A stretch of 64,000 nt of DNA from a virus: IMG/VR virus record IMGVR_UViG_3300047457_000500, positions 59,488 to 123,487 of that record. One strand, 5' to 3'. Positions 1 to 64,000 of this stretch are shown one piece after another (position 1 is the stretch's first letter; each line of letters opens with the position of its first letter). Made by a program: the position numbers and the translations under genes. A model generated the notes under the pieces. It ran no database searches, was not told where the DNA came from, and saw only the letters and a list, made by a program, of their open reading frames with translations.

Positions 1-1014
1 AAGGTATGTACCTTGACCTGAGAACTGTGTCCAATCTTGACCAGCAAAAGATGCTAAGTAATGATCAGACTGTACCCATGCTGTTGATGCATAGTTATTG
101 CCTTCCATTACGAAGACTGCTGCTCCTACTAATTCAGAGAAAGCGTCTGCATCTGCTGGGCGTGAAGCAACAAGTGTTGCTCCAGAAGCAGAAAGTTCCC
201 AGATACCATTTTCAGAATCAGTTGTTTGTCCTGTAAGAAGCAAACGATATCCAGCATCATTAATATCAAGTGGTGCGTGACCATCAATTACTGCACCTAC
301 AAAATCTCCTGCTACATTTACGTTAGATGTTGCAAGAAGATTTACTGCTGCCTTCCAGTTAAGACCAGATGAGAGACCATCTGCATATGCCTTAGCATTA
401 TTTTCTGCAGTAAGTGCTGCTGCATCTGCATAGTTGTTTGAACGAGTTACCTCAGCAGCAATTTCATCATCTGTGTAAGAGTTGGCATCTGCAAGTGCTG
501 CATTAGCCTTTGTTGTAGCATCTGATGCTGCATCTGCAATTGCATCATTCTTAGCAAGAAGAATTGCTGCATCACGAGCAATTACTTCGTCAGAGATTTC
601 TCCGTCTGTGTATTGCTGTGCTGCAAGAATTGCATCTGCCTCAGCATCTGCTGCTGCACCAATTGTATCCCACAAACCAGTGTTTGCAGTTACTGCTCTT
701 GCATCTGTAAAATATTTATTTGATGCACCTTCTGAAAGGTCATCTGTATCATGGTTTGAAAGTGAAGAAACTGTACCAGTTACATCACCAACAAGGTCTG
801 CTGTTATTGTTCCAGCAGCAAAGTTGCCTGAGCCATCACGCTTTACAACTGTGTTTGGTGTATTTGCTGAATCTGAGGATCCACCAATGAGACCAATAAT
901 ATAATCTTGGTCGTCTTCCTTCTTTGTAAGAATGTCAAAATTGTCGATGGTACCTGTTGTGCCTTCAACAATAAGACCATGCTTTACTTTAAAGTCTTTA
1001 TTTACTGTTGCCAT
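1..1014 (-). CDS. Phage tail fibre-like structural protein (3' end outside window)
   Basis: Open reading frame of 338 codons with no stop before the window edge, so the C-terminus is missing. It starts MATVNKDFKVKHGLIVEG behind an AAGGAG ribosome site. The N-terminus is typical of phage tail-fibre or adhesin proteins, followed by an Ala/Asp/Asn-rich middle (about residues 120-220) likely to form a coiled-coil or trimeric shaft, then a segment with glycine-rich turns. It is the most downstream gene seen of a minus-strand tail operon. Role inferred from context and composition; receptor specificity cannot be told. Confidence 0.7.
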   Translation of the reverse strand, partial: MATVNKDFKVKHGLIVEGTTGTIDNFDILTKKEDDQDYIIGLIGGSSDSANTPNTVVKRDGSGNFAAGTITADLVGDVTGTVSSLSNHDTDDLSEGASNKYFTDARAVTANTGLWDTIGAAADAEADAILAAQQYTDGEISDEVIARDAAILLAKNDAIADAASDATTKANAALADANSYTDDEIAAEVTRSNNYADAAALTAENNAKAYADGLSSGLNWKAAVNLLATSNVNVAGDFVGAVIDGHAPLDINDAGYRLLLTGQTTDSENGIWELSASGATLVASRPADADAFSELVGAAVFVMEGNNYASTAWVQSDHYLASFAGQDWTQFSGQGTYL

Positions 1015-1029
1015 TTATTATCTCCTTGT

Positions 1030-1476
1030 TTATGCCTTAAGTCCAATTCGTGCGTAACGAACTGTGACTGGCTTAATTGTTGGGTCTGGTGTAACAGTTA
1101 ATGAAACTGTATTACCTACCCTAGAGACGCTAACGGTGCCAATATTCCCATCATTGTCTATTGTGCCATATTCAGAGACGTTTACATTTGTACCGTCTAC
1201 CAAAATGGTCAACTCTGTTGCGTAAAATTTGTTATCTCCTGCAGTTACTTTTGCAATAGAAACAAGATACTTAACCATACGCCATTCTGTGGCGTCAAAA
1301 TTGTCAATCACAGTAGCATTTTCAATGCCAGAGATTGTGTTTTCATTATTACCCATTGAACCAAGATCTGTTGAACGGGCTGAGGCTGAATCAATTAAAT
1401 CCTCATAGTCCTGCTGTGTGGGACGATCACCAGTTTGAAATTTTGTTTTCAATGTTGGAATTGATATTTTTGCCAT
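1030..1476 (-). CDS. Small tail-associated structural protein
   Basis: 148 residues. The N-terminus (MAKISIPTLKTKFQTGDRPT) has the form found at the start of short phage tail-fibre accessory proteins. The rest is rich in beta-forming residues (T, V, N, G) and ends in a predicted beta-sandwich-like stretch. A TATAAT box lies exactly 6 nt before the ATG, so it may be read from a leaderless transcript as well as from the operon. Specific function unknown. Confidence 0.55.
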   Translation of the reverse strand: MAKISIPTLKTKFQTGDRPTQQDYEDLIDSASARSTDLGSMGNNENTISGIENATVIDNFDATEWRMVKYLVSIAKVTAGDNKFYATELTILVDGTNVNVSEYGTIDNDGNIGTVSVSRVGNTVSLTVTPDPTIKPVTVRYARIGLKA

Positions 1477-1504
1477 GGCCTTATTATAACTCCTTTTTTA
1501 TATT

Positions 1505-1726
1505 TTAAAGAATCCAGTTGCTAAAACCAATAACTTGTAGTGGAATTGGTGGCGGATTAGAAGAACTGTACCCTTCAATATTTATAGATTTAAACCTTAC
1601 CCTAAAGGGCAAGTCATGTTTGATTGTTGCTGTTGGAGCAATTAGGTTTATTTGTTTTACAGAATAGTCAAGTGGTTTAATGTATTTGGTTTTATGTTGT
1701 ATGGTTGATAGTGTTGCTCTTGCCAT
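1505..1726 (-). CDS. Small hypothetical protein in tail operon
   Basis: 73 residues beginning MARATLSTIQHKTKYIKPLD. It starts at the stop codon of the preceding gene (1-nt overlap), so translation is probably coupled. No recognised domain; alternating hydrophobic residues suggest a small beta-rich structural protein. Placement between tail genes suggests a minor virion component. Confidence 0.5.
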   Translation of the reverse strand: MARATLSTIQHKTKYIKPLDYSVKQINLIAPTATIKHDLPFRVRFKSINIEGYSSSNPPPIPLQVIGFSNWIL

Positions 1727-2130
1727 TAATCAGTTACATCTTCAAGTATCTTCATGCTACCCTGACAAACTGTCCAGACTCTTGTAGCATCAGATAATTG
1801 AATATCAAAGATGTCCCCTGTTTCTAAAATTACTGATTGATCTGAAGTTAACCAAACAGTAAACTCTCCAACCAAATCATCAGCGTCTGCTTCTGGATTT
1901 AATTCCATAACTAATGTGGCGTCGTCCGTAATAACTCCAAGGTCTGATGTATTGTTAGGTCTTTTAATTTTCATATTAATATTCCAATCTGGAATAATTA
2001 ATGGTTCTCCAGCATCATCAACAACATAAACTTTAAAACCAGATGTATCTCCACGAACAACAGTCCAAATAACTGTAGGTGGTTTTTCACCTATATCATA
2101 AGAAGAAGCGGATCCACGAAAATTTGCCAT
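1726..2130 (-). CDS. Tail protein with BppU-N-like beta domain (copy 1 of 3)
   Basis: 134 residues. It carries a WTVVRGDTSGFKVYV segment near residue 25 and ends with a W-x-V-x-x-G-x-M-x-I-x-x-D-V-T pattern. Two other genes in this module (at 6363 and 8597) share the VxRGDTxxxxV start, the central acidic strand and the G-x-I-x-V terminal strand. This layout resembles the N-terminal domain of baseplate upper protein BppU, which anchors receptor-binding proteins; that match is from memory. TATAAT lies 6 nt upstream of the ATG. Confidence 0.5.
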   Translation of the reverse strand: MANFRGSASSYDIGEKPPTVIWTVVRGDTSGFKVYVVDDAGEPLIIPDWNINMKIKRPNNTSDLGVITDDATLVMELNPEADADDLVGEFTVWLTSDQSVILETGDIFDIQLSDATRVWTVCQGSMKILEDVTD

Positions 2131-2147
2131 GTTGTGATTATATCATA

Positions 2148-2705
2148 TTAGGCTAATCCAGCCTTCAATGCTCCCCAAGTTCCATTTCCTTTTGCTTGTA
2201 TAACTATTACTCCATCATTAACGGATGATAGTCCAACTACCCCGATTACTCCGCCAGTTGCAGTTGTTGTTAAGGCTCCAGAAGAATTTACATATAATAA
2301 ATCACCTGCTTGAAATGATGAAGTATTTATTCCTGGTCCAGATAAAACTCCAGAAACTACTACCTCTCCAATTCCTCCATTTGCAGTTATCTCTGTTTTA
2401 GTTAATCCTAAAAACGGATAATTATCTGAAAGTTCTGAAGTAAAAGGTTTAATAACTGTTCTACCGTCATGCTGTCCTCTTTCCTGATTTAATTCAGGAT
2501 TAAACCAAGTCGCTGCATATACTGGTCTACCAGCGCCAATATTATCTTGTGTTTTATTAATAACTTTAACTCTAACATTAGATACATCTAAAGATTGTAG
2601 GGCTGAATCAACAGAGTCTGCTAATTTTTTAATATCATTATGAACATTTACAGAATCTGTTGCTTCTGGAAACTTTAAACCATAATTATCTGTTATATCG
2701 GCCAT
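2148..2705 (-). CDS. Tail/head-decoration-like structural protein
   Basis: I chose the ATG giving MADITDNYGLKF; an in-frame TTG three codons upstream lacks support. About 185 residues: an N-terminal helix (KKLADSVDSALQ) followed by a beta-rich domain containing GRPVYAATWF and a VVVSGVLSGPG stretch that looks like a short beta-hairpin domain often seen in phage minor structural proteins. A TATAAT box 8 nt before the ATG faces the divergent promoter of the lysozyme-like gene. Function inferred from context. Confidence 0.5.
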   Translation of the reverse strand: MADITDNYGLKFPEATDSVNVHNDIKKLADSVDSALQSLDVSNVRVKVINKTQDNIGAGRPVYAATWFNPELNQERGQHDGRTVIKPFTSELSDNYPFLGLTKTEITANGGIGEVVVSGVLSGPGINTSSFQAGDLLYVNSSGALTTTATGGVIGVVGLSSVNDGVIVIQAKGNGTWGALKAGLA

Positions 2706-2726
2706 AGAAAACAATTATATCATTAT

Positions 2727-2756
2727 TTGACTAAATGGCCTAAATTGTGTTATACT
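2727..2756 (+). promoter_or_regulatory. sigma70-type promoter for lysozyme-like gene
   Basis: TTGACT and TATACT separated by 18 bp, with a TG extension before the -10. The predicted leader of about 50 nt contains a small GGCACC/GGTGTC hairpin before the AAGGAGG ribosome site. Confidence 0.6.
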
Positions 2757-2810
2757 AGGAAGTAATATGGCACCCCTAAAAAGGTGTCATTCGTTTCTAA
2801 GGAGGAAACT

Positions 2811-3374
2811 ATGATTACTTTTATGAATAATAACAAGAATATCATTGGCACACTCAGCATATTGGCTATGTTTTCCGTTTGGTCAAACGTGGCTAATGCT
2901 TCTGAAAACCGATTAGACGATAGTAAACCTATCGTGCTTGAAGAAATAGTAGAGGCCACGCAAGTGGCCAAAAGTGTTTCTGAGGCTAAAGAAGATCAGT
3001 TAGAAAAATACAAAAATGCTGTAAATCTATCTGACAAAGACCTTAAAAATCTACTACGTTTAGTAGGGTTTGAAGGTCAAAAACTAAAGGAGGCTTGGGC
3101 TATTGCTAAAAAAGAATCTGGCGGTAGACCAATGGCGCTAAACCTTAGTAAAAGAACTGGAGATAGTTCTTATGGCTTATTTCAAATAAATATGATTGGC
3201 GACCTTGGTCCTGAGCGTAGAGATAAGTTTAAGTTAGAATCAAACTATGAGTTATTTAATCCAGTATTGAATGCTCAAGTTGCGTTTCATATGTCTAACG
3301 GTGGTGAAAATTGGATTGCCTGGAAAGGTATCACCCCAAGAACACAAGAGTGGTTAAATAAATTTCCACATTAA
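2811..3374 (+). CDS. Lysozyme/transglycosylase-fold protein with N-terminal signal or anchor
   Basis: 187 residues from the ATG preceded by AAGGAGGAAACT; an upstream in-frame start would overlap this ribosome site. Residues 8-30 form a hydrophobic export signal or anchor ending near NANA. Residues 75-180 fit a lysozyme-like fold: AIAKKESGG supplies the likely catalytic Glu and YGLFQINM matches the conserved G-L-x-Q-I-N motif of soluble lytic transglycosylases. It would cleave peptidoglycan, during entry or release. It is the only plus-strand gene in the left 9 kb and has its own promoter. Confidence 0.65.
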   Translation: MITFMNNNKNIIGTLSILAMFSVWSNVANASENRLDDSKPIVLEEIVEATQVAKSVSEAKEDQLEKYKNAVNLSDKDLKNLLRLVGFEGQKLKEAWAIAKKESGGRPMALNLSKRTGDSSYGLFQINMIGDLGPERRDKFKLESNYELFNPVLNAQVAFHMSNGGENWIAWKGITPRTQEWLNKFPH

Positions 3375-3383
3375 TTAAATGTT

Positions 3384-4103
3384 TTATCCCCAAGGGGCAA
3401 AGTTAAATGTTGCCTCTGGGGTAAAACTAAATACGCTAAACGATGATTCTGGGGTAAAACTAAATACGCTAAACGATGATTCTGGTGTAAATGAGAATAC
3501 AGAAAACGCTGGCATGAAGTTAAACGATGGTTCTGGCGTAAATGAAAATACTCCAAACGGAGAGAATCCGAATACGCCAAACGGTGGCATAAAGTTAAAC
3601 GATGGCTCTGGCGTAAATGAAAATACCCCAAATGGAGAAAAGCCAAACACGCCGAACGGTGGCATGAAGTTAAACGATGGTTCTGGAACAAATGAAAACA
3701 CGCCAAATGGAGAAAAGCCGAATACACCAAATGGTGGCATGAAGTTAAACGATGGTTCTGGAACAAACGAAAATACTCCGAATGGGGAAAAACCAAAAAC
3801 GCCAAATGGGGAAAAACCAAAAACGCCAAATGGAGAAAAACCAAAAACACCAAATGGTGTAAATGCAAATGAATGAATCTTATAATTAACAGTGCTTTCA
3901 TAATCTAGCAATGTATTTGCAGGAACATCTTGTGATTTTACTAAACCAGTAAGTGCTTCGTTGTCTTGAACTTCTTCTGTTTCGGTACCATATTTAAACC
4001 CTGCATTTTGAAGAGATGTTCTTGCTTGAAGTTTTGTTAAGCCAATTAAATTAGGAACCGCATTCATTCCTTTTGCAAAAAATGCCCATAATGAATTTAA
4101 CAT
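3384..4103 (-). CDS. PASTA-domain protein with C-terminal Phe/Pro-rich repeats
   Basis: 239 residues. Residues 15-80 (VPNLIGLTKLQARTSL, then D-V-P-A-N-T) form one PASTA domain, a module known to bind peptidoglycan or beta-lactams in actinobacterial kinases and penicillin-binding proteins. From about residue 82 to the end it is built of repeats of PFGVFGFS and PEPSFNFMP type, i.e. aromatic residues at fixed spacing. It sits 7 nt after the preceding tail gene, so it is probably a virion protein that contacts the cell wall. Two ORFs on other frames here are shadows of the repeat. Confidence 0.6.
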   Translation of the reverse strand: MLNSLWAFFAKGMNAVPNLIGLTKLQARTSLQNAGFKYGTETEEVQDNEALTGLVKSQDVPANTLLDYESTVNYKIHSFAFTPFGVFGFSPFGVFGFSPFGVFGFSPFGVFSFVPEPSFNFMPPFGVFGFSPFGVFSFVPEPSFNFMPPFGVFGFSPFGVFSFTPEPSFNFMPPFGVFGFSPFGVFSFTPEPSFNFMPAFSVFSFTPESSFSVFSFTPESSFSVFSFTPEATFNFAPWG

Positions 4104-4110
4104 TTTATGC

Positions 4111-4743
4111 CTACACCGTCAAATCGCCGATTAACACCCAGGTGTCTGTTGCATATTTTATTAAAGTAGCGCCAGCATACCTTGCAGCAATCTTCTTATT
4201 AGAATTTTTGCTGTTAATTATAACATCCACTGTAGCACCAGAGAAAGTTACATTCCCAGATCCTACCCTAATAACATCTATTCTTTGTCCTATTTCAAAA
4301 GGAACTGATGAGTTTAACGGTACAGTTACTGTTGTATCAGAACCAGAATTAATAGTTACTGTTTTACCAGCATCTCCCAAAACAAGGGTGTAGTTAGATG
4401 TTTTTTCATTAAATATAACACTATCAAGTAATCCTACCCACTTAGTTCCATTATAATATTGAAGTTGACTTATATCTGTACCGCCATTAGTCTGCTCTAC
4501 AAAACATACAGTTCCTTCTGTTGGAGAAGTTATTGCTGCATCTCTAGCAGTAGGGTTTTGAAATATATTTACTCCACCTTTTGCCTTTATAACATCATTT
4601 GCTGTTACTGTAGATCCAAAAATATGAGCCTGTGTCCATGTGTATGGAACATTAGTATTTGCTACACCAGCAATCGCATACCATTTATTATCTCCAGCGT
4701 CATACATGTATGCTACTTTGCTTTGAGGTGCAATTTGAGCCAT
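4111..4743 (-). CDS. Tail fibre protein with conserved C-terminal beta domain
   Basis: 210 residues starting MAQIAPQSKVAYMYDAGDN. The C-terminal half (YTLVLGDAGKTVTINSG, TVPLNSSVPFEIGQRIDVI, ending WVLIGDL) is a domain widely seen at the end of phage fibre proteins, where it folds as a beta-sandwich tip. It is followed closely by the PASTA gene and preceded by another fibre gene with a 1-nt gap, so the three are co-transcribed. Probably part of the adsorption apparatus. Confidence 0.6.
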   Translation of the reverse strand: MAQIAPQSKVAYMYDAGDNKWYAIAGVANTNVPYTWTQAHIFGSTVTANDVIKAKGGVNIFQNPTARDAAITSPTEGTVCFVEQTNGGTDISQLQYYNGTKWVGLLDSVIFNEKTSNYTLVLGDAGKTVTINSGSDTTVTVPLNSSVPFEIGQRIDVIRVGSGNVTFSGATVDVIINSKNSNKKIAARYAGATLIKYATDTWVLIGDLTV

Positions 4744-4744
4744 A

Positions 4745-5782
4745 TTAGATCTCCTCCACTATGAAAGTATCAGAAGTTTCACCGATTCTTTGTGTTATTA
4801 CATTTGCAACATAACCATTTGGAGTAATATTAATTAATCTATATGTTATAACATCTCCAGTTGTTGCTCCATGTGTGTCTAGCCATTCAAAATGAGAACT
4901 TGTAAATTCTTTTGATACCAAGCCTACATTTATTGTTGAGTACGCACCAGCATTAATTTTTCTTTGCAAACCTAAAAATACCTCTTTGTTCGTATCTGTT
5001 GTTGGTCTACATACCCCTGTAAATGTTATCTTTGTTTTTGTAGAAGATGCACTTTTTGTTATTGATAACTCTAAGTCATCACCAGATATTGTTTTTAAAA
5101 CTTCGTCTTCGGCAACTCCATTAATATGTATTCCAATTAAACTTGTTTCTGCATAATCTCCAAAATAAATTGAGGATATATTTTTATTATTTTCATAATC
5201 TAGGTCTGTCCAAGAAACTCCAAGGGGTGCACTGGAGTCTGCCGTTAAAACTTTTCCATTGCTTCCAACTGTAAGTATTTCTGTAACTCCGCTTGAAGCA
5301 CCTACAATTAAATCACCTTTTGCTTCTGTGTATGTTCCGACTTTTACAAAACTAGAAGTGTCATAAACATATATATCTTTATTTTCAGAATCTTTATCTA
5401 TCCAAACAATTCCATTTGCTAAGTTTGTTGTTGGCGCTTCATTCTGATAAAGTGCAATTCCATATGTTGATTGTACAGTTGATCCACTTGAATCTGATGC
5501 CATGGCAATGTATCCATCTGTTGGCTGTGCTATTGCCTGTATTTGTGCAAGTGTTAAATAGTCAGACCCAATGCCCAACTCTTCCTGATCATCAACCCTG
5601 TTTTTTAGTTGTTGCAGATAGTATGCTATTGAAGGGTTTAAAAGTTGTTGAGGGTCTTCATTGGTAACATCATAGTTATAATTTCCATACAGGAATAACT
5701 TAAGCGCTGCTTGTATATCAGCCTTATCTTCATATCCTGGTTGCTTTGTATTCCACAAGCCACCAATGTCTTCTGCTGCCAC
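4745..5782 (-). CDS. Tail fibre protein
   Basis: 345 residues with a GTG start behind AAGGGGGTGAT. The N-terminal 80 residues are mixed helical; residues 95-190 contain GIVWIDKDSENKDIYVYD and VLTADSSAPLGVSWTD, strings typical of phage fibre shafts; the C-terminal 150 residues are beta-rich. Likely a long fibre or baseplate adhesin. A GGTATAAT box upstream could give it independent expression. Confidence 0.6.
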   Translation of the reverse strand: MAAEDIGGLWNTKQPGYEDKADIQAALKLFLYGNYNYDVTNEDPQQLLNPSIAYYLQQLKNRVDDQEELGIGSDYLTLAQIQAIAQPTDGYIAMASDSSGSTVQSTYGIALYQNEAPTTNLANGIVWIDKDSENKDIYVYDTSSFVKVGTYTEAKGDLIVGASSGVTEILTVGSNGKVLTADSSAPLGVSWTDLDYENNKNISSIYFGDYAETSLIGIHINGVAEDEVLKTISGDDLELSITKSASSTKTKITFTGVCRPTTDTNKEVFLGLQRKINAGAYSTINVGLVSKEFTSSHFEWLDTHGATTGDVITYRLINITPNGYVANVITQRIGETSDTFIVEEI

Positions 5783-5799
5783 TTAGATCACCCCCTTGA

Positions 5800-6363
5800 T
5801 TATACCACCGAAATATGCAGGTGGGCTGTTCTTGATTCAGATATATCTACCCAAGAACTTCCATCAAACTCCTTTGCATAAAATGTAATCTTTAAAACAT
5901 CTACAGACCCATCATTAATAATTTCTGTTTTTATTGAATTTGCAATAGGTCTTCCAGCAGATGTGGCTAATGTTGCCTGAACACTAAAGTTATCTACCCC
6001 AACATTACCAACATAGGAAGGGTCTTTGATAAAACTTATTGGAATGGTGCAATAATTTTGAGTTGGAAAACTAATTTCTTTTAACGTATCATAAGTATTT
6101 GGTATTAGTTTATTTAAAGGCTCCCACTGTGGAGTAGAACTTCCAAGACCATACGTGTACTGATACAGCATAAGATATTCTTCTGTATCGCTCTTTTGTA
6201 AATTTATGTATAAATCAAAAACATTTGGGTCTTGCCCTATATCTGTTACATCTGGTCTTCCATTACCTACAAAAATTAAACTTCCACGATCACCTTTATC
6301 GCCAAAATCAACTTCTACTTTTACAGTGTCTGGTCCGCCTAAAACTAATACATCGTCTGACAT
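5800..6363 (-). CDS. Minor tail protein with short collagen-like segment
   Basis: 187 residues. Near residue 20 it has a short GDKGDRGS collagen-like stretch, followed by a domain with YLMLYQYTYG and a C-terminal beta domain. It overlaps its upstream neighbour by one base, so translation is coupled. Two larger collagen-like proteins follow in the same operon, suggesting a set of interacting fibre parts. Confidence 0.5.
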   Translation of the reverse strand: MSDDVLVLGGPDTVKVEVDFGDKGDRGSLIFVGNGRPDVTDIGQDPNVFDLYINLQKSDTEEYLMLYQYTYGLGSSTPQWEPLNKLIPNTYDTLKEISFPTQNYCTIPISFIKDPSYVGNVGVDNFSVQATLATSAGRPIANSIKTEIINDGSVDVLKITFYAKEFDGSSWVDISESRTAHLHISVV

Positions 6364-6761
6364 TATTTATCTGCTACCTGTTCTGTAATACTTATAGTTC
6401 CAGTTAATAAAGTTAATACTTGTGGATAATCTACTCCTGGCTTTCTAACCTGTACATCGTATACATAATCCTTAGAAGCGTCCATTAGTAAACCATCTTC
6501 TGGTCTAATAGTACAAAGAACATAGTCTCCCTCGTCAGAAATTTTTGCTAAACACTTATGCCATCCTGGGGCTGTGCTTCCACCTCTTGTTTGTGCAAAT
6601 GCAAAAATAACTCCTTCTACTTCGCCAGTAGTCAAAGGATCATCTGGGATGTTATATGCTGTTAATGGAAACGGCAATCCGTCTGGTTTCTTAGGGTATA
6701 CACGAAATTCATAGGTGTCACCCTTATAATAATTTATGTTGTATGTTCCTGGAAATGCCAT
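6363..6761 (-). CDS. Tail protein with BppU-N-like beta domain (copy 2 of 3)
   Basis: 132 residues. It shares with the genes at 1726 and 8597 the KGDTYEFRV start, the YVYDVQVR central strand and a GTISITE terminal strand. A GAGGAGGAAC ribosome site precedes the ATG. It directly precedes a collagen-segment protein, consistent with an anchor for the fibre. BppU-like identity is from fold pattern only. Confidence 0.5.
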   Translation of the reverse strand: MAFPGTYNINYYKGDTYEFRVYPKKPDGLPFPLTAYNIPDDPLTTGEVEGVIFAFAQTRGGSTAPGWHKCLAKISDEGDYVLCTIRPEDGLLMDASKDYVYDVQVRKPGVDYPQVLTLLTGTISITEQVADK

Positions 6762-6777
6762 AGTTCCTCCTCGTAAA

Positions 6778-7497
6778 TTATATCACAGATACGTATATGG
6801 AATTCATAATTGCAGAAGCGTTATAGTCTGTTCTAATTTGCGGAATAGCACCAGAGTTCCACATAACGTTGTCCTCTATATAAAAGTTCTGAGTTACATA
6901 CATATTATATACATATTGATATTTTAATGATGCTACAAACTGGGATATTTCCGTATTTGATTTAGGGAAAAATGTTCTTATCCAAACCTCTGTGTTGTTA
7001 GATTCTGTTGTAAGTTCAAAATTATATGTTACAAATACCTGAGACCCTATCTTTAATCCATGAAAATTAAGCATTCTTTGATGCTCATTCCAAAGGCTTG
7101 TGCATCCCTCTGGCAGATATTTTTCATTTGTATTACTTCCTTTTGAATCTACCCATACATTTACCCACCCATCTTCTCCGTAATTAACTCCTAAGTCGAT
7201 AGGCTTTCTATTTTGATTAAAGTATGCTGCCCAGCCAGCCTGCTGACCAGAGGAGGATAACGAACTTAGACCATCCTTACCAGGTAGTCCTCTTTCGCCT
7301 TTAGGACCCTGAATGCCGTCTTTTCCAGCAGGACCCGTATCTCCTTTAGGACCCATAGGCCCCTGTGGCCCCATAGGCCCAGGAACAGGTACATAATTAA
7401 TTAATATATCAGTATTTGTTGTTTGAGTTTCTACAACTTGTGCAGCATAACTAGATTTTTTGCTGCCAGGGAAATCCATAGACTTAGAAACAGGCAT
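6778..7497 (-). CDS. Collagen-like fibre protein
   Basis: 239 residues. Residues 38-76 are about thirteen G-x-y triplets (GPMGPQGPMGPKGDTGPAG and on), a collagen triple-helix shaft. The C-terminal 150 residues form an aromatic-rich globular head that may bind the receptor. Collagen-like phage fibres are trimeric. GGGATAAT lies 6 nt upstream of the start, so separate transcription is possible. Confidence 0.7.
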   Translation of the reverse strand: MPVSKSMDFPGSKKSSYAAQVVETQTTNTDILINYVPVPGPMGPQGPMGPKGDTGPAGKDGIQGPKGERGLPGKDGLSSLSSSGQQAGWAAYFNQNRKPIDLGVNYGEDGWVNVWVDSKGSNTNEKYLPEGCTSLWNEHQRMLNFHGLKIGSQVFVTYNFELTTESNNTEVWIRTFFPKSNTEISQFVASLKYQYVYNMYVTQNFYIEDNVMWNSGAIPQIRTDYNASAIMNSIYVSVI

Positions 7498-7514
7498 GGA
7501 GTTATTATCCCATA

Positions 7515-8225
7515 TTATTCACAAATATAAGAAAACGACATATGGAATTTATCGTCTGTATCTATACCAACGGGTGTATTATGATTAAATGTTTGATCTG
7601 CAGCACTGCTTCCTATTGCCCACACTGTAAACGTTGAAGAGTTATCAGACAAATGTCCTTTAAGACTATAGTGATCTGTTCCTTGGTTTGTAATTTTATG
7701 AACTGATCCACCATAAACATCTGTATGGTATTTAGAAGGGAAAGGAAGAGTAAGTGAATATTGTCCTGTTCCAAAATTAGTTACAGTAGTAAATAAAACA
7801 TCAATTTGCACAGTAACTAGATTTCCAATCTTAATGTATGATCCAGTTGCTGGTGTGTTATTAAAAGTTAATCCTGTACCGCTCCAAACTGGATTGTAAG
7901 AATTAATTGTTGTTGTTCCAGTGTCTAAGTTTGCATCTTGACCGTCTGCACCGTCTTGACCTGGTTCTGCAATTGTTGTCCAATAAGAAGTTCCTGGTGG
8001 ATATCCTGGATTTGGTTCTCCGACTCTGTAATAAGTTCCTCCAGCATATGTAACTACATCGCCAATATTGTAATCTGCTCCGTTATTATATTCACCAACA
8101 AAATTCCATAATGCGTCTGCACCATTAGCGCCTGCAGGACCTGGTTCTCCTTGTGGTCCTGGATCTCCTTGTGGACCAGTTCCTCCAGAACCTCCACCAA
8201 TACCAGGGTGTGTAAACCGTGCCAT
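7515..8225 (-). CDS. Collagen-like fibre protein
   Basis: 236 residues. Residues 8-34 carry GGSGGTGPQGDPGPQGEPG triplets; next comes a carbohydrate-binding-like stretch (WNFVGEYNNGADYNIGDVVTY, a W-x-G-x-Y-x-x-G-x-x-Y layout known from fibre and chitin-binding domains); a second short G-x-y run follows and then a beta-rich C-terminal domain. Tail fibre role is likely. Its start overlaps the preceding stop by one base. Confidence 0.7.
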   Translation of the reverse strand: MARFTHPGIGGGSGGTGPQGDPGPQGEPGPAGANGADALWNFVGEYNNGADYNIGDVVTYAGGTYYRVGEPNPGYPPGTSYWTTIAEPGQDGADGQDANLDTGTTTINSYNPVWSGTGLTFNNTPATGSYIKIGNLVTVQIDVLFTTVTNFGTGQYSLTLPFPSKYHTDVYGGSVHKITNQGTDHYSLKGHLSDNSSTFTVWAIGSSAADQTFNHNTPVGIDTDDKFHMSFSYICE

Positions 8226-8506
8226 TAGTTCTGACTCTCTAATCCAGTCTGCATTACTGCCAAGTTCATTGTTGTTGATCCAATTGCATATAATGCATCA
8301 GCGCTTGGAAGTTCAAAAGATATTGAGTGGTTTGGCATAATTCTAAAACCATAATTAGTTGAAGAAACTGTATCATCTCCTCCAAGGTAAATGTACCCAG
8401 TGTCATTTACATTTTGAAGTGTTATGTCCATACCGCCATGTTTTCCATTTGGCGTAAGTCTTACTGGTGTTGCGCTTGTTAGTTCTACGATGGAGTGTTG
8501 TGCCAT
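8225..8506 (-). CDS. Small tail-associated protein
   Basis: 93 residues starting MAQHSIVELTSATPVRLTP, beta-rich with VNDTGYIYLGGDDTV. Small proteins of this form sit among minor tail genes of actinobacteriophages. AAGGAAGGTATAAA precedes the ATG and overlaps the stop of the upstream microgene. Confidence 0.5.
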   Translation of the reverse strand: MAQHSIVELTSATPVRLTPNGKHGGMDITLQNVNDTGYIYLGGDDTVSSTNYGFRIMPNHSISFELPSADALYAIGSTTMNLAVMQTGLESQN

Positions 8507-8507
8507 T

Positions 8508-8597
8508 TTATACCTTCCTTATCTTAAAAGTTTTTGAATTAATCTTAATAACTGGTGGTAGTTCTGTTCTTGGAGATGTGATTTTAATAACTGCCAT
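8508..8597 (-). CDS. 29-residue basic peptide in tail operon
   Basis: Reads MAVIKITSPRTELPPVIKIN and ends in a Lys/Arg-rich tail. It uses a TAATG overlap with the upstream gene and fills the gap to the next ribosome site exactly, which is why I accept it despite its length. Function unknown. Confidence 0.45.
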   Translation of the reverse strand: MAVIKITSPRTELPPVIKINSKTFKIRKV

Positions 8598-8983
8598 TAT
8601 AAACTCCCTGGAGTAATATCTCCCAAAACATAAATTGTTCCAATAACTGGAGTCCACACAGTGTCATTATCAATTATTACCTCAACATCAAATGGAAGTT
8701 CTGCAACTGTTGACTTATATCCGCTTCCCCAATTTTCTGTTGTTTCTGGATCTGCTTTTATGTCTACATAACCATCAGCGGCTTCACACTTTAAAGAATC
8801 TAATACATCTCCAAACTGATCGTAGGCCGTGCATCTATAGGTCCATCCGTCTGTGTTGTAATAGGTAACTTCGTCATCTTGATAAAACTCTACACGTAAT
8901 GTTGCTGTGTCTCCACGTACAACTCTCCACTGTATGTTTGCTGGATCAGCACCAAAAATTTCGGGAGCACATGGATTTGTCAT
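8597..8983 (-). CDS. Tail protein with BppU-N-like beta domain (copy 3 of 3)
   Basis: 128 residues, first gene of the minus-strand tail operon as seen here. QWRVVRGDTATLRVEF near residue 18 and the final IGTIYVLGDITPG match the paralogues at 1726 and 6363. A GGTATAAT box lies 9 nt before the start and probably begins the operon transcript. Confidence 0.5.
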   Translation of the reverse strand: MTNPCAPEIFGADPANIQWRVVRGDTATLRVEFYQDDEVTYYNTDGWTYRCTAYDQFGDVLDSLKCEAADGYVDIKADPETTENWGSGYKSTVAELPFDVEVIIDNDTVWTPVIGTIYVLGDITPGSL

Positions 8984-9273
8984 AATAGAAAGATTATACC
9001 ATCAAATATGGACTTGCCCCAAGATCGGTGGGTATGAGAGACGGATCAAGGGGCAAGCATTAAAAGTATATCATAAAGGACAAAACGGACATTAGTTGTT
9101 TACGTCACAAATAGTTTATGGTATAGTACTTATAGGGTTTGTGGGGACTTTGCACTAGAGATATTATCTTCACTTCCACCATTAGATGTAACTAAAAAAT
9201 CTATGGGGGGAGGGGGGGACTTTCCCTAAAGATACTTACTATTATATAAAGAAAACAATGTTATAATCAATAT
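8984..9273. other. Intergenic region with hairpin and G-runs
   Basis: Divergent spacer with no convincing gene. It holds an inverted repeat CTTGCCCC/GGGGCAAG (9013-9057) with inner GATC/GATC pairing; a possible plus promoter (TATAGT near 9123); two copies of GGGGACTTT (9143 and 9215); and a G6-A-G7 run at 9205-9218. The last 12 nt are the TATAAT box and 6-nt gap of the next gene. Confidence 0.5.
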
Positions 9274-9900
9274 ATGATTAAAGTTTATAAAAATCTAATG
9301 TCCGAAGAAGACAGATTATCTGTTTTAGATGTTATGCAATATTTTGAAGAACCTCTATGGGGTCCTAGCATTTGTACAGATGAACCAGTAAGACAATTGA
9401 GGGACTGGCTGCCTATTTCAGTTCATAAAAAAATGTATTCTGTTCATAAAAAAGTTATACCATTAATAGAAAAAGATTTTAGATTAAGTGAAAGAAATGT
9501 AAAAATAACAAACCCAGAATATTCAGACCTTATGAATACTTCATTTTTAACTATGGATCGAAGAGATCCAGGAATGAGCCTAGGTCCTCATCCAGACATT
9601 CCTACAGGAACATATCAGCCTCATCCAGGAATATCTTTGGGTGGAGGAAGCCCTATCACAATATCAGGTATTTTCTACTGGAATGATGATATTGAAGGCG
9701 GAGAACTTAAGTTTCACGATGACGACGTTGCTATAGAAAGACCAGAGGAATGTGATATTAAATCTCCGTATATCTATAAGCCAGTTGCTGGAGATTTTGT
9801 TGCTTTTGAGTCTAAATATATACATGAAATTCTAGAGGTAAAATCTGGACACAGATATTCGACTCAGTGGTTTTTTGCTAATGAAAATTGGAAAGGCTAG
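9274..9900 (+). CDS. 2OG-Fe(II) oxygenase, prolyl-hydroxylase type
   Basis: 208 residues. The iron-binding triad is visible: H-P-D in LGPHPDIP (about residue 107) and the distal His in ESKYIHEIL (about 188), followed by HRYSTQW with the Arg that binds 2-oxoglutarate. GIFYWNDDIEGGELKF between them is the signature strand of this family. It would hydroxylate a protein side chain or small molecule using O2 and 2-oxoglutarate; the substrate is unknown. TATAAT lies exactly 6 nt before the ATG, so the mRNA is probably leaderless. Confidence 0.8.
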   Translation: MIKVYKNLMSEEDRLSVLDVMQYFEEPLWGPSICTDEPVRQLRDWLPISVHKKMYSVHKKVIPLIEKDFRLSERNVKITNPEYSDLMNTSFLTMDRRDPGMSLGPHPDIPTGTYQPHPGISLGGGSPITISGIFYWNDDIEGGELKFHDDDVAIERPEECDIKSPYIYKPVAGDFVAFESKYIHEILEVKSGHRYSTQWFFANENWKG

Positions 9901-10121
9901 TCCTTGTTTTTAATAACAAGGTCATATATAACATTTACTTTTTCCTCAAGCCTATTGACCTGATCTTTTAAACTTGATCCACCATTTGGCTTAAATTGTG
10001 ATTTAATTTCTTCAAAGTAATGTTTTGTTAACCACTTGATTCCATAGCCAACACCTGATAGAATAGTACATATGCCTATTATGATTTCAATTACTAACGC
10101 TGTACCCTGTGTAGCAAACAT
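9897..10121 (-). CDS. Small membrane protein, holin-like layout
   Basis: 74 residues: one hydrophobic segment (about 8-29, ALVIEIIIGICTILSGVGYG), then a charged region with a heptad-like helix (LKDQVNRLEEKVNVIYDL). One transmembrane helix plus a coiled coil is a layout of some small phage holins and spanin-like proteins, but nothing decides the role. It overlaps the end of the oxygenase tail-to-tail by 4 bases. Confidence 0.5.
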   Translation of the reverse strand: MFATQGTALVIEIIIGICTILSGVGYGIKWLTKHYFEEIKSQFKPNGGSSLKDQVNRLEEKVNVIYDLVIKNKD

Positions 10122-10154
10122 AACAGGATTAATTATAAGTGGAGTTTTTAAAAA

Positions 10155-11054
10155 ATGAGAACTACTGGAGACAAAATTAGGGGAATTTCTAATTTCTTTA
10201 AAGATGAAATTATAAACGCATCGGACATAGTAAATGCTGACCCAAACGTGGTAAAAAGTCCATTAATATCTAACTCTTCTTTAAGACAAGTATGTTATGA
10301 CTGTACATGTCACGGTGGCCCAGATAACAAAAACATGGAACTTTATGATTTGGACGACATTGTATATAATATAAATAGTTTAGGATACAGGTCAGAAGAG
10401 TTCTCCAAGGAAGATGCACCAAATAACTTTTTGTATATTGGATGTTCTGTAACTTTTGGAGTTGGCCTGCCAGACGATGTAATTTGGCCATACTTTTTAA
10501 ATAAAAAGTTAAATGGAGAAAAAATATTTAACTTAGGAATTAACGGTATATCTACTAATGTAATTACTTATAATATACATAAATATATAAAACAATTTGG
10601 TAAGCCCAAAGCAATTTTTGCCTTGTATCCAAACATTCATAGAACAGAGTCTTTTTTAGATGACAAGTTAAGTATAATACATTTTAAGGAACATGCAGAG
10701 TTAGAGTTTGGACCTAACTTAAAGAATAAAGTGGATATAGCAGCGTTTGCCTTTAGTCAAATAAACACAATAAAGATTTTGGCAGATTATTTAGAATCTA
10801 TAGATATCCCATTTTTTTGGAGCAGTTGGTGGGGTGCGTTTGATAACTATGTACAATATCAAGACAAAGATCTTTTTAAAAATTTTGTAAAGTTTGATCG
10901 TTCGATAGACTTAGATTTAGTCGAACAATATAAAAATCATCACTACTTTAATGTTGCAAGAGACAATCAGCACTTTGGTATATTAGGACATATATCTATA
11001 ACAGAATCATTTTTCGATGCTTGGAAGGAATACAATGAAAAAAGAAATTCTTAA
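10155..11054 (+). CDS. SGNH-hydrolase-like protein (family copy 1 of 5)
   Basis: 299 residues. Block I appears as YIGCSVTFGVG (G-C-S in place of the usual G-D-S nucleophile motif), the strand ALYPNIHRTES is shared by all five paralogues here, and RDNQHFGILGH near the end supplies the D-x-x-H of block V. SGNH enzymes are esterases, acetyltransferase partners or lipases, often acting on glycans. The N-terminal 90 residues are divergent between paralogues. Its 3' end overlaps the next gene. Confidence 0.55.
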   Translation: MRTTGDKIRGISNFFKDEIINASDIVNADPNVVKSPLISNSSLRQVCYDCTCHGGPDNKNMELYDLDDIVYNINSLGYRSEEFSKEDAPNNFLYIGCSVTFGVGLPDDVIWPYFLNKKLNGEKIFNLGINGISTNVITYNIHKYIKQFGKPKAIFALYPNIHRTESFLDDKLSIIHFKEHAELEFGPNLKNKVDIAAFAFSQINTIKILADYLESIDIPFFWSSWWGAFDNYVQYQDKDLFKNFVKFDRSIDLDLVEQYKNHHYFNVARDNQHFGILGHISITESFFDAWKEYNEKRNS

Positions 11055-11808
11055 GACCTTAGAGGGCTTCGACAAAATAATAATATCTCCCGATATGGAT
11101 GGTTTTATTTCGGCGCATTTCGTAAATAGGTTTAACGGCGCAAAGGTAGTTGGGACATATGATTCAAACAAGTTATGTCTTTCCGACGGGGTGAAAGTAG
11201 AAGAGTGCCTGTTCCTCGATTGTGACATAAACAGGCCAGATATAGTCTCGCTTGGAAATCATATGCGACTTATAAATGACAATATGTCTAAAAGATCGTT
11301 CAATCCAAATATTCATTTCGGCGTTACGAACTATAAAGACAAGTATCCATTTGCAACCGCATATCTTTTGGCGTTTGCGCTAGAGATTGAAACATCCCCA
11401 CAAGACATAATACGCATGGCATACGCTGACTCAACACTAAGGAATATGATTTCATACAGCGATAACATGCGAAATTGGTCAGATAAGATGCCTCATCCTT
11501 CTGTTAGATATGTGATCAACAACACAGAATATTCTAAAGCCCTGGATGACAATATAAGAGTCGAATACGGAAATGATCAATCATTTACCTCTTGGCGTTT
11601 TGGAAAAGAGCGGTATATGAAAACAATCAATGAAGCCCTAGTAAAAGAAAATGTTTCACATGAAACATTGACTACTGGTATAAAATATATTAAGGACAAG
11701 GTTGGGTATAATACTGTTAAGAGATATATGAATGATATTTTCTCATATGCAGAAACATATCAGGGAGAATACTCAGTAACATATATGGAGGAAACCGAAT
11801 GGAAATAG
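11035..11808 (+). CDS. DHH-like phosphoesterase-fold protein
   Basis: 257 residues from the ATG after GGAAGGAATACA; an upstream in-frame ATG would lack a ribosome site. IIISPDMDGFISAHFVNRF resembles the S-x-x-D-x-D-G motif that opens DHH-family phosphoesterases, and ECLFLDCDIN could be the second metal-binding strand. The actual DHH motif is not evident, so activity is doubtful. The DHH family includes RecJ nuclease and cyclic-dinucleotide phosphodiesterases. Assignment is tentative. Confidence 0.4.
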   Translation: MKKEILKTLEGFDKIIISPDMDGFISAHFVNRFNGAKVVGTYDSNKLCLSDGVKVEECLFLDCDINRPDIVSLGNHMRLINDNMSKRSFNPNIHFGVTNYKDKYPFATAYLLAFALEIETSPQDIIRMAYADSTLRNMISYSDNMRNWSDKMPHPSVRYVINNTEYSKALDDNIRVEYGNDQSFTSWRFGKERYMKTINEALVKENVSHETLTTGIKYIKDKVGYNTVKRYMNDIFSYAETYQGEYSVTYMEETEWK

Positions 11809-12023
11809 TACCAGGGTTTGGAGATAAAAAAGATGTTAAGGTTTGGGATTTAATTAATCCTAATAAACCAAGAAGTGAGCAGGAAGAAGCCCAACGAAGG
11901 CTAGATATCTGTATGTCTTGTGAGCACCTAAACAAGCGTATGGTAAAATGTAATAAGTGTGGTTGTTTTATGAAATTAAAAACAACACTGCAAGGAGCAA
12001 AATGTCCAATAGGAAAGTGGTGA
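11799..12023 (+). CDS. Small zinc-binding protein (C4/C5 type)
   Basis: 74 residues. Six cysteines: C-x-x-C in DICMSCEHL, C-x-x-C-G-C in VKCNKCGCF, and a final KCPIGKW. This pattern is seen in short phage and cyanophage proteins of unknown function and should bind one or two zinc ions. It overlaps the upstream gene by 10 bases and has the GGAGG ribosome site inside that gene. Confidence 0.6.
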   Translation: MEIVPGFGDKKDVKVWDLINPNKPRSEQEEAQRRLDICMSCEHLNKRMVKCNKCGCFMKLKTTLQGAKCPIGKW

Positions 12024-12026
12024 AAT

Positions 12027-12215
12027 ATGTATAGAGAAGAAGGCGTTGCGTTGATGACAAAGACGGTAAACGAGTACAATAGAAGAATGGCTGCAAACGC
12101 AGGTGTTCCAATGGACCAAGTAGAGTCCGTATTGGCACAACAGCAAGAACAGTTGAACGCTGTTAATGGGATGCTGTTTGACACTTTGAAGGAAAACGGA
12201 TATATTCGTGACTAA
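12027..12215 (+). CDS. Small helical hypothetical protein
   Basis: 62 residues, mostly helical, with NEYNRRMAANAGVPMDQVE and a Gln-rich coiled-coil stretch (LAQQQEQLNAV). An internal ATG at codon 10 is an alternative start. It lies 3 nt after the zinc protein and overlaps the following GTG-start oxygenase by 8 bases, so the three are one operon. Confidence 0.55.
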   Translation: MYREEGVALMTKTVNEYNRRMAANAGVPMDQVESVLAQQQEQLNAVNGMLFDTLKENGYIRD

Positions 12216-12807
12216 TAGTTCTTTATTCTCTGAGTTTGAGCCTATTGTTATTAACAATGTTTTCAGCGAAGAAGAGATTAAAGAAATTTATGATTCCCGC
12301 TCCAAAAGTGAGAATCTTTTGGTTGATGCTAGTTGTGGCTACATAACTAATACAAAACCATTTAGCGAAAATATTAGGAAAAAGATTGTGCAGATTGTTC
12401 AAGACAATGTGCCGATAAAAGTTAAAGAGTGGGGCAATCATATGCCTAGGTATACTTTGGAATCCAATAGCAAGCCTAGGCTTCATCCCCATTATGATGT
12501 AGGGTTAGATCAAGCATCGTTTACTTTAAGTATTCAACTTGATCATACCTTACCTTGGACAGTTTATGTTGGACATCAAGGATATGATATTCCAAGAAAT
12601 ACCGCTGTCCTGTTCTCTGGATCACACCAAATACATTGGAGACCAGATATAGAGTTTGGGCCAAATGATTATTACGACATTATAGTTGCCCAAGTTGTAG
12701 AAGATACAGAAAACCCACTTGTGCTAGACGATACTCATAGAGAGCATATGTCAAACCAAGTGGGTTCTTTTGTTGCTAAGTATTTTACTTCACAATCGGG
12801 AAATTAG
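12208..12807 (+). CDS. 2OG-Fe(II) oxygenase-like protein, HWRP subfamily
   Basis: 199 residues, GTG start overlapping the previous gene. LHPHYDVG gives H-x-D, and FSGSHQIHWRPDIEFG gives the distal His and Arg, followed by YYDIIVAQV. The same block (F-S/A-G-x-x-Q-x-H-W/H-R) recurs in genes at 13113, 25275 and 33929, so this is a within-genome subfamily. A double-stranded beta-helix oxygenase is the best reading; substrate unknown. Confidence 0.65.
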   Translation: MTNSSLFSEFEPIVINNVFSEEEIKEIYDSRSKSENLLVDASCGYITNTKPFSENIRKKIVQIVQDNVPIKVKEWGNHMPRYTLESNSKPRLHPHYDVGLDQASFTLSIQLDHTLPWTVYVGHQGYDIPRNTAVLFSGSHQIHWRPDIEFGPNDYYDIIVAQVVEDTENPLVLDDTHREHMSNQVGSFVAKYFTSQSGN

Positions 12808-13057
12808 CCCTCTTAAGTGCATCCTTTAATGGTGGATCTAGTTCATCATACTTCTTGTCAATTACCCGCCCATCATTAGAATTAATGTGAACAATTTCAG
12901 TCTTTCTTAGTTGTGTGTTATCAGATGGATCTGCAAATGTTTTTAGAACAATAAGATAATCGCAAAAATCCTTAAAAATAAAGTCCTTTGCTTGAGCATT
13001 TCCGTCTTGAGTTGTATACCAATCAGTCTCTACAAAACTCATTTTTTCTAGTGCCAT
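12785..13057 (-). CDS. Hypothetical protein
   Basis: 90 residues, GGAGG ribosome site 5 nt before the ATG. Charged and mixed alpha/beta (FKDFCDYLIVLKTF; LDPPLKDALKRANFPI). No family recognised. It ends inside the 3' end of the convergent oxygenase gene (23-bp overlap). Confidence 0.5.
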   Translation of the reverse strand: MALEKMSFVETDWYTTQDGNAQAKDFIFKDFCDYLIVLKTFADPSDNTQLRKTEIVHINSNDGRVIDKKYDELDPPLKDALKRANFPIVK

Positions 13058-13112
13058 GGTGGCCTCCTATCTTCTTTAAAAGTATACCATAATCATATGT
13101 TATAATCTTTAT

Positions 13113-13799
13113 ATGGCAAATATCGATCCTTTAGTACCGCACACAGAGAAGCATTTCTTTACTGATGAAGAATACGGCATGATTTATGACACAATAAAAA
13201 AGACTATCGATCTTGGTGTTGCTGAAGCAAACGATCCATGGTTACATTTCCGTAAAAACACAAATAATGGATTTTTAGTTATATTCTTTAGTGAGCGTCG
13301 CAATGGACCACTACCAGGATTGCCTAAGCAAGTAGAAGATAAGATTAGACAAAAGTTTGAAGAGAAAACAGGTGGACCTGTAGATCACATAGGTGTATTG
13401 TGGGCTAGATATACGCCATTGAGTGGAGAGATTCCATCTTTATACCCGCACCAAGATAGATCAGAAACACATACAGCGTATATGTTTACAATTGAATTAG
13501 ATAAAACTCTTGATTGGGACTTCTATGTTGAAGATGAAAAGTTCCAAATGGAAAAAAACCAAGCAGTGTGGTTCTCTGGTACAAACCAAGCACACTGGAG
13601 ACCAGATAGACATTTTGGTGAAGAAGATTATTATGACATCTTGTTATGTCAAACACATCATGGAGAAGATGACAATCCTTTATCTGAAGAACATTATTTA
13701 GATGGAGACGATCATGCTACTGAGGTTGCCCAGAAGTATGCTCATCTTCTACCCGAAACACTTTTGAAAGCATCTCGCCTTCAGGGTCCCTGCCAGTAG
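13113..13799 (+). CDS. 2OG-Fe(II) oxygenase-like protein, HWRP subfamily
   Basis: 228 residues. YPHQDRSE supplies H-x-D; WFSGTNQAHWRPDRHFG supplies the distal His and Arg; YYDILLCQT follows as in the paralogue at 12208. The N-terminal third (EKHFFTDEEYGMIYDTIKK) matches the opening helix of prolyl-4-hydroxylase-type domains. TATAAT is exactly 6 nt upstream of the ATG, so the message is probably leaderless. Its last 80 bp are overlapped by an antisense microgene. Confidence 0.65.
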   Translation: MANIDPLVPHTEKHFFTDEEYGMIYDTIKKTIDLGVAEANDPWLHFRKNTNNGFLVIFFSERRNGPLPGLPKQVEDKIRQKFEEKTGGPVDHIGVLWARYTPLSGEIPSLYPHQDRSETHTAYMFTIELDKTLDWDFYVEDEKFQMEKNQAVWFSGTNQAHWRPDRHFGEEDYYDILLCQTHHGEDDNPLSEEHYLDGDDHATEVAQKYAHLLPETLLKASRLQGPCQ

Positions 13800-13884
13800 T
13801 GTGATCTTTTTCTGATCTACAACTGCATCCATCACAACAAAAATCTGAAAAAATTTTGAATGCCAAACTATTATTTTCTGTCAT
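13717..13884 (-). CDS. Cys-rich microprotein
   Basis: 55 codons, ATGA overlap with the gene upstream. The N-terminal half has a C-C-x-x-C-x-C cluster (DFCCDGCSCRSEKDH). The C-terminal half is antisense to the oxygenase gene, which weakens the case. It may bind metal; otherwise unknown. Confidence 0.35.
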   Translation of the reverse strand: MTENNSLAFKIFSDFCCDGCSCRSEKDHTTGRDPEGEMLSKVFRVEDEHTSGQPQ

Positions 13885-14042
13885 ATTGAAGTCCATCCTT
13901 GTGCTGTAGCCTTTCCGCTTGCTATCCAGTCACGATGTAACTCATGCTGAAAAGTCCAATTGGTCTCATGTGTATCCCGCCCACAATTATGGCAAAAATC
14001 TGAATTTATATCTTTATACACATGATCACAATATTTAGACAT
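13881..14042 (-). CDS. Zinc-binding microprotein
   Basis: 53 residues, MSKYCDHVYKDINSDFCHNC with C-x-H and C-x-x-C ligands, then HELHRDWIASGKA. A TATAAT box is exactly 6 nt before the ATG. The Cys spacing supports a small treble-clef-like zinc fold. It heads a two-gene unit with the next Cys-rich microprotein. Confidence 0.5.
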   Translation of the reverse strand: MSKYCDHVYKDINSDFCHNCGRDTHETNWTFQHELHRDWIASGKATAQGWTSI

Positions 14043-14107
14043 AAAACCATTATACCAAAAATCTGAATTTTTTTCTTAAATGTACGATACATAATATATA
14101 AAAATAA

Positions 14108-14161
14108 AACAAAAAAAAATAGTGAGCACATATTTAGCGATCAAAATATATGTGCCCACTA
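14108..14161 (-). terminator. Rho-independent terminator
   Basis: AGTGAGCACATAT and ATATGTGCCCACT form a 13-bp stem with one mismatch, and on the minus strand the stem is followed by a run of nine T. It ends the minus-strand small-gene unit that begins near 15.3 kb. Confidence 0.75.
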
Positions 14162-14180
14162 GTAGGGGAAGGTTTTATTC

Positions 14181-14372
14181 CTATACTGGTACTTCCATTT
14201 TTCCAAATAGCCACCCGTTGTGTATTCCAATGAGTGGTGCGTCTATACAAACCGCATAACCTATTGGCAAAGAGTCTGAGAATGTAGAAATAAAAGTTTC
14301 TACTGTTTCCTTGTTAGGGAGATTTATTGTCTTAGTTTCTCCGTTAGTTGTTGTTAGTCTGATTGGTATCAT
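14181..14372 (-). CDS. Small hypothetical protein
   Basis: 63 residues (MIPIRLTTTNGETKTINLPN), beta-rich with a short helix. CTAGGAG precedes the ATG. Last gene before the terminator of a minus-strand early unit. No family recognised. Confidence 0.55.
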   Translation of the reverse strand: MIPIRLTTTNGETKTINLPNKETVETFISTFSDSLPIGYAVCIDAPLIGIHNGWLFGKMEVPV

Positions 14373-14496
14373 TGTTATTTTCTCCTAGTTCTATTTTATA
14401 CCTTGTTTTGTAATGGCTTCTATCATAGTTGGCAATAGTACCATATTTCTTGATGTGTGCGAGTCTTTTTAGTTGTTCCTCGCTATACCCTGCCAC
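14344..14496 (-). CDS. Small basic/polar protein
   Basis: 50 codons from a GTG that overlaps the upstream stop (TAGTG). GYSEEQLKRLAHIKKYGTI looks like a helix-turn helix or short DNA-binding arm; the end is Asn-rich and runs into the next gene by 29 bases. Acceptance rests on the overlap architecture and filling an otherwise empty gap. Confidence 0.4.
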   Translation of the reverse strand: MAGYSEEQLKRLAHIKKYGTIANYDRSHYKTRYKIELGENNNDTNQTNNN

Positions 14497-14606
14497 TATT
14501 CAACACACTCGCAAGGTTCTACCGCATAGTCATTTTCATCACCAATAAAAATAACTCCTTGTCCATAGCATGATGAGCAATCTATAATTTGTACTGAGTT
14601 TATCAT
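14496..14606 (-). CDS. Cys-rich microprotein
   Basis: 36 residues with C-x-x-C-Y-G-Q-G and a C-terminal E-P-C-E-C. The same C-x-x-CYGQG...C-x-C layout occurs in the plus-strand gene at 17295, so the two are paralogous metal-binding proteins. AAAGGAT lies 5 nt upstream of the ATG. Confidence 0.55.
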   Translation of the reverse strand: MINSVQIIDCSSCYGQGVIFIGDENDYAVEPCECVE

Positions 14607-14654
14607 TTCTTATCCTTTCGTTTCAATAATCTTAGCATAGGGCACTGACAAGGG

Positions 14655-14831
14655 TTAGCCTTGCCAATGTTGAGAGTCATCACCCTCATCTACTCTAACA
14701 GTTTCGATAGTGTAGCCCCAACGGACTAGGCTATCTAGCAAGTCATTTATTTGATACTCGCTAACCATGAGGCGATTTACTACCTCTACTAGTGTGCCGT
14801 CTTTTTCGGCTGTATAACTTAAAGTTTTCAT
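14655..14831 (-). CDS. Small acidic hypothetical protein
   Basis: 58 residues (MKTLSYTAEKDGTLVEVVNR), predicted beta-hairpin then two helices, acidic end (VDEGDDSQHWQG). AAAGGAT ribosome site. Typical of actinobacteriophage early small genes; function unknown. Confidence 0.55.
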   Translation of the reverse strand: MKTLSYTAEKDGTLVEVVNRLMVSEYQINDLLDSLVRWGYTIETVRVDEGDDSQHWQG

Positions 14832-14850
14832 TTTCTAATCCTTTCTAAAA

Positions 14851-14967
14851 TTAGTGCTTAGAGCAATCGTGAGTTTTGTAAACTTGGAAACCCCATACTG
14901 GGCAAACCTTGTAATCTGCTGGGTTCACTATCATGTAATCGTTTCTGCTTTCGTAAATTGTGTTCAT
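14851..14967 (-). CDS. Small hypothetical protein
   Basis: 38 residues with two Cys and two His (YKVCPVWGFQVYKTHDCSKH), which could form a small metal site. AAAGGATAAGTAA precedes the ATG, and a promoter with a TAGGAT -10 lies just upstream. Confidence 0.5.
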   Translation of the reverse strand: MNTIYESRNDYMIVNPADYKVCPVWGFQVYKTHDCSKH

Positions 14968-14999
14968 TTACTTATCCTTTCTTTTTCTATCTTTCTAGG

Positions 15000-15030
15000 A
15001 GTATCCTAACACCTACCACTGACATTTTGG
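15000..15030 (-). promoter_or_regulatory. Minus-strand promoter with TGTCAG motif (copy A of a 25-bp repeat)
   Basis: On the minus strand TGTCAG lies 10 nt before a TAGGAT -10 box. The 25 bases 15000-15024 recur exactly at 15322-15346, each time just upstream of a minus-strand gene. The -35 position is poor, so TGTCAG may bind an activator. Confidence 0.5.
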
Positions 15031-15063
15031 GGTGTCTGTGGGGTGTGTCCCCTGTGATGTGTA

Positions 15064-15276
15064 TCACTCGAAGAATACAGCACCTCTAACATTTTTGTGA
15101 TTTACACAAACATTTCCACGAGGGATTTCCACATGGCATTTGAAGCATAGCATTTTGACTTCTGCTTTTGTAACTATTGCTAATTCTAAATCTAGCAATT
15201 CGCTACTAGTAGCATTTTCTAACGATACCCAACCAGCACCGTTTTCATCTAATCTAAACATTTCTAATGTAGCCAT
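15064..15276 (-). CDS. Small zinc-binding protein
   Basis: 70 residues. MLCFKCHVEIPRGNVCVNH has C-x-x-C and C-x-x-H, likely a zinc ribbon at the C-terminal end; the N-terminal half resembles a small beta sheet with a helix. AAAGGTGGTCAC precedes the ATG, matching the leader of the divergent gene at 15662. Confidence 0.55.
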   Translation of the reverse strand: MATLEMFRLDENGAGWVSLENATSSELLDLELAIVTKAEVKMLCFKCHVEIPRGNVCVNHKNVRGAVFFE

Positions 15277-15661
15277 TTTGTGACCACCTTTCTTTCTAAT
15301 CTAAAACTTATCTTGATACCTAGTATCCTAACACCTACCACTGACAAATTGGGGGTAACAATTCGGACATTTGGTATATTTGGGATTGTGAGTTACCTCA
15401 CATTTTTTAGGCCACTATTTATTTTTTATAGGAGTATCCTAACATATAAATCTAAAAAAGTCAACACGACACGCCGTATTTCTAGATAACATTTTCATAA
15501 CGACACGCCCGACAGCGTCGGCAAATGTCCGTTTTGTCCGATTTACGTTTATGTGATTATGCTCACAAAAATAAATCCCCGACACGCCCGAAAAACAGGC
15601 TAATTTGTCAGTCCCCCCTGTTAGAATACTAGTATTAGAAAATAAAGAAAGGTGGTCTAAA
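15277..15661. promoter_or_regulatory. Divergent regulatory region
   Basis: No gene seen. On the minus strand there are TTGACT-17-TAGGAT (15464-15436) and a second -10 at 15330-15325 inside the 25-bp repeat. On the plus strand TTGTCAG in a 17-bp spacer precedes TAGAAT at 15622-15627. Between them are three ACACGCC/GGCGTGT-type boxes, a CGTCGGC box at 15516 and TTACGT at 15543. GTGAG/CTCAC can form a hairpin in the minus transcript near 15390. Likely the control point of the two early units. Confidence 0.6.
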
Positions 15662-15841
15662 ATGACTACACTAAGAGAAATAGAAAATCTAGGCTTTTGC
15701 CTAACCGATAATATCTGTGTGTTTTGCTCACACACTATGGACGGGTGGGATCGTGTATGCGTACCCTGTAACGAATATAAAGGCGTGATGAATATCGTTT
15801 CCGCCGTAGGCTACTATGGGAAAGATATTCTTCCCGTGTGA
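15662..15841 (+). CDS. Small zinc-binding protein
   Basis: 59 residues from the ATG after AAAGGTGGTCTAAA; a longer in-frame start is in the promoter. Four Cys and a His: C-x-x-C-S-H (CVFCSH) and C-x-x-C (CVPCNEY), a likely zinc ribbon. First gene of the plus-strand early unit. Confidence 0.6.
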   Translation: MTTLREIENLGFCLTDNICVFCSHTMDGWDRVCVPCNEYKGVMNIVSAVGYYGKDILPV

Positions 15842-15882
15842 GCCACCTCACAAAAATAAATAAAATCTAACGGCGTGTCGCC

Positions 15883-15911
15883 TTGAAAATGTCAGCCAAA
15901 AATGCTAAAAT
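15883..15911 (+). promoter_or_regulatory. sigma70-type promoter with TGTCAG in spacer
   Basis: TTGAAA and TAAAAT are separated by 17 bp ending in TGC; the spacer starts ATGTCAGCC. The transcript would begin with ATTACAGAGTAAT, a perfect 5-bp hairpin also present downstream of the promoter at 16970. Confidence 0.65.
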
Positions 15912-15943
15912 TACAGAGTAATAAAATGAAAGAAGGTAAAAAT

Positions 15944-16144
15944 ATGTCAGCAAATGTGTATCCAATCCAAGCCCTACTAATTGGTAAGGCTTATCGCTCT
16001 CGCTCTATTCAGGGAATTATTGAGGACGCAGAGCCTCGCCCTAATGTATGGTATAAAGGCGCAGATGCCTACGCCGTTCGTGTTCGTCCTGTAAATGGTG
16101 CTCGTGATGAATGGCGCACTCTAGCCGTAAAGGTTGGTGAGTAA
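15944..16144 (+). CDS. Small early protein, paralogue of the gene at 17029
   Basis: 66 residues from the ATG after GAAGGTAAAAAT. QALLIGKAYRSRS, then VWYKGADAYAVRVRPV and WRTLAVKV. The gene at 17029 has the same order (LL-x-G-x-Y, VW...YAIRYRV, W-x-x-I-A-V-R-V). Beta-rich; perhaps a small nucleic-acid-binding or inhibitor protein. Function unknown. Confidence 0.6.
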   Translation: MSANVYPIQALLIGKAYRSRSIQGIIEDAEPRPNVWYKGADAYAVRVRPVNGARDEWRTLAVKVGE

Positions 16145-16254
16145 TGAAACTAGATGAATTCAAAGCCTATATTGAGGCACAGCGCAAAGCGCAACAATTG
16201 ACAAACTTAGAGAAAATCGCTAAAATTATAACAACAGAAAAGAAAGGTAACTAA
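16144..16254 (+). CDS. Small helical protein
   Basis: 36 residues (MKLDEFKAYIEAQRKAQQLT and on), almost entirely helical and charged. TAATG overlap with the upstream stop couples translation. Unknown function. Confidence 0.5.
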   Translation: MKLDEFKAYIEAQRKAQQLTNLEKIAKIITTEKKGN

Positions 16255-16258
16255 ATAA

Positions 16259-16522
16259 ATGACTACTACTAATTACACAGACTATAAATTTTCCGTCAAT
16301 GGCGTAAAGTTTATTTCAAGAATAAATGCTAACTCTCCATTCGCAGGCTCTCTCGCAAAACTTCCTTCGCAGGTTGTTATCGATATGAATGTTCAAGCCG
16401 TAACGGAATTAGTTGGTGACGCTTCTAAATTTACTCGTGATGAGTTATTGGAAGAATTAGAAAGAGTAAATGACGGCGGAACTCATGCATTCATTCTACT
16501 AGATGAAGAGGTGAGTGCATGA
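16259..16522 (+). CDS. Small hypothetical early protein
   Basis: 87 residues: beta-hairpin N-terminus (YKFSVNGVKFISRI) and helical C-terminus (RDELLEELERVND). AGAAAGGTAACTAAATAA precedes the ATG. Overlaps the next gene by 4 bases (ATGA). No family named. Confidence 0.55.
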   Translation: MTTTNYTDYKFSVNGVKFISRINANSPFAGSLAKLPSQVVIDMNVQAVTELVGDASKFTRDELLEELERVNDGGTHAFILLDEEVSA

Positions 16523-16710
16523 GCCTAACAAAAACACACTTCAAGGCTATCGCCTCAATTCTAAATGATGTCAAAGAAGAAATTCATCCGCAAGTCTATG
16601 AGGATTTAGTAGAAGGATTTTCAACTTATTTCGGAACAAAAAACGAAATGTTCGATAAAGCAAAATTTGAAACCGCTTGCGGTGTTGATGAGTTAGGAAT
16701 AATTGCATGA
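16519..16710 (+). CDS. Conserved small actinophage-type protein
   Basis: 63 residues. HFKAIASILNDVKEE...VYEDLVEGFSTYFG...FDKAKFETACG is a form I recall as common among small proteins of actinobacteriophages; helical, function unknown. ATGA overlaps at both ends place it in the early operon. Confidence 0.6.
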   Translation: MSLTKTHFKAIASILNDVKEEIHPQVYEDLVEGFSTYFGTKNEMFDKAKFETACGVDELGIIA

Positions 16711-16787
16711 TTAGATTTCTAACTACACTTGTTCAAATTGGTTTAGTTCTTTCAATTTATTTTATAATAAAACTTGCCAAAGAATAA
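16707..16787 (+). CDS. Single-pass membrane microprotein
   Basis: 26 residues, MIRFLTTLVQIGLVLSIYFI, then K-L-A-K-E: one hydrophobic helix with a positive end. ATGA overlap with the upstream gene. A second such peptide occurs at 19200. Confidence 0.45.
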   Translation: MIRFLTTLVQIGLVLSIYFIIKLAKE

Positions 16788-16869
16788 AATCAAATTTTCA
16801 AAATGTGAAATCTGCGGTAGAATTTTTATCGCAGATCTAAAATGTTTTGTGTGTGCTGCTAAACAATAG
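16774..16869 (+). CDS. Zinc-ribbon microprotein (TTG start)
   Basis: 31 codons with two C-x-x-C pairs 13 residues apart (KCEICG and KCFVCAA), a minimal zinc ribbon. The TTG start overlaps the end of the membrane microprotein, which would allow coupling; no separate ribosome site. The Cys pattern is the main support. Confidence 0.4.
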   Translation: MPKNKIKFSKCEICGRIFIADLKCFVCAAKQ

Positions 16870-16896
16870 TTGAAATTTCAACAAGTTGCCGACCAC

Positions 16897-16917
16897 TTAT
16901 CCACAGGGTTATCCACA
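16897..16917 (+). promoter_or_regulatory. Two tandem DnaA-box sequences
   Basis: TTATCCACA occurs twice, at 16897-16905 and 16909-16917, both perfect matches to the consensus DnaA box, 12 bp apart. They lie between GCCGACC and TTACGT in an intergenic space. They could be part of a replication origin or a DnaA-responsive operator. Confidence 0.6.
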
Positions 16918-16969
16918 ATGTGAATTACGTTACAATAAAAAAATTTCCCAGATTTTACGGCGTGTCGTT

Positions 16970-16998
16970 TTGATTTTGTCAGTCCTAGATGATAGGAT
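16970..16998 (+). promoter_or_regulatory. sigma70-type promoter with TGTCAG in spacer
   Basis: TTGATT, 17-bp spacer beginning TTGTCAGTCC, TAGGAT. Preceded by GGCGTGTCG as in the promoter at 15883. The leader starts ATTACAGAGTAATAAAATG, identical to that downstream of the 15883 promoter. Confidence 0.65.
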
Positions 16999-17028
16999 TA
17001 CAGAGTAATAAAATGAAAGGAAAACTAA

Positions 17029-17244
17029 ATGAGAAGTTACTCTATTGAAGATTTGTTGGTAGGGCAATACTATAAGCCTACCTCTCTAGCCCGTAGATTT
17101 ATGGGGGGAGAAATAAATTTTGCTGAAAAGCGTGATGATGTTTGGGTAGGCACAGACTATCAAGCCTACGCAATTCGTTATCGTGTTGGACAGTCCCTAA
17201 AGACTGATTGGGCTACTATTGCCGTTCGTGTGTCTGATTTGTAA
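17029..17244 (+). CDS. Small early protein, paralogue of the gene at 15944
   Basis: 71 residues: EDLLVGQYYKPTS, VWVGTDYQAYAIRYRV, WATIAVRV, in the same order as the paralogue 1.1 kb upstream. The two genes also share promoter and leader sequences, so the whole transcription unit was duplicated. Function unknown. Confidence 0.6.
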   Translation: MRSYSIEDLLVGQYYKPTSLARRFMGGEINFAEKRDDVWVGTDYQAYAIRYRVGQSLKTDWATIAVRVSDL

Positions 17245-17267
17245 ATGTCAGACCAATATGCTAAGAT
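17239..17267 (+). promoter_or_regulatory. sigma70-type promoter with TGTCAG in spacer
   Basis: TTGTAA, 17 bp starting ATGTCAGACC and ending TGC, TAAGAT. It overlaps the 3' end of the previous gene and drives the gene at 17295. Confidence 0.6.
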
Positions 17268-17294
17268 TTCAGTATCAAAAGAAAGGATATAAAA

Positions 17295-17504
17295 ATGGAT
17301 AAATTGGAATACGCACTACGCACTATCGCTAATTGCGATTTGTGTTATGGTCAAGGTTATAATGGTTGGGCTATTGGCGAGGACTATGATATGGAGGATT
17401 GTATTTGTAATCCTTATGGTCTAATCCTTGAAAATGGCGAAGTTATTTTTGATAATGGCTTACTAAGTGAGCCTGAACTATTCACAACGCAGGAGGCTTA
17501 CTAA
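17295..17504 (+). CDS. Cys-rich small protein
   Basis: 69 residues with ANCDLCYGQGYNGWAIG and MEDCICNP, i.e. C-x-x-C and C-x-C, as in the microprotein at 14496 on the other strand. Likely a zinc-binding module. GAAAGGATATAAAA precedes the ATG. Confidence 0.6.
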   Translation: MDKLEYALRTIANCDLCYGQGYNGWAIGEDYDMEDCICNPYGLILENGEVIFDNGLLSEPELFTTQEAY

Positions 17505-17505
17505 T

Positions 17506-17790
17506 ATGGGAAGTAATTTTGCTAATGATTTGGCTTTGGCTGATAATCTAACTATTGAAACTCAGATTGAAATACACCTGAAGTCTAATCACTATCCACC
17601 CGTTCCGTCTTTCATGGTGCCTACTTGTATTGAGGCTATTGACGCTGTAAATGACGCAGGGCTTTGGCACTTAGAAATACCTCTACCTGAAGGGGTATTG
17701 TATAAGGGTAATTTGACTACCGCACCAGCACACGCTATTATTGACCAACACCACCTTGAAGCGTGGCTTATTGAAAGAGAGGAATACTAA
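17506..17790 (+). CDS. Conserved small actinophage-type protein
   Basis: 94 residues from the ATG after CAGGAGGCTTACTAAT; a longer reading overlaps the upstream gene without a ribosome site. Residues 20-60 (EIHLKSNHYPPVPSFMV, then a helix) and the C-terminal HHLEAWLI are like small early proteins of actinobacteriophages as I recall them. Function unknown. Confidence 0.6.
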   Translation: MGSNFANDLALADNLTIETQIEIHLKSNHYPPVPSFMVPTCIEAIDAVNDAGLWHLEIPLPEGVLYKGNLTTAPAHAIIDQHHLEAWLIEREEY

Positions 17791-17791
17791 A

Positions 17792-18001
17792 ATGGAATAC
17801 AACTATGTTCTAACAACTTACTATGACGGAGAATTATTTTCTACTCATAGAATTAGCGACTTCATGGAAGCGCATGAGGCGTGGGCTAAATGTGTAGACT
17901 ACGGCAACGCTACCATGTTCGCAACTTATAATCTTACAGACCCAACAGGTAAAATGTATACAAAAAACTTTTATTCTGATGGCAGAGTAGAGATTAGATA
18001 A
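17792..18001 (+). CDS. Conserved small actinophage-type protein
   Basis: 69 residues from the ATG after GAGAGGAATACTAAA. MEYNYVLTTYYDGELFSTH and the aromatic C-terminal strand suggest an alpha/beta fold with three strands. It begins right after the preceding stop and ends against the next ATG. Function unknown. Confidence 0.6.
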   Translation: MEYNYVLTTYYDGELFSTHRISDFMEAHEAWAKCVDYGNATMFATYNLTDPTGKMYTKNFYSDGRVEIR

Positions 18002-18229
18002 ATGTCTGCTACAATAAATGACATGGAACTAGTATTCGCTGATTATCTTTTGCCAAACCAATTGGCAGAAGGTGATCTAGTAAAGATTGAAGATCAATTT
18101 GTAACAGTAAAAACAATCATGGAAGCAAGTAATGGTTATCATTTAGTTTTGCTTGATGACTTTGATGATGAAGTTGAAGCATTTGTTTTAGATGATGACA
18201 AAATTGAATGGTACGTTTTTGTAGAGTAA
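18002..18229 (+). CDS. Small acidic early protein
   Basis: 75 residues, strongly acidic (LLDDFDDEVEAFVLDDDKIE). LAEGDLVKIEDQFVTVKTIM resembles a small SH3- or KOW-like barrel strand pattern. Starts immediately after the previous stop. An acidic barrel could mimic DNA or RNA, but that is speculation. Confidence 0.55.
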   Translation: MSATINDMELVFADYLLPNQLAEGDLVKIEDQFVTVKTIMEASNGYHLVLLDDFDDEVEAFVLDDDKIEWYVFVE

Positions 18230-18291
18230 AAGTGCCCGACTCGATTTGCACTAAATGTCCGTTTTACGTAGTTTGTTAAGAACCTCCCTAT

Positions 18292-18320
18292 TTGATTTTC
18301 TAATATTTTTATGATATTAT
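18292..18320 (+). promoter_or_regulatory. sigma70-type promoter giving a leaderless message
   Basis: TTGATT, 17 bp, TATTAT, then 6 nt to the ATG of the next gene. Upstream are GTGCCCGAC (18232) and TTACGT (18264), one copy of the intergenic two-part motif. Confidence 0.65.
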
Positions 18321-18326
18321 TATTTC

Positions 18327-18470
18327 ATGTTTAGAAAAAGCAAAGAGGAATTAAGGCGTATTCAAGAATTACGCAGATCTAACGCTGCCTCTGCCTTGCC
18401 AAACAAAAAGGCCTATACTAGACAAAGCAGCAAAAAAATGTTAGAATTAGAAAAGAAAGAAAGGCCCTAA
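18327..18470 (+). CDS. Small basic protein
   Basis: 47 residues, rich in Lys and Arg (MFRKSKEELRRIQELRRSN) and helical; could bind nucleic acid. The transcript start predicted from the -10 box coincides with the ATG. Ends directly against the Gp88-type gene, so the two form an operon. Confidence 0.55.
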   Translation: MFRKSKEELRRIQELRRSNAASALPNKKAYTRQSSKKMLELEKKERP

Positions 18471-19190
18471 ATGAAACTAAAGCGCAGCAATGATAGGAAA
18501 GTAGCAAATGCAGTCTCCCCAAATGGAAAAACCCCAACAATCGCAAACACTTTTGGATTACCTAGTGGTAAGGCTTACTCATGTCCTGGTGAGACCTCTG
18601 TATGCAGCAAAGTATGCTACGCAGGAAAACTTGAAAAAATCTACAAAGGTGTAAGAGATACCCTATTACATAACTGGAATTTATTGAAAGACGCAGACCA
18701 TGACACTATGGAAGAGTTGCTCATGGAAATGATAGAAGACTTCAAAAAAGACTGTGATAAGCGTGAGGCTCCTAAACTATTTCGTATTCACTGGGACGGT
18801 GATTTCTTTTCGGATGAGTACGCATTCGCCTGGAAGCATGTTGTGCTAAATAATCCTGATGTTCAATTCTGGGTATACACTCGTGTGGCTTCCGCTGCTA
18901 ATATGCTCAAGAATATTGAAAACCTAAGTTTATATTTCTCTGCAGATAGTGAGAATATCAAAACCGCTGTAGAGTTAAAACAAACTCATGGCATTCGTAT
19001 GGCATACCTTGCACAAAATTTTGCTGCAGGACAAGAAAAAATGAAAGAACTTATTTCTAAACCTGGAGCAAAGTGTCCTGAAAATGCAAAACGCATTCCG
19101 CTTATTTCTACTAATGGAAGTGCGTGTGTGTCATGTGGGTTGTGTGTTTATAACAAGTCTGATATAGTATTCTCTGCTAGTAAAAAATAG
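18471..19190 (+). CDS. Gp88-type phage protein
   Basis: 239 residues. TFGLPSGKAYSCPGET, then VCSKVCYAGK, and near the end CVSCGLCVY: the layout of the Gp88 family known from mycobacteriophages, with Cys pairs that may bind zinc or an Fe-S cluster. The middle (LFRIHWDGDFFSDEYAFAW) is the most conserved part as I remember it. Biochemical role unknown. Supports an actinobacterial host. Confidence 0.7.
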   Translation: MKLKRSNDRKVANAVSPNGKTPTIANTFGLPSGKAYSCPGETSVCSKVCYAGKLEKIYKGVRDTLLHNWNLLKDADHDTMEELLMEMIEDFKKDCDKREAPKLFRIHWDGDFFSDEYAFAWKHVVLNNPDVQFWVYTRVASAANMLKNIENLSLYFSADSENIKTAVELKQTHGIRMAYLAQNFAAGQEKMKELISKPGAKCPENAKRIPLISTNGSACVSCGLCVYNKSDIVFSASKK

Positions 19191-19199
19191 GAGTTGAAA

Positions 19200-19259
19200 T
19201 GAAAATGCAATATGTATTCTTAGCATGGTTCGTATTGTTATTTTTTATTTATCAATAGA
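19200..19259 (+). CDS. Single-pass membrane microprotein
   Basis: 19 residues, MKMQYVFLAWFVLLFFIYQ, one hydrophobic helix. AGGAG lies 5 nt before the ATG, and it follows the Gp88-type gene by 9 nt. Confidence 0.4.
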
Positions 19260-19359
19260 TCCCCCGCAAAAGTGGTCGGCCCCTAAACCTTAGATTTGTC
19301 AAGTTACGACGCTGTGATTAAGGACACAGGAAAAAACCTCATAAAATGCCATAAACGAT

Positions 19360-19388
19360 TTGTATTTCTTGTATTTTTTTGCTAAACT
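19360..19388 (+). promoter_or_regulatory. sigma70-type promoter
   Basis: TTGTAT, 17 bp ending TGC, TAAACT. The two-part motif GTGGTCGGC (19272) and TTACGA (19304) lies upstream. Confidence 0.6.
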
Positions 19389-19419
19389 TATACTATAACG
19401 ACAACAGAAAGGAAACGAA

Positions 19420-19587
19420 ATGACACTAGGCGGATACACTTATCAGGTAGGCGATTTATTCACCACCTCTAAGACAGGAGTTACAGGACGAATTGAAAAG
19501 TTTGTTCCTATCTCTCGTAATGTTACCAGAGTCATGCTACGCTTGGCAAATAACCAACAGCGTTTTGCTATGGTCAAAACACACTAA
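19420..19587 (+). CDS. Small beta-barrel-like protein (tandem paralogue 1)
   Basis: 55 residues: YTYQVGDLFTTSKTGVTGRI and a C-terminal QQRFAMVKTH. It aligns with the next gene (Y-x-V-G-D-x-x-T-T/S-x-K-x-x-V-T-G-x-I). A five-stranded SH3-like barrel is plausible. Own promoter and AGAAAGGAAACGAA ribosome site. Confidence 0.6.
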   Translation: MTLGGYTYQVGDLFTTSKTGVTGRIEKFVPISRNVTRVMLRLANNQQRFAMVKTH

Positions 19588-19617
19588 TCTCAAAATATGA
19601 GAAATCTCAGAAATAAC

Positions 19618-19646
19618 TTGACGAGAAATCTCAAAAATGCTAAAAT
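19618..19646 (+). promoter_or_regulatory. sigma70-type promoter with flanking direct repeats
   Basis: TTGACG, 17 bp ending TGC, TAAAAT. GAGAAATCTCA occurs at 19599 and again at 19623 (24 bp apart, on one face of the helix), bracketing the -35, which looks like an operator pair. Confidence 0.6.
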
Positions 19647-19683
19647 TGAATATATCAACAACCAACTAACAAAGGAGAAAGAA

Positions 19684-19851
19684 ATGGCAGTAAATAACGC
19701 AACTTACAAGGTAGGCGACACCTACACCTCACAGAAGTCAAAGGTCACAGGTGTTATCACAGAAATCAAGCCAAACACAGACGGAACAAGCGTTCGTGTG
19801 AAACTTGATGTCAATGGCTCACCTCGCTGGACTACTTGGACAGCAAAGTAA
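19684..19851 (+). CDS. Small beta-barrel-like protein (tandem paralogue 2)
   Basis: 55 residues from the ATG after AAAGGAGAAAGAA. NATYKVGDTYTSQKSKVTGV followed by VRVKLDVNGSPRW shows it is a paralogue of the preceding gene. Possibly a nucleic-acid or protein-binding barrel. Confidence 0.6.
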   Translation: MAVNNATYKVGDTYTSQKSKVTGVITEIKPNTDGTSVRVKLDVNGSPRWTTWTAK

Positions 19852-19869
19852 TTCCTAAACAGGAAAAGT

Positions 19870-19896
19870 CCTGAGCATGACTACTAAAACTGCTCA
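19870..19896 (+). repeat. CCTGAGCATG hairpin, copy 1
   Basis: TGAGCA and TGCTCA pair across a 13-nt loop, starting 19 nt after a stop codon. Three other copies share CCTGAGCA...AAACTGCTC (20926, 22109, 32486). Confidence 0.55.
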
Positions 19897-19931
19897 TAAC
19901 AACAAACAACGAAAGAAAAGGAAAATAACAA

Positions 19932-20354
19932 ATGGCACGACAAAAAGCAATTAGCGTGAAAATCGCTACAACCAAAGTTATCAAGGCTTTGGAAACTAAG
20001 TTAGCACAAATCAAGAAAGATAAGGCTAACCAAAAAACTAACGAGGAGAAGTATCAGAAGGCTCACGAAAAGTGGCTAAAAGATGTTGCTAAACTTTCTC
20101 TCGCTCAAATCTCAAAGGCAGAAAACCTACGAGCAAGCACACGCTACAATGGCATGGTAAATGTAGATTTTGATTTGCCTAAGTCTGTGGTAGCAGATTT
20201 CCCTGCTGAACCTGAAAAGGATTTTGAGACTTTTCATGAGTGGCAGTATAAGGAAATGGTTGAGGAAATTGAGAACGCAATTCGTATTCTCAAGATGACA
20301 GATGAGGAAGTAGTTTCTACTTCTACTTACAACGCTATCGCTAGATACTTGTAA
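19932..20354 (+). CDS. Conserved helical early protein
   Basis: 140 residues. A long Lys-rich coiled coil (residues 15-55), then NLRASTRYNGMVNVDFDLP and helical end (KMTDEEVVSTSTYNAIARYL). Similar proteins are frequent in actinobacteriophage early regions, unknown role. AACGAAAGAAAAGGAAAATAACA precedes the ATG in part. Confidence 0.6.
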   Translation: MARQKAISVKIATTKVIKALETKLAQIKKDKANQKTNEEKYQKAHEKWLKDVAKLSLAQISKAENLRASTRYNGMVNVDFDLPKSVVADFPAEPEKDFETFHEWQYKEMVEEIENAIRILKMTDEEVVSTSTYNAIARYL

Positions 20355-20360
20355 TTTGGT

Positions 20361-20402
20361 TGGGGGAGGGTATTTGACTCCCCCACTAATAAATGCTATG
20401 AT
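20361..20402 (+). promoter_or_regulatory. Hairpin overlapping a promoter
   Basis: TGGGGGAG and CTCCCCCA form a perfect 8-bp stem with a 9-nt loop; the TTGACT -35 (20374-20379) lies in its loop and right arm, followed after 17 bp (ending TGC) by TATGAT. The hairpin may end the upstream transcript and also influence this promoter. Confidence 0.6.
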
Positions 20403-20425
20403 TAGATAATACGAAAGGATAAGCC

Positions 20426-20839
20426 ATGGAAACAACTAACATTCATAACGTCACTGAGGAATTTTTAAAAACTCAGATTACACAAAAAGATGAACGAATT
20501 CAGGTCCTGGAAGAGCATGTACAGCGTGTAACACAGCGTGACTACGCTACCGCTGGAAAACTGCAGGCAATGCGAGACGGTCTACACGAGTGGACTATGA
20601 CTGAATTAGAAAATAATGGAATCACAGAGGAGCAGGCTACTGAACTTTCTGAGATTGGTGGATTTGAACTTACAAAAGAAGTAGAGGCTGAAGTTACAGT
20701 CCGCTACTGGATTACTCTTCAGATTCCTGCAGGAGAAGACGCAGAGTCTGTAATCAATGATATTGATTTCGACGCAATTACATATGATACTGATGTGATA
20801 ACACATGTTAGTTCATCTGTAGACAGTATCGATATCTAA
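20426..20839 (+). CDS. Conserved early protein
   Basis: 137 residues. N-terminal coiled coil (DERIQVLEEHVQRVTQRDY), then a C-terminal alpha/beta domain with VTVRYWITLQIPAG and IDFDAITYDTDV, a ferredoxin-like strand pattern. Proteins of this two-part form recur in actinobacteriophages. AAAGGATAAGCC precedes the ATG. Function unknown. Confidence 0.6.
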   Translation: METTNIHNVTEEFLKTQITQKDERIQVLEEHVQRVTQRDYATAGKLQAMRDGLHEWTMTELENNGITEEQATELSEIGGFELTKEVEAEVTVRYWITLQIPAGEDAESVINDIDFDAITYDTDVITHVSSSVDSIDI

Positions 20840-20846
20840 CAATCTT

Positions 20847-20871
20847 CCTGGCCTTCATGAAAGGGGCCAGG
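20847..20871 (+). terminator. Possible terminator hairpin
   Basis: CCTGGCC and GGCCAGG form a 7-bp stem with an 11-nt loop just after a stop codon. No T-run follows, so it may be a processing or pause site. Confidence 0.4.
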
Positions 20872-20925
20872 ATCTGCAAGCATCGCTCTTCTTTCATCCT
20901 TTCTTTCAAAGAGCATGCAAGGGAC

Positions 20926-20957
20926 CTGAGCACGTCCACGTAAACTGCTCATTTTTT
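20926..20957 (+). terminator. CCTGAGCA hairpin, copy 2, with T-run
   Basis: TGAGCA/TGCTCA stem with a 13-nt loop followed by six T (20952-20957). This copy looks like a true terminator and suggests the repeat family ends transcription. Confidence 0.55.
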
Positions 20958-21031
20958 ATTGAAAAAGTGGTCGGGCGATTTGTCCTATATGTCCGATTTA
21001 CGAATTATGATCATATTCCCCAATCCTGGAT

Positions 21032-21060
21032 TTGCTTTTGTCACCCCATTGTGCTAAACT
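21032..21060 (+). promoter_or_regulatory. sigma70-type promoter
   Basis: TTGCTT, 17-bp spacer TTGTCACCCCATTGTGC, TAAACT. Upstream GTGGTCGGGC (20967) and TTACGA (20998) are a copy of the two-part motif. Confidence 0.6.
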
Positions 21061-21089
21061 TTAGATAACAAAACAGAAAGGAAATAAAA

Positions 21090-22097
21090 ATGGCTCATGA
21101 ATTAGAATCTGCTAATTCTTTCGCATCATTCCGTGAACCTGCTTGGCATGGTTTAGGAACTGTATTTCAGGAGGAAGTTACTACTGAAAAAATGTTGGAA
21201 CTCGCTAACCTTGATGGTTGGAATGTTCGTCTTGAAGATGTCGTAATCCCAGACACTCTTTCATCTGATAAATCTTATCAATATGTTGTGCGTGATAACC
21301 CATTCACCGCAAATCAAGTTGATGTTCTAGGCGTTGTTGGTGAACGCTATGTCCCATTGCAAAATGAAGACCTATTCACATTTGGTGATGCAATTCTTGA
21401 TGGCGGAGGTCGTTGGGAAACTGCTGGCTCATTGCGTGGTGGTCGTGTTGTATTTGGTTCTCTTGCTCTTGAGCGTGAGACTGTTCTAGACCCTAATGGC
21501 GTCGCTGATGTTGTCAAGACTTATCTTCTTGTCAACACATCACATGATGGTTCTGTTGCTATTCAAGCATCTGTAACACCTGTTCGTGTTGTATGCGCTA
21601 ACACTCTTGCTGTTGCACTAGGTCGCACTAGCAAAAAGGGTGGCGTAAAACAATCATTCAAGATTCGTCACACACAATCTGCTGAGGGTAAAGTTCAACA
21701 GGCTCGTGAGGCTCTTGCTGTTGCCAATGCTTATATGGATTCATTCTCTCTAATGGCTAAGGCTATGATTGAGAAAGAAATCACAGCGCAACAATTCAAT
21801 GATATTGTTCTCGCTGCGTATCCTAAGCCTGATGAAACCAAAAAGGGTGCATTGTCTAAGTGGACAACTAAGATTGACACTATCAATGACATCTATACAG
21901 GTGAATTCAATGGCATGATTGCTGGCACTGCATGGGGTGCATGGAATGCACTTACAGAAAGAATCGATTGGTATCGTGGAGGTAAGCGTGGTCTTACTGA
22001 ATCAATTCTAATGGGTTCAAGTGGATTTGACCCTGCTATCACAGCAGAAAAAAATCGTTTGCTAACTATTGTTCGCAACTCTCTAGAATTGGTGTAA
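21090..22097 (+). CDS. DUF932 phage/plasmid-type protein
   Basis: 335 residues. PAWHGLGTVFQ near residue 18, YLLVNTSHDGS and VRVVCANTLAVAL (C-A-N-T-L) in the middle, and GTAWGAWNALTERIDW near the end are hallmarks of the DUF932 family found in phages and plasmids. Its function is not established. AGAAAGGAAATAAAA precedes the ATG. Codon use (many CGT, GTT, CTT) differs from the AGA- and TTA-rich accessory genes and suggests high expression. Confidence 0.8.
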   Translation: MAHELESANSFASFREPAWHGLGTVFQEEVTTEKMLELANLDGWNVRLEDVVIPDTLSSDKSYQYVVRDNPFTANQVDVLGVVGERYVPLQNEDLFTFGDAILDGGGRWETAGSLRGGRVVFGSLALERETVLDPNGVADVVKTYLLVNTSHDGSVAIQASVTPVRVVCANTLAVALGRTSKKGGVKQSFKIRHTQSAEGKVQQAREALAVANAYMDSFSLMAKAMIEKEITAQQFNDIVLAAYPKPDETKKGALSKWTTKIDTINDIYTGEFNGMIAGTAWGAWNALTERIDWYRGGKRGLTESILMGSSGFDPAITAEKNRLLTIVRNSLELV

Positions 22098-22108
22098 CAA
22101 TTCAACTC

Positions 22109-22131
22109 CTGAGCATGAGTAAAAACTGCTC
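22109..22131 (+). repeat. CCTGAGCATG hairpin, copy 3
   Basis: TGAGCA/TGCTC with an 11-nt loop, 12 nt after the DUF932 stop codon. Confidence 0.5.
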
Positions 22132-22194
22132 TCTTGACAAAGATCAAAAAAGGTGCCGACCAAAAATATCATTTAGAAATTTAATTACGATACG

Positions 22195-22223
22195 TTGACA
22201 AAATCCCCAAATTTTGCTATTAT
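22195..22223 (+). promoter_or_regulatory. Consensus promoter giving a leaderless message
   Basis: TTGACA, 17 bp ending TGC, TATTAT, then 6 nt to the ATG. GTGCCGACC (22153) and TTACGA (22185) lie upstream. Confidence 0.7.
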
Positions 22224-22229
22224 TTATTC

Positions 22230-22424
22230 ATGGACCAAAAAGAACTAACGACATACATGACAAACCTGCGTAGTGGCCTGGATGAAGACCTACGTAATCT
22301 TGCTGCAGAAATGGACTCTATTGACCCTGCCTCTAAAGACTTTGCAGACCTAGACTTTGAGTTTAATTATATTACAGGACAAGTATCAATGTTAAGCCAT
22401 ATACTACAAAAGATAGGACAATAA
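22230..22424 (+). CDS. Small helical protein
   Basis: 64 acidic, helical residues (MDQKELTTYMTNLRSGLDED). Predicted transcript start equals the A of the ATG. Ends in a TAATG overlap with the next gene. Unknown function. Confidence 0.6.
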   Translation: MDQKELTTYMTNLRSGLDEDLRNLAAEMDSIDPASKDFADLDFEFNYITGQVSMLSHILQKIGQ

Positions 22425-22582
22425 TGCTGGGGTATACAGAAGAACAAGTAGATAAGATGCTCACTACATTAAACTATACTATTCATCATCATATGACTGG
22501 TAAGTTTGCAGATGAGGATAGGTCAGTACTTAGAGATCTAGAGGACTTCTTACAGGGTTTGTTAGCAGAGGGACGTATTTGA
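22424..22582 (+). CDS. Small helical protein
   Basis: 52 residues (MLGYTEEQVDKMLTTLNYTI) with a His triplet and acidic helix RDLEDFLQGLLAEG. TAATG coupling to the upstream gene. Unknown function. Confidence 0.55.
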   Translation: MLGYTEEQVDKMLTTLNYTIHHHMTGKFADEDRSVLRDLEDFLQGLLAEGRI

Positions 22583-22607
22583 CATCCCCCTGATATTTTG
22601 CTAGAAT
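22579..22607 (+). promoter_or_regulatory. Consensus promoter
   Basis: TTGACA, 17 bp ending TGC, TAGAAT. It overlaps the upstream stop codon. Confidence 0.7.
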
Positions 22608-22634
22608 TGCATACAACGACTAGAAAGGAATAAT

Positions 22635-23330
22635 ATGCCAAATTGGGTATATAACTCTCTAACTATTGAGGGTAATGCAGAAGACATTTCTGCTATCAAA
22701 ACACAACTAAACCAACCATTCCAACGTCAACACGACCAATGGAATATGGAAACAAGACAAATGGAATTACAGGATGTTACTTATTCAAACCCTGTATTTG
22801 CATTCTGGAATATTATCAAGCCAACTAATCTAGAGGCATACAATAAGCAGTCTGACCATTCATTACCTATGGAAGAACAACTTATGTTCAAGGGTGATAA
22901 CTGGTATGACTGGAATGTAACTAACTGGGGAACCAAATGGGATGTTGCTGTATCAGATAATGAGCAGTATCCTGAGACTGAACTAATCAACGAAGAGGAT
23001 TGGTCAGATAGACTTACCTATAGTTTCAATACCGCTTGGTCTCCTCCTCTTCCTGCTATTGCTACATTGTCAGAACAATATCCTAATTTAGAATTTACCT
23101 TGTCATACGAGGAAGAAACAGGCTGGGGTGGCGAAATAGAGTTCCTCAATGGTCAAGATACTGTATTAGAAAACTATGAAAACAAATGTCGTGACTGTGA
23201 TTCAATCAACACACTAGAGTATTGCGAAAACGACTGTGGTGAGATATGCTCTGATTGCCATTACATGGGTGAGGCAGACTTAGAGTGTGTTGCAGAGTGT
23301 GACATACATAAAGAATACTTGGAGGCATAA
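22635..23330 (+). CDS. Api92-like (DUF1281-type) protein with Cys-rich tail
   Basis: 231 residues. MPNWVYNSLTIEGNAEDI is the diagnostic opening of Api92-like phage proteins; the body contains NVTNWGTKWDV and SFNTAWSPPLPAI, both conserved in that family (ferredoxin-like fold). The last 50 residues add seven Cys (CRDCDS, CENDCGEICSDC), a probable zinc module not usual in the family. Function unknown. AGAAAGGAATAAT precedes the ATG. Confidence 0.7.
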   Translation: MPNWVYNSLTIEGNAEDISAIKTQLNQPFQRQHDQWNMETRQMELQDVTYSNPVFAFWNIIKPTNLEAYNKQSDHSLPMEEQLMFKGDNWYDWNVTNWGTKWDVAVSDNEQYPETELINEEDWSDRLTYSFNTAWSPPLPAIATLSEQYPNLEFTLSYEEETGWGGEIEFLNGQDTVLENYENKCRDCDSINTLEYCENDCGEICSDCHYMGEADLECVAECDIHKEYLEA

Positions 23331-23581
23331 TGTTACCTGATTATCTAAAGAATGCAATCAATGCAGGTGCTACAGGACTAGATGTCATGCACGGGCACCT
23401 GAAGACGCTTATGCTTGACGCAGAACGGGAACTAGAAGAGGCGCAGCGGGTAGAAGACGAGACCGAAGAGGCCATTGATTCCATGGAGCGCAAGTACTGG
23501 GAGGGACAATTAGACGCCCTATCATATGTTTATAGCCTTACATATGAACTGTCATTTGCAGTAGCGGATAGGGAGGAATAG
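23330..23581 (+). CDS. Small helical early protein
   Basis: 83 residues, mostly a long acidic helix (LMLDAERELEEAQRVEDETE) then WEGQLDALSYVYSLTYELSF. TAATG coupling to the Api92-like gene. Of a form I associate with actinobacteriophages; unknown role. Confidence 0.6.
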   Translation: MLPDYLKNAINAGATGLDVMHGHLKTLMLDAERELEEAQRVEDETEEAIDSMERKYWEGQLDALSYVYSLTYELSFAVADREE

Positions 23582-23587
23582 ATCCAC

Positions 23588-23677
23588 GTGTATGAGCAAT
23601 TGACATTAGACCTGGACCCTGATATCATTAATACAAACCCAACTACAGAAAGGACCCCCCATGGGAGCACGTTGTAA
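23588..23677 (+). CDS. 29-residue acidic peptide (GTG start)
   Basis: VYEQLTLDLDPDIINTNPTT and a short tail. GGGAGGAA lies 9 nt upstream of the GTG; it overlaps the next gene by 17 bases. Small 'YEQLTLDL' proteins occur in other phages, as I recall, which is why it is kept. Confidence 0.4.
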   Translation: MYEQLTLDLDPDIINTNPTTERTPHGSTL

Positions 23678-24020
23678 CTTTATCTTTAAACAATCAGAGG
23701 ACCAGGCCGTAGCGCTGTACAGCCACTGGGACGAAGACCATATGTATGAACTCCTGGCAGCAGCCCTGCAGCATGCAATGCCACGTATTCAAATGGGTGA
23801 TACCCCGTATGCGACTCGTATGGCTATCAGTTACATTATCAAGGATAGTATCTTAGATGAGACTGGATATGGAATTTATGCCTGTGACCCCTCAGACCAG
23901 GGATTCATGGACCATCCAATCACAATAGATTTCACAGACGGTACCGTGGGCAGCGGTGAAGACTGGCACTCAATTCCTGATTTTATTTCTTATCATTCTG
24001 CTCAGTTAATTACAAAATAA
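23661..24020 (+). CDS. Conserved actinophage-type hypothetical protein
   Basis: 119 residues. MGARCNFIFKQSEDQAVALY and SHWDEDHMYELLAAAL are a distinctive opening I recall from many actinobacteriophage genomes; the later GTPYATRMAISYIIKD-type helix and DFTDGTV are also present in form. Function unknown. AGAAAGGACC precedes the ATG. A reliable lineage marker. Confidence 0.7.
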   Translation: MGARCNFIFKQSEDQAVALYSHWDEDHMYELLAAALQHAMPRIQMGDTPYATRMAISYIIKDSILDETGYGIYACDPSDQGFMDHPITIDFTDGTVGSGEDWHSIPDFISYHSAQLITK

Positions 24021-24027
24021 TAACTTT

Positions 24028-24087
24028 GGGGCGTAAGGTTTGGTTTATTCCTTTCGTCGTTGTGCCTTGCGCCCCTCCCACTTTTTT
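24028..24087 (+). terminator. Terminator overlapping the next promoter
   Basis: GGGGCGTAAGG and CCTTGCGCCCC pair over 11 positions with one G-U, and a six-T run follows after 6 nt. The TTGCGC -35 of the next promoter lies inside the right arm, so terminator and promoter are fused. Confidence 0.6.
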
Positions 24088-24095
24088 GATAGAAT
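24067..24095 (+). promoter_or_regulatory. sigma70-type promoter
   Basis: TTGCGC, 17 bp, TAGAAT, followed by AGGAG and the ATG. Confidence 0.55.
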
Positions 24096-24105
24096 AGGAG
24101 TAACT

Positions 24106-24324
24106 ATGACTACACGCAGACACAGACTAACTGACGAGGAACGAGTTGCCATGCGCCTTGCCACTTTAGTATCTGACTTGCGACTTGACATCGAGCAGGT
24201 TGGGCAGTATTTAGCGCAGGTAGCACCAACAGTATCGTATAATAGACTTATCACAATCGCAGAAAGCGCACAACATCACAAAGAGGAGAAATACAATGAG
24301 CAATACCAATACAGACTTTTCTAG
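24106..24324 (+). CDS. Small basic early protein
   Basis: 72 residues from the ATG after AGGAGTAACT. MTTRRHRLTDEERVAMRLAT is basic and helical, the rest helical (RLDIEQVGQYLAQVAPTV). It could be a small DNA-binding protein. Overlaps the next gene by 29 bases. Confidence 0.55.
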   Translation: MTTRRHRLTDEERVAMRLATLVSDLRLDIEQVGQYLAQVAPTVSYNRLITIAESAQHHKEEKYNEQYQYRLF

Positions 24325-24568
24325 TCGTTGTAATATTCTGGCAGACCTGTGGTTGAACTATAAAGATGATGCTGAGTTTTCTGACTTCATACAATATAAT
24401 GACATGGGTTTGCCCCTAGCATTTTTTGTTAGTCAAGAAGTTGTTCCTAGTAATGATATGGTAATGAACTATGTCAATGAAACTTGGGAGTTATTCTTAG
24501 AGGCTCTAAAGATAGAAGACACAGGGTTTGACACACTTGACGAATTGCTAATGGGATTTGACAAGTAG
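24296..24568 (+). CDS. Conserved small actinophage-type protein
   Basis: 90 residues. NILADLWLNYKDDAEFSDFI then YNDMGLPLAFFVSQ and a helical acidic end: a pattern I recall as common in actinobacteriophage early regions. GAGGAGAAATACA precedes the ATG. Function unknown. Confidence 0.65.
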   Translation: MSNTNTDFSSRCNILADLWLNYKDDAEFSDFIQYNDMGLPLAFFVSQEVVPSNDMVMNYVNETWELFLEALKIEDTGFDTLDELLMGFDK

Positions 24569-24602
24569 CCACGAAAGTGGTCGGCATATTATTTTAGTTA
24601 TA

Positions 24603-25145
24603 CAAACCATTACGATACCAAACCATTTTTCCCCAAAATAGGATTACGATCCAAACCATATTTTTCCCAAACCATGATAAATGGTGTTATGATTATATGT
24701 ATGCCAAGACATTTTTATAGAGTTAATTATCCAAACCAAGCAAATGATGATGATAGAGGTTTGCATAATGCCTTTGTAGCCTTTACTCATCTTATAGGTC
24801 TTAGTAAGTACTTCTCTTTTATCCCGCCCGTTTTTGACAGGGACGAGTGGCGGGCCGAACACGGGGCGGGATCTAAAAAAGATTACGATCATACCATATA
24901 TCCCCCTAATAAGCAATAACAAACCATATTTCCTGGTTTTAAAACATTTTCAAACATAATAAAAAGTATTACGAACTTATTGGAATTTTCCCAGACTTTT
25001 GGCAATTTTTCTGCATAAATCTATTACGAAGATACTTGACAAACCATGGTTTTGCAGATATAATGCCCAAACCTTGATATATGGTTTGACAGATATGGGG
25101 CATATATGGTATAAGGGTTTGATGGATATAGGGTTTGATGGTTTG
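24603..25145. repeat. CAAACCAT / ATGGTTTG repeat cluster
   Basis: CAAACCAT occurs at 24603, 24619, 24652, 24668, 24920 and 25040; its inverse ATGGTTTG at 25081 and 25138; near-copies at 25068 and 25116-25136. TTACGA occurs at 24610, 24644, 24966, 25024 and 25149. One small gene lies between the two halves. Operators or replication iterons are both possible. Confidence 0.65.
24701..24919 (+). CDS. Small hypothetical protein
   Basis: 72 residues from the ATG 7 nt after TATGAT; the longer reading starts inside the promoter. MPRHFYRVNYPNQANDDDRG, then a hydrophobic helix and PPVFDRDEWRAEHG. ACCAT-GATAA-ATGGT forms an inverted repeat in the promoter spacer, so expression is probably repressed by whatever binds the CAAACCAT boxes. 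Confidence 0.5.
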   Translation: MPRHFYRVNYPNQANDDDRGLHNAFVAFTHLIGLSKYFSFIPPVFDRDEWRAEHGAGSKKDYDHTIYPPNKQ

Positions 25146-25274
25146 GCATTACGATCCCCGCATTAAAAAGCGCTTCATTACCCATATCTCTCCACTATCC
25201 TCCACTTTACTCCACATATAAAATAACAGTAAGATTTATTTTTCAAAATAAGCGATGCTATAATTAAGTTTGCC
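24920..25274. other. Non-coding, AT-rich repeat region
   Basis: 355 bases with no supported gene. It contains the right half of the CAAACCAT cluster, several near-repeats of GGGTTTGATGG and GATATATGG, three TTACGA boxes and a TATAAT 10 nt before the next ATG. It also has CTCCAC triplet repeats near 25190-25215. Confidence 0.6.
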
Positions 25275-25766
25275 ATGATAAAAGACGTATTTACGCAGCC
25301 ACAAATAGATTTTATAAACCAACTCGTGTTGGATAACTATGACAAATTGGATAGCAGGTATTCAGAACGAGGTAGGGAAGATATCGTTTTAACTCCCAAT
25401 GGGACAGCAGCATTTGAGAACCTAAACCCTATTGCCAAAGAAATATGTGACCGTGTGCTTTCATATTTTGATGAGGGTAAATACATCAATGCCATAACCT
25501 ATGGTGAATACACAAACAAACACACCAACCCTAATCTTCCACCACACAAGGATCCTATCCATACCAAGAATGGCCTAACCTTTGACTACCTATTGGATTC
25601 AAATGTTGATTGGCCAATATGTCTGGAAGGTGACTGTGTGAGCCTAGAAAAGAATGATGCTATCATTTTTAGTCCATGTGAGCAGTATCACCACAGACCA
25701 GAAATGATATTTAATGATGGCGATTATGTTAAAGTTTTATTTTTTATGATTAGGACAAACCAATGA
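25275..25766 (+). CDS. 2OG-Fe(II) oxygenase-like protein, HWRP subfamily (short)
   Basis: 163 residues. PPHKDPIH provides H-x-D and FSPCEQYHHRPEMIF the distal His-His-Arg block, then YVKVLFFMI as the last strand. Shorter than its paralogues at 12208 and 13113 by about 40 residues, with the N-terminal helix retained. TATAAT is 10 nt before the ATG. Substrate unknown. Confidence 0.6.
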   Translation: MIKDVFTQPQIDFINQLVLDNYDKLDSRYSERGREDIVLTPNGTAAFENLNPIAKEICDRVLSYFDEGKYINAITYGEYTNKHTNPNLPPHKDPIHTKNGLTFDYLLDSNVDWPICLEGDCVSLEKNDAIIFSPCEQYHHRPEMIFNDGDYVKVLFFMIRTNQ

Positions 25767-25918
25767 TATCTCACGACTCAAAAGTTGATATTATTGTAGA
25801 AATAATACACGAACATCTAAAGGGTAAGCATAAGGACTCTCTATCTAAAAGATTGGCGGTAGAGATAATTGAAGCCCTAGATGACGAACCTACACCATCA
25901 TGGTATGAACACGGTTAA
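25763..25918 (+). CDS. Small helical protein
   Basis: 51 residues (MISHDSKVDIIVEIIHEHLK), helical, ending PTPSWYEHG. ATGA overlap with the oxygenase gene. Unknown function. Confidence 0.55.
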   Translation: MISHDSKVDIIVEIIHEHLKGKHKDSLSKRLAVEIIEALDDEPTPSWYEHG

Positions 25919-25933
25919 TGCTATAATGGAAAG

Positions 25934-26056
25934 ATGTCTGATACATTGAAATGTTATTATTGTGATAACAAACCAGAATATACTCAACCAGATAAGACTA
26001 CTGGTGTTATCGTCGATGTTTGTAAAAGACATTTTATCTACATGTATATGGGGTGA
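25934..26056 (+). CDS. Zinc-binding microprotein
   Basis: 40 residues: C-x-x-C (KCYYCDNKP) and C-x-x-H (VCKRHFI) make a classic small zinc site. TATAAT lies exactly 6 nt before the ATG and is preceded by TGC. Leaderless transcript likely. Confidence 0.55.
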   Translation: MSDTLKCYYCDNKPEYTQPDKTTGVIVDVCKRHFIYMYMG

Positions 26057-26058
26057 TT

Positions 26059-26157
26059 ATGGACAAAGATAAGGCAGATGCCAACTTCAAGGCTTTTTGG
26101 ATTCTATTGGGATCTATCATTGTTATTCTTACTATAGTAGGGATTGCTATTGGGTAA
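26059..26157 (+). CDS. Single-pass membrane microprotein
   Basis: 32 residues: charged start MDKDKADANFK, then one hydrophobic helix (FWILLGSIIVILTIVGIAIG). Begins 2 nt after the zinc microprotein. Unknown function. Confidence 0.5.
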   Translation: MDKDKADANFKAFWILLGSIIVILTIVGIAIG

Positions 26158-26326
26158 TAGGGCTAATAGGGATTACGAAGAACTTACAGATCCCGTCGAA
26201 CTTTTGGTAAAAACCAAAGCACCTACTAAATGGTTATTGATAGATAGGGAAACAGGACAAGTCTATCAAGGCAGTCCATATGGTCATTGGGATAGGTTAG
26301 ATCCTGTTATAAAGGATAAAATATGA
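26144..26326 (+). CDS. Small hypothetical protein
   Basis: About 58-60 residues from a TTG (26144 or 26150) overlapping the previous gene. KWLLIDRETGQVYQGSPYG then HWDRLDPVIKD is a motif I recall from other phage small proteins. ATGA overlap with the next gene. Function unknown. Confidence 0.55.
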   Translation: MLLGNRANRDYEELTDPVELLVKTKAPTKWLLIDRETGQVYQGSPYGHWDRLDPVIKDKI

Positions 26327-26859
26327 GAGTTCATTTACTTACCCTGCCTGGAATGAAAGAAACTGTTGGAGAATATATCCAGATTAAGTTTGAAATCCCT
26401 CACGTTTCATTTAAGTATTCATTTGGACCAGATATGCCAGAAGATGATGTAGATCACATTATTGGCCTGTGCAGAAAACCACAAGAGGCCATTGCTGATC
26501 TTATTCATCAAGGATATGAAACACCTGCAGCATTAGAAAAATATAGAAGATATTCGGATTATATATGTGACAATGCTAAAACCATAATAAACTATGAATC
26601 TCTTAAAGATATAGATGGTTTGACTAAGGCATTGTTTAATCATTTTGCCCTTGAGGATGATAACTGGAAAACCAAAACTGGCAAAGAGTCTTTGTTTGAT
26701 GAGATAATGTCTAGGCAAATTCCATTTAATGTATGGGTTGAGCCATATCAGGATGCATTCAAGGGATTAATGTATCCAGAGATAGTCTTAAAGGGCATGA
26801 TAGATGAAAGACTATTAGAGCATTATGATAAGGTGGATACTAGAACTATTAAACCCTAG
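26323..26859 (+). CDS. Hypothetical protein
   Basis: 178 residues, mixed alpha/beta (MRVHLLTLPGMKETVGEYIQ; KYSFGPDMPEDDVDHIIGL), helical C-terminal half. No family recognised. ATGA coupled to the preceding gene, so part of the 25275-26859 operon. Confidence 0.55.
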   Translation: MRVHLLTLPGMKETVGEYIQIKFEIPHVSFKYSFGPDMPEDDVDHIIGLCRKPQEAIADLIHQGYETPAALEKYRRYSDYICDNAKTIINYESLKDIDGLTKALFNHFALEDDNWKTKTGKESLFDEIMSRQIPFNVWVEPYQDAFKGLMYPEIVLKGMIDERLLEHYDKVDTRTIKP

Positions 26860-26892
26860 TGCTAGTGTCTAGCATAAAATGGTTTGATATTT

Positions 26893-27780
26893 CTATTTAC
26901 CGCCGAACTTTAAGCGCTTGTTTATTAGGTCTATAACTGTTTCAGAAACTTCTTTATTCCACCCACCGCCAGGGTGTTGATTATCGCCAGCCAAAAACCA
27001 ATACTTTACATCGCTGTTACCGTAATCCTTTTTTGTGTAATCTGGATAAGATGTGGGTATTTTAAAATAAGAACTATATTGTTCAGCAAAGTTATCAAAT
27101 ACAGACTCTGAGTCAATATGCCAAGTACTCCACAAAAATATAGAGCCATTTGCCTTGAATATATTTTCTAATAAATCTATCATTGTCAAATAAACTATTG
27201 CATTTTCTTGCGGTATATAGTTTTCTTTATACTTTGATAACTCCTCATACATCCAGTCAACCGTATTGTCTTTATAGAAGTTTAATTGGGCTGGTATAAA
27301 CTGATCTATGTATGTGCTGTAAATCATCTTTCGATGGATGTCTGGCAATATCATTACTAGCACATCTGGTATTCCGTATTTATTAATAAAGGCGCATATA
27401 TTTTTTATTATTAAATGAATTGATGCACCCATCATAGAAAGATTATAGCCTTTAGTGTCTTTTATATTTTTAAAGTATTCTGTTGTAAAATCAGACCATC
27501 TAAATTCTTGTGGGATATCCTGTCCAAAACTAAAAGAGCATCCACTGTACAATATGTTTAAATTGTCTTTATTTAAAGGCTCAAAGTTGTCTGTTCTAAA
27601 TCCGTCTTTATTTATCTTATATGTTATATCATCAGCATTTGTGCTCTTAGTATAAAAATAATCATTATCCCAGTACCCTTCTCTGGTTAGCATAGATCCA
27701 TTAACACCTTTGATATGAAATTGTGAATGATCAAAAACAGTTATGTTTTTATATATACTTTCATTAATGTTTAACGTCAT
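26893..27780 (-). CDS. SGNH-hydrolase-like protein (family copy 2 of 5)
   Basis: 295 residues. YSGCSFSFGQDIP is block I, VMILPDIHRKM the shared middle strand, and AGDNQHPGGGWN the D-x-x-H end. Closest to its tandem neighbour: both have a GYWDNDYFYT-like N-terminal segment. The two overlap by 4 bases (ATGA). Probable esterase or acyl-transfer role on a glycan, substrate unknown. Confidence 0.55.
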   Translation of the reverse strand: MTLNINESIYKNITVFDHSQFHIKGVNGSMLTREGYWDNDYFYTKSTNADDITYKINKDGFRTDNFEPLNKDNLNILYSGCSFSFGQDIPQEFRWSDFTTEYFKNIKDTKGYNLSMMGASIHLIIKNICAFINKYGIPDVLVMILPDIHRKMIYSTYIDQFIPAQLNFYKDNTVDWMYEELSKYKENYIPQENAIVYLTMIDLLENIFKANGSIFLWSTWHIDSESVFDNFAEQYSSYFKIPTSYPDYTKKDYGNSDVKYWFLAGDNQHPGGGWNKEVSETVIDLINKRLKFGGK

Positions 27781-28649
27781 AAAACCTCAAGCACTCGTTT
27801 TGCAAATCTTTCATGCCACCCACCACCTGGATGTCTACCATCCCCTGCTATTTTCCAATACGGAGATTCGTGCTCCTCATAGTCTTGCTTAACAGACCTT
27901 GGACCACTTATTAAGTTTTTAGAATCAAACCAGCAATCTAAATCGTTGGCAAACATAGAAAAACAATCCTCAGTTAAACCATCATATGTAGAAACTAAAA
28001 ACTTAGAGCCAGCATTTTTGCATAATAACTCTAATAATTTAAGCATTAATAAATTATTTAATAATAAATTTTCTGGCATCAGTTGATCAACAAAATTTTT
28101 AGCATCGGGCTTTTGTGTTCTAGGAGTTAAATCAAAAAATTCTGATGTCACTGGATCAAAAGTAACTGTTCTAGTTATATCTGGCATTAATGCAATTATT
28201 AAATCTGGCATTCCGTAAGTATTAATAAAAGCACATATGTTGCTAAGTGTTAAAAATATAGATCCACCCATAATAGACAAATTATATTCTTCAACATCTT
28301 TATTTTTAGATAATTCTTTTGTTATTAGTTTTGTCCATAACATCTCTTCTGGTAGATCTTGTCCAAATGTTACTGAGCATCCGCTATACAAAACCGTAAA
28401 CTTTTTCTTATCCACTGGCTTAAAATTATTGCATCTAAAACCCTGTTTGTTTAACTTATATAATAAGTCTATACTAAGTTTCATTGTATGCACATTATGC
28501 GTATAATAATAATCATCTTCCCAATATCCAGAATCCATTTTATTATTACTTTTATTAGAGTTAAAAACCATCTGCATTCTGGTATTTACTATAGTATTAG
28601 GGCTAAGAATATCCCTATTATTATTTAAAATATCAGTTTTATATGCCAT
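27777..28649 (-). CDS. SGNH-hydrolase-like protein (family copy 3 of 5)
   Basis: 290 residues. YSGCSVTFGQDLP, ALMPDITRTVTF and AGDGRHPGGGW match the family blocks; GYWEDDYYYTHNV is shared with the downstream paralogue. TACAAT lies 7 nt before the ATG. Tandem duplication of these two genes appears recent relative to the other three. Confidence 0.55.
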   Translation of the reverse strand: MAYKTDILNNNRDILSPNTIVNTRMQMVFNSNKSNNKMDSGYWEDDYYYTHNVHTMKLSIDLLYKLNKQGFRCNNFKPVDKKKFTVLYSGCSVTFGQDLPEEMLWTKLITKELSKNKDVEEYNLSIMGGSIFLTLSNICAFINTYGMPDLIIALMPDITRTVTFDPVTSEFFDLTPRTQKPDAKNFVDQLMPENLLLNNLLMLKLLELLCKNAGSKFLVSTYDGLTEDCFSMFANDLDCWFDSKNLISGPRSVKQDYEEHESPYWKIAGDGRHPGGGWHERFAKRVLEVL

Positions 28650-28698
28650 ATAATATATTGTACTTGACTTTTATTCCTATAGAGAATATAATGGTTAT

Positions 28699-28803
28699 AT
28701 GAATAGGTTTATTATATGCCCAGCCTGCAAAAAAGAGATAGAGGTTAGGTGGGGTATTTTTGCCCATGATACACTTAATAGACACATAAAGGAGCATAGA
28801 TGA
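28699..28803 (+). CDS. C2H2-type zinc microprotein
   Basis: 34 residues: ICPACKKEI supplies C-x-x-C and TLNRHIKEHR supplies H-x-x-x-H, with the aromatic between them, as in a C2H2 finger. TATAAT is exactly 6 nt before the ATG. ATGA overlap with the next gene. Confidence 0.55.
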   Translation: MNRFIICPACKKEIEVRWGIFAHDTLNRHIKEHR

Positions 28804-28964
28804 AACAGCATACATTTCCAGACCCAGACAAAGAGGGATATGAAATTGTTATACCTAATGAAGTTAAAAAAGATATCATCATTGAATATTTAAGAACAAC
28901 CTATTATTGGTCTATTGCATTGGCATGTTTCATTATTGGATTTTTAGTTAGGTCCGTATTATGA
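28800..28964 (+). CDS. Small membrane protein
   Basis: 54 residues: soluble N-terminus (MKQHTFPDPDKEGYEIVIPN) and a C-terminal membrane helix (WSIALACFIIGFLVRSVL), a tail-anchored layout. ATGA overlaps on both sides. Unknown function. Confidence 0.55.
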   Translation: MKQHTFPDPDKEGYEIVIPNEVKKDIIIEYLRTTYYWSIALACFIIGFLVRSVL

Positions 28965-29218
28965 TTAATTGGATTGTAGATAATTTATTTAAATGGGATA
29001 GCCTTCGCATTGCACTTTTTTCAGAAGTCGATTGGTATAACTCTATTTCTCGTACCTTGGAAGATCCAGATTCTATGAAAACTGTTTCTACAATTTGGTG
29101 TGAGCCTGATGGTTGGCGTGGATGGAACTTAAAAGATGAAGGTACATATTATTTTCATGATTTGCCAGAAAAAGGTATTGCAGACATTATGGACATAATT
29201 TATGGGAGTGATGAATGA
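28961..29218 (+). CDS. Small hypothetical protein
   Basis: 85 residues, Trp-rich (MINWIVDNLFKWDSLRIALF; CEPDGWRGWNLK). Alpha/beta. Coupled by ATGA overlaps. No family recognised. Confidence 0.55.
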   Translation: MINWIVDNLFKWDSLRIALFSEVDWYNSISRTLEDPDSMKTVSTIWCEPDGWRGWNLKDEGTYYFHDLPEKGIADIMDIIYGSDE

Positions 29219-29514
29219 CCTGGGCTTGCCCTTGTAATGGCTGTAAAAAGGCACAGAAGGTCATTATAGACCAGATCATTGAAGACTATAAGTCTTGTCC
29301 GAATATTGTTGAGTATGATGAAAAACTATACTGTTCTACATGGTATAGACATGATGATTGTGTAAGGCTAATGGAACTATTAAATAAGATTACGAATAAA
29401 GATTTATATTCCCTGCCAGAAACAAGGCCAGTAGTTAGAGATGCAATAGAGAAAATGATTAATGATCCAGATACCGCAGAAATATTACGAAGACTTGAAG
29501 ACAACGGTATTTGA
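29215..29514 (+). CDS. Small Cys-rich hypothetical protein
   Basis: 99 residues: N-terminal WACPCNGCKKAQ (C-x-C-x-x-C) and later C residues could bind metal; the C-terminal half is helical (EKMINDPDTAEILRRLEDN). Ends over the -35 box of the tRNA promoter. Confidence 0.55.
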   Translation: MTWACPCNGCKKAQKVIIDQIIEDYKSCPNIVEYDEKLYCSTWYRHDDCVRLMELLNKITNKDLYSLPETRPVVRDAIEKMINDPDTAEILRRLEDNGI

Positions 29515-29539
29515 CAAACAACATAGCACAAACTATAAT
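29511..29539 (+). promoter_or_regulatory. Consensus promoter of the tRNA cluster
   Basis: TTGACA, 17 bp, TATAAT: a full consensus match, the strongest promoter in the window. The transcript would start a few bases before the first tRNA. Confidence 0.8.
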
Positions 29540-29547
29540 TAAATAAT

Positions 29548-29621
29548 GGAGCAGTAGCCAAGTTGGTCAAGGCCCCGAACTCATAATTCGGCTATCGTAG
29601 GTTCGAGTCCTACCTGCTCTA
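29548..29621 (+). tRNA. tRNA-Met (anticodon CAT)
   Basis: Acceptor GGAGCAG/CTGCTCT, anticodon stem CCGAA/TTCGG with loop CTCATAA, T-arm GTAGG-TTCGAGT-CCTAC, discriminator A. Not an initiator by its acceptor pairing; a lysidine-type tRNA-Ile is the alternative. No encoded CCA. Confidence 0.85.
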
Positions 29622-29788
29622 CAAGGCTCATCAGGAATTCGACCTCTCGATGAGTACAACTGCCCTGAAACCAGCCTGGTGGTAGTCGTTGGATAACCTG
29701 TGTCGAACAGGCCCAAGCAGACAGCATCTAAGGAGCAGAGCCAGTAGTTATATTCGCCGTAAAAACGGGTAGCGTGACTGGCACCCAA
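29622..29788 (+). ncRNA. Probable structured RNA of unknown class
   Basis: 167 bases between two tRNAs, with several nested stems: CTCATC/GATGAG (29627-29654); CTGC/GCAG (29660-29720) enclosing ACCA/TGGT and the perfect CCTGT-GTCGA-ACAGG hairpin (29697-29711); GCCAGT/ACTGGC (29740-29782) enclosing CCGT-AAAA-ACGG. It has no T-arm and no ORF, and is more GC-rich than its surroundings, as the tRNAs are. Co-transcription with the tRNAs is likely. Confidence 0.55.
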
Positions 29789-29861
29789 GCCCTTGTAGCC
29801 CAGTGGTAGAGGCACACGACTTAAAATCGTGCAAGCGTTGGTTCGAATCCAACCAGGGGTA
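29789..29861 (+). tRNA. tRNA with anticodon TAA (Leu), short variable loop
   Basis: Acceptor GCCCTTG/CAGGGGT, anticodon stem CACGA/TCGTG with loop CTTAAAA, T-arm GTTGG-TTCGAAT-CCAAC, discriminator A as in leucine tRNAs. The variable region is only five bases (CAAGC), whereas bacterial leucine tRNAs normally carry a long variable arm. Confidence 0.8.
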
Positions 29862-29862
29862 C

Positions 29863-29936
29863 GCATCTGTAACTCAGTTGGTTAGAGTACCCGCCTTATA
29901 TGCGGAGAGCCGAAGGTTCAAGTCCTTCCAGATGTA
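29863..29936 (+). tRNA. tRNA-Ile (anticodon TAT)
   Basis: Acceptor GCATCTG/CAGATGT, anticodon loop CTTATAT on a CCGC/GCGG stem, T-arm GAAGG-TTCAAGT-CCTTC, discriminator A. Reads the ATA codon, frequent in these genes. Confidence 0.85.
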
Positions 29937-29940
29937 CCAG

Positions 29941-30012
29941 ACCTCTGTAACTCAGCGGAAGAGTAGCGGACTTCTAATCCGTTTGTCGCAGGTTCGATTC
30001 CTGCCAGGGGTG
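29941..30012 (+). tRNA. tRNA-Arg (anticodon TCT)
   Basis: Acceptor ACCTCTG/CAGGGGT, anticodon stem GCGGA/TCCGT with loop CTTCTAA, T-arm GCAGG-TTCGATT-CCTGC, discriminator G. Reads AGA, the main Arg codon of the accessory genes. Confidence 0.85.
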
Positions 30013-30028
30013 CTACAATTAAGTACTT

Positions 30029-30101
30029 TGGTCTGTAGTTCAGTTGGTAGAACACTCGACTGTTAATCGAGATGTCGCAGGATCGAGACCTGCCAGACCA
30101 G
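30029..30101 (+). tRNA. tRNA-Asn (anticodon GTT)
   Basis: Acceptor TGGTCTG/CAGACCA, anticodon stem CTCGA/TCGAG with loop CTGTTAA, T-stem GCAGG/CCTGC, discriminator G. The T-loop is ATCGAGA, with A at the position normally held by T54. Confidence 0.85.
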
Positions 30102-30105
30102 CCAA

Positions 30106-30179
30106 GGTCCGTTAGTTCAGTTGGTTAGAACGCTACCCTGTCACGGTAGAGGTCGTCGGTTCAAGTCCGATACGGATCG
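30106..30179 (+). tRNA. tRNA-Asp (anticodon GTC)
   Basis: Acceptor GGTCCGT/ACGGATC, anticodon stem CTACC/GGTAG with loop CTGTCAC, T-arm GTCGG-TTCAAGT-CCGAT, discriminator G. Confidence 0.85.
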
Positions 30180-30180
30180 C

Positions 30181-30251
30181 TGGAACATAGTGTAGTGGTA
30201 GCACAACGGATTCCAAACCCGTTAGTGTGGGTTCGATTCCTACTGTTCCTG
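30181..30251 (+). tRNA. tRNA-Trp (anticodon CCA)
   Basis: Loop TTCCAAA on an ACGG/CCGT stem; T-arm with TTCGATT; discriminator G. The first acceptor pair is T-T, a mismatch; the other six pair (GGAACA/TGTTCC). Confidence 0.8.
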
Positions 30252-30255
30252 CAAT

Positions 30256-30327
30256 GGCACTATCGTCTATCGGTTAGGACATCGCCCTTTCACGGCGGAA
30301 AGACGGGTTCGATTCCCGTTAGTGCTG
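30256..30327 (+). tRNA. tRNA-Glu (anticodon TTC)
   Basis: Acceptor GGCACTA/TAGTGCT, anticodon stem CGCC/GGCG with loop CTTTCAC, T-arm GACGG-GTTCGATT-like, discriminator G. Confidence 0.85.
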
Positions 30328-30329
30328 CG

Positions 30330-30363
30330 GGTTGTCGTAGGTTCAAATCCTACAGGAGGCTCT
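30330..30363 (+). pseudogene. 3' half of a decayed tRNA
   Basis: GTAGG-TTCAAAT-CCTAC is a perfect T-arm followed by AGGAGGCT, which looks like the 3' acceptor strand, but there is no matching 5' half or anticodon arm; the sequence joins almost directly to the end of tRNA-Glu. Probably a deletion remnant. Confidence 0.6.
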
Positions 30364-30387
30364 GGTATAATTTTAAAAAGGAGAATT

Positions 30388-30609
30388 ATGAGACCAGGAA
30401 TGATAGTCATGATAACTGACGAAGGACAGTATAATAAAAAGGCTGCAGAAATTATATCTTCTGTAGATGATGATTTTACTGTGAAGGTTTGTGACACTAG
30501 CGAAACAATAGTTTTAAAATCTAGTAGTTTAAAAAGAAGAAAACTATGTGTTTGTAATACATCAAAGAGCAAGCCATTTTGTGATGGCTCGCACTCTGGT
30601 TTATTTTAA
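30388..30609 (+). CDS. CDGSH iron-sulfur domain protein
   Basis: 73 residues from the ATG after AAGGAGAATT. The C-terminus CVCNTSKSKPFCDGSH matches the CDGSH pattern exactly (C-x-C-x2-S-x3-P-x-C-D-G-S-H), which binds a 2Fe-2S cluster through three Cys and one His. The first 45 residues (GMIVMITDEGQYNKKAAEII) resemble a small barrel. Family members act in redox and iron handling. Own TATAAT at 30366. Ends 4 bases over the convergent methylase gene. Confidence 0.7.
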   Translation: MRPGMIVMITDEGQYNKKAAEIISSVDDDFTVKVCDTSETIVLKSSSLKRRKLCVCNTSKSKPFCDGSHSGLF

Positions 30610-31361
30610 TTCATAGTGTTATACTTTCCATCTATTACGATGCAGACTTGATCTAATATGTTTCTTGGCTCATTGTTAAAGTATAATCTTAGTCCATCTA
30701 ATGTATCATGTATAACTTTTTCGTTATTCATTGTTAGATTATAACAAAGAGCAGCCCTTCTTGTTTTTCCCAATATAGAAATTGCTTCTTCCAAAAAGTT
30801 TGGTATCTCATCATGAAATTCTTGACCACGTTTTGCATTTCTTAGCATCAAAACCATTGGGTATCTATAATCTTTTCTTTCTTCTAAAAACAATAACCTT
30901 TCATCTTTAACAAAAGGCAAAAATGATTCAAATATAAAGTTATGCATGGTACCTGTAACTGCAACTGCTGCCATTACAACAGATGGTCCTGGAGTAGATG
31001 TAATATGTATTCCTTCTGATATGCATCTCTTTACAATTCTAGCGCCTGGATCAGCAACGCCTGGCATTCCCTCATCTGATATTAAATATACATCTTCTCC
31101 ACTTTTTAATATAGACAAAACCTTTTCCATATTGTGTAATTCATATGCTTCTCCTGGCTCACCACCATCTGAATCATATTCTATTGATATTGTGTTTACG
31201 TTAGGCTTTTGCATCCCTAGTGCTGGCCAAATTCTTTCAAATGCTTCTTCTCTTTCAATTACTATATTTTTTGCATCTTTAATATATTGATATGCTCTAT
31301 TAGACATATCATCCCAGTTGCCTACGGGTAATCCAACTAAAAAAAGTTTTCCATATTTCAT
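30606..31361 (-). CDS. RsmI-like tetrapyrrole-methylase-fold SAM methyltransferase (copy 1 of 3)
   Basis: 251 residues. LFLVGLPVGNWDDMSNRA corresponds to the N-terminal P-I-G-N motif of RsmI, YLISDEGMPGVADPGARIV to its D-E-G-x-P-x-x-x-D-P-G motif, and ITSTPGPSVVMAAVAVTG to the P-G-P-S motif. RsmI 2'-O-methylates C1402 of 16S rRNA. The C-terminal third is divergent. TATACT is 6 nt before the ATG. It may modify ribosomal RNA or another substrate. Confidence 0.75.
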   Translation of the reverse strand: MKYGKLFLVGLPVGNWDDMSNRAYQYIKDAKNIVIEREEAFERIWPALGMQKPNVNTISIEYDSDGGEPGEAYELHNMEKVLSILKSGEDVYLISDEGMPGVADPGARIVKRCISEGIHITSTPGPSVVMAAVAVTGTMHNFIFESFLPFVKDERLLFLEERKDYRYPMVLMLRNAKRGQEFHDEIPNFLEEAISILGKTRRAALCYNLTMNNEKVIHDTLDGLRLYFNNEPRNILDQVCIVIDGKYNTMN

Positions 31362-31395
31362 ATATCAAGTATACACCATGTGATACAATGATTTA

Positions 31396-31977
31396 ATGAT
31401 AGTAGATAAAGAGTTTTTATCTTTAGAAGAGGTAACGCATTTAAAAAATGTTATGTGCGAAGATCCAAAATGGAATTTTCCATGGATATTTCATAAATCT
31501 ACAAATATAAAAACAGATAATTATGCAATCTTAGATGGCGACAATATAGTTGATAGTCCACAGTTTGTCCATATGGCTATGTTTAATAAACAAAAACAAT
31601 CTCCTTTTGCAGATAACTGTATATCCATATTAAATCAATTTGCTAAAAAAAATAATATAAGAGTTGATGATATTATTAGAATTAAAGCAAATATGATATT
31701 AAAAAATTGTGATGCTGGAATACATTATCCACATGTAGATGCAGATAAAGATCATCTAGTATTCTTGTACTATGTAAATGATTCAGATGGAGATACAATA
31801 TTTTTTAATGAAAAATATGACGGTTCTAAAATAGATAATTTAACTGTTATGTCTAGAGTATCTCCAGAATCTGGAAAGGCTGTAGTATTTGACGGAAGAA
31901 CATACCATGCATCTTCAAGCCCCTCAATAGGTGATTATAGGTGTGTTATTAATATAGACTTTATAGGAAGTTTGTGA
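31396..31977 (+). CDS. 2OG-Fe(II) oxygenase
   Basis: 193 residues. HYPHVDADKDHLVFLYYVND holds H-x-D; SGKAVVFDGRTYHASSSP the distal His; DYRCVINIDF the Arg strand. The YYVNDSDGDTIFF segment is as in cyanophage oxygenases I recall. TACAAT lies exactly 6 nt before the ATG. Substrate unknown. Confidence 0.75.
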   Translation: MIVDKEFLSLEEVTHLKNVMCEDPKWNFPWIFHKSTNIKTDNYAILDGDNIVDSPQFVHMAMFNKQKQSPFADNCISILNQFAKKNNIRVDDIIRIKANMILKNCDAGIHYPHVDADKDHLVFLYYVNDSDGDTIFFNEKYDGSKIDNLTVMSRVSPESGKAVVFDGRTYHASSSPSIGDYRCVINIDFIGSL

Positions 31978-32014
31978 TATAATATTAATGTACCTGCCCA
32001 AAGGGGGGTATAAA

Positions 32015-32041
32015 ATGACTCGCTTAACAAGGAGAAAATAA
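32015..32041 (+). CDS. Leader minicistron upstream of Hsp20
   Basis: Eight codons (M-T-R-L-T-R-R-K) behind AAAGGGGGG, ending in TAATG that overlaps the Hsp20 start codon. It may couple translation of the chaperone. An upstream in-frame ATG at 31988 would extend it to 17 codons. Confidence 0.4.
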   Translation: MTRLTRRK

Positions 32042-32460
32042 TGGTAAGTTCATTTGCATTGGATCTATTTAAGGATCCATTTTTTATTGGTTTCAACAGA
32101 GAGTTGGACCGTCTTTCAAATATCCATCGTGAGGCAACTCGTCAATCTTATCCACCATACGATGTGGTAAAACTTGATGAGGACACTTACAAACTATCTT
32201 TGGCACTTGCTGGCTTTAGCAAGTATGAGGTAGAGGTTTCTGTGGATAATGGAAGTTTAATTATCAAGGGTGAGAAAGCCGAAGAGGACTCAACTAACGT
32301 CCTACATAAGGGTATCGCAACTCGTAAGTTCACACGCACCTTTGCTCTTGGAGAGTATATGGAGGTTGATCGTGCTGAAATGGCAGACGGTATTCTTAGC
32401 GTCTTTGTGGAAAGAAACATCCCCGAAGAAAAGAAACCAAAAACTATCAAAATCAAGTAA
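32041..32460 (+). CDS. Small heat-shock protein, Hsp20/IbpA class
   Basis: 139 residues. The alpha-crystallin domain spans about 38-130: PPYDVVKLDEDTYKLSLALA, the G-x-L-x-I/V strand in ADGILSVFVERNIPEE, and a short I-K-I tail. It holds unfolding proteins in an ATP-independent way; phage copies are thought to help virion assembly. ACAAGGAGAAAATA precedes the ATG. TATAAT at 31978 and an upstream minicistron control it. Confidence 0.85.
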   Translation: MVSSFALDLFKDPFFIGFNRELDRLSNIHREATRQSYPPYDVVKLDEDTYKLSLALAGFSKYEVEVSVDNGSLIIKGEKAEEDSTNVLHKGIATRKFTRTFALGEYMEVDRAEMADGILSVFVERNIPEEKKPKTIKIK

Positions 32461-32485
32461 GTAACAGTATTGTCATACTGACCAC

Positions 32486-32509
32486 CTGAGCATGTGGATA
32501 AACTGCTCA
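32486..32509 (+). repeat. CCTGAGCATG hairpin, copy 4
   Basis: TGAGCA/TGCTCA stem with an 11-nt loop, 26 nt after the Hsp20 stop, followed by AT-rich sequence and a TGC-TATAAT box. It is 10 kb from the other three copies. Confidence 0.5.
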
Positions 32510-32531
32510 TTTGCCATGCTATAATATTCTT

Positions 32532-32849
32532 ATGCCATATCATGTAGGTGCTAAAGGTTCCCATGGATGTTCTGGATACCCTGCTGTAAAAGACACAGGA
32601 GAGGTTATGGGGTGCCATAAAACTCGTGCTGATGCTGCAGGACAAATCTATGCAATCAATAGGTCTGAAGGCAATATAAAGTCTTTAAATAATGAATGCT
32701 GCCCAGATGAAGTAGAAAAGAAAGCCCCTTGTTGGGAAGGATATGTTCAGCGTGGCATGAAAGAAAAAAATGGCAAGATGGTACCCAACTGTATTCCAGT
32801 AGAGAAAACAATTTGGGAAGGTTCAGCCTTCGATAGAAAGAAAAGATAA
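32532..32849 (+). CDS. Phage protein with two Cys-rich motifs
   Basis: 105 residues from the ATG 6 nt after TATAAT. HVGAKGSHGCSGYPAVKDTG with GCHKTRADAAGQIYAIN resembles a short module found at the ends of phage head-protease or structural proteins; APCWEGYVQRGMK with VPNCIPVE is another module I recall from marine phage structural genes. Both together suggest a small virion or scaffold-related protein. Function not established. Confidence 0.55.
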   Translation: MPYHVGAKGSHGCSGYPAVKDTGEVMGCHKTRADAAGQIYAINRSEGNIKSLNNECCPDEVEKKAPCWEGYVQRGMKEKNGKMVPNCIPVEKTIWEGSAFDRKKR

Positions 32850-33001
32850 TGTCAAAAAGAAAATCATCTGGTAAATTTAGATCTAAGCATCCTTTTAATC
32901 CAATACAAATCAAAGATGGAATGATTGTTCGTCTTCGTAAAGATGGAACAATTAAAGCAGTTCTTGGTAAGTATGGCGAATATGGTAAAAATACTAAATA
33001 G
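32849..33001 (+). CDS. Small basic protein
   Basis: 50 residues, Lys-rich (MSKRKSSGKFRSKHPFNPIQ), with a short barrel-like pair of strands (MIVRLRKDGTIKAVLG). TAATG coupling to the upstream gene. May bind nucleic acid. Confidence 0.5.
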   Translation: MSKRKSSGKFRSKHPFNPIQIKDGMIVRLRKDGTIKAVLGKYGEYGKNTK

Positions 33002-33758
33002 TTATTTTTTGATTTGTAATTCCATCAACGACTAAGCATAAATTACCCAAAACTTTATTATTTAATAAATACTCTTCTATATCTTTTAGCAATCCCCTTA
33101 TTACTTTTTGTTTTGAAGTTGTTAGATCTATGCAAAGTACAGCACGTCGGTCTTCTCCAAAAAAAGAAATACATTCTTTAATAAAAACATCAGCATCAAA
33201 ACAGTTATGTATCATATGAATTTTATCGTCACTGTCTATAGGTCTAGTGTTTGGGTTATGTAAAAGAAAGATCATTGGTGCAGGTGATGTTTGTAAAAAT
33301 TTAAATTTTTCATGTCTGTCAGAGTTTGTATTAGACATAAATCCTTCAAATATAAAGTTGTTCAGAACATTGCATACAGATGCTGCTGCTACTACAGTGG
33401 ATGGGCCAGGAGTTGTTACTATTTCTATATTATTTTTTATTGCTTCTTTTACTAATATTTCACCAGGATCTGCTAAACCAGGCATTCCTTCATCTGATAT
33501 TATATAAACATCTTCTCCACCTTTAAGCAATGAAATAATTTTTTCTTTAATATTCATTTCTCTGTTATTGTTTAAAGAAAAGCATATGTCTATTAATTCT
33601 GCACTATAATAAAAATTATTTAAATTACAATATTCCTTAAACCTATCTATATCTTCAACACAAATATATTTAGCGTCAGAAAAAGCGTCCAGCAGTCTTT
33701 TGGAAACATCTAAACTATTCCCTATTGGGGATCCAATTAGATATAACTTACCATACAT
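32994..33758 (-). CDS. RsmI-like tetrapyrrole-methylase-fold SAM methyltransferase (copy 2 of 3)
   Basis: 254 residues. LYLIGSPIGNSLDVSKR, YIISDEGMPGLADPGEILV and VTTPGPSTVVAAASV retain the RsmI motifs. FFGEDRRAVLCIDLTTSKQK aligns with GKTRRAALCYNLT in copy 1. It overlaps the following small gene by 11 bases. Substrate inferred from the family only. Confidence 0.75.
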   Translation of the reverse strand: MYGKLYLIGSPIGNSLDVSKRLLDAFSDAKYICVEDIDRFKEYCNLNNFYYSAELIDICFSLNNNREMNIKEKIISLLKGGEDVYIISDEGMPGLADPGEILVKEAIKNNIEIVTTPGPSTVVAAASVCNVLNNFIFEGFMSNTNSDRHEKFKFLQTSPAPMIFLLHNPNTRPIDSDDKIHMIHNCFDADVFIKECISFFGEDRRAVLCIDLTTSKQKVIRGLLKDIEEYLLNNKVLGNLCLVVDGITNQKITI

Positions 33759-33927
33759 CTCGCAAATTACTTTCTTTTAAATACTTTTTAAATAACTGCA
33801 TTAACTCATCAGCATATTTATCGTAATCGATATCTAATATAAGATTTCCATCTATTAATTTGTGTACTTTAATTTCTTTTCCTATATTAAATAATACTTC
33901 TTTTATAGAGTCTTCTACATTTTTCAT
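33748..33927 (-). CDS. Small hypothetical protein
   Basis: 59 residues from the ATG two bases after the upstream stop (MKNVEDSIKEVLFNIGKEIK); a longer reading would sit in the oxygenase gene. Helix-strand-helix, acidic. Couples the oxygenase and methylase genes. Confidence 0.5.
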   Translation of the reverse strand: MKNVEDSIKEVLFNIGKEIKVHKLIDGNLILDIDYDKYADELMQLFKKYLKESNLRDVW

Positions 33928-33928
33928 A

Positions 33929-34591
33929 TTAGTAAAAAGTACTTGGATCTGGATGCATATCATAATATTCAGAAAAGAATCTATTTCTTTCATGAAGTAT
34001 TTGATCTTGATGATCATCATAAGGCACATCTTCTACATATTCTAAATGACAGAATATCATGTCCTGATGGCTACCTGATTTTAATTCTTTCTTTCTTCTC
34101 CAATGAGGTTGTTGTGTTCCAGCAAAAACCAATGCTTGGTTGTCTTCTAGAAAATATTCTACATCTTCTACTACTACGCCCCACTCTTCGTCTGCTCTAA
34201 TTTGTATGTCAAAGGTTATTCTTTGCTTATCTCTCATGTCTGTGTGCGGGAATAATTTAGTCATCCATCCATACTCCATGCTATATCTAGCAAATGAGTG
34301 ATCATCAACCAGTCTAACATTATCACCCAAAGATCTTTTTACTGCTTCGTTTATTTTGTCTTTAATCCTTGGGCCTAAATCTATATGCCATGCTTTCATC
34401 CCGCCCCATTTTTGGATCTGAGTTTTATCCTCTGGAGTATTGTTTACAATTTCATATAAATGCTCTATATCTTCTTTTGAGAAAATATTATCTACAATAA
34501 ATGGAACAAAATCTTGATTTGATATAGGTTCTTGAGATTTTTTGAGTTCCATGTATTTCTCATATGCTGGGCCTTTGACTGGTTCTTTCAT
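33929..34591 (-). CDS. 2OG-Fe(II) oxygenase-like protein, HWRP subfamily
   Basis: 220 residues. LFPHTDMRDKQRITFDIQI gives H-x-D, and FAGTQQPHWRRKKELKSG gives the distal His and Arg, with HQDMIFCHLE as the last strand. The N-terminus (FVPFIVDNIFSKEDIEHLYE) is the usual helix of the fold. TATAAT is 8 nt before the ATG, back to back with the divergent methyltransferase promoter. Confidence 0.65.
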   Translation of the reverse strand: MKEPVKGPAYEKYMELKKSQEPISNQDFVPFIVDNIFSKEDIEHLYEIVNNTPEDKTQIQKWGGMKAWHIDLGPRIKDKINEAVKRSLGDNVRLVDDHSFARYSMEYGWMTKLFPHTDMRDKQRITFDIQIRADEEWGVVVEDVEYFLEDNQALVFAGTQQPHWRRKKELKSGSHQDMIFCHLEYVEDVPYDDHQDQILHERNRFFSEYYDMHPDPSTFY

Positions 34592-34626
34592 AATACTTTA
34601 TTATATCATAGTGTATAATCATTATT

Positions 34627-35385
34627 ATGCCATTAACAGACGAGCAAAAACGTATAACTGAGCAGGTTGAAAAAAATAGCGGTATGTCAAAAAAAATAGT
34701 AGAATCTTTTTCTTTAGATGAAATTAGAAAATTAAATAAGGATGAAATAGAGGATCCACGAGAACTAAGTCAGGATCAATTAGATGGTGCACTACTTTTT
34801 AAATCAAGGGAAGAGTATATCAAAAGCCTAAAAAAAGGATTAAGATATATGGAGGTTGGAGTTGCCTGGGGATATTATTCTGAATTAGTTTGTGAAAGCG
34901 CCAAACCATCGGTTATTGATTTGGTTTGTAGGTTTGATCAGGATATGAAATGTTGGTCATGGAGAAGGTTTGGCGAATGCCAATGTAAGCCTATAAAGCA
35001 TACATATGATTTTTCTGCTGAAGAATCAGAAGATTTTATTAAAAATAAATTTTTAAAATACGGAAACGTTACAACATATAAAGGGGATGCAGAAGATATT
35101 CTTCCAACCTTTATAGGCAGAGAGTATGACTATATATACATAGACATTCATAATGGAAGAGCAGCAACAAGAAAAGTTTTATCAGACTCTTCTAAATTAA
35201 TTCCAATTGGTGGAATAATAGGACTAAATGATTATTTAATTTATGATGGAATAATAGATGGAGTTCAATATGGAACATATCAAACAGTAAATGAATTTTT
35301 ACACTACAATAAAAATTGGTCTGTTAATGCACTCGCTCTTCATAAATTAGGATTTTATGATATCTATCTTAGGAGAGATTGGTGA
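34627..35385 (+). CDS. Class I SAM-dependent methyltransferase (Methyltransf_24-like)
   Basis: 252 residues. LRYMEVGVAWGYYSELV is the SAM-binding motif I (E-x-G-x-x-x-G), YDYIYIDIHNGR the acidic motif with D-x-H as in Methyltransf_24, and IPIGGIIGLNDYL the next strand. Residues 1-60 are helical and extra. Enzymes of this type methylate sugars or secondary metabolites. Overlaps the SGNH gene. Confidence 0.7.
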   Translation: MPLTDEQKRITEQVEKNSGMSKKIVESFSLDEIRKLNKDEIEDPRELSQDQLDGALLFKSREEYIKSLKKGLRYMEVGVAWGYYSELVCESAKPSVIDLVCRFDQDMKCWSWRRFGECQCKPIKHTYDFSAEESEDFIKNKFLKYGNVTTYKGDAEDILPTFIGREYDYIYIDIHNGRAATRKVLSDSSKLIPIGGIIGLNDYLIYDGIIDGVQYGTYQTVNEFLHYNKNWSVNALALHKLGFYDIYLRRDW

Positions 35386-36272
35386 GTTTAGATAAAGATT
35401 ATATATTAAAAAAAGACATTTCTAATCAAGGAATGTCTAATACAATATCAAATGAATTTGATTTATCTTGGCATAAAGGAAGTAATGTTTTTGAAGAAAC
35501 TATAACCAAATCTGAAATTAAAACTAACGTTATAGATGACAAAACTGTTTTATATAAATATAATTCAAATTTTTTTAGATCTAGTGAATTTACAACAAAT
35601 CCTTCAAGACCACATATTTTATTTGCTGGATGTTCGCAAACCGAAGGCATAGGCGGTAATCTAGAAACTGTTTGGCCAACCATTTTTTTACAAAACTCTA
35701 ATGTTGAAGACAAGACATTGTACAGTTTAGCCAGGTCTGGTTGGGGATGGCAAATGATAATAGATAATATAAGAATATATATACGTGAGTATAGTAAACC
35801 AGATTATATTTTTATTCTGTTGCCAAACATATCTAGAAGGTTTGAATTTGACACAATAAACAATAACGACTATTGCTATATGCAAAGGTATCCGAAGTCA
35901 TCTGGTGGCCCTTCGGAAAAAGAAGACATAGGTATTTTATCTAAAAATGAATATTTTGAATCACTTATGAATTTTGTTGTTGGTTGGAGACTTTTTATAG
36001 ATTACTGCAATTCAAATAATATCAAAATTTTGTGGTCTACTTGGTACTTTAATGATTTAGAAAATTTAAAAACATTAAAAATGATAGATAGTTCATATGT
36101 GCCCATGAATATAGATGATCAAGTAGATTATGTTGCAACCCAATATCAATCAGGGTGGCAAAAAACTGAGCATGACTTAAAGAAAAGAGATGGTCATGCT
36201 GGTACATTAATTAATATGTATTATGCTAATTGCTTTTTAAAAACAGCAAAGGAGAAATGGAATGTTTTTTAA
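35382..36272 (+). CDS. SGNH-hydrolase-like protein (family copy 4 of 5)
   Basis: 296 residues from the GTG that overlaps the methyltransferase stop (GTGA), 6 nt after AGGAG; a TTG one codon earlier is possible. ILFAGCSQTEGIGG is block I, FILLPNISRRFEF the shared strand, and KKRDGHAGTLINM the D-x-H end. Coupling to a sugar-type methyltransferase fits a joint role in glycan modification. Confidence 0.55.
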   Translation: MSLDKDYILKKDISNQGMSNTISNEFDLSWHKGSNVFEETITKSEIKTNVIDDKTVLYKYNSNFFRSSEFTTNPSRPHILFAGCSQTEGIGGNLETVWPTIFLQNSNVEDKTLYSLARSGWGWQMIIDNIRIYIREYSKPDYIFILLPNISRRFEFDTINNNDYCYMQRYPKSSGGPSEKEDIGILSKNEYFESLMNFVVGWRLFIDYCNSNNIKILWSTWYFNDLENLKTLKMIDSSYVPMNIDDQVDYVATQYQSGWQKTEHDLKKRDGHAGTLINMYYANCFLKTAKEKWNVF

Positions 36273-36357
36273 AAAAATATACAGAAAATTTAAAAAGTGG
36301 AACTATATGAGAAGATTAAAAAAGCAACTAAAAGATCCACCAAACTTTATTTACTAA
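36262..36357 (+). CDS. Small basic protein
   Basis: 31 residues, MFFKKIYRKFKKWNYMRRLK and a DPPNFIY end. AAAGGAG lies 7 nt upstream. Short basic peptides ending D-P-x-x-x-Y are common in cyanophage-type genomes as I recall. Overlaps the convergent gene by 11 bases. Confidence 0.45.
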   Translation: MFFKKIYRKFKKWNYMRRLKKQLKDPPNFIY

Positions 36358-36913
36358 CTAAAAAACATCTTATTGCATATTTTTTGCCAGACACTATTGG
36401 GTTTGACCTATGTGTATAAGGCCAGTTAGAAGGAAACATAATCAGACTATTTTTAGGAGGTGTAATTTTAATATCAAAATGTTTAAATTCTAATTCTCCA
36501 CCTTCATAATCATCATTTAAATATGCTAAAGCAGCACCAATTCTATTGTCCATGCCAAGAGTATCGCTGTGGAAAATAACAGAATTATCTATTTCATATT
36601 TTAACAAAGTCACCATTGGTCTAGAATCATCCCCGTAATCTGGCATCATGTTTGGCACATTATATAAAGACTTATAAATATTTATGCAGTTTTCAAGTTT
36701 AATTTTGAAGTCATCATACAAAATTTTTGCATTATTATCTAATTGCTCTATATCACTCAACTGTATAGAATAAGATTTTCTTACAATGTCTCCATTTGGA
36801 TTGTTTATTTTTAATTGAAAATGATCAGATATATTATTTTCTATAAAACTAATATACTCTTGATCAAAAAAATTATCAAATAATACTATTCCTGGGCCAA
36901 GTATTTTATGCAT
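36347..36913 (-). CDS. 2OG-Fe(II) oxygenase, prolyl-hydroxylase type
   Basis: 188 residues. VIFHSDTLGMDNRIGAALAY (H-x-D), LNDDYEGGELEFKHF and PPKNSLIMFPSNWPYTHRSN (distal His) then GKKYAIRCF (Arg side). The Y-E-G-G-E-L-x-F block is diagnostic. TACAAT lies exactly 6 nt before the ATG. Confidence 0.8.
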   Translation of the reverse strand: MHKILGPGIVLFDNFFDQEYISFIENNISDHFQLKINNPNGDIVRKSYSIQLSDIEQLDNNAKILYDDFKIKLENCINIYKSLYNVPNMMPDYGDDSRPMVTLLKYEIDNSVIFHSDTLGMDNRIGAALAYLNDDYEGGELEFKHFDIKITPPKNSLIMFPSNWPYTHRSNPIVSGKKYAIRCFLVSK

Positions 36914-36945
36914 AATTTTATTGTACCATATGATACAATTATTAT

Positions 36946-37707
36946 GTGACTATATTTCATAACCATATACCCAGAACTTCAGGCGGAGTAATAAATCATT
37001 ATATTAAAAATGATGATCGAATAAACAAATATATTATTGAGCCTACAGATCAAATTGACGTTGAAGAGTTTAAAAACAAACAATACATTGCGGGTCATAT
37101 TGGACAATTACCACAAAAATACATAGATGATGTTATGTCATTTTCTTTTATTAGGGATCCCAAGGAACAATGGCTAAGTTGGTTTTGGTTAATGTATAGG
37201 CAGGGGCTTACAGTAGTTGATTCAAAAATAGTTGGTTCCGTATACGGTACACCTCAGTCTTATATGGAAAAATTTTTGTATGATGAATCATATTACCCTG
37301 GAACATCAAATATTCAGTCAAAATTCCTATTAGGTTATGTAGATGTAGACCTATGGAATAAACTTGAAGAACCTATAGATAAAATGAAGGCAAACTGGTG
37401 TTTAAAAGAATACAATATGGATCAGTCAGAAATAGATAATGCTATTGAGTCTAATCTATTAGAGACTGTTGAAAATAGAGATAAAATGATTGACTTTTTA
37501 AATACCGTTTTTAAGAAAAAATACAAAATAAATAATGCGATATCACATTATGAGTGGTCTGGACATAACACACCAAAACCAAACCCGCTGGACTTTTCTA
37601 TCCCAGATTCCTGGATCAACAGAATAAATGAATTGAATAATGTAGACCTTTATTTATACAATAAGGTTGGGGCTGCTAAGAAAAAATATGCTATAATGTC
37701 ATTATGA
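36946..37707 (+). CDS. Sulfotransferase-like protein (copy 1 of 2)
   Basis: 253 residues, GTG start 6 nt after TACAAT. FHNHIPRTSGGVINHY is the 5'-phosphosulfate loop (H-I-P-R/K-T-x-G) and FSFIRDPKEQWLSWFW the 3'-phosphate-binding motif (R-D-P...S-W/F) of PAPS-dependent sulfotransferases. The C-terminal part is helical with no extra domain. It would move a sulfuryl group onto a hydroxyl, most often of a glycan. Overlaps the next gene by 4 bases. Confidence 0.7.
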   Translation: MTIFHNHIPRTSGGVINHYIKNDDRINKYIIEPTDQIDVEEFKNKQYIAGHIGQLPQKYIDDVMSFSFIRDPKEQWLSWFWLMYRQGLTVVDSKIVGSVYGTPQSYMEKFLYDESYYPGTSNIQSKFLLGYVDVDLWNKLEEPIDKMKANWCLKEYNMDQSEIDNAIESNLLETVENRDKMIDFLNTVFKKKYKINNAISHYEWSGHNTPKPNPLDFSIPDSWINRINELNNVDLYLYNKVGAAKKKYAIMSL

Positions 37708-37934
37708 GTACTTTTAAAGTAGGACGTGCTGGTACGGGGACCTGCCGTGAAAGACAATACCCACTATTTAAAGATAATGAGCAGGTAGGCTGTTTCTATT
37801 TACCAAAGGATGCTGCTAACCACGCTAGAGAAGAGTTTGGTGCTACAGAAGTAGTCGCATTTGACATCGATAATCTGGAGTCAACAGAAGAAGTTGTTGT
37901 TGTATACCAGGATGGCAAGTGGGTTCTTAAGTAA
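37704..37934 (+). CDS. Small protein, tandem paralogue 1
   Basis: 76 residues: STFKVGRAGTGTCRERQYPL, VGCFYLPKDAANHAREE, then an acidic region and DGKWVLK. Matches the next gene along its length. TATAAT is exactly 6 nt before the ATG. Possibly a small alpha/beta regulatory protein; unknown. Confidence 0.6.
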   Translation: MSTFKVGRAGTGTCRERQYPLFKDNEQVGCFYLPKDAANHAREEFGATEVVAFDIDNLESTEEVVVVYQDGKWVLK

Positions 37935-38182
37935 TGTCTACATTTAAAATTGAAAAAAGTGGATCATTCGGATGCGAAGAAAACAAGTATCCACTTTTAG
38001 TAGATGATGTCTGTGTTGGATGCTTTGAATTTCCTAAAGAAGCAGCAGCAGAGGCAAGAGAAAGAGGGGCTACTGCTATAGATGCTTTTGACTATACATT
38101 GCCAGAAGACGAAAGTTCTAGACACGCCCTAGCATTAAAGCCAGACGGAACATGGTGCCATACCTTTTCAAATATGGCCTAA
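37934..38182 (+). CDS. Small protein, tandem paralogue 2
   Basis: 82 residues: STFKIEKSGSFGCEENKYPL and VGCFEFPKEAAAEARER align with the preceding gene, sharing two Cys. TAATG coupling. A recent tandem duplication. Confidence 0.6.
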   Translation: MSTFKIEKSGSFGCEENKYPLLVDDVCVGCFEFPKEAAAEARERGATAIDAFDYTLPEDESSRHALALKPDGTWCHTFSNMA

Positions 38183-38206
38183 CAAAAAAGAAAAGAGAAA
38201 GTAAAT

Positions 38207-38899
38207 ATGGATCCGCTTAAATTTAAATACCAACAAGAAGGTTTTACAGAAAGCAGGAATGGAGAAAGGTTTTATTTCTCATCACCATTTCCTGGCATGC
38301 ACATTTATGATAATGTATGGCCAGATTCCATGGATTTTATTAATGAAATAAGTAAAGATGAGTTTTGGGAATCTAATGAACGTGGAAACAGAAAGTGGAT
38401 TCGTGAAGACTATTATGATGAATTAAATGGTAAAAGATCAGAAACATGTTGGATTTGGAATCATCCCAAGTTTGTTGAAAATTTTCAGGAAGTTATTGAT
38501 TCCTATTTATGGCAATGGGATCTTGCCCCACTAAGCAGAGAAGCAATGAGAATATCAAGGTACGAGCCAGGAGAATGGTTCTCTATGCATGCAGACGATT
38601 CATATGGAACACCTAGAACAGTATCTATGGTGTACTACCCAAATGATGATTACGAAGGTGGAGAATTAGAGTTTGTTCATTTTGGAGTTAAGATAAAGCC
38701 GAAGGCTGGTCAGTTGTTTGTGTTTCCATCAGCATATAGTTATATGCATAAAATTCATGCAATTAAATCTGGCGTTAGGTATACCTTTGTATCTTTCTTC
38801 TCAGAGATATCAGAAAAAGAAAGACAGACAAGATTTGCACAAATAGAGTTTCCATATACAACAGACCTTCAGTATCAATTTGAAGACAAAAAACTATGA
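38207..38899 (+). CDS. 2OG-Fe(II) oxygenase, prolyl-hydroxylase type
   Basis: 230 residues. SMHADDSYGTPRTVSMVYY (H-x-D), PNDDYEGGELEFVHF, then KAGQLFVFPSAYSYMHKIHA (distal His) and GVRYTFVSFF (Arg). The first 100 residues add a helical cap with FPGMHIYDNVWP. AAGAGAAAGTAAAT precedes the ATG. ATGA overlap with a sulfotransferase gene suggests a shared pathway. Confidence 0.8.
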   Translation: MDPLKFKYQQEGFTESRNGERFYFSSPFPGMHIYDNVWPDSMDFINEISKDEFWESNERGNRKWIREDYYDELNGKRSETCWIWNHPKFVENFQEVIDSYLWQWDLAPLSREAMRISRYEPGEWFSMHADDSYGTPRTVSMVYYPNDDYEGGELEFVHFGVKIKPKAGQLFVFPSAYSYMHKIHAIKSGVRYTFVSFFSEISEKERQTRFAQIEFPYTTDLQYQFEDKKL

Positions 38900-39780
38900 C
38901 TTTAAGAAAAATTATAAACGAAACAGTATATGATTTAGAAGATCAGGTAGAGTGTCTACAAAATAATTTTCCAGCATGGATGGTGCAACCTGGTTTTATT
39001 TTAAAAAACAATCAAGTAGTTTATAAAATTAACTACGTAGACGACGAAGAGTATAGCCCTAAGCAATCTTTTTATTTTCTTCATATACCTAAAACTTCTG
39101 GAATGTCTATAAAGGTTCCTTTATTGCATGGATTTAACCAAAAAAGAATGTACAGTAACTTTTTACAATACATTAATGATGATGAAATGATAAAGTGTGA
39201 TTTTGTTAGTGGTCATTTTGCATTATATCCAGTAGAACTATTCAAAAGTTTTAATAAAAAACTATTAACCTATACAATATTAAGAGAACCTACAGAAAGA
39301 TTTTTGAGTAACTTTTTATATCAAAACAATAATCCTACGTTAGATGATTTAGATTACTTTATGCATGATCCTAAACAAAATAATGTTCAGCACAAACATC
39401 TTACATGTACGTTAAATATAAAAGACCTTACGCCACATTATAATTTGTTATGTGAAAATAAAATAACTTATGAAGAATATAAAACTAGAGCACTATCTTA
39501 TAATGATTTAGTTATGGTTTATGATAATATAGACGATGCATTACAAAATATTAATTATATTGAGATAGTGGAAAATCAAAAAGATTTATCAAAATTAAAC
39601 AACATTACTTCAAAAAAATTTGGAGTTTATCTTCCTATCAAAAAACCATTTGAGAATGTAGGCAAGAATAAAGATTTTATTAATACAATACCTAAGAGCA
39701 TGATAAATACAATAAAAGAAAATCAAAACTTAGACTACGAACTTTATGAAAAAATAAAGATGGGCTACTACAATGAATAG
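38896..39780 (+). CDS. Sulfotransferase-like protein (copy 2 of 2)
   Basis: 294 residues. YFLHIPKTSGMSIKVPL is the PAPS 5' loop and LTYTILREPTERFLSNFLYQ the 3' loop, both close to the family consensus. VSGHFALYP between them matches the G-H strand of heparan-type 2-O-sulfotransferases. About 60 extra residues at the N-terminus. Coupled to the oxygenase upstream. Confidence 0.75.
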   Translation: MTLRKIINETVYDLEDQVECLQNNFPAWMVQPGFILKNNQVVYKINYVDDEEYSPKQSFYFLHIPKTSGMSIKVPLLHGFNQKRMYSNFLQYINDDEMIKCDFVSGHFALYPVELFKSFNKKLLTYTILREPTERFLSNFLYQNNNPTLDDLDYFMHDPKQNNVQHKHLTCTLNIKDLTPHYNLLCENKITYEEYKTRALSYNDLVMVYDNIDDALQNINYIEIVENQKDLSKLNNITSKKFGVYLPIKKPFENVGKNKDFINTIPKSMINTIKENQNLDYELYEKIKMGYYNE

Positions 39781-39798
39781 CCCATCCCTTTTATAGAA

Positions 39799-40068
39799 CT
39801 ACTTCTTTTTTACAGTGGCTTTCTTTTTAGGGGCAGCCTTTTCTGCTAACTTCTTTAGTTCTGAATCGACTACAGTTGCAATCAATCCGAATGCTGGATC
39901 TTTTGGATTTACTGCTCTTAATGCAGGTCCTGCTATTGCAATTACACCAGCAAGCAATACGCCAGTCAGAGTAACTCCATCACCTTGTGCAACATATGTT
40001 GCTGCAGCAACTGCAAAAGATCTTCCATAAGAAGACAACATTTCTTTGTGTGACTTTTTAAGTTTCAT
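39799..40068 (-). CDS. Small membrane protein, putative holin
   Basis: 89 residues: YGRSFAVAAATYVAQGDG, then a hydrophobic helix (LTGVLLAGVIAIAGPAL), RAVNPKDPAFG and a Lys-rich tail. The N-P-x-D-P-A-F-G motif after two hydrophobic segments is as in small phage proteins often labelled holins. AGGAGGAAAAA precedes the ATG and overlaps the upstream stop. Confidence 0.5.
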   Translation of the reverse strand: MKLKKSHKEMLSSYGRSFAVAAATYVAQGDGVTLTGVLLAGVIAIAGPALRAVNPKDPAFGLIATVVDSELKKLAEKAAPKKKATVKKK

Positions 40069-40077
40069 TTTTTCCTC

Positions 40078-40236
40078 CTAGGATATGAATCTTGTTATGG
40101 CATCGTAACCTAGCCATAGTCCTATTATACCAGCCACTCCTGCAAAAACTGGTGGTGCTGGAACTGGTAGTTTAAAGGCAGCAAAGATAACTCCACATCC
40201 AAAACCAGTTATAATTGATAAAACTATTTCCTTCAT
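40078..40236 (-). CDS. XapX-domain (DUF1427-like) membrane protein
   Basis: 52 residues: two hydrophobic helices with LPVPAPPVFAGVAGIIGLW, the P-x-P-A-P-P turn typical of XapX proteins. Function of the family is not known. AAGGGAG lies 6 nt before the ATG; ATGA overlap upstream. Confidence 0.6.
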   Translation of the reverse strand: MKEIVLSIITGFGCGVIFAAFKLPVPAPPVFAGVAGIIGLWLGYDAITRFIS

Positions 40237-40439
40237 TTTTCTCCCTTTGTGTTAGTTGGATGATCTAATGGAGTTGGAACTGTCATTAAAGCACCACATT
40301 CATTGCATTCCCCGTCTAAAAAATAAATCCCTATTTCATAATCTGAGGGATCAAAAATAACCTTTACTCTTATTACTTTAGAGCCACACATTAAGCAACA
40401 TGACGATGGGATACCACGTAGATTAACCTTGTTCTTCAT
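40233..40439 (-). CDS. Zinc-ribbon protein
   Basis: 68 residues with C-C-x-x-C-G-S and C-x-x-C-G pairs (SSCCLMCGS and ECNECGA) 27 residues apart, a rubredoxin-like zinc ribbon. AAAGGAAAAG precedes the ATG. Overlaps the halogenase gene by 17 bases. Confidence 0.6.
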   Translation of the reverse strand: MKNKVNLRGIPSSCCLMCGSKVIRVKVIFDPSDYEIGIYFLDGECNECGALMTVPTPLDHPTNTKGEK

Positions 40440-41970
40440 AAAACTTTTCCTTTAAAATATGAAAATGTGTTTTAGAGTTATCTACAATACTGTCCCATAC
40501 ATTTTTTGCTTCCTGTCTTTTCTGAAAATATTTTTCCATTTTATTCTTAATGTCAGAATTATTAGCATCAGACATTTTTTCAAGAAGACTTATATATGTT
40601 TTATAAAATGGTCTTATGCCAAACCCTGCCTTGATAGTGTCTACGTTATTATTTGCCCATTCTACATTAGATTTAAAATAATTTTTTGGATATGACTTAG
40701 AGGTAACACTTCTCCAATACTCTGTGTCATTTCTTTGAGACAATGCGTAATGCATTCCTACAAAGTCAAACATTTTTTCTATTCTTGTTTTAGTTTTATA
40801 ATTAAAATTATCAATGTCATACTGTGTTACTGATCCTCTTTCAAGAGCATCTACCAACGTAAAGCAATTTTGATGAGTAAGTAATAAGCCAGTGCTTTCA
40901 AGAGGTTCTAAAAACCCTGCTGCCAAACCTACAGCAACAACATTACCAACCCAAAATCTATCATAGTATCCGTTGTGTATTTTTATATTTTTAAATGTTA
41001 AAGATTTTGATCTTTCTGGATCGTGAACCACCATTTGATCAGAATCTAAGTATTGCTTATACTCCTCAAGAGCATCTTCATCACTTATAAAATCATTACA
41101 GTATACATATCCAGAACCAATTCTATTCCAAAGAGGGATGTTCCAGACCCATCCATTATTAATAGCAGTACAATTAGTAAAGGTTTGTAACTCTTTTTCT
41201 TTATTAGTATATGGAACATGCGCTGTCCATGCCCTGTTGTTAGGCAAAAACTCTGCTGTTGAGATAAACTTTTCATTGATAAACTTACCTAGCAATATAC
41301 TGTTAAATCCAGAACAATCAACAAATAAATCAGCAGTTACTTCTGTGCCATCATCTAAAACTAAAGAATGTATTCCTGAATTGCTTGGGTAAATTTTATT
41401 TACTGTACCCCAAATTCTTTTTACTCCTCGTGGCATAGCATAAAACTCTGCAAGCCAGTTGCCTAATTTAGTAGCATCCATTTGCAATGCCAAATCCCTA
41501 TGCGGTTGGTAAGGATTCATGTCCTCTATATGATCAACCACGATCTTATTTGTTTCTATACTTTTTGCCTGCGGGAAAAAATATCTAACATAATCTTGAT
41601 CTTCAGTTTCTGGGTAAAAAGCCTTTTTATAATACCAATCATCTAAACCAAAACATGTTAACTCTTTATCTAAATTTGGGTGCCCAAATGGATAATAAAA
41701 TGTTTTAGAGTCTTTAGTTTTAAAGTTTGTAAAACCAATTGCAACCTTGTATGAAGCATTTGTATACTTCATAATACTAGAATAATCTAAATCTAAAAAG
41801 TTAAAGAATCCATTTATTTCAAATGTAGTGCTTTCTCCAACACCTATTATAGGAACATCTTTACTTTCAATTAAAACTATTTCTTTTTCAGGATATGCTT
41901 TTATCAAAGCAGATGCTGTCATCCATCCAGCGGACCCTCCGCCAACAATAACTATCTTATCTGTCTTCAT
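40423..41970 (-). CDS. Tryptophan-halogenase-family flavoenzyme
   Basis: 515 residues, the usual family length. IVIVGGGSAGWMTASAL is the FAD-binding G-x-G-x-x-G; GVGESTTFEI follows as in halogenases; NASYKVAIGF holds the Lys (about residue 74) placed like the catalytic K79 of PrnA; GWVWNIPLWNRIG is the diagnostic W-x-W-x-I-P motif. VGLAAGFLEPLESTG is the third conserved block. It should form HOCl or HOBr and halogenate an activated ring. A halogenase of viral origin is known from a cyanophage. Substrate here unknown. Confidence 0.8.
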   Translation of the reverse strand: MKTDKIVIVGGGSAGWMTASALIKAYPEKEIVLIESKDVPIIGVGESTTFEINGFFNFLDLDYSSIMKYTNASYKVAIGFTNFKTKDSKTFYYPFGHPNLDKELTCFGLDDWYYKKAFYPETEDQDYVRYFFPQAKSIETNKIVVDHIEDMNPYQPHRDLALQMDATKLGNWLAEFYAMPRGVKRIWGTVNKIYPSNSGIHSLVLDDGTEVTADLFVDCSGFNSILLGKFINEKFISTAEFLPNNRAWTAHVPYTNKEKELQTFTNCTAINNGWVWNIPLWNRIGSGYVYCNDFISDEDALEEYKQYLDSDQMVVHDPERSKSLTFKNIKIHNGYYDRFWVGNVVAVGLAAGFLEPLESTGLLLTHQNCFTLVDALERGSVTQYDIDNFNYKTKTRIEKMFDFVGMHYALSQRNDTEYWRSVTSKSYPKNYFKSNVEWANNNVDTIKAGFGIRPFYKTYISLLEKMSDANNSDIKNKMEKYFQKRQEAKNVWDSIVDNSKTHFHILKEKFYEEQG

Positions 41971-42322
41971 TTGGTCTCATTTGCTCTAATTGCTCAAACG
42001 CTTTCTTTATTCTAGGAACTGATAGGTCATTGGGAGACTCAGATTCTTTTTCTAAAATATTTGCAAACAAAACTAATTCATTTTGCAAGTCTTCAATATA
42101 CTTATATGCCATCTCTCGTGTATCATTTAAAAATGCTATGAAATGATCTTTATCTGGATCTTCATTTGTATGAATAAGTTTATCTTTTATAGCATTCATA
42201 TCTATTGTTGACTGCGCTAATAAAAACATCAACTCAATATTTTTATTTTTTAACCTTATATTTTCTATTACTGCGCCAGTAATAACTACTACAACGACTA
42301 CAAATATCAATAAATCAAGCAT
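41957..42322 (-). CDS. Single-pass membrane protein
   Basis: 121 residues: MLDLLIFVVVVVVITGAVI is a membrane anchor, the rest a charged helical domain (EMAYKYIEDLQNELVLFANI). It overlaps the halogenase gene by 14 bases. Function unknown. Confidence 0.55.
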   Translation of the reverse strand: MLDLLIFVVVVVVITGAVIENIRLKNKNIELMFLLAQSTIDMNAIKDKLIHTNEDPDKDHFIAFLNDTREMAYKYIEDLQNELVLFANILEKESESPNDLSVPRIKKAFEQLEQMRPNEDR

Positions 42323-42812
42323 TTAGTGCCTCATGTGTTGGCCAATAATACTTGCACGGTAATTTACGCTCTGGGCAACAAGGTGAGTTAAAAAAACTAT
42401 TAACATATGGCTGAAATTTTGCATAATATAGAGGATCTTTATTAAACAAACTAACCCTATGTGTGGTAGTAATTCTAGACAATTTATTATCATCAAACCA
42501 AAATGAAGGAGTGTCACTACGCCAATCGTTCCAACATTGGTCTTTAAGTCTATTAAGGTTTGTCTCATTGTTTTCTGTCTTGATGCCACGAGACTTAGCC
42601 TCTAAAATCATAGCCTGTACATATGACCACAAACCACGCTCAAACCCACGCCACATTAATACTGCTGGATGATTACGCCACCCACCTGTAGGAGACTTAC
42701 CAGATAAAACATTAAGTATTTGGTAACATTCTAAAATTTGTTTATTAAGACGTTTTGAATCAAGTATTTGAGCAGACTGACTAAAGTCTTGAGATGGTAG
42801 AAATGTTTGCAT
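42315..42812 (-). CDS. Pyr_excise/MSMEG_6728-like protein
   Basis: 165 residues from the ATG after AAGGCGGTAAATAAC (the longer reading overlaps the upstream gene). QTFLPSQDFSQSAQILDSKR, LNKQILECYQIL and GWRNHPAVLMWRGFE are the conserved opening of a family related to pyrimidine-dimer glycosylases. The usual catalytic N-terminal Thr of T4 endonuclease V is not present, so activity is uncertain. The C-terminus adds CCPERKLPCKYYWPTH. Confidence 0.55.
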   Translation of the reverse strand: MQTFLPSQDFSQSAQILDSKRLNKQILECYQILNVLSGKSPTGGWRNHPAVLMWRGFERGLWSYVQAMILEAKSRGIKTENNETNLNRLKDQCWNDWRSDTPSFWFDDNKLSRITTTHRVSLFNKDPLYYAKFQPYVNSFFNSPCCPERKLPCKYYWPTHEALNA

Positions 42813-42813
42813 G

Positions 42814-43050
42814 TTATTTACCGCCTTCACGTACTAAAAGAACAACTGCGCCATTGTCCTCAAGAGCCTTTTTAACCCTTATCATATATTCTACAGCACG
42901 GCGCTTATCTGTGTCAAGTAAAGACATAAAAGATTTTTCTGGTGCCCTAACTGTTATAAAACTATCATTGTCTACCAGTTCTAGTTTAAATCCTTTTGGG
43001 GCAAAATGGTCTAATGACCTAAATGCTTTACGCATAGCATCTGTATACAT
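42814..43050 (-). CDS. Small hypothetical protein
   Basis: 78 residues: AFRSLDHFAPKGFKLELVDN, FITVRAPEKSF and a helical end, an alpha/beta sandwich. Starts at the stop of the upstream gene (1-base overlap). Function unknown. Confidence 0.55.
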   Translation of the reverse strand: MYTDAMRKAFRSLDHFAPKGFKLELVDNDSFITVRAPEKSFMSLLDTDKRRAVEYMIRVKKALEDNGAVVLLVREGGK

Positions 43051-43349
43051 TAAAATAATTCTTCTGGTTGCTTTCTAGCAGTAGTTATTATTGCTTTGGT
43101 CCCTTCCCACCTTACACGACCCTTGCACCCAACATTATATTTTGTATCGCCTTCATATTCTGACGACACTGCATAAGCATATCCATGTAATTCAAAATCA
43201 CTAGCCAAAACTTGGTTTCCATTAATAAAAATTCTCCAAACCATCGGATCGTCTGGCCCAGCCTTTGTATTAAATCTTAATATAATATCATCATATGGCC
43301 TTAACCATCTATCTTTAATTATAGACCAAATATAATTTAATTTATTCAT
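43050..43349 (-). CDS. Small hypothetical protein
   Basis: 99 residues, beta-rich (VWRIFINGNQVLASDFELHG), ending TARKQPEELF. Resembles short phage proteins with a single beta-sandwich. ATGA overlap with the kinase gene upstream. Function unknown. Confidence 0.5.
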   Translation of the reverse strand: MNKLNYIWSIIKDRWLRPYDDIILRFNTKAGPDDPMVWRIFINGNQVLASDFELHGYAYAVSSEYEGDTKYNVGCKGRVRWEGTKAIITTARKQPEELF

Positions 43350-44104
43350 AGTCCCATTTCTTTTCTTTTTTGTGTTGCAGAAATAGACTGTATATTATCA
43401 GGCAATGTTACCTGTTCAATCTTATATCCTACATCACGACCATACACAATGTTTGTAATATTAGGCAATCTTAATACAAGGGTATCCTTAAATGGATTAT
43501 CTTGTTTAATATAATTTTCTACTTCGCTATACTGTAAAGGATCTTTTTCTGATGTCTTGTATGTATTACGGACCCCAACCAGTACCTGATTAGTTCTTTT
43601 ATGTGCTTCTTCTTTTAATGCTTGATGACCCTCATGCCACGGTTGGTAACGTCCAAGTTGCAACGTAGTTGGAGCAGACCAATCAAACAATCCGCCAGCC
43701 TGTATTACAGTATTAACTTCTTGCTCTATTGTGTATCCATCTAATATTCTTAAATCAAAAATCCTAGGCTCTTCCCAAATCTTATTTGTATTTTCAAATC
43801 TGCCTTCTTTAATTCTATCAACCCACACTACTAAATCTGCATCACCAAATGCTTCTCGTGTCTGTTCTGTAGGACAAATAAAGTCAACAATAACTGGTGC
43901 TACATTTTGTTTTGCAATAAGACGTGCCATCTCACCCATGCGTCTTGCTTGCTCAATTCTATCTTCTGGTGTAAAGGAAAGATCAGAATTAACTGTAGAC
44001 CTAACCTCATCAGCATTAAGATGTATAGCGTTTATTCTCTCTTTTAGCGCTACCGCTAGTGCAGTTTTGCCAGATCCAGGAAGCCCAATTATTTGAATTA
44101 TCAT
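43346..44104 (-). CDS. APS-kinase-like / cytidylyltransferase-like fusion
   Basis: 252 residues. Residues 1-135: P-loop GLPGSGKT, LNADEVRSTVNSDLSFTPED and RIEQARRMGEMARL match adenylylsulfate kinase (cysC), followed by VIVDFICPTEQTREAF. Residues 145-252: LQLGRYQPWHEGHQAL carries the H-x-G-H of nucleotidyltransferases and SISATQKR the closing I-S-x-T-x-x-R. It could make PAPS for the two sulfotransferases; the second domain may be an adenylyl- or cytidylyltransferase. TATAAT is exactly 6 nt before the ATG. Confidence 0.7.
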   Translation of the reverse strand: MIIQIIGLPGSGKTALAVALKERINAIHLNADEVRSTVNSDLSFTPEDRIEQARRMGEMARLIAKQNVAPVIVDFICPTEQTREAFGDADLVVWVDRIKEGRFENTNKIWEEPRIFDLRILDGYTIEQEVNTVIQAGGLFDWSAPTTLQLGRYQPWHEGHQALKEEAHKRTNQVLVGVRNTYKTSEKDPLQYSEVENYIKQDNPFKDTLVLRLPNITNIVYGRDVGYKIEQVTLPDNIQSISATQKRKEMGL

Positions 44105-44111
44105 ATATCGA

Positions 44112-44549
44112 TTATATCAGACCAACATAATCGCTACAAATTCCAGCAATAAAGTCTGGTACATTATTTCTGGGATCTTCTAAATATACCAAAATACTTT
44201 TATCTGTTACTGGCATACCAGGGTATGTCCAAATATAATGATTTGTAGTTATTGTATGCTTGTCGCTCTCATGCCAAAATCCTTGATAATATTTTGGCTT
44301 ATTGATTATATAATTTAATGCATCTAGATTTTTACAATGTAGCCATATTTTTTTTACATATGAGTCTATAAAAAATTGATCAATCTGGTACTGAGGATAG
44401 TCGTGGCCAAGATATAGCACATTATCTACTACCCAAAAATCTACCTCAACATTATATCCAGATGATATTGCCTTCTTTATATATTCAGGATTATTTTCTA
44501 GTTCTTTATTTGGACCAAATATATTTCCTCTATGTGATATTTTAATCAT
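44112..44549 (-). CDS. Glycerophosphodiester-phosphodiesterase-like protein (short)
   Basis: 145 residues. KISHRGNIFGPNK has the H-R-G opening; YNVEVDFWVVDNVLYLGHD has E-x-D and the second catalytic His, as in GDPD enzymes. It is about 100 residues shorter than typical GDPD, ending after the middle of the barrel, so it is either a compact variant or a domain acting on a sugar phosphate. 8-base overlap with the RuBisCO-like gene. Confidence 0.6.
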   Translation of the reverse strand: MIKISHRGNIFGPNKELENNPEYIKKAISSGYNVEVDFWVVDNVLYLGHDYPQYQIDQFFIDSYVKKIWLHCKNLDALNYIINKPKYYQGFWHESDKHTITTNHYIWTYPGMPVTDKSILVYLEDPRNNVPDFIAGICSDYVGLI

Positions 44550-45747
44550 TTACAAGGCCCCATTTTTCAATTGCCTTGATATATTCTGACTTATAGTCTC
44601 TATCAATTGCCTGCCTCATAGCCCTAGCACCACCTATAGTGCCTTCAGGATGGCCGTGTACGGCTCCACCAACGTTAGCCATATACTCTGTCCCAAATCG
44701 ACGTGTAATAGCCTCTACAAGCCCAGGGTGCATTCCGCAACTTAGGGCAGGAACAACATTACTATCGTTTAATAGCCTTATAGATCTATCTAGTTCTACT
44801 TCGTCATCGCTTAAATACCCTCCCCACATACCAGTATGTATTGTGTCTACGCCCATCAGAGCAGCAAGTTTACATAAAACGTACCAGTCTATCTTAAAGT
44901 TATGCTGTGAATTGGTTAGTATCTTATCTCCGCTTTTCTGAAAATGCATAAATAATGGTAGATCTAACTTACGTATTGAGTTATAGGCTCCAAATCCACT
45001 CCAAAAGTTTACATGTATTCCATTTCCACCATTTTCATAAACTAACTTTGCTCTATCTAAAATAGCATGTGGGTCAGAGTTTATGCAATGTGCAAAAACT
45101 ACATTCCTGCCAGAATCTGAAATTATTTTTGCAATGTGCTCTACACGTTCTTCTAGTCTACAAAAAGACGGATTAGATAAAATCTCATCTTCTTTTATGA
45201 AATCAACTCCACCATCCACTAACTCTTTAACAATATAACCAAGTTGTTTTACAGATATGCCAGTTTTTGGCTTTACGATTCCGCCAAGCAACGGCTTATT
45301 ATATTGATTAGTAAACTCTCTAATACCAGACATTCCGTATTTTGGTTTTAAGAAACTTCTTTTTACAGACTCAGGAAACTCTATATCAACAACACGACAT
45401 ACTTTAAATATATTAATATCTAATTGACCGCCCATTATTTGACACAATAAATGAGATATACCGTCATTATCCCAATCTGAATTTATTTTTGGAAATCCGA
45501 TTTTTACAAATCCGTTTAATTTTGATTTTAAATTTTCTTCTTCATCATATATAACACAGGAAGACATTTCAAATATGTCGTCTGTTTCCCAGTTGTTTCT
45601 TTGCTTTGGATTGCCAACACTTTGTCCTATTGCTAAATCCCATGCTGCGTCATTAAGTCTTCCATGAACAGAGTTTACCTCAATGTAATAGGTTACAACA
45701 ACACATCTATCCTTTTCTAGGTCATCTAACTCTCTATAAAACTTCAT
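44542..45747 (-). CDS. RuBisCO-like protein (large-subunit family)
   Basis: 401 residues from the ATG after CCAGGAGATAAAT. The RuBisCO N-domain (VVVTYYIEV; DLAIGQSVG) and barrel are recognisable: GGIVKPKTGIS (K175 site), VDFIKEDE (K201, D203, E204 metal ligands all kept), IHTGMWGGYL (H327), LSCGMHPGL (S379/G381) and VGGAVHGHPEGT (G403/G404). The loop-6 Lys (K334) is missing (GGYLSDD), and R295 is replaced near FMHFQKSGD, so CO2 fixation is unlikely; an enolase, isomerase or decarboxylase-type RLP reaction is more likely. It lies between cupin/nucleotidyltransferase and GDPD-like genes. Confidence 0.85.
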   Translation of the reverse strand: MKFYRELDDLEKDRCVVVTYYIEVNSVHGRLNDAAWDLAIGQSVGNPKQRNNWETDDIFEMSSCVIYDEEENLKSKLNGFVKIGFPKINSDWDNDGISHLLCQIMGGQLDINIFKVCRVVDIEFPESVKRSFLKPKYGMSGIREFTNQYNKPLLGGIVKPKTGISVKQLGYIVKELVDGGVDFIKEDEILSNPSFCRLEERVEHIAKIISDSGRNVVFAHCINSDPHAILDRAKLVYENGGNGIHVNFWSGFGAYNSIRKLDLPLFMHFQKSGDKILTNSQHNFKIDWYVLCKLAALMGVDTIHTGMWGGYLSDDEVELDRSIRLLNDSNVVPALSCGMHPGLVEAITRRFGTEYMANVGGAVHGHPEGTIGGARAMRQAIDRDYKSEYIKAIEKWGLVND

Positions 45748-46057
45748 ATTTATCTCCTGGTAGTGATGGAACCTTAACAACTAAAACAGTACAGTCTTCT
45801 AAAAATATAGGATCAGCAATCTCCCCTGGTGTAAAAACAAATACATCTCCAGAGTTAAGTTCTTTATCCTGTATTATCATTTTGCCATTTACTAAAACAT
45901 TATACTCAGTGCCAACCTTGTGATAATGTTTTGGCCAAACCTCTCCAGCCTTATGCCGAAGCAAACCAACTTCAAACTTATCTGTCTTTAGTAAAGATGG
46001 ATCAAAGTTTCCAATTATCCACCCCCTAGTAAAGTCTTCTATTCTTCTGATTTCCAT
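45734..46057 (-). CDS. Cupin-fold protein
   Basis: 107 residues. PKHYHKVGTEYNVLVNGKM gives the H-x-H...E of cupin motif 1 and SGDVFVFTPGE the second motif. Small cupins beside sugar nucleotidyltransferases often act as sugar epimerase- or isomerase-like enzymes. It overlaps the RuBisCO-like gene by 14 bases and the nucleotidyltransferase by 19. Confidence 0.7.
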   Translation of the reverse strand: MEIRRIEDFTRGWIIGNFDPSLLKTDKFEVGLLRHKAGEVWPKHYHKVGTEYNVLVNGKMIIQDKELNSGDVFVFTPGEIADPIFLEDCTVLVVKVPSLPGDKYEVL

Positions 46058-46767
46058 AATTTCTCCATATATAGTTCTAAGTCTGAAGGCACCCCAACAG
46101 CGTTATGCTGATAAGAAGGTATGTGATATATTCCAATTTTTTTGCCATCCATAATCATTGAGTTATAGGTTGGACCAACATAAAACTCATTGTTATACCT
46201 TTCATTATTATAGATCATTCTTGTTGCACTGTCAACAAAATCTTTTCCATGTTTCCAATAATGGATACCATTTAATGATATGTCGCTTATAACTTCTTTT
46301 TCTTTTATCTGTGTTACTAATCCTTGTTTATTAATTTTAGCATAACTGTTTTTATCCGTACTTGATGTGTAAGTAACAATCATTCCATCATATTTAGAGT
46401 TACGGGCAACCTGTAAAAATAAATCAGAATCCCACCACATTATTTGATCTGAGTTAGCAATAATTAACTCATCATCATTGTTTATATAATCTTTGGCAAT
46501 AAGACATGTTTCTGCTGGGCCATTTGTTAATTCATTTATTTTTATAATATTACATGAACTATCTATACTTTTTAATACAGAATATAATTCATCAAAAAAT
46601 ATACTATCTCTTATAACAAAATGATAATTACCTATTATAGATAAAGACTCTATTGCATGCTCTATCATTGTTTTGCCATTTATTTTAATAAGTGGCTTTG
46701 TTGTTTTATAAGTTTCTATAGGAAATCTGCTACCCAGACCCGCCATAGGAATTAATATATTTGTCAT
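46039..46767 (-). CDS. Sugar-1-phosphate nucleotidyltransferase
   Basis: 242 residues. ILIPMAGLGSRFPIETYKTT is the G-x-G-x-R-F signature of the NTP_transferase family, with KPLIKINGKTMIEHAIESL after it; ANSDQIMWWD provides the metal-binding Asp. It would make an NDP-sugar. ATGA-type overlaps tie it to the glycosyltransferase upstream and cupin downstream. Confidence 0.8.
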   Translation of the reverse strand: MTNILIPMAGLGSRFPIETYKTTKPLIKINGKTMIEHAIESLSIIGNYHFVIRDSIFFDELYSVLKSIDSSCNIIKINELTNGPAETCLIAKDYINNDDELIIANSDQIMWWDSDLFLQVARNSKYDGMIVTYTSSTDKNSYAKINKQGLVTQIKEKEVISDISLNGIHYWKHGKDFVDSATRMIYNNERYNNEFYVGPTYNSMIMDGKKIGIYHIPSYQHNAVGVPSDLELYMEKLWKSEE

Positions 46768-47729
46768 AGTGTATTTAGCATCTTTTCTAGTTCGTATTCT
46801 ATTTTACCATATTCTCTAGAAATGTTAGGAACTGATATATATTTTTTATTAGCCCATAAGGTTGCTAACAAGAAAAAATGATAGTGAAATTCTATTTTTT
46901 GTCTAACTATTTGTATGGTGCTTAATTCTATTACTGTTGTTTTATCCCTCATAAATAATAAATTAGTCAACCCAGATCCAGATAATCCAGCAATAACTCC
47001 TACCTGATCAAAAAATCTTATTTGATCTTCAATAGTTTTAAATATACTAGTATCAACTATTTCAAAACCATGTTTTTTAAATAAATTTTCTAGTTTAATC
47101 TCATCATCTATTCTTAGGTCATCTTTATATGGCAGTTTATCTATCTCTTCTTGTGTCATTTGGTTTATTTGTGTGACTGTTAAGTTTTGCTTTCCGCCCC
47201 TTGTAACATAAACCTTTTTATTATTAGGCAAAGATATATCTCTATACGAACTCATAAGATCGTCTAGTATATTAATATGATCTCCACACATTTCTAGTTT
47301 TTCATAATAATAAAAATTTGATAATATAGGAGGATACTTTGCATGTATCTGTGTTACGGAAAATTTAATATTATAATTTCTTAATACTTGAACAATAAAA
47401 GTTCCAGTTGATTGAAATGCAGAAATTTCTTTACTTGGATGCAATAGTATTACCTCTATATTAGGGTCTTTTTTATATTCCCATAATATTGGCGCTAGAG
47501 TATTTAGTAAACTATGAAAAAAATTTGTTTCAAATCTAACTACTATTTTTCTTAATTTAGTTTCTTCTAGGAAGGTATCAGCATACTGTGTTAGTTCCCT
47601 ACGAAACTCTTCATTATGCCAATTTTCTTTTAATATTTCTGTTATTATTGGCTTACCTGCATTAAAGTCATCTTCAATTATACAAATACCCTTATAGTGC
47701 ACTGGCTCTACTGGATGCTGTCTTATCAT
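46764..47729 (-). CDS. Glycosyltransferase, GT61 (DUF563)-like
   Basis: 321 residues. KVYVTRGGKQN and RIDDEIKLENLFKKHGFEIV, then AGLSGSGLTNLLFMRDKTTV, are the DUF563/GT61 blocks (R-x-x-x-N/D-E...G-x-G-L-x-N-x-x-F). N-terminal half is divergent. Paralogue of the next gene. Transfers a sugar to an unknown acceptor. Confidence 0.7.
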   Translation of the reverse strand: MIRQHPVEPVHYKGICIIEDDFNAGKPIITEILKENWHNEEFRRELTQYADTFLEETKLRKIVVRFETNFFHSLLNTLAPILWEYKKDPNIEVILLHPSKEISAFQSTGTFIVQVLRNYNIKFSVTQIHAKYPPILSNFYYYEKLEMCGDHINILDDLMSSYRDISLPNNKKVYVTRGGKQNLTVTQINQMTQEEIDKLPYKDDLRIDDEIKLENLFKKHGFEIVDTSIFKTIEDQIRFFDQVGVIAGLSGSGLTNLLFMRDKTTVIELSTIQIVRQKIEFHYHFFLLATLWANKKYISVPNISREYGKIEYELEKMLNTL

Positions 47730-48649
47730 AAATAATTTAAAAATCCTTTGTTTTTAAAGTATTCTATTATTGTATCAGATTTTCTTTCATGTGGTATAGT
47801 AATATATATATGTTTTTTAGCCCAACAAAAGGCAGCATAAAATGGATGTACCTGCTGCTTGGCAGAAACTACTACTGGCGTCTGTAGTTCTATTACTACC
47901 CCACCTGGCTGCATAAAAATCATATTTGCCATTCCTGATCCAGAAGGACAAATCATAACCCTTACATTATTTAAAAACTTAACCTGCTCTCCAAAATTTT
48001 TAAAATCTTCTGGGTATACTATTTCTACATTATTTTCTATAAAAAATTCAATAAGTTTGTCTTCATCCTCAACCCTTAAATCATTTTTTACAACTAAGGT
48101 ATCTCTATCTCTGTCATGAAAAATAGATCCCTCTTCTTTGGGCTTTACTTTTGATCTAGCCAAATAAATAATCTTATCTGGTTTTTTAGACCTATCAATA
48201 AACCCGCTGCAATAATCGTATACATCATCAACAAAAGAAGATTGAAACGGAACTGTATGAAAATATTTTGCATCTTTTACTTTTACAGTCTCATCTTTTA
48301 TATTAACTAGGCGGTATCTAACCTTTTTATTAGTTAACATATTAAGTATAAATTTAGAATGAGGAATTTGCAAATCTCCATCGTGAACATCTATTCCTAA
48401 TATTATTAAAAAATAAGCATTTTTGTTTTTATTAAAGAAAAATAAAATATAAGAGACCATATTAAAAAATGCATGTAAGAAATTTTTGTGCCACAAAACT
48501 ATATGAACATCATCTTCTTGGATTAAGTCCTCAATGTCAAGATCATCTAACCTTGTTATTGTGGGGCCAAAATCTTCTTTTTTAGTTCTAGATAGTAGGT
48601 TAACACCTTCTAAAACCTTTGGCTCAATGAAGTCTCCGTATACAAACAT
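47726..48649 (-). CDS. Glycosyltransferase, GT61 (DUF563)-like
   Basis: 307 residues. IIYLARSKVKPKEEG, RVEDEDKLIEFFIENNVEIV and CPSGSGMANMIFMQPGGVVI repeat the block order of its neighbour. First gene of the glycan operon; overlaps its neighbour by 4 bases. Two such enzymes suggest a two-sugar extension. Confidence 0.7.
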   Translation of the reverse strand: MFVYGDFIEPKVLEGVNLLSRTKKEDFGPTITRLDDLDIEDLIQEDDVHIVLWHKNFLHAFFNMVSYILFFFNKNKNAYFLIILGIDVHDGDLQIPHSKFILNMLTNKKVRYRLVNIKDETVKVKDAKYFHTVPFQSSFVDDVYDYCSGFIDRSKKPDKIIYLARSKVKPKEEGSIFHDRDRDTLVVKNDLRVEDEDKLIEFFIENNVEIVYPEDFKNFGEQVKFLNNVRVMICPSGSGMANMIFMQPGGVVIELQTPVVVSAKQQVHPFYAAFCWAKKHIYITIPHERKSDTIIEYFKNKGFLNYL

Positions 48650-48650
48650 G

Positions 48651-48935
48651 TTATTTCTCGTTGGTCAAACTAACCCAAAGATTGCTCCAGTCTTTTTCAT
48701 CTTTATGATTATTAAACTCTTTAGATATTTCTCCACCCTCTAAATAAACTCCGCCCCATACTCCCCATTCTTTTTGAGAGACGCCCACAGAAAAGCAAGT
48801 TTTCATTACTGGGCATCTGGTGCACAATTCATCTATTGCGCTTCTAAAGTTTTCTGATTCTTCGTATTTATCAAAAAATAAATTAGTATCATAATCTAAA
48901 CATGACCCATTATCTTTCCACTTTAATTTATGCAT
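48651..48935 (-). CDS. WhiB-family iron-sulfur regulator
   Basis: 94 residues. Four Cys at 12, 38, 41 and 47 (C-x25-C-x2-C-x5-C) followed by EWGVWGGVYL, the G-V/I-W-G-G turn of WhiB proteins. These bind a 4Fe-4S cluster and act with the main sigma factor; they are confined to actinobacteria and their phages. It lies just before the glycan operon on the same strand, 1 base from its first gene, and may control it. Confidence 0.85.
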   Translation of the reverse strand: MHKLKWKDNGSCLDYDTNLFFDKYEESENFRSAIDELCTRCPVMKTCFSVGVSQKEWGVWGGVYLEGGEISKEFNNHKDEKDWSNLWVSLTNEK

Positions 48936-49521
48936 TGTGTTCCCTAACAGATATCATTTTCTTACCCCATAAACTTTGTCTTACACTTTGAAAATTTGTC
49001 AACTCTTCATCTTTAGGCCAGTCATGAGTCCAAGAATTCATTTCAACCTTGTAGGCATTTTCAATAGCATGATCTTCGTTATCAGCAAATACATCAATAA
49101 AATACTTGTCAGAAAAAACTATTTCTGCCCTATATTTTTTATTGCCTTCGCCAAAAATAGGCTTGTCTATGATTTTATAATAATAATTTTTAACACTTCC
49201 AGACTCTACCCACCAACTTAAAGAGTCAACAAAAACAAACATATCTCCTTTATTTGATTTTGTTCTTCTAAGTAAATGTGTTTTGAGGTTGTCCTTGAAG
49301 AAATGAACATAGGTATTATCCTCTTCTATTACCATACCCACTGCACGATACGGATCTTGCTGAGGCAAATCTTCTGCATAAAATCCTAATTCAACAATTT
49401 TAGACCTTACATTAGAAAATATATTTTGGTTTAATTCTTCTTCACTTACCTCAGAAAGAGTTCCTGGACAATAAAAGAAAGTATCACAATCTTTAAGTTT
49501 ATTCTCAAGGTCTTTGTTCAT
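48928..49521 (-). CDS. Hypothetical protein
   Basis: 197 residues, mixed alpha/beta and rich in aromatic residues (YVHFFKDNLKTHLLRR; FVDSLSWWVESGSVKNYYYK). No family recognised. Overlaps WhiB by 8 bases and the upstream gene by 17. Confidence 0.5.
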   Translation of the reverse strand: MNKDLENKLKDCDTFFYCPGTLSEVSEEELNQNIFSNVRSKIVELGFYAEDLPQQDPYRAVGMVIEEDNTYVHFFKDNLKTHLLRRTKSNKGDMFVFVDSLSWWVESGSVKNYYYKIIDKPIFGEGNKKYRAEIVFSDKYFIDVFADNEDHAIENAYKVEMNSWTHDWPKDEELTNFQSVRQSLWGKKMISVREHNA

Positions 49522-49729
49522 TACTGATCATCCTGTCTGGTATATCCCAGCCATTCGGACCTGGCTTAAATGTTTTTGTCATGTGCCACTTTCCATTTAA
49601 ATACTTTCCGTATTTAGATGTTCTGGCTTTATCGGATGGATATGAGTTTACAACATCCCATCCAGACCAAGACAAACTCTTGTTTGAAGCAACAATTGAT
49701 TCCATTTTTTCTAATGACTTAATGTACAT
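49505..49729 (-). CDS. Conserved small phage protein
   Basis: 74 residues. LEKMESIVASNKSLSWSGWD, GKYLNGKWHMTKTF and GWDIP resemble a small phage protein of unknown role I recall from cyanophages and actinophages. Trp-rich beta protein. Confidence 0.55.
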   Translation of the reverse strand: MYIKSLEKMESIVASNKSLSWSGWDVVNSYPSDKARTSKYGKYLNGKWHMTKTFKPGPNGWDIPDRMISNEQRP

Positions 49730-49737
49730 ATTTTTCC

Positions 49738-50088
49738 TTAGTATTTAAAAATTCCCACTTCAATGTTATTGTTTTCTGCCTCTTTAACTAAGTTGCCTTT
49801 AGGCTCACTAGGAGTTGACAAATAGGCAAAGTAATTTATTGAGTTTATATTTTCAATAACCCATGAAGGTGGTACGTATCTTAGTTTTAGTTTAATGCCA
49901 CGTGATTTCATGCTCCGCTCTGAAACATTTACAAACTCCATGGCCATAGTGTTTGTCTTTGCTGGACCCACACTGTATATTTCTAACTGCTTATCGTCTT
50001 GCGAAAGACTAGATAGTGCAACACCGATAGCACGTAGAAAAACTTGATAATCACTAAAGTTGTTGGTTCCCTGAACCACTACTATCAT
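49738..50088 (-). CDS. SLOG/DUF2493-like Rossmann-fold protein
   Basis: 116 residues from the ATG after AGGAGAATTATA; a longer reading sits in the upstream gene. MIVVVQGTNNFSDYQVFLRA, YSVGPAKTNTMAMEFVN and NYFAYLSTPSEPKGNLVKEA follow the strand-helix order of SLOG proteins, which may bind nucleotide ligands. Overlaps the upstream gene by 35 bases. Confidence 0.45.
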   Translation of the reverse strand: MIVVVQGTNNFSDYQVFLRAIGVALSSLSQDDKQLEIYSVGPAKTNTMAMEFVNVSERSMKSRGIKLKLRYVPPSWVIENINSINYFAYLSTPSEPKGNLVKEAENNNIEVGIFKY

Positions 50089-50491
50089 TATAATTCTCCT
50101 CTCGTAATCTATCAATGATGAACATCATTTTATCTAATTGTACCCTACTCATAGTCATTGTGTCAACTCTTCTTGTAGTATCTTTATCAACTATTCCTTC
50201 ATTGTTCATGTCTGCCATATAAAAAACATTATCTTTAATCCAATAGGCGCTGTTTTCCATTATGATAACCTTTATGCTGTACTTTGATTCGTGCATAAAC
50301 GCTTGACTTTTCTTTTTATTTTTATTATGTTTAAACTTTGGCAACAGAGGGGAGACTATGTTATGGATGTGGCTTTGGCTATATCTTATAGGTTCTATGG
50401 TTGGTTCTTTTAATATATTATTTTTACTCTGTAATTTAAAAATACAGTAAATAACTAAAAATGCTGAGAAAAACCCTACTAGATATTCCAT
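50054..50491 (-). CDS. Membrane-anchored hypothetical protein
   Basis: 145 residues: MEYLVGFFSAFLVIYCIFKL anchor, a basic linker (KFKHNKNKKKSQ), then a small domain with SIKVIIMENSAYWIKDNVFY and a helical end. Unknown function. TATAAT lies 9 nt upstream. Confidence 0.5.
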   Translation of the reverse strand: MEYLVGFFSAFLVIYCIFKLQSKNNILKEPTIEPIRYSQSHIHNIVSPLLPKFKHNKNKKKSQAFMHESKYSIKVIIMENSAYWIKDNVFYMADMNNEGIVDKDTTRRVDTMTMSRVQLDKMMFIIDRLREENYNDSSGSGNQQL

Positions 50492-50513
50492 AACAAGACT
50501 ATTATACTACTTG

Positions 50514-50834
50514 TTACAATAGGCTTCTTTTTATCTCTTTGAGGGTATAAAGAACTTCCTCATCAAGATCTTTAGTTGCATCATAATCAAAGGCTTTTTC
50601 TGTAAGTTTTACTAACGGATTTTCCTCAGTAATATCCATCTCCACTATTTCTTTTTCCCATAAAATCATTATATGTGTAGAGAACAGATTTTGTATTTCT
50701 CTGTGTAAAACTGGGCTTATTTTTTCTAATTTTTTGGTAAAGTTATATAGCATTTCTCCAGTGTCTGGGTCTATACCTGCTGGCTCTAATGCACCAGACA
50801 ATATTAATTTATCGAAATCATCATTTACTTGCAT
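50514..50834 (-). CDS. Conserved small phage protein
   Basis: 106 residues. FDKLILSGALEPAGIDPDTG and EMLYNFTKKLEKISPVLHRE form a pattern I recall from many phage hypothetical proteins. Helical. Overlaps the nuclease gene by 14 bases. Confidence 0.6.
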   Translation of the reverse strand: MQVNDDFDKLILSGALEPAGIDPDTGEMLYNFTKKLEKISPVLHREIQNLFSTHIMILWEKEIVEMDITEENPLVKLTEKAFDYDATKDLDEEVLYTLKEIKRSLL

Positions 50835-51237
50835 TCTTTGCCTTTTCTTTTTGTTGTGCTAGTGCAGCAAAGTCTTTAACCTTTGTCTCACCCATGTAAG
50901 GCCATGCATATCCCTGCTCTATCATGTGATCATTAACAGATACAGTGTCTCCATCTACATAAAGCCAGCCCAATATTCTTCCATATTTTTCTGACGAGTC
51001 TGGTTTTTCTGTTTTAATTACAATGCCCTCTGCATCTTTTAGTTTATTTTTTAAAAATTCTTTTGATTCAAGGCCAAGGCTTTTCTCAAACTTATCCTTA
51101 GTTCTTGACTCTGGAGTATCTATACCCGCAAGCCTTACTCTTTGTGAATATGATACATTAAACCCAAGATCTATGTCGACGTCAATAGTATCGCCATCAA
51201 CAACAGCGATAAGTTTTTTTACTCTATAAATATACAA
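50821..51237 (-). CDS. Staphylococcal-nuclease-like (SNase) protein
   Basis: 138 residues, no signal peptide. VVDGDTIDVDIDLGF, VRLAGIDTPES (Arg, Asp and Glu of the active site) and KYGRILGWLYVDG (second catalytic Arg) are all present, so the enzyme should be active, cutting DNA or RNA with Ca2+. Cytoplasmic location suggests host DNA breakdown or nucleotide recycling. Confidence 0.8.
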   Translation of the reverse strand: MYIYRVKKLIAVVDGDTIDVDIDLGFNVSYSQRVRLAGIDTPESRTKDKFEKSLGLESKEFLKNKLKDAEGIVIKTEKPDSSEKYGRILGWLYVDGDTVSVNDHMIEQGYAWPYMGETKVKDFAALAQQKEKAKNASK

Positions 51238-51238
51238 C

Positions 51239-51934
51239 TTATACCACCTCCACGATATTAGGAAGTACTACTATATCTGCGTTTGGAATATCCTTTAATA
51301 TCATAGATTTGACCTGAGCAATAGATAGTTTATCCTCATCTGACATTCCCATACAGTGTCTTATTCCTATAACAACATTTCTAGTTTTAGATAGTTCGTT
51401 ATATTTTTCTAAATCCGAATCTGTCCATGGCTGAAACTTGCCAACCATTAGTGTTTGCTCTGGCTTCCAGTCAAATGTCTCATATTTTTTAATAACACTA
51501 AATGCTCTAGTTGGTAGTGCATCAAGATATTCATTGCCAGTATTAGTTATTCTAAGGTCGTACTCATTTTCTTCTGGCTCTTCCCATGAAATAACTTTAC
51601 CAAATTTATCTGTAAATTCTTTTTTATCTGTAGTATCTATCCAAACTGAAATGTCTGGAAACTTTGCGGTATCAGATAAATGCATATATCCACTAATATC
51701 TCTGAATTGATCACGTGCCTCTTTTGTTGGAAAATATCCACTAACCACTATAGATGAGTTATAATCCTTTGTAAAGAAAATTGATATGGTCCTCAACCAT
51801 CGAGCATACTGAGCCTGTAATTCCGCCATTGGCAAATCTGTATCCAATACATGCCACGAGTTAGTTCTTTCTGCATAGGCTATAGATACATCAGTTCTTG
51901 TCTTTTCGTCCATTCCAAAAAATTGAACAATCAT
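51239..51934 (-). CDS. Degenerate paralogue of the APS-kinase/nucleotidyltransferase fusion
   Basis: 231 residues with the same domain order as the gene at 43346, but the P-loop is lost (FFGMDEKTRTDV in place of GLPGSGKT) and the H-x-G-H has become WTDSD in LMVGKFQPWTDSD. FQPW, VVIGIRHCM and IVVLPNIVEVV still align with the parent, and the closing I-S-x-T-x-x-R segment is missing. The frame is intact, so it is probably a pseudoenzyme with a binding or regulatory job. Confidence 0.6.
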   Translation of the reverse strand: MIVQFFGMDEKTRTDVSIAYAERTNSWHVLDTDLPMAELQAQYARWLRTISIFFTKDYNSSIVVSGYFPTKEARDQFRDISGYMHLSDTAKFPDISVWIDTTDKKEFTDKFGKVISWEEPEENEYDLRITNTGNEYLDALPTRAFSVIKKYETFDWKPEQTLMVGKFQPWTDSDLEKYNELSKTRNVVIGIRHCMGMSDEDKLSIAQVKSMILKDIPNADIVVLPNIVEVV

Positions 51935-52191
51935 GAATAGGATTCTCCCTTGGTTCTGTTCTCGTCTAGTCTTGATCTTTCATCAACTATTTGTAATGCA
52001 AATTTCATTAAGTTATCATACCCTACGGCATTGTCTACTGACTTATTGTAGTGATGTCCACAAAATAATAGGTCATAGTTGTTTTTCCCAATAACTTTTA
52101 CATACGCCTGTGCGCCACAGCGATCACATCTGTCAGTGGCATCAAGCAACCAGACATCGCCTTCTTCTTTATTCTTAAGCATACTAAACAT
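51931..52191 (-). CDS. DUF7455-like small zinc protein
   Basis: 86 residues. LDATDRCDRCGAQAYVKV and LLFCGHHYNKS give C-x-x-C and C-x-H-H ligands, the layout of a small actinobacterial protein family (DUF7455). AGAAAGGTATAAT precedes the ATG. Supports an actinobacterial host. Confidence 0.65.
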   Translation of the reverse strand: MFSMLKNKEEGDVWLLDATDRCDRCGAQAYVKVIGKNNYDLLFCGHHYNKSVDNAVGYDNLMKFALQIVDERSRLDENRTKGESYS

Positions 52192-52192
52192 A

Positions 52193-52405
52193 TTATACCT
52201 TTCTATTGTCAGTTTTATAGAATCCAGAGCCGTTAAAAGTAACCCCTATACTTGAGTATACACGAACTAAGGGTTTATTGCAAGTCTCACAACTATACCC
52301 TGGATCTGATTCTGACATAGATCTTACTTTGGTGTACCGCACAGCACAGGACATGCAGTCATATTCATATGCTGGCACTATTTCTTTTTCTTCCTCAATT
52401 GCCAA
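52193..52405 (-). CDS. FmdB-like zinc-ribbon protein
   Basis: 70 residues. AYEYDCMSCAVRYTKVRSM, YSCETCNKPLVRVYSS and VTFNGSGFYKTDNR follow the FmdB family order, with C-x-x-C pairs and the conserved F-x-G-S-G-F-Y-x-T-D-x-R end. Regulatory role proposed for the family. Confidence 0.75.
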   Translation of the reverse strand: MAIEEEKEIVPAYEYDCMSCAVRYTKVRSMSESDPGYSCETCNKPLVRVYSSIGVTFNGSGFYKTDNRKV

Positions 52406-52485
52406 ACTGTAATGCCACGGGGAGCAGAACTTAACTCATACCCAAGCATGCTTGCGATAAATCTAATAATTCTAATACGCATCAT
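52378..52485 (-). CDS. Small basic protein
   Basis: 35 residues, MMRIRIIRFIASMLGYELSS, then a basic tail. ATGA overlap with the upstream gene; its end overlaps the FmdB start by 28 bases. Unknown. Confidence 0.45.
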   Translation of the reverse strand: MMRIRIIRFIASMLGYELSSAPRGITVWQLRKKKK

Positions 52486-52700
52486 CCAACCTTCTTTCCG
52501 TATTTAGCCCATACTCTTTCATGTAAGTAATAGCCCAAAGACTCCCACAAAATATATCCAAGCGCTCCAAGAGTGGCATATTCATACTCTACCTCTCCAG
52601 TAATCATATATGTAATTATTGCAATAATTCCTGCAACACCCACTAAGTGAAATGTCTCCCAACTGAGTGTTTTTAGCAGACTCTTTTTCTTTGATTCCAT
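52482..52700 (-). CDS. DUF2061-like membrane protein
   Basis: 72 residues: KKSLLKTLSWETFHLVGVAG, two hydrophobic helices, and WESLGYYLHERVWAKYG at the end. The K-T-x-S-W opening and YYLHERVW end are DUF2061 hallmarks. GGAGGAAAA precedes the ATG. Function unknown. Confidence 0.7.
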   Translation of the reverse strand: MESKKKSLLKTLSWETFHLVGVAGIIAIITYMITGEVEYEYATLGALGYILWESLGYYLHERVWAKYGKKVG

Positions 52701-52722
52701 TTTTCCTCCTATATATATAGTA

Positions 52723-53448
52723 TCATTTTGATTGAGAGATTACAAGTGTATAATAAGAATAAAACATAAGAATATTAGTTTTCCATCCATTTATTATATC
52801 AAAATGAAATGGAAATTTTCTATGTTTTTCTAAAATTTCTTTCATTTCTTTGCTCTTGCCCCTCAATATTTTTTGTGTCGGCTTACTTATATCACAACAA
52901 ACCGCTAAATCTCTGTCTGGAAAAACTGTTGCAATGTCATCAATGTACTTATCCAAAAATGGAATACAAATAAAAATAATAGGACAATCTAAAGATTTTA
53001 TATTATTTAAAAAATTTAAAGTATTATCTTGTGGGATCCTTCCTGCAAAATAAAATTCTCCCCTATTTCCTTCAAAACCAGAAAAAAACAATGCTTGCAA
53101 AACCGAGTTTGGTCCAGGAATGAGGTCTATATCTATTCCCATTCTAATTAAGTTGTGTAATAATTCAATACCAGAGTCTTGTATTGTGGGATAGCCGTCA
53201 TTTGAAACTACAAGAATATTTTTATCTTCCTTCAATCCATTAAGTATTACTTCCAATATTTGCTTAATATTATCCTTAGTTTCGTATATTTGTGAAATAT
53301 TTGCACCATTTTCCAAACAAAATTTTTTAAATACTTTTTCAGTTTCAACTATTGCTATATCAGTTATCTTTAGGTACTCCTGTAATGCAATAGCAATATG
53401 AGAGTTGTCGCCTATTGGGGTGGCTGCAAATACAACCTTTTTTGTCAT
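52723..53448 (-). CDS. RsmI-like tetrapyrrole-methylase-fold protein (copy 3 of 3, divergent)
   Basis: 241 residues. VVFAATPIGDNSHIAIAL keeps the P-I-G motif with D in place of N, VVSNDGYPTIQDSGIELL is a changed D-E-G-x-P motif (N-D-G-Y-P), and IDLIPGPNSVLQALFFSG keeps P-G-P. SAM binding is plausible but target specificity likely differs. ATGA overlap with the carbamoyltransferase gene links it to tailoring rather than rRNA methylation. Confidence 0.65.
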   Translation of the reverse strand: MTKKVVFAATPIGDNSHIAIALQEYLKITDIAIVETEKVFKKFCLENGANISQIYETKDNIKQILEVILNGLKEDKNILVVSNDGYPTIQDSGIELLHNLIRMGIDIDLIPGPNSVLQALFFSGFEGNRGEFYFAGRIPQDNTLNFLNNIKSLDCPIIFICIPFLDKYIDDIATVFPDRDLAVCCDISKPTQKILRGKSKEMKEILEKHRKFPFHFDIINGWKTNILMFYSYYTLVISQSK

Positions 53449-54881
53449 CTAACTATCCTTGTGTTATATGTATTTTCCCAATTAACTATATCTGTTTCGT
53501 CATTAAGCAATGGTTGCCCTTTGATATTTAAACTAGTATTTAGTAATACTGGAACTCCAGTAAGCGTATACCAATTAGATAGTACAGCATATAAACCAGG
53601 ATGTTGCTTTTCATTTACTGTTTGAACTCTGGATGTTCCGTCTTTATGAACTACTGATGGAATCTTTTCAGGCTGTAAACATTTAACCGCATACTGCATA
53701 TACGGAGAAGTAAACTTCATATCAAACCATTTGCTTGCATGCTCCTCCATAACTACTGGTGCAAAGGGTCTAAATAGTTCCCTCTTCTTGATTAAATTAA
53801 CTTTATCTTTAATGTTAGGGTCTCTTGGATCTGCCAAAATTGATCTATTACCCAAAGCCCTTGGACCATATTCAGCCTTTCCAGTTGCTACTGCTGCTAC
53901 CTTGTTTCTAATTAATTCGGTAATTATTTCTGTTACTGGATACTCTCCGCCTAAATCATATCCAAGATATGGGGTTTGCCAATTTATATGATTACCGTAT
54001 GCAGCGGCTGCTGCACCAAGTGATGAACCAGCATCGCCTGGGTTTGGCATAATCCACACATTATCAAACATTCTCCAAAGCATAGTATTGGCAGAACAAT
54101 TTAGGGCACACCCACCCATAAACACAAGATTTTTTTCTCCAGTAAGTTTTTGTGCCATTGCCATAAAATTAACAAGTCTATCTTCGTATACTCTTTGTAC
54201 TGCTGCAGCAATGTCAAACTTATCCTGTTGTGATATCTCTATTCCCCAATCTAAAATTCCATTATGAAAAGCATACTTTTGTTCATGTATGTTTGGAAAA
54301 TATTCTTTTACTTTTATATAATACTTTGTCCAGTCACCGTAGGCAGCCATACCCATAAAAATATATTCTTCTTCGTTTGGTTTTAGTCCAACTAACTGAG
54401 TAAATGCTGAATAAAACAAACCGAAACTTAGTGGATAGTTTTGTTTATAAACTTGCCTAATGTTTGATCCATTACCAACCCAAACTGTTGAGGTATTATA
54501 TTCTCCGATTGCATCTAAAACAACTATGACTGCATTTTGAAAATTACTTGTGTAATAACCTGCTGCTGCATGAGAATAGTGATGGCTAAATGACTCTCTT
54601 GGAATCCATCTTAAATCTTTACGATCTAAATAATACGGCTTCCCCCCACCAAAACCACCACGAGTTGATATTCTTAATTTCTTTAACCACCTATTTTCAT
54701 AGTAAGCAACCCTATCTGGTTTACCAAACTGTAGAGCATAATCAATAATGCTATCATTATTAAACCAGTCATTTTTTTGTTTGCTAAATCTTTCTGCGTG
54801 TCCAGCAAACAGTATCTCACCATCCTCTATTAAAGAAATAGAGGCGTCATGTGTTGTTTCATTTATTCCAAGAATTTTCAT
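53445..54881 (-). CDS. O-carbamoyltransferase, NodU/CmcH family
   Basis: 478 residues from the ATG after AAGGACAGAT. MKILGINETTHDASISLI and SHHYSHAAAGYYTS carry the metal-binding His residues of the Kae1-like domain; MGGCALNCSANTML follows; EYGPRALGNRSILADPRD and ELFRPFAPVV belong to the C-terminal YrdC-like domain. The family makes carbamoyl-adenylate and carbamoylates sugars or antibiotics. About 80 residues shorter than many members. Overlaps the SGNH gene and the RsmI-like gene. Confidence 0.8.
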   Translation of the reverse strand: MKILGINETTHDASISLIEDGEILFAGHAERFSKQKNDWFNNDSIIDYALQFGKPDRVAYYENRWLKKLRISTRGGFGGGKPYYLDRKDLRWIPRESFSHHYSHAAAGYYTSNFQNAVIVVLDAIGEYNTSTVWVGNGSNIRQVYKQNYPLSFGLFYSAFTQLVGLKPNEEEYIFMGMAAYGDWTKYYIKVKEYFPNIHEQKYAFHNGILDWGIEISQQDKFDIAAAVQRVYEDRLVNFMAMAQKLTGEKNLVFMGGCALNCSANTMLWRMFDNVWIMPNPGDAGSSLGAAAAAYGNHINWQTPYLGYDLGGEYPVTEIITELIRNKVAAVATGKAEYGPRALGNRSILADPRDPNIKDKVNLIKKRELFRPFAPVVMEEHASKWFDMKFTSPYMQYAVKCLQPEKIPSVVHKDGTSRVQTVNEKQHPGLYAVLSNWYTLTGVPVLLNTSLNIKGQPLLNDETDIVNWENTYNTRIVR

Positions 54882-55548
54882 ATCTGTCCTTAAATTGATT
54901 ATACCAGAACTGATGAATACTTTTTCCAGGGTGATGGTTGTCATCTCCGTGCAGGCTATCGCCATAGTATTCTATCTTATCAAAATCTGGAGACCTAAAC
55001 GTTTTAAACTGTTCAAGCATTTGATAATTTTTTTTATCTGCCCAAGAAGTAGATAAAAGAGTTATATTGTTTTTCTTACAATAATTTTCTAATATATAAT
55101 AATTATTATATATAAAATTATTTATAAAATCTTTTTTAATGTATCTAGATTCCCTATGTATTGGCGGTAGTAAAATAAAAATATAATTTGGCACCCCGTA
55201 AGACTCAACATACTTTATGGTATTAATAATAATTTCTATTATAGATCCGCCTGGTAAAGATATGTTAAAAAAGCCAGAGGTATTTTTAAAATCAGAATAT
55301 ACATTATATGCCCATGTATCTTCTATGTTTACCCCTATGCCAGCAGTTATAGAACATCCATTAAATAATATATGGGTTTTGCCTGTATGATCTTTTATTA
55401 ATTCATCACACCTAAGCCCCTTAGAATTTAATTTATAGACTATATCATTTTTGTCAATATGTTTTTTATAATCTGGCATGCCATCTTTATGCCAAAAGAT
55501 TGGCGCTATATCTGGATTGTCTAGTAAATAATTTTCATAAAATCGCAT
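54859..55548 (-). CDS. SGNH-hydrolase-like protein (family copy 5 of 5)
   Basis: 229 residues from the ATG in a TAATG overlap with the oxygenase stop; a longer reading lies in that gene. ILFNGCSITAGIGVN, FILLPPIHRESRY and HGDDNHHPGKSIH match the family blocks. It is the shortest copy. Position between an oxygenase and a carbamoyltransferase supports a role in one modification pathway. Confidence 0.55.
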   Translation of the reverse strand: MRFYENYLLDNPDIAPIFWHKDGMPDYKKHIDKNDIVYKLNSKGLRCDELIKDHTGKTHILFNGCSITAGIGVNIEDTWAYNVYSDFKNTSGFFNISLPGGSIIEIIINTIKYVESYGVPNYIFILLPPIHRESRYIKKDFINNFIYNNYYILENYCKKNNITLLSTSWADKKNYQMLEQFKTFRSPDFDKIEYYGDSLHGDDNHHPGKSIHQFWYNQFKDRYENSWNK

Positions 55549-56219
55549 TATTCCTGGCCAGTCGACATTATTGGTGTCTTCATGTTGTGATACCAATGAG
55601 GCATTGAGTATCTAGTTCCATTTATAATTGGTGCAACTTCATGTATATAAAGATAGTTTGATGGGAAATAGATTATGCTACCAGGTTCTGGCTTCATTCT
55701 TACATTAGAATTAGGGAAGCATATTTCACCACCATCGTAATCATTATTTAGATACATAACTGTTGATAAAACTCTACTGCTAACTCCATGATCTTGATGC
55801 GCTGGTAAATAGCCACCCTTTTCATATCTTAATAAATGTATGCTGTATTCTCTTGATTTTATGTTTCTACCAGCAAAAGGGTATACTACATTTGCATAGT
55901 GGTTTGTTGCAGCATCTAATGCATCATAAAGTCTTTTAGATATATAGTGTTGCTCGTTATAGTAATAATCATTTGCTTTTACATCTTCTGGCTTAGGGAA
56001 AAATTTTTGCCAGCAAAAAGTTTCTAATGTTCCAGCACTTTCATTTTGCCAAGCATGCCAAGGCTTTACTTCAGTAAAGGAGTTGCCGTGTTCATTATTT
56101 TTATATTTTTCATCAATAGATGAAACAATATCAATAATTTCTTGAGGGTTTTTAAGTGCATTCTTATAATATACTAACCCTAAATCTAAAATTTCATAAT
56201 CATAGGTAGTTGAATTCAT
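55548..56219 (-). CDS. 2OG-Fe(II) oxygenase, prolyl-hydroxylase type
   Basis: 223 residues. LPAHQDHGVSSRVLSTVMYL (H-x-D), NNDYDGGEICFPN, PEPGSIIYFPSNYLYIHEVA (distal His) and GTRYSMPHWY (Arg). The N-terminal 90 residues (VYYKNALKNPQEIIDIV) are typical. Overlaps the next oxygenase gene by 20 bases, so they are co-expressed. Confidence 0.8.
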   Translation of the reverse strand: MNSTTYDYEILDLGLVYYKNALKNPQEIIDIVSSIDEKYKNNEHGNSFTEVKPWHAWQNESAGTLETFCWQKFFPKPEDVKANDYYYNEQHYISKRLYDALDAATNHYANVVYPFAGRNIKSREYSIHLLRYEKGGYLPAHQDHGVSSRVLSTVMYLNNDYDGGEICFPNSNVRMKPEPGSIIYFPSNYLYIHEVAPIINGTRYSMPHWYHNMKTPIMSTGQE

Positions 56220-56802
56220 GCTCTGGTGCCCTCCATCTTGGGTGTTTGTCTTCTCCTAAAAAGTCTGGATCTGAATACTGCGGTCTTGAAGTATGCATGT
56301 ATAGCGCAGTATATCTGTGACCAGATGTTACCTCTGTAATTCCATGTATATATTCACTGCCAGCACTTGGGAAAAATACTGCTGAATATCTTTTTGGTTG
56401 ATAAATAAAATCTTGGTTTGGGAAAAATATTTTTCCGCCTTCGTATTCTGGAGATTCATTGAGATATATAATTGTGCTCCACTCAATCCACGCCTCTGGG
56501 TCTTGTGCATCTAAATGTAGTGCACCTTTTGTCCCTGTCGTCCAATGAGATCCAAATGCCTTGAATACATATATGGGACTCTTGAAACCATTCAATTCCT
56601 TATGAACCTCGTTTGATTTGTCGCCATACTTTTTTAATATAGACATTACTGTTGGGTTGTAAGGCAATGATGTACCGCCGAACCTTTCCTTATAGTATTC
56701 TGGGTAAGGCAATCTAATAGCCGTAGGATCGTTTTGCTGCTGTATTAATGTTAGAGCATCTATAGGCTCTATAAAATTATCAATAATATGTATTCTGTGC
56801 AT
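56200..56802 (-). CDS. 2OG-Fe(II) oxygenase, prolyl-hydroxylase type
   Basis: 200 residues. GALHLDAQDPEAWIEWSTII (H-x-D), YLNESPEYEGGKIFFPN, then SAVFFPSAGSEYIHGITEV (distal His) and GHRYTALYM (Arg). First gene of an oxygenase-oxygenase-SGNH-carbamoyltransferase-methylase operon. GGAGGAAAA precedes the ATG. Confidence 0.8.
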   Translation of the reverse strand: MHRIHIIDNFIEPIDALTLIQQQNDPTAIRLPYPEYYKERFGGTSLPYNPTVMSILKKYGDKSNEVHKELNGFKSPIYVFKAFGSHWTTGTKGALHLDAQDPEAWIEWSTIIYLNESPEYEGGKIFFPNQDFIYQPKRYSAVFFPSAGSEYIHGITEVTSGHRYTALYMHTSRPQYSDPDFLGEDKHPRWRAPEHEFNYL

Positions 56803-56829
56803 TTTTCCTCCTTATAACATTATACACTA

Positions 56830-57684
56830 TTAGTAAATATAGTGTAATCTGCCTATAAACTTTCTACCGTCTAACTTATCAAATGGGTTGTTGTAACAAT
56901 CGTACTCAACATCATTTGTTAAAAATGGTAGAGGGAATATAGAATCAATATTAATTTTATGATGATTTATAAAATCACTGACAGTCCTATTATTTCCCGA
57001 TTCAAAATATAAACTTTCTTCATTTTTTATTACTTTGATCATTTCATTATAATTATGATTTATAGAGTATGGAACGTACAGGGTATCTATAGAGTTTGTA
57101 CCTTCCAACGAATACAGATACTGTGGGCAAGAATATATGTCTACTCCCCTAGTAAACCAATATAAAGATAAATACTCTGATTCGCCACGATACTTTAAGA
57201 ATGTTGGATAGTTGGTGTTCCTAAACAACTCTGTTTTTAAAAATATAAAATCTTTATTCACTATCTGAGACAGCATAAAACTATCTGATTGGGTTGGATT
57301 ATTATATAAGAAAAAGTTATCATTAGTTATATTTGGATTCCCTTGTCCAGATATCACTGTATTATCTTTATAATTATCTATTAAGGTAGAGTCCCAATTT
57401 TCAGAAACAAATACGTTATCAGAAATTATTAACATAAAATCTTCTTTAACATCTTTTGTTGCTTCAAATCTATAGTGACATTGTCCATATGGGTGATCCC
57501 AAAACTTATGTCTGTATTTTACATTTTTAATTTCTTCATAATATGTATTTTTAATAATAGGTGTTTGGTCTATTATGTATATATTTATGATGTTATTTTT
57601 GGATGAATTTTCGTTCAGTCTTTTTACAACTTCCTTAAGAAGTTTTCCTTTATATGAATAAATTACAACTCCAATGCTACTCAT
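56830..57684 (-). CDS. GT-A-fold glycosyltransferase-like protein
   Basis: 284 residues from the ATG overlapping the upstream stop by 8 bases; an ATG five codons earlier is possible. SSIGVVIYSYKGKLLKEVVK is a GT-A first strand, and HYRFEATKDVKEDFMLIISD with NVFVSENWDSTLI provides a D-x-D-like acid pair as in GlcNAc-type (GT60-like) enzymes. Donor and acceptor unknown. Confidence 0.55.
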   Translation of the reverse strand: MSSIGVVIYSYKGKLLKEVVKRLNENSSKNNIINIYIIDQTPIIKNTYYEEIKNVKYRHKFWDHPYGQCHYRFEATKDVKEDFMLIISDNVFVSENWDSTLIDNYKDNTVISGQGNPNITNDNFFLYNNPTQSDSFMLSQIVNKDFIFLKTELFRNTNYPTFLKYRGESEYLSLYWFTRGVDIYSCPQYLYSLEGTNSIDTLYVPYSINHNYNEMIKVIKNEESLYFESGNNRTVSDFINHHKINIDSIFPLPFLTNDVEYDCYNNPFDKLDGRKFIGRLHYIY

Positions 57685-58459
57685 CGTCGTGGTTTGCATC
57701 CTTTGAAAACATATTCTTTATTCCATAAATCTTTTTTCTCCATGTTGTTTTCTTGTAATATCCGTATAGCAATGATCTTCTGTCTTCTGCCTTTAATAAT
57801 TTTTTGTCCACAGCATCATAAGATTCATCTATACTCATTTCCCAATTATCTCTTTTAAATGGTATTATCTGCATAATTGGAGTACCTTTTGGTATAACTC
57901 CCTGAAATCCACGCTTTAAAAAGAAAGCAATAAATACTGGAAGGCCCCATATATCTGATTCAACAACTCCAGACATAGTATAAAATGGAAGGTCGTGCCT
58001 ATTCATTGGATGTGTTATTAGTACAGAATATCCAGGAGGTGTATCGTAAAACCAATTCATTCTAAACCCATAGTGCATAGGATGACAGTTATCTGGAACA
58101 ACTATATCATTGGTTGGTCTTTTATCTAAAAGCATTATGCTTCCATTCCAAGATAACTTAGGCCTTCCATCTGGATCCAACTCCACATGCAAATCATCTT
58201 CCAATAAATACATATATCCAGCGGTTAGTGCATCAAAAAATGGCAAACACATTTTTGTTGCAACTTGAGCACCATCTGAACCTAGGTGATTAACTGGGTT
58301 TAAATATCTGTCATCATTCCAGTTATCATGTTTTGCTAGACTCTTATACCATTCTGGAACATGTTTGACTGCTGGTTCTGGAGCAACCTGACATACAGAC
58401 CAGTGTGGTTGTGCATTTAGTGCTGGTGTAAATACTATATCTAGAGGCTGATCACTCAT
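57677..58459 (-). CDS. Conserved marine/freshwater phage protein (paralogue 1)
   Basis: 260 residues. AVKHVPEWYKSL, MCLPFFDALTAGYMYLLEDD, MNWFYDTPPGYSVLITHP and FLKRGFQGVIPKGTPIMQII, ending IPFKRDNWEMS. The next gene has the same blocks in the same order. I recall this type from cyanophages without a known function. ATGA overlap with its paralogue. Confidence 0.6.
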   Translation of the reverse strand: MSDQPLDIVFTPALNAQPHWSVCQVAPEPAVKHVPEWYKSLAKHDNWNDDRYLNPVNHLGSDGAQVATKMCLPFFDALTAGYMYLLEDDLHVELDPDGRPKLSWNGSIMLLDKRPTNDIVVPDNCHPMHYGFRMNWFYDTPPGYSVLITHPMNRHDLPFYTMSGVVESDIWGLPVFIAFFLKRGFQGVIPKGTPIMQIIPFKRDNWEMSIDESYDAVDKKLLKAEDRRSLLYGYYKKTTWRKKIYGIKNMFSKDANHDDE

Positions 58460-59184
58460 CTAAATCTTTTCATGCTTCTGAATTTATTCTTATATCCATT
58501 GCTGAATGTTGATCTTAAATAAATTCTTTGATATCCTATTTCTTTTTTAACTTGTTCATGAGATACAACCTCTGACTCCCAGTCTTCTCTTTTCATAGGT
58601 ATAATCTGAACTAACGGAGTTCCCTGCTTTATTACTCCAACAAATCCCTTTTTAATAAAGAATGAGAAGTGTCCGTCAGTTATAAATTTATCTGTATCTA
58701 CAAAACCACCTACAGCCTTGAATGGTAAATCATCTTGATGATTAGGGTGTAATACTAAAGTGCTATATCCTTTTTCTGTTTTAAATGCCCAGAATGGCAT
58801 AATTCTAAATAGTTGTTTGTGATACATATCTGTGTCTACTGGATAATGATTGTATTGTTCTGGAGAATGAGTTGCAAACATGTCTGTACCAAATCTCTTC
58901 ATTGGGTTTGGGCACTGTATATTAAGTTTATTTGGATCACTTGCATCAATATAAACATCCATTGGTAGCGATAGGATATAACCTGCAGTCATCAAATCAA
59001 ACACTGGCATACATTTTTTAACCGTACCGTTGAAAGATCCAGAGGCTAGTCCTCGTTCCTCATCTACAGTAGCAGGCTGCTTCTTGTACCATTCTGGAAC
59101 AAACTTAGATGCTGGAACTGGCGGTGGCGTAAAGATTTCTGTATCTTCACTAAACGGGTAAAATTTTATCTTTCGTGAACTCAT
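58456..59184 (-). CDS. Conserved marine/freshwater phage protein (paralogue 2)
   Basis: 242 residues. PASKFVPEWYKKQP, KCMPVFDLMTAGYILSL, FWAFKTEKGYSTLVLHP, IKKGFVGVIKQGTPLVQII and PMKREDWESE parallel its neighbour. The W-Y-K and T-P-x-x-Q-I-I-P-x-K-R-x-x-W blocks suggest a conserved binding cleft. Unknown function. Confidence 0.6.
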   Translation of the reverse strand: MSSRKIKFYPFSEDTEIFTPPPVPASKFVPEWYKKQPATVDEERGLASGSFNGTVKKCMPVFDLMTAGYILSLPMDVYIDASDPNKLNIQCPNPMKRFGTDMFATHSPEQYNHYPVDTDMYHKQLFRIMPFWAFKTEKGYSTLVLHPNHQDDLPFKAVGGFVDTDKFITDGHFSFFIKKGFVGVIKQGTPLVQIIPMKREDWESEVVSHEQVKKEIGYQRIYLRSTFSNGYKNKFRSMKRFR

Positions 59185-59857
59185 AAAACTCCTTAACTCT
59201 CTCTATTAACATTATATCAGTTGTTTGAACCTCAATATCAAACATTGGGGATTGCTTTCTTATTTTGCCAAATTCTTCATCGGACATGTGCGGTCCTAAA
59301 TTCTTAAAATGAAAATGAACGAAAGGAGGCTCTACTTCCGTTGTATTTATTGGTATATTGTTAAACCTCATAGACTCTTCATAAATATAAAATGGGCTGT
59401 CCTTTGGTTGTTTAAATGTTACATCTACATTATAATCAATAACCCAAGGCACATAAAATCTATAGATACCGTCAAAACAGTCAGGTGGCAAACTGTACTC
59501 TTTGTTAGAACTATAATATTGTCGTATCCAGGGTCTGTCTATGTTATAAAATTGCCCACTTCTTCTATAATGATCGATCAATAAAAACATTTCGGCATGA
59601 TTTCCCTGCCTAAGTATAAATCCATTATCATTAATAGAAACTAGGCTGGGTGGGGGATATAGCGTAGCAACATAATGATTTATTGGCTTTAATATAGAGT
59701 TCTTAAATAATTCATTTTCTTTTACTGGGATATAAGAAAGCCATCTTTTATAAGGGACTGCTATTTTATTTATATATAAAAAACTTTCAGATTTTGAGTT
59801 TTCCCAAAGATCCCAGTCCTTCTTAAACTCAGTAAGCATCTCATCGTGCTGGCTCAA
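59150..59857 (-). CDS. Hypothetical protein
   Basis: 235 residues. Aromatic-rich (YFRSTN-like loops are absent); FYVPWVIDYNVDVTFKQ and PPFVHFHFKNLGPHMSDEEF are notable. Overlaps the downstream paralogue by 35 bases. It may work with the two conserved phage proteins; no family recognised. Confidence 0.5.
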   Translation of the reverse strand: MSQHDEMLTEFKKDWDLWENSKSESFLYINKIAVPYKRWLSYIPVKENELFKNSILKPINHYVATLYPPPSLVSINDNGFILRQGNHAEMFLLIDHYRRSGQFYNIDRPWIRQYYSSNKEYSLPPDCFDGIYRFYVPWVIDYNVDVTFKQPKDSPFYIYEESMRFNNIPINTTEVEPPFVHFHFKNLGPHMSDEEFGKIRKQSPMFDIEVQTTDIMLIERVKEFYEFTKDKILPV

Positions 59858-61400
59858 TCTTTATCACATCCCCAAAACTTCCTGACTCAACCACAGTTAT
59901 TCTAATTCCATTATACACTGCAGTTTCTCCTAATTTTAAAGACGCATTAGAGTTTTGTCCAGGAGATTTATTGTCCATGTTTGATGCTTGTATCATTTTT
60001 TTATTTTCTGGTAAAACTAATCTTATGCCATCTGCATGTGAAGTTAATGATGTATTTACAACATAAACCAAAGCGCCCTCAGAAACTTTCGGTAACTTAT
60101 AGTTAATACCTTCAGACCTTTGCGATTCAATTACTATAGCCCTTTGTCTATCTATTGGAATAATTATTGACTTACTTCTTGTACTTTTAACTGTAGATGG
60201 AGATATATATGCAACAGATTCACGATTTTTATCTAAACATATAACTTGTGAGTCAGAAATATATCCAGCGATCCACTTATGCCAAGTCAAAAGATCATAG
60301 GCTGATGCCCAGTTAATAAGTCCCCACCATTGAGGAGAATCTGGCTGAGAGTGACTGTTATCGTCAAAGCCAATACCGACATGCATTAACTCATGAATCC
60401 ACCAAGTAGGGAAAGAGAAATTTCTTTCTTGTGCAATATTGCCACCACTTGGCATAACAGAAATAGTAACAGGACCCTCATTTGTTCTTATTGTACCAAT
60501 TCCTACCTGATCACCAACTATTTTATTAGTGGATGGAGGAAATAAAACTAGCACAATGTGTGATCCAGAAAAATTAATCTGAGAATCTACAGCCTTTATC
60601 AAATCAGAAGAAAATCTTTGTGCATCTGATTGCTTTCTGTCATGTATTAAATTATAAGAAGATATGTTTCCAGGAAAATACAAATAGTTATCTGGTACTC
60701 TTATCTGTATATTTGAACCATTATCTGATGCCTGCTTTGTCCAATCAACAAGAAAGTCAAAATATTTTTTAAAATCATCAGATGGCTTAGTATTTGAATT
60801 TGGAATATCATTGGAATACAAAGGAATTACCTGATACACCGTATTTGGAGAAGGATGCTTTAGGTTTTCTGACCAAAACTTATCAGCATCTTTAAACCCT
60901 ATAGTATTTTGTTTTTGTGGATTGTGGTTTAATTTACATTCTGAAATATTATTAGCAATAAAACTATTCTGTGTTTTAGGAACAGATGTTAACTCTGAAG
61001 TAGATGGTACTCTAAACGGACTAAGGCATCCGCCTCCATTAATATGCTTTCTCTCAAAGTCTTTCCACTCAGCAGGGGTATTGGGATCTAATTCGCATGG
61101 ACTTGAAAAATATTTTTTATTTGTAGAAACCTCAACATTAGTTGGAGTAGGTGTTGGGGTTATTGTTGTATTTGTAACTGGAGTCTTTTTAATTGCCCAT
61201 CTGTATGTAGATCCGTCTTTTAGGCAAATTCTATTTTTTTCTACTTTGCCCACTTTTGATTTTGGGCATGCGGTTCTAGTTATTGTGTAATCAGTTACAT
61301 TATTTTGAGCAACTGGCATTTGAGTTGGCAATACAATAGATGCTGCTGCTACTGCAGATATACTTACAAGATACACTTTAGATGAACGTCCTAACTTCAT
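59841..61400 (-). CDS. Secreted zinc metalloprotease
   Basis: 519 residues. Signal peptide at 1-32 (VYLVSISAVAAASIVLPTQM). Residues 38-72 (TACPKSKVGKV...RICLKDGSTYRW) are a Cys-pair module found on exported proteins of planktonic actinobacteria. A Thr/Pro linker (TPTPTPT) follows. WWIHELMHVGIGFDD is the zinc site: H-E-x-x-H with a downstream Asp, like M6 peptidases, though the usual Gly two before the last ligand is shifted. C-terminal 150 residues are beta-rich. An exported protease in a phage genome is unusual. Confidence 0.75.
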   Translation of the reverse strand: MKLGRSSKVYLVSISAVAAASIVLPTQMPVAQNNVTDYTITRTACPKSKVGKVEKNRICLKDGSTYRWAIKKTPVTNTTITPTPTPTNVEVSTNKKYFSSPCELDPNTPAEWKDFERKHINGGGCLSPFRVPSTSELTSVPKTQNSFIANNISECKLNHNPQKQNTIGFKDADKFWSENLKHPSPNTVYQVIPLYSNDIPNSNTKPSDDFKKYFDFLVDWTKQASDNGSNIQIRVPDNYLYFPGNISSYNLIHDRKQSDAQRFSSDLIKAVDSQINFSGSHIVLVLFPPSTNKIVGDQVGIGTIRTNEGPVTISVMPSGGNIAQERNFSFPTWWIHELMHVGIGFDDNSHSQPDSPQWWGLINWASAYDLLTWHKWIAGYISDSQVICLDKNRESVAYISPSTVKSTRSKSIIIPIDRQRAIVIESQRSEGINYKLPKVSEGALVYVVNTSLTSHADGIRLVLPENKKMIQASNMDNKSPGQNSNASLKLGETAVYNGIRITVVESGSFGDVIKIEPAR

Positions 61401-61464
61401 ATATATATGGGATGCCTTATGCTTCCCACTCCTTTAACTTGTTTAATATATATTTAGTATACAT

Positions 61465-61998
61465 CTAAATACTCAATATGTCAATTGGACCTTTACAGGA
61501 CATTGAATGATTTATTGCAGCATTTACTGCAAGCACAGACCTTTTCCTTGCATCTTTTTGTTTTTGTGTTGAATATAAAGATCCTAATGCTATATCTCCG
61601 CCAGAACCCATTGCCAGATAATCTTGTTCATATTGTGTTAAAGACATATCTCCTGCATTATGTTCGTATATTTTTCCACGCACACAAATTATCATTCCAA
61701 AATCTGATGATGGTGAAGTGTCTACCCACCATTCTTCATAAAACTTACGTAATGCTTTTAAGAATTTACTATACATAAATTTATCAATACTGCCACGACC
61801 TTCGTATGCTGGAGGAACAAACAAATGCTTTATTCTATCTCCATCCATTGATCCTGCATATCCAAAAAGGTACCCTTCTTTTTTCCATATCTTAGGACTT
61901 GAACAAACATTAATAACGTTATCGTCTGAAACGCCACGATCTCCAGCCATCCAGATTTTATTATTTGCCTTATCACGAACGACTGCTATGCAAGTCAT
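61465..61998 (-). CDS. Proteasome-beta/HslV-like Ntn hydrolase
   Basis: 177 residues. After Met removal Thr2 (MTCIAVV) would be the nucleophile; IWMAGDRGVSDD holds the conserved Asp, CSSPKIWKKEG the Lys, LFGYAGSMDGD the next strand, and AMGSGGDIALGSLY the G-S-G-G motif of HslV. It could degrade host or regulatory proteins. AAAGGTACTTTA precedes the ATG. Confidence 0.7.
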   Translation of the reverse strand: MTCIAVVRDKANNKIWMAGDRGVSDDNVINVCSSPKIWKKEGYLFGYAGSMDGDRIKHLFVPPAYEGRGSIDKFMYSKFLKALRKFYEEWWVDTSPSSDFGMIICVRGKIYEHNAGDMSLTQYEQDYLAMGSGGDIALGSLYSTQKQKDARKRSVLAVNAAINHSMSCKGPIDILSI

Positions 61999-62054
61999 TA
62001 AAGTACCTTTCTGTGTTTAGTATTTAGTATATCATTGAAATAAAAAAGTGTCAA

Positions 62055-62648
62055 CTAATTAATAGTTTGTCCACATTCTGGACATGTCTTATGCTTTTTA
62101 GCAGTCTTATTAGGCTTTGTAGGCTCATCAGATTTCTTTACTGCTGCCCCTCCAAACTTTGGACGACCAAAGCCTACTATAGAAATCATTACATTCTTTT
62201 TATTTTTCTTATAGGCACGAAGTTGTTTACAAACCTCTCCACCATTTCTCTGGCTGCCCTTTTTATTGCTTGAAGTATTACCTTCAATGCACCATACAGT
62301 ACCATCTTCATTGTCTTCAATAACAATACCTACGTGAGAAATTCTATCGACACCGTCTGAAGGGAAATCAAAATAGGCGATATCCCCTGGCTCTGGATCT
62401 GCTACATCTCCGTCAATCCATGCGCCAGCCTTTTTAAATGCTGCTGCGCCACTTGGAGTATAAACAGTATTAGGAACTTTTACGCCTGCCTCATTTGCAC
62501 ACCACATAACAAATGAGCCACACCATGGTTGAAAATTGGCCTTAGCAAACTTACCATATTTAGTCTCATTATCTTTTGGACCTTCAATAGTTCCAACTTC
62601 GCCCTTGGCTACCTCAATTAATTTTTCTGCAGTTCCCATTTCTGCCAT
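62055..62648 (-). CDS. CHAP-domain endolysin
   Basis: 197 residues. QPWCGSFVMWCANEAGV holds the catalytic Cys, RISHVGIVIEDN the His, and WCIEGNTSSN the third residue. PEPGDIAYFDFPSDG fits the amidase/endopeptidase family that cleaves peptidoglycan. The C-terminus carries a Lys-rich linker and a CPECG zinc knuckle. Precedes small membrane genes, so it is the lysis endolysin. AAGGAATAATC precedes the ATG. Confidence 0.8.
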   Translation of the reverse strand: MAEMGTAEKLIEVAKGEVGTIEGPKDNETKYGKFAKANFQPWCGSFVMWCANEAGVKVPNTVYTPSGAAAFKKAGAWIDGDVADPEPGDIAYFDFPSDGVDRISHVGIVIEDNEDGTVWCIEGNTSSNKKGSQRNGGEVCKQLRAYKKNKKNVMISIVGFGRPKFGGAAVKKSDEPTKPNKTAKKHKTCPECGQTIN

Positions 62649-62650
62649 GA

Positions 62651-63094
62651 TTATTCCTTATCCCAATTAGTATCTATTGGTTGCTCTTCTGGCATAGCGC
62701 CATCTGGTTTCTTTGCAAGTCTTGCTCTTACTTCGTCAAGTTCTGCGTCAAGTTTATCTTCAGCCATTCTAATTTCAGATTCTAACTTTTTATCTGCCTG
62801 AGTATTTTTAGCATCTACCTCTTTATTTGCAACCTGTGCTGCCATAACATCTTTAGCACCTGATTGACCAATTAATAAACCAGCAAGTGTTCCTGTAATA
62901 AATGTTGCAACTGATCCCAAAACATTAAAGAACATCTTGTCATTTTCTGACTGTGCTCCGATAGGCTGTGTTACAAATATAAGAGCATACAAAATTCCTA
63001 ATGCTGTAAAAAGAAGGATTGCTCCAAGTGTACAACCAAGAATAAACTTTAGTCGTGCATCAAGATCCTGTGGTGTTAATCGTTGCTTAGACAT
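62651..63094 (-). CDS. Two-pass membrane protein, putative holin
   Basis: 147 residues: two hydrophobic helices (about 18-42 and 58-80, with VATFITGTLAGLLIG), then a long charged coiled coil (KKLESEIRMAEDKLDAELDE). Located next to the endolysin, coupled by TAATG to the lipoprotein gene upstream. Holin role inferred from place and topology. Confidence 0.55.
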   Translation of the reverse strand: MSKQRLTPQDLDARLKFILGCTLGAILLFTALGILYALIFVTQPIGAQSENDKMFFNVLGSVATFITGTLAGLLIGQSGAKDVMAAQVANKEVDAKNTQADKKLESEIRMAEDKLDAELDEVRARLAKKPDGAMPEEQPIDTNWDKE

Positions 63095-63306
63095 TACTTA
63101 CCTTTCGTTTTCTGATACTCTTTCCAAGTATCTTTTCCAATTATATCTCTTGTGCATGTTCCAGTAGTCTCACATATTGGAACATTACACTCTGCCTTAT
63201 CCCAGTTGGCTGGGTCCTGGCAAGGGTAGCGATAATGACCGTCATACCCGCAGCCAGAAAGGCCTAATATAAGTATACACGATAATAAAATATGACGAAT
63301 CTTCAT
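63094..63306 (-). CDS. Small lipoprotein, spanin-like
   Basis: 70 residues. LLSCILILGLSGCGYDG is a lipoprotein signal with lipobox L-S-G-C; the mature part has five Cys (YPCQDP, AECNVPICETTGTC). Similar lipoproteins occur in cyanophages as I recall. TATAAT lies exactly 6 nt before the ATG. Confidence 0.7.
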   Translation of the reverse strand: MKIRHILLSCILILGLSGCGYDGHYRYPCQDPANWDKAECNVPICETTGTCTRDIIGKDTWKEYQKTKGK

Positions 63307-63318
63307 ATTGTTATTATA

Positions 63319-63528
63319 CTATTCTTTTTCTTCACGAAGCGGAATGGTAATAAGCCATAGGGCTATTGATATTAATGTGGCTACCCCAACTACCTGCTGT
63401 GCGGTACCTGTAAGGGTAAGCCAAGCAATAAAGAAACCAAGGATAGTAAATACCTGGGCTATGCTTTCAATAATAGCAGCCTTAAACCACTTAAATAGTC
63501 CTTTAACTACCTTATTAATCATGTTCAT
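63319..63528 (-). CDS. Small membrane protein
   Basis: 69 residues: amphipathic start (NKVVKGLFKWFKAAIIESIA), then two hydrophobic helices (VFTILGFFIAWLTLTG; VGVATLISIALWLITIPL). GGAGGTTATAAT precedes the ATG. Possible holin or accessory. Confidence 0.5.
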   Translation of the reverse strand: MNMINKVVKGLFKWFKAAIIESIAQVFTILGFFIAWLTLTGTAQQVVGVATLISIALWLITIPLREEKE

Positions 63529-63529
63529 A

Positions 63530-64000
63530 TTATAACCTCCTTAGTGACATAACTGAACTAACAATATTTCCTACCAAAATAACAGGAATGACTACCTCTT
63601 GAACCTTTTCTCTCTGATCATCTGTCATATCTTTACCCCATTCTGTTGGGCTTAATAATTTTTCAAAGTCTATATTTGTCAATACCCCAAGTGGGTCTGC
63701 TAAAAATGCTTCTGTTTGTACTTCAGTAATAGCATCCGCTAATGTATATGGCATTGGGGCATCTGCGTTTTCTTCTGCTCTACCCGCAAACTCTACAAAT
63801 GCCACTGCTATTGCTGGATTGTCTTTAATTGCTTCTGCAATTATTGCTATTTCTTCTGCCTTAATTCCAAGACTTTCTGCTACTGCTTCTTCCTCTGTTG
63901 TGGATAATTCAGTTAGCATGTTTGATAATTCGGCAGCCAACTTAGCATCGTTTTGTCCAATTAGTTTATTTAACTTATTAAGTTCATCTGCTGAAATTGG
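63530..64000 (-). CDS. Hypothetical protein (5' end outside window)
   Basis: The frame stays open to the window edge, adding at least 20 codons (ISADELNKLNKLIGQ...) before the first internal start candidate. Acidic helical start (LTELSTTEEEAVAESLGI), and a C-terminal hydrophobic helix (VIPVILVGNIVSSVMSL), so probably membrane-attached. Located in the lysis region; no family recognised. Confidence 0.5.
   Translation of the reverse strand, partial: PISADELNKLNKLIGQNDAKLAAELSNMLTELSTTEEEAVAESLGIKAEEIAIIAEAIKDNPAIAVAFVEFAGRAEENADAPMPYTLADAITEVQTEAFLADPLGVLTNIDFEKLLSPTEWGKDMTDDQREKVQEVVIPVILVGNIVSSVMSLRRL

Follow-up and report, generated by a model that had tools for sequence, protein, structure and literature searches.

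A form IV RuBisCO-like protein clade encoded beside a sugar nucleotidyltransferase in phages, bacteria and archaea

RuBisCO-like proteins (RLPs) are a standard example of how new chemistry evolves from a single active site, and a function is known for only a few of their branches. To our knowledge, RuBisCO-superfamily members of known chemistry use free phosphorylated ketoses as substrates. In RuBisCO mutants without K334, enolization is possible and carboxylation is lost. The MtnW (YkrW) enolase (2oek/2zvi) functions in methionine salvage; it has the RuBisCO fold without K334, its residue at position 123 is Lys instead of Asn, and K177, R295 and H327 are missing. The OiaX/NonPhoto RLPs (3nwr) are linked to sugar-acid metabolism and retain K334, H294 and R295. 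IV-GOS is reportedly the Tabita group of ocean sequences. The groups IV-GOS, IV-AMC and IV-Aful and the RLP oxygenase of the hamamelose pathway are given in a review (PMC10173188). Literature searches on viral or phage RuBisCO, on RLPs with glycan genes and on IV-GOS yielded nothing on the RLP clade described below.

The window, that is, the whole stretch of 64,000 nucleotides that was analysed, covers positions 59,488 to 123,487 of the viral record IMGVR_UViG_3300047457_000500, which has 123,487 bases. Genes for a tape measure, a portal, a head protein, DNA polymerase, a UvsX-like recombinase and ribonucleotide reductase were recognised in the record with PHROGs, and therefore it belongs to a tailed phage. 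The T4-like capsid and terminase Pfam models had no match in the record, in which head, portal and tail genes were found by PHROGs. The genes of the locus are the following.

43346..44104, minus strand: P-loop kinase (APS-kinase-like) with a cytidylyltransferase-like domain (PF01583 8e-16, PF01467 1e-3; phrog_10255)
44112..44549, minus strand: compact GDPD-like protein, 145 aa (near-invariant residues, weak GDPD profile and fold matches, AF2 model)
44542..45747, minus strand: RLP, 401 aa, of a clade set apart in the tree (PF00016 3e-42, PF02788 1.5e-4; AF2 model, PDB fold, tree)
45734..46057, minus strand: small cupin, 107 aa (weak Cupin_7 match, 2.8e-5; phrog_24762; alignment, same order in relatives)
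46039..46767, minus strand: NTPT, a GT-A type nucleotidyltransferase, 242 aa (PF00483 2e-7; phrog_3980; PDB 4evw 4e-33)
46764..47729, minus strand: GT61-family glycosyltransferase (PF04577 1.7e-14)
47726..48649, minus strand: GT61-family glycosyltransferase, paralogue of the 46764..47729 gene (PF04577 1e-14)

Seven genes follow one another on the minus strand in the order WhiB, GT61, GT61, NTPT, cupin, RLP and GDPD-like. From the first GT61 gene through the GDPD-like gene, neighbouring genes overlap by 4-19 bp throughout, which suggests one translationally coupled operon. Its core is an overlapping block of four genes (NTPT, cupin, RLP and GDPD-like), in which the RLP gene shares 14 bp at its start with the cupin gene and 8 bp at its stop with the GDPD-like gene. 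The kinase/cytidylyltransferase-like gene lies downstream of this block and was retained in only some close relatives.

The open reading frame at 44542-45747, with its ATG start codon at 45747, had been proposed to encode an RLP in the first-pass annotation, which was made from the sequence alone, and both the HMM search and the structure prediction suggested there agreed with this proposal. PF00016 (RuBisCO_large) matched at 3.1e-42 (145 bits versus a cutoff of 30) and PF02788 (RuBisCO_large_N) at 1.5e-4 (22.4 bits versus a cutoff of 20.7). The AF2 model was confident (pLDDT 94.3) and, among PDB folds, came closest to form III RuBisCOs (8dht, 2cwx/2d69, 3a12), with a TM of 0.87 and approximately 27% identity; MtnW and the Burkholderia RLP 3nwr ranked lower. 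The phage protein, which passes both domain cutoffs and has the RuBisCO fold, thus belongs to the RuBisCO large-chain superfamily. Considering that dN/dS was 0.03-0.07, which indicates strong purifying selection, the match was not due to chance.

A homologue was found in none of 50,697 phage records, and a viral structure library searched with the RLP model yielded no RuBisCO fold but only partial matches with a query TM of at most 0.40. The protein therefore adds a virus-borne enzyme to the RuBisCO superfamily. In IMG/VR, 264 stretches matched it, of which the best 80 were taken. Cellular relatives were found at 23 bacterial and archaeal loci (one genome per species) in SAR11, Legionella, Azospirillum, Bacteroidota, Patescibacteria, Elusimicrobia, Verrucomicrobiia and DPANN archaea, and some of the SAR11 copies lay on long contigs amid housekeeping genes. 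The gene was present in 4 of 22 genomes of the Legionella group and in 2 of 247 genomes of one SAR11 group; this patchy distribution fits horizontal transfer. Plasmid matches were to OiaX-type and other RuBisCO-family proteins at approximately 30% identity.

A maximum likelihood tree (LG+C20, 51 rows, 200 bootstrap trees) covered MtnW, the 3qfw-type RLPs, OiaX/NonPhoto and RuBisCO forms I and III beside the phage RLP and its relatives. The phage RLP and its relatives formed one clade (100/100 branch, 200 of 200 bootstrap trees), and MtnW, the 3qfw-type RLPs, OiaX/NonPhoto and RuBisCO formed separate groups at 100/99-100. The clade was split from RuBisCO forms I and III at 100/100, form II being absent from the tree. 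The tree check first suggested for the phage RLP thus placed it in none of the included RLP clades with known chemistry, neither in MtnW nor in OiaX. The family profile scored 103 bits on the IV-Photo RLPs (1ykw/2qyg) and 168 bits on form III, a comparison by profile scores only, IV-Photo being absent from the tree. From its sequence, the phage RLP is thus placed in a form IV RLP clade for which no assigned function was found and which is set apart from the groups in the tree, a set that excludes IV-GOS, IV-AMC, IV-Aful, IV-Photo and the hamamelose RLP. Like IV-GOS, the clade has environmental, ocean-sampled members, and the two are possibly the same clade.

The active site was surveyed in 47 diverse clade members, and the numbering of the 401-aa phage RLP was mapped to that of RuBisCO. 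K185/D187/E188, which correspond to the lysine that is carbamylated and the metal ligands of RuBisCO (K201/D203/E204), were invariant in 47/47 members, and K159 (K175), K161 (K177), S336 (S379) and G360 (G403) were likewise invariant. In RuBisCO numbering, G381 was also invariant and G404 nearly so. Among the groups compared, K177 was otherwise kept only in true RuBisCO. The full RuBisCO catalytic set was absent: in all 47 members, K334 was replaced by Tyr (Y311), H294 by Gln (Q270), E60 by Gly (G41) and N123 by Gly (G107), and T65 and W66 were also replaced in all of them, by N46 and P47. Position 295 was Lys (K271) in 42/47 members and position 298 was Asp (D274) in 41/47, whereas H327 (H304 in the phage RLP) was kept in 40/47 and replaced by Gln in 7/47. 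The retained metal ligands (VDFIKEDE), the lysine at the K175 site, S379, the C-terminal glycine loop and the missing loop-6 lysine had all been read correctly from the single sequence in the first-pass annotation. Its claim of a retained H327 is true of the phage protein but not of the whole clade, and R295, which it had considered absent, is not simply lost but in most members exchanged for Lys. The replacements at E60, T65, W66, N123, H294 and H298 went unmentioned there.

Judging by these residues, the clade has kept all of the predicted machinery for proton abstraction and has lost that for handling CO2. Because K175, K177, K201, D203 and E204 are kept and E60, T65, W66, N123, H294 and K334 are replaced, enolization is plausible and carboxylation is not. 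The presence of a second phosphate site is uncertain because of the Lys at position 295 and the Asp at position 298. Compared with form III RuBisCO, the RLP shares the fold and the K175/K177/K201/D203/E204/S379/G403 set but differs in the six replaced positions, among them the loop-6 lysine, and in its gene neighbours.

The neighbours of the RLP gene were scored by six-frame HMM searches, as the ORF-based table missed genes in GC-rich loci. From a total of 105 loci, which include the best 80 of the 264 IMG/VR matches, 81 were testable, having 2.5 kb or more of flank to either side. A sugar nucleotidyltransferase was encoded beside the RLP, in a putative nucleotide-sugar module, in all 81: NTPT lay within 3 kb in 81/81 loci, within 1.5 kb in 79/81 and on the strand of the RLP gene in 80/81. 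It was absent from 5 of the 105 loci, all five of which were cut by contig ends. Many viral loci are related, so that the 81 counts are not independent events, and it is the spread over several phyla that carries weight. The cupin and the GDPD-like protein were each encoded no more than 3 kb from the RLP in 65/81 loci, and the order NTPT-cupin-RLP-GDPD was retained in a phage at 54% identity. At 34 RuBisCO or RLP loci from outside the clade, none of these three partner genes (NTPT, cupin, GDPD-like) lay within 1.5 kb. NTPT was also absent beside 10/10 RuBisCO loci from the Patescibacteria group, yet it was present at every clade locus. OiaX/NonPhoto loci were likewise without NTPT. The cupin was missing from most SAR11 and all Legionella loci, and it is therefore not essential to the RLP step. 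In Legionella, RLP and NTPT adjoined LicD in 4/4 genomes. The established role of LicD enzymes is the transfer of phospho-alcohols, with CDP derivatives as donors, and LicD at the Legionella RLP loci may do the same.

The glycan-type context proposed in the first-pass annotation is thus far stronger than could be seen from one locus, with NTPT at every testable locus across several phyla. Of the neighbours named there, the sugar nucleotidyltransferase (NTP_transferase, 2e-7) and the two GT61-like enzymes (PF04577 twice, 1e-14) were upheld, and no Calvin-cycle or nucleoside-pathway partner was seen. The structure nearest to NTPT, PDB 4evw (4e-33 with the family profile), is titled just 'nucleoside-diphosphate-sugar pyrophosphorylase'. 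The cupin was recovered as a Cupin_7 match, albeit a weak one (2.8e-5); its residues H44 and E51 were invariant in the alignment, and its profile found only weak, unspecific cupins in the PDB. The GDPD-like protein, modelled by AF2 with a pLDDT of 95, had no Pfam match. Its catalytic-type residues H, R, E, N, E, D and H (HRGN..EN..E.D..GHD) were invariant or nearly so, and its weak fold and profile matches were mostly GDPDs, so that this part of the earlier description stands as a weak family assignment.

In cultured cyanophages, an NTPT of the same family occurs without RLP. The Bellamy protein carries a fused LacAB_rpiB domain (4e-32; L106:5992-7149), and its gene precedes one for the same cupin; that of S-SKS1 is fused to DHBP_synthase (5e-65; L107:5998-7425). 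NTPT is fused to a HAD phosphatase in S-CAM9 and DSL-LC03, with a GDPD-like gene nearby, and stands alongside class II aldolase, HAD and GDPD-like genes in S-SM2. The clusters of Bellamy, S-SKS1, S-CAM9 and S-SM2 resemble the phage RLP locus in their NTPT family, cupin and/or GDPD-like genes and glycosyltransferases but have RpiB, DHBP synthase, HAD or class II aldolase where the RLP stands. RpiB and DHBP synthase (RibB) act on ribulose-5-phosphate, and by analogy the RLP slot therefore seems to be the place of ketose-phosphate enzymes. The fusions of NTPT with RibB and RpiB suggest that unusual activated sugars are made from ribulose-5-phosphate. Because RpiB-like and DHBP-synthase domains are fused to this NTPT family, the substrate class of the RLP would most likely be a ketopentose phosphate of the ribulose-5-phosphate type; a substrate class shared with the fusions is an analogy, since the cyanophages that bear them are without RLP.

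Taken together, these findings suggest, with a probability of roughly 0.6, that the RLP works in a nucleotide-sugar or nucleotide-polyol pathway, and not in CO2 fixation or methionine salvage, as a non-carboxylating enolase or isomerase for putative glycan decoration. Because the clade adjoins a sugar-activating enzyme throughout, whether in viruses, bacteria or archaea, its probable role is to reshape a sugar phosphate for cell-surface decoration rather than to fix carbon. With K185/D187/E188 in place, and likewise K159 and K161 for proton transfer, Mg2+ and carbamylated K185 would enolize a phosphorylated ketose. As the residues that handle CO2 have been replaced (K334 by Tyr, H294 by Gln, E60 and N123 by Gly), the enediolate would then be reprotonated elsewhere to give an isomer or epimer, and a related rearrangement is possible. 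Where present, the small cupin may isomerize or epimerize the same sugar and could be a second isomerase. As its family suggests, NTPT would join the sugar phosphate with an NTP to form an NDP-sugar, which the adjacent GT61 enzymes, or LicD in Legionella, would pass to a glycan; the GDPD-like protein could trim a phosphodiester. The phage thereby probably changes the host surface or its own glycans. The chances seem about even that the reaction is new to the superfamily (isomerization, epimerization, branching or chain-shortening of a ketose phosphate or NDP-ketose), that it leads to an unknown activated sugar and that it is common to phages, SAR11, Legionella and DPANN, with phages altering surface glycans by it. 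The first-pass idea of a new RLP reaction on an activated sugar or sugar phosphate is supported in general terms, the reaction itself being a proposal drawn from the replaced residues and the partner genes.

The gene neighbourhood leaves the order of the steps free, and the RLP could act after activation, for example in the isomerization or chain change of an NDP-ketose made by NTPT. The obligate pairing with NTPT fits either order, and the phosphate sites are partly rebuilt (T65N, W66P, R295K, H298D), so that something other than a simple bisphosphate may be bound. Action after NTPT is nevertheless unlikely, given that both the superfamily members of known chemistry and the RpiB and RibB enzymes, whose domains were observed in the cyanophage fusions, are generally known to use free sugar phosphates. 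It is quite unlikely that an RLP of known chemistry, either MtnW or a sugar-acid enzyme of the OiaX or hamamelose type, was moved into the phage. Sugar-acid enzymes do exist among RLPs, as the hamamelose-pathway RLP oxygenase demonstrates (PMC10173188), and the NCBIfam models of MtnW and OiaX matched the phage protein with 157 and 145 bits, a second MtnW model giving 134. However, these scores were far under the curated cutoffs (409 and 513 bits for MtnW, 700 for OiaX), the MtnW and OiaX clades excluded the RLP at 100/100, and the residues differ, with K334, H294 and R295 retained in OiaX and K177 and H327 missing from MtnW. Moreover, the loci that were read showed no further recognisable genes of the mtn, apionate or tetronate pathways.

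That the phage uses the protein as a true RuBisCO, to carboxylate a bisphosphate, is very improbable. Form III was the best NCBIfam match and the nearest fold, and K175, K177, K201, D203 and E204 are all retained, but the score of 204 bits compares with a cutoff of 497, K334, H294, E60 and N123 are replaced in every member, and the partners expected of a Calvin-cycle or nucleoside pathway were not seen. Methionine salvage, OiaX identity and true RuBisCO identity were each rejected on the basis of model cutoffs, tree and residues. Since several active-site residues differ from those of RuBisCO, the RLP might also be a non-catalytic remnant or a structural partner of NTPT; this has very little probability, because the metal and lysine set is invariant (47/47) and the gene is under strong purifying selection. 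Sugar activation for glycan decoration thus remains the preferred reading. The clade is a large, testable branch of form IV tied to sugar activation and carried by many phages, and its obligate NTPT almost names the pathway. If the reaction is found, a surface sugar so far unknown would probably come to light in SAR11 and in freshwater and marine bacteria infected by phages.

Some further genes were observed at the clade loci and in the window. Six SAR11 loci (L090-L093, L096, L097) encoded a second NTPT-like protein of approximately 245 aa between the GDPD-like gene and the RLP, and the one copy tested had no Pfam match. At about eight viral loci (L011, L012, L025, L026, L030, L035, L037, L044), a dehydroquinate-synthase-like sugar phosphate cyclase, an SDR and a kinase-like gene followed the RLP. 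In the window, the operon is headed by a WhiB-family gene (48651-48935), which hints at an actinobacterial host. The kinase fusion at 43346-44104 and a shorter gene at 51239-51934 have a common C-terminal motif, 'GKFQPW/GRYQPW'. A tryptophan-halogenase family protein is encoded at 40423-41970 (PF04820 3e-101), and another protein whose FAD-binding start is similar was found at L177:15715-17217. The window also encodes a tetrapyrrole methylase-family domain (52723-53448; PF00590, 5e-13; the family includes RsmI) and a Nol-like carbamoyltransferase (53445-54965; phrog_1601), and eight tRNA genes are clustered at 29548-30328.
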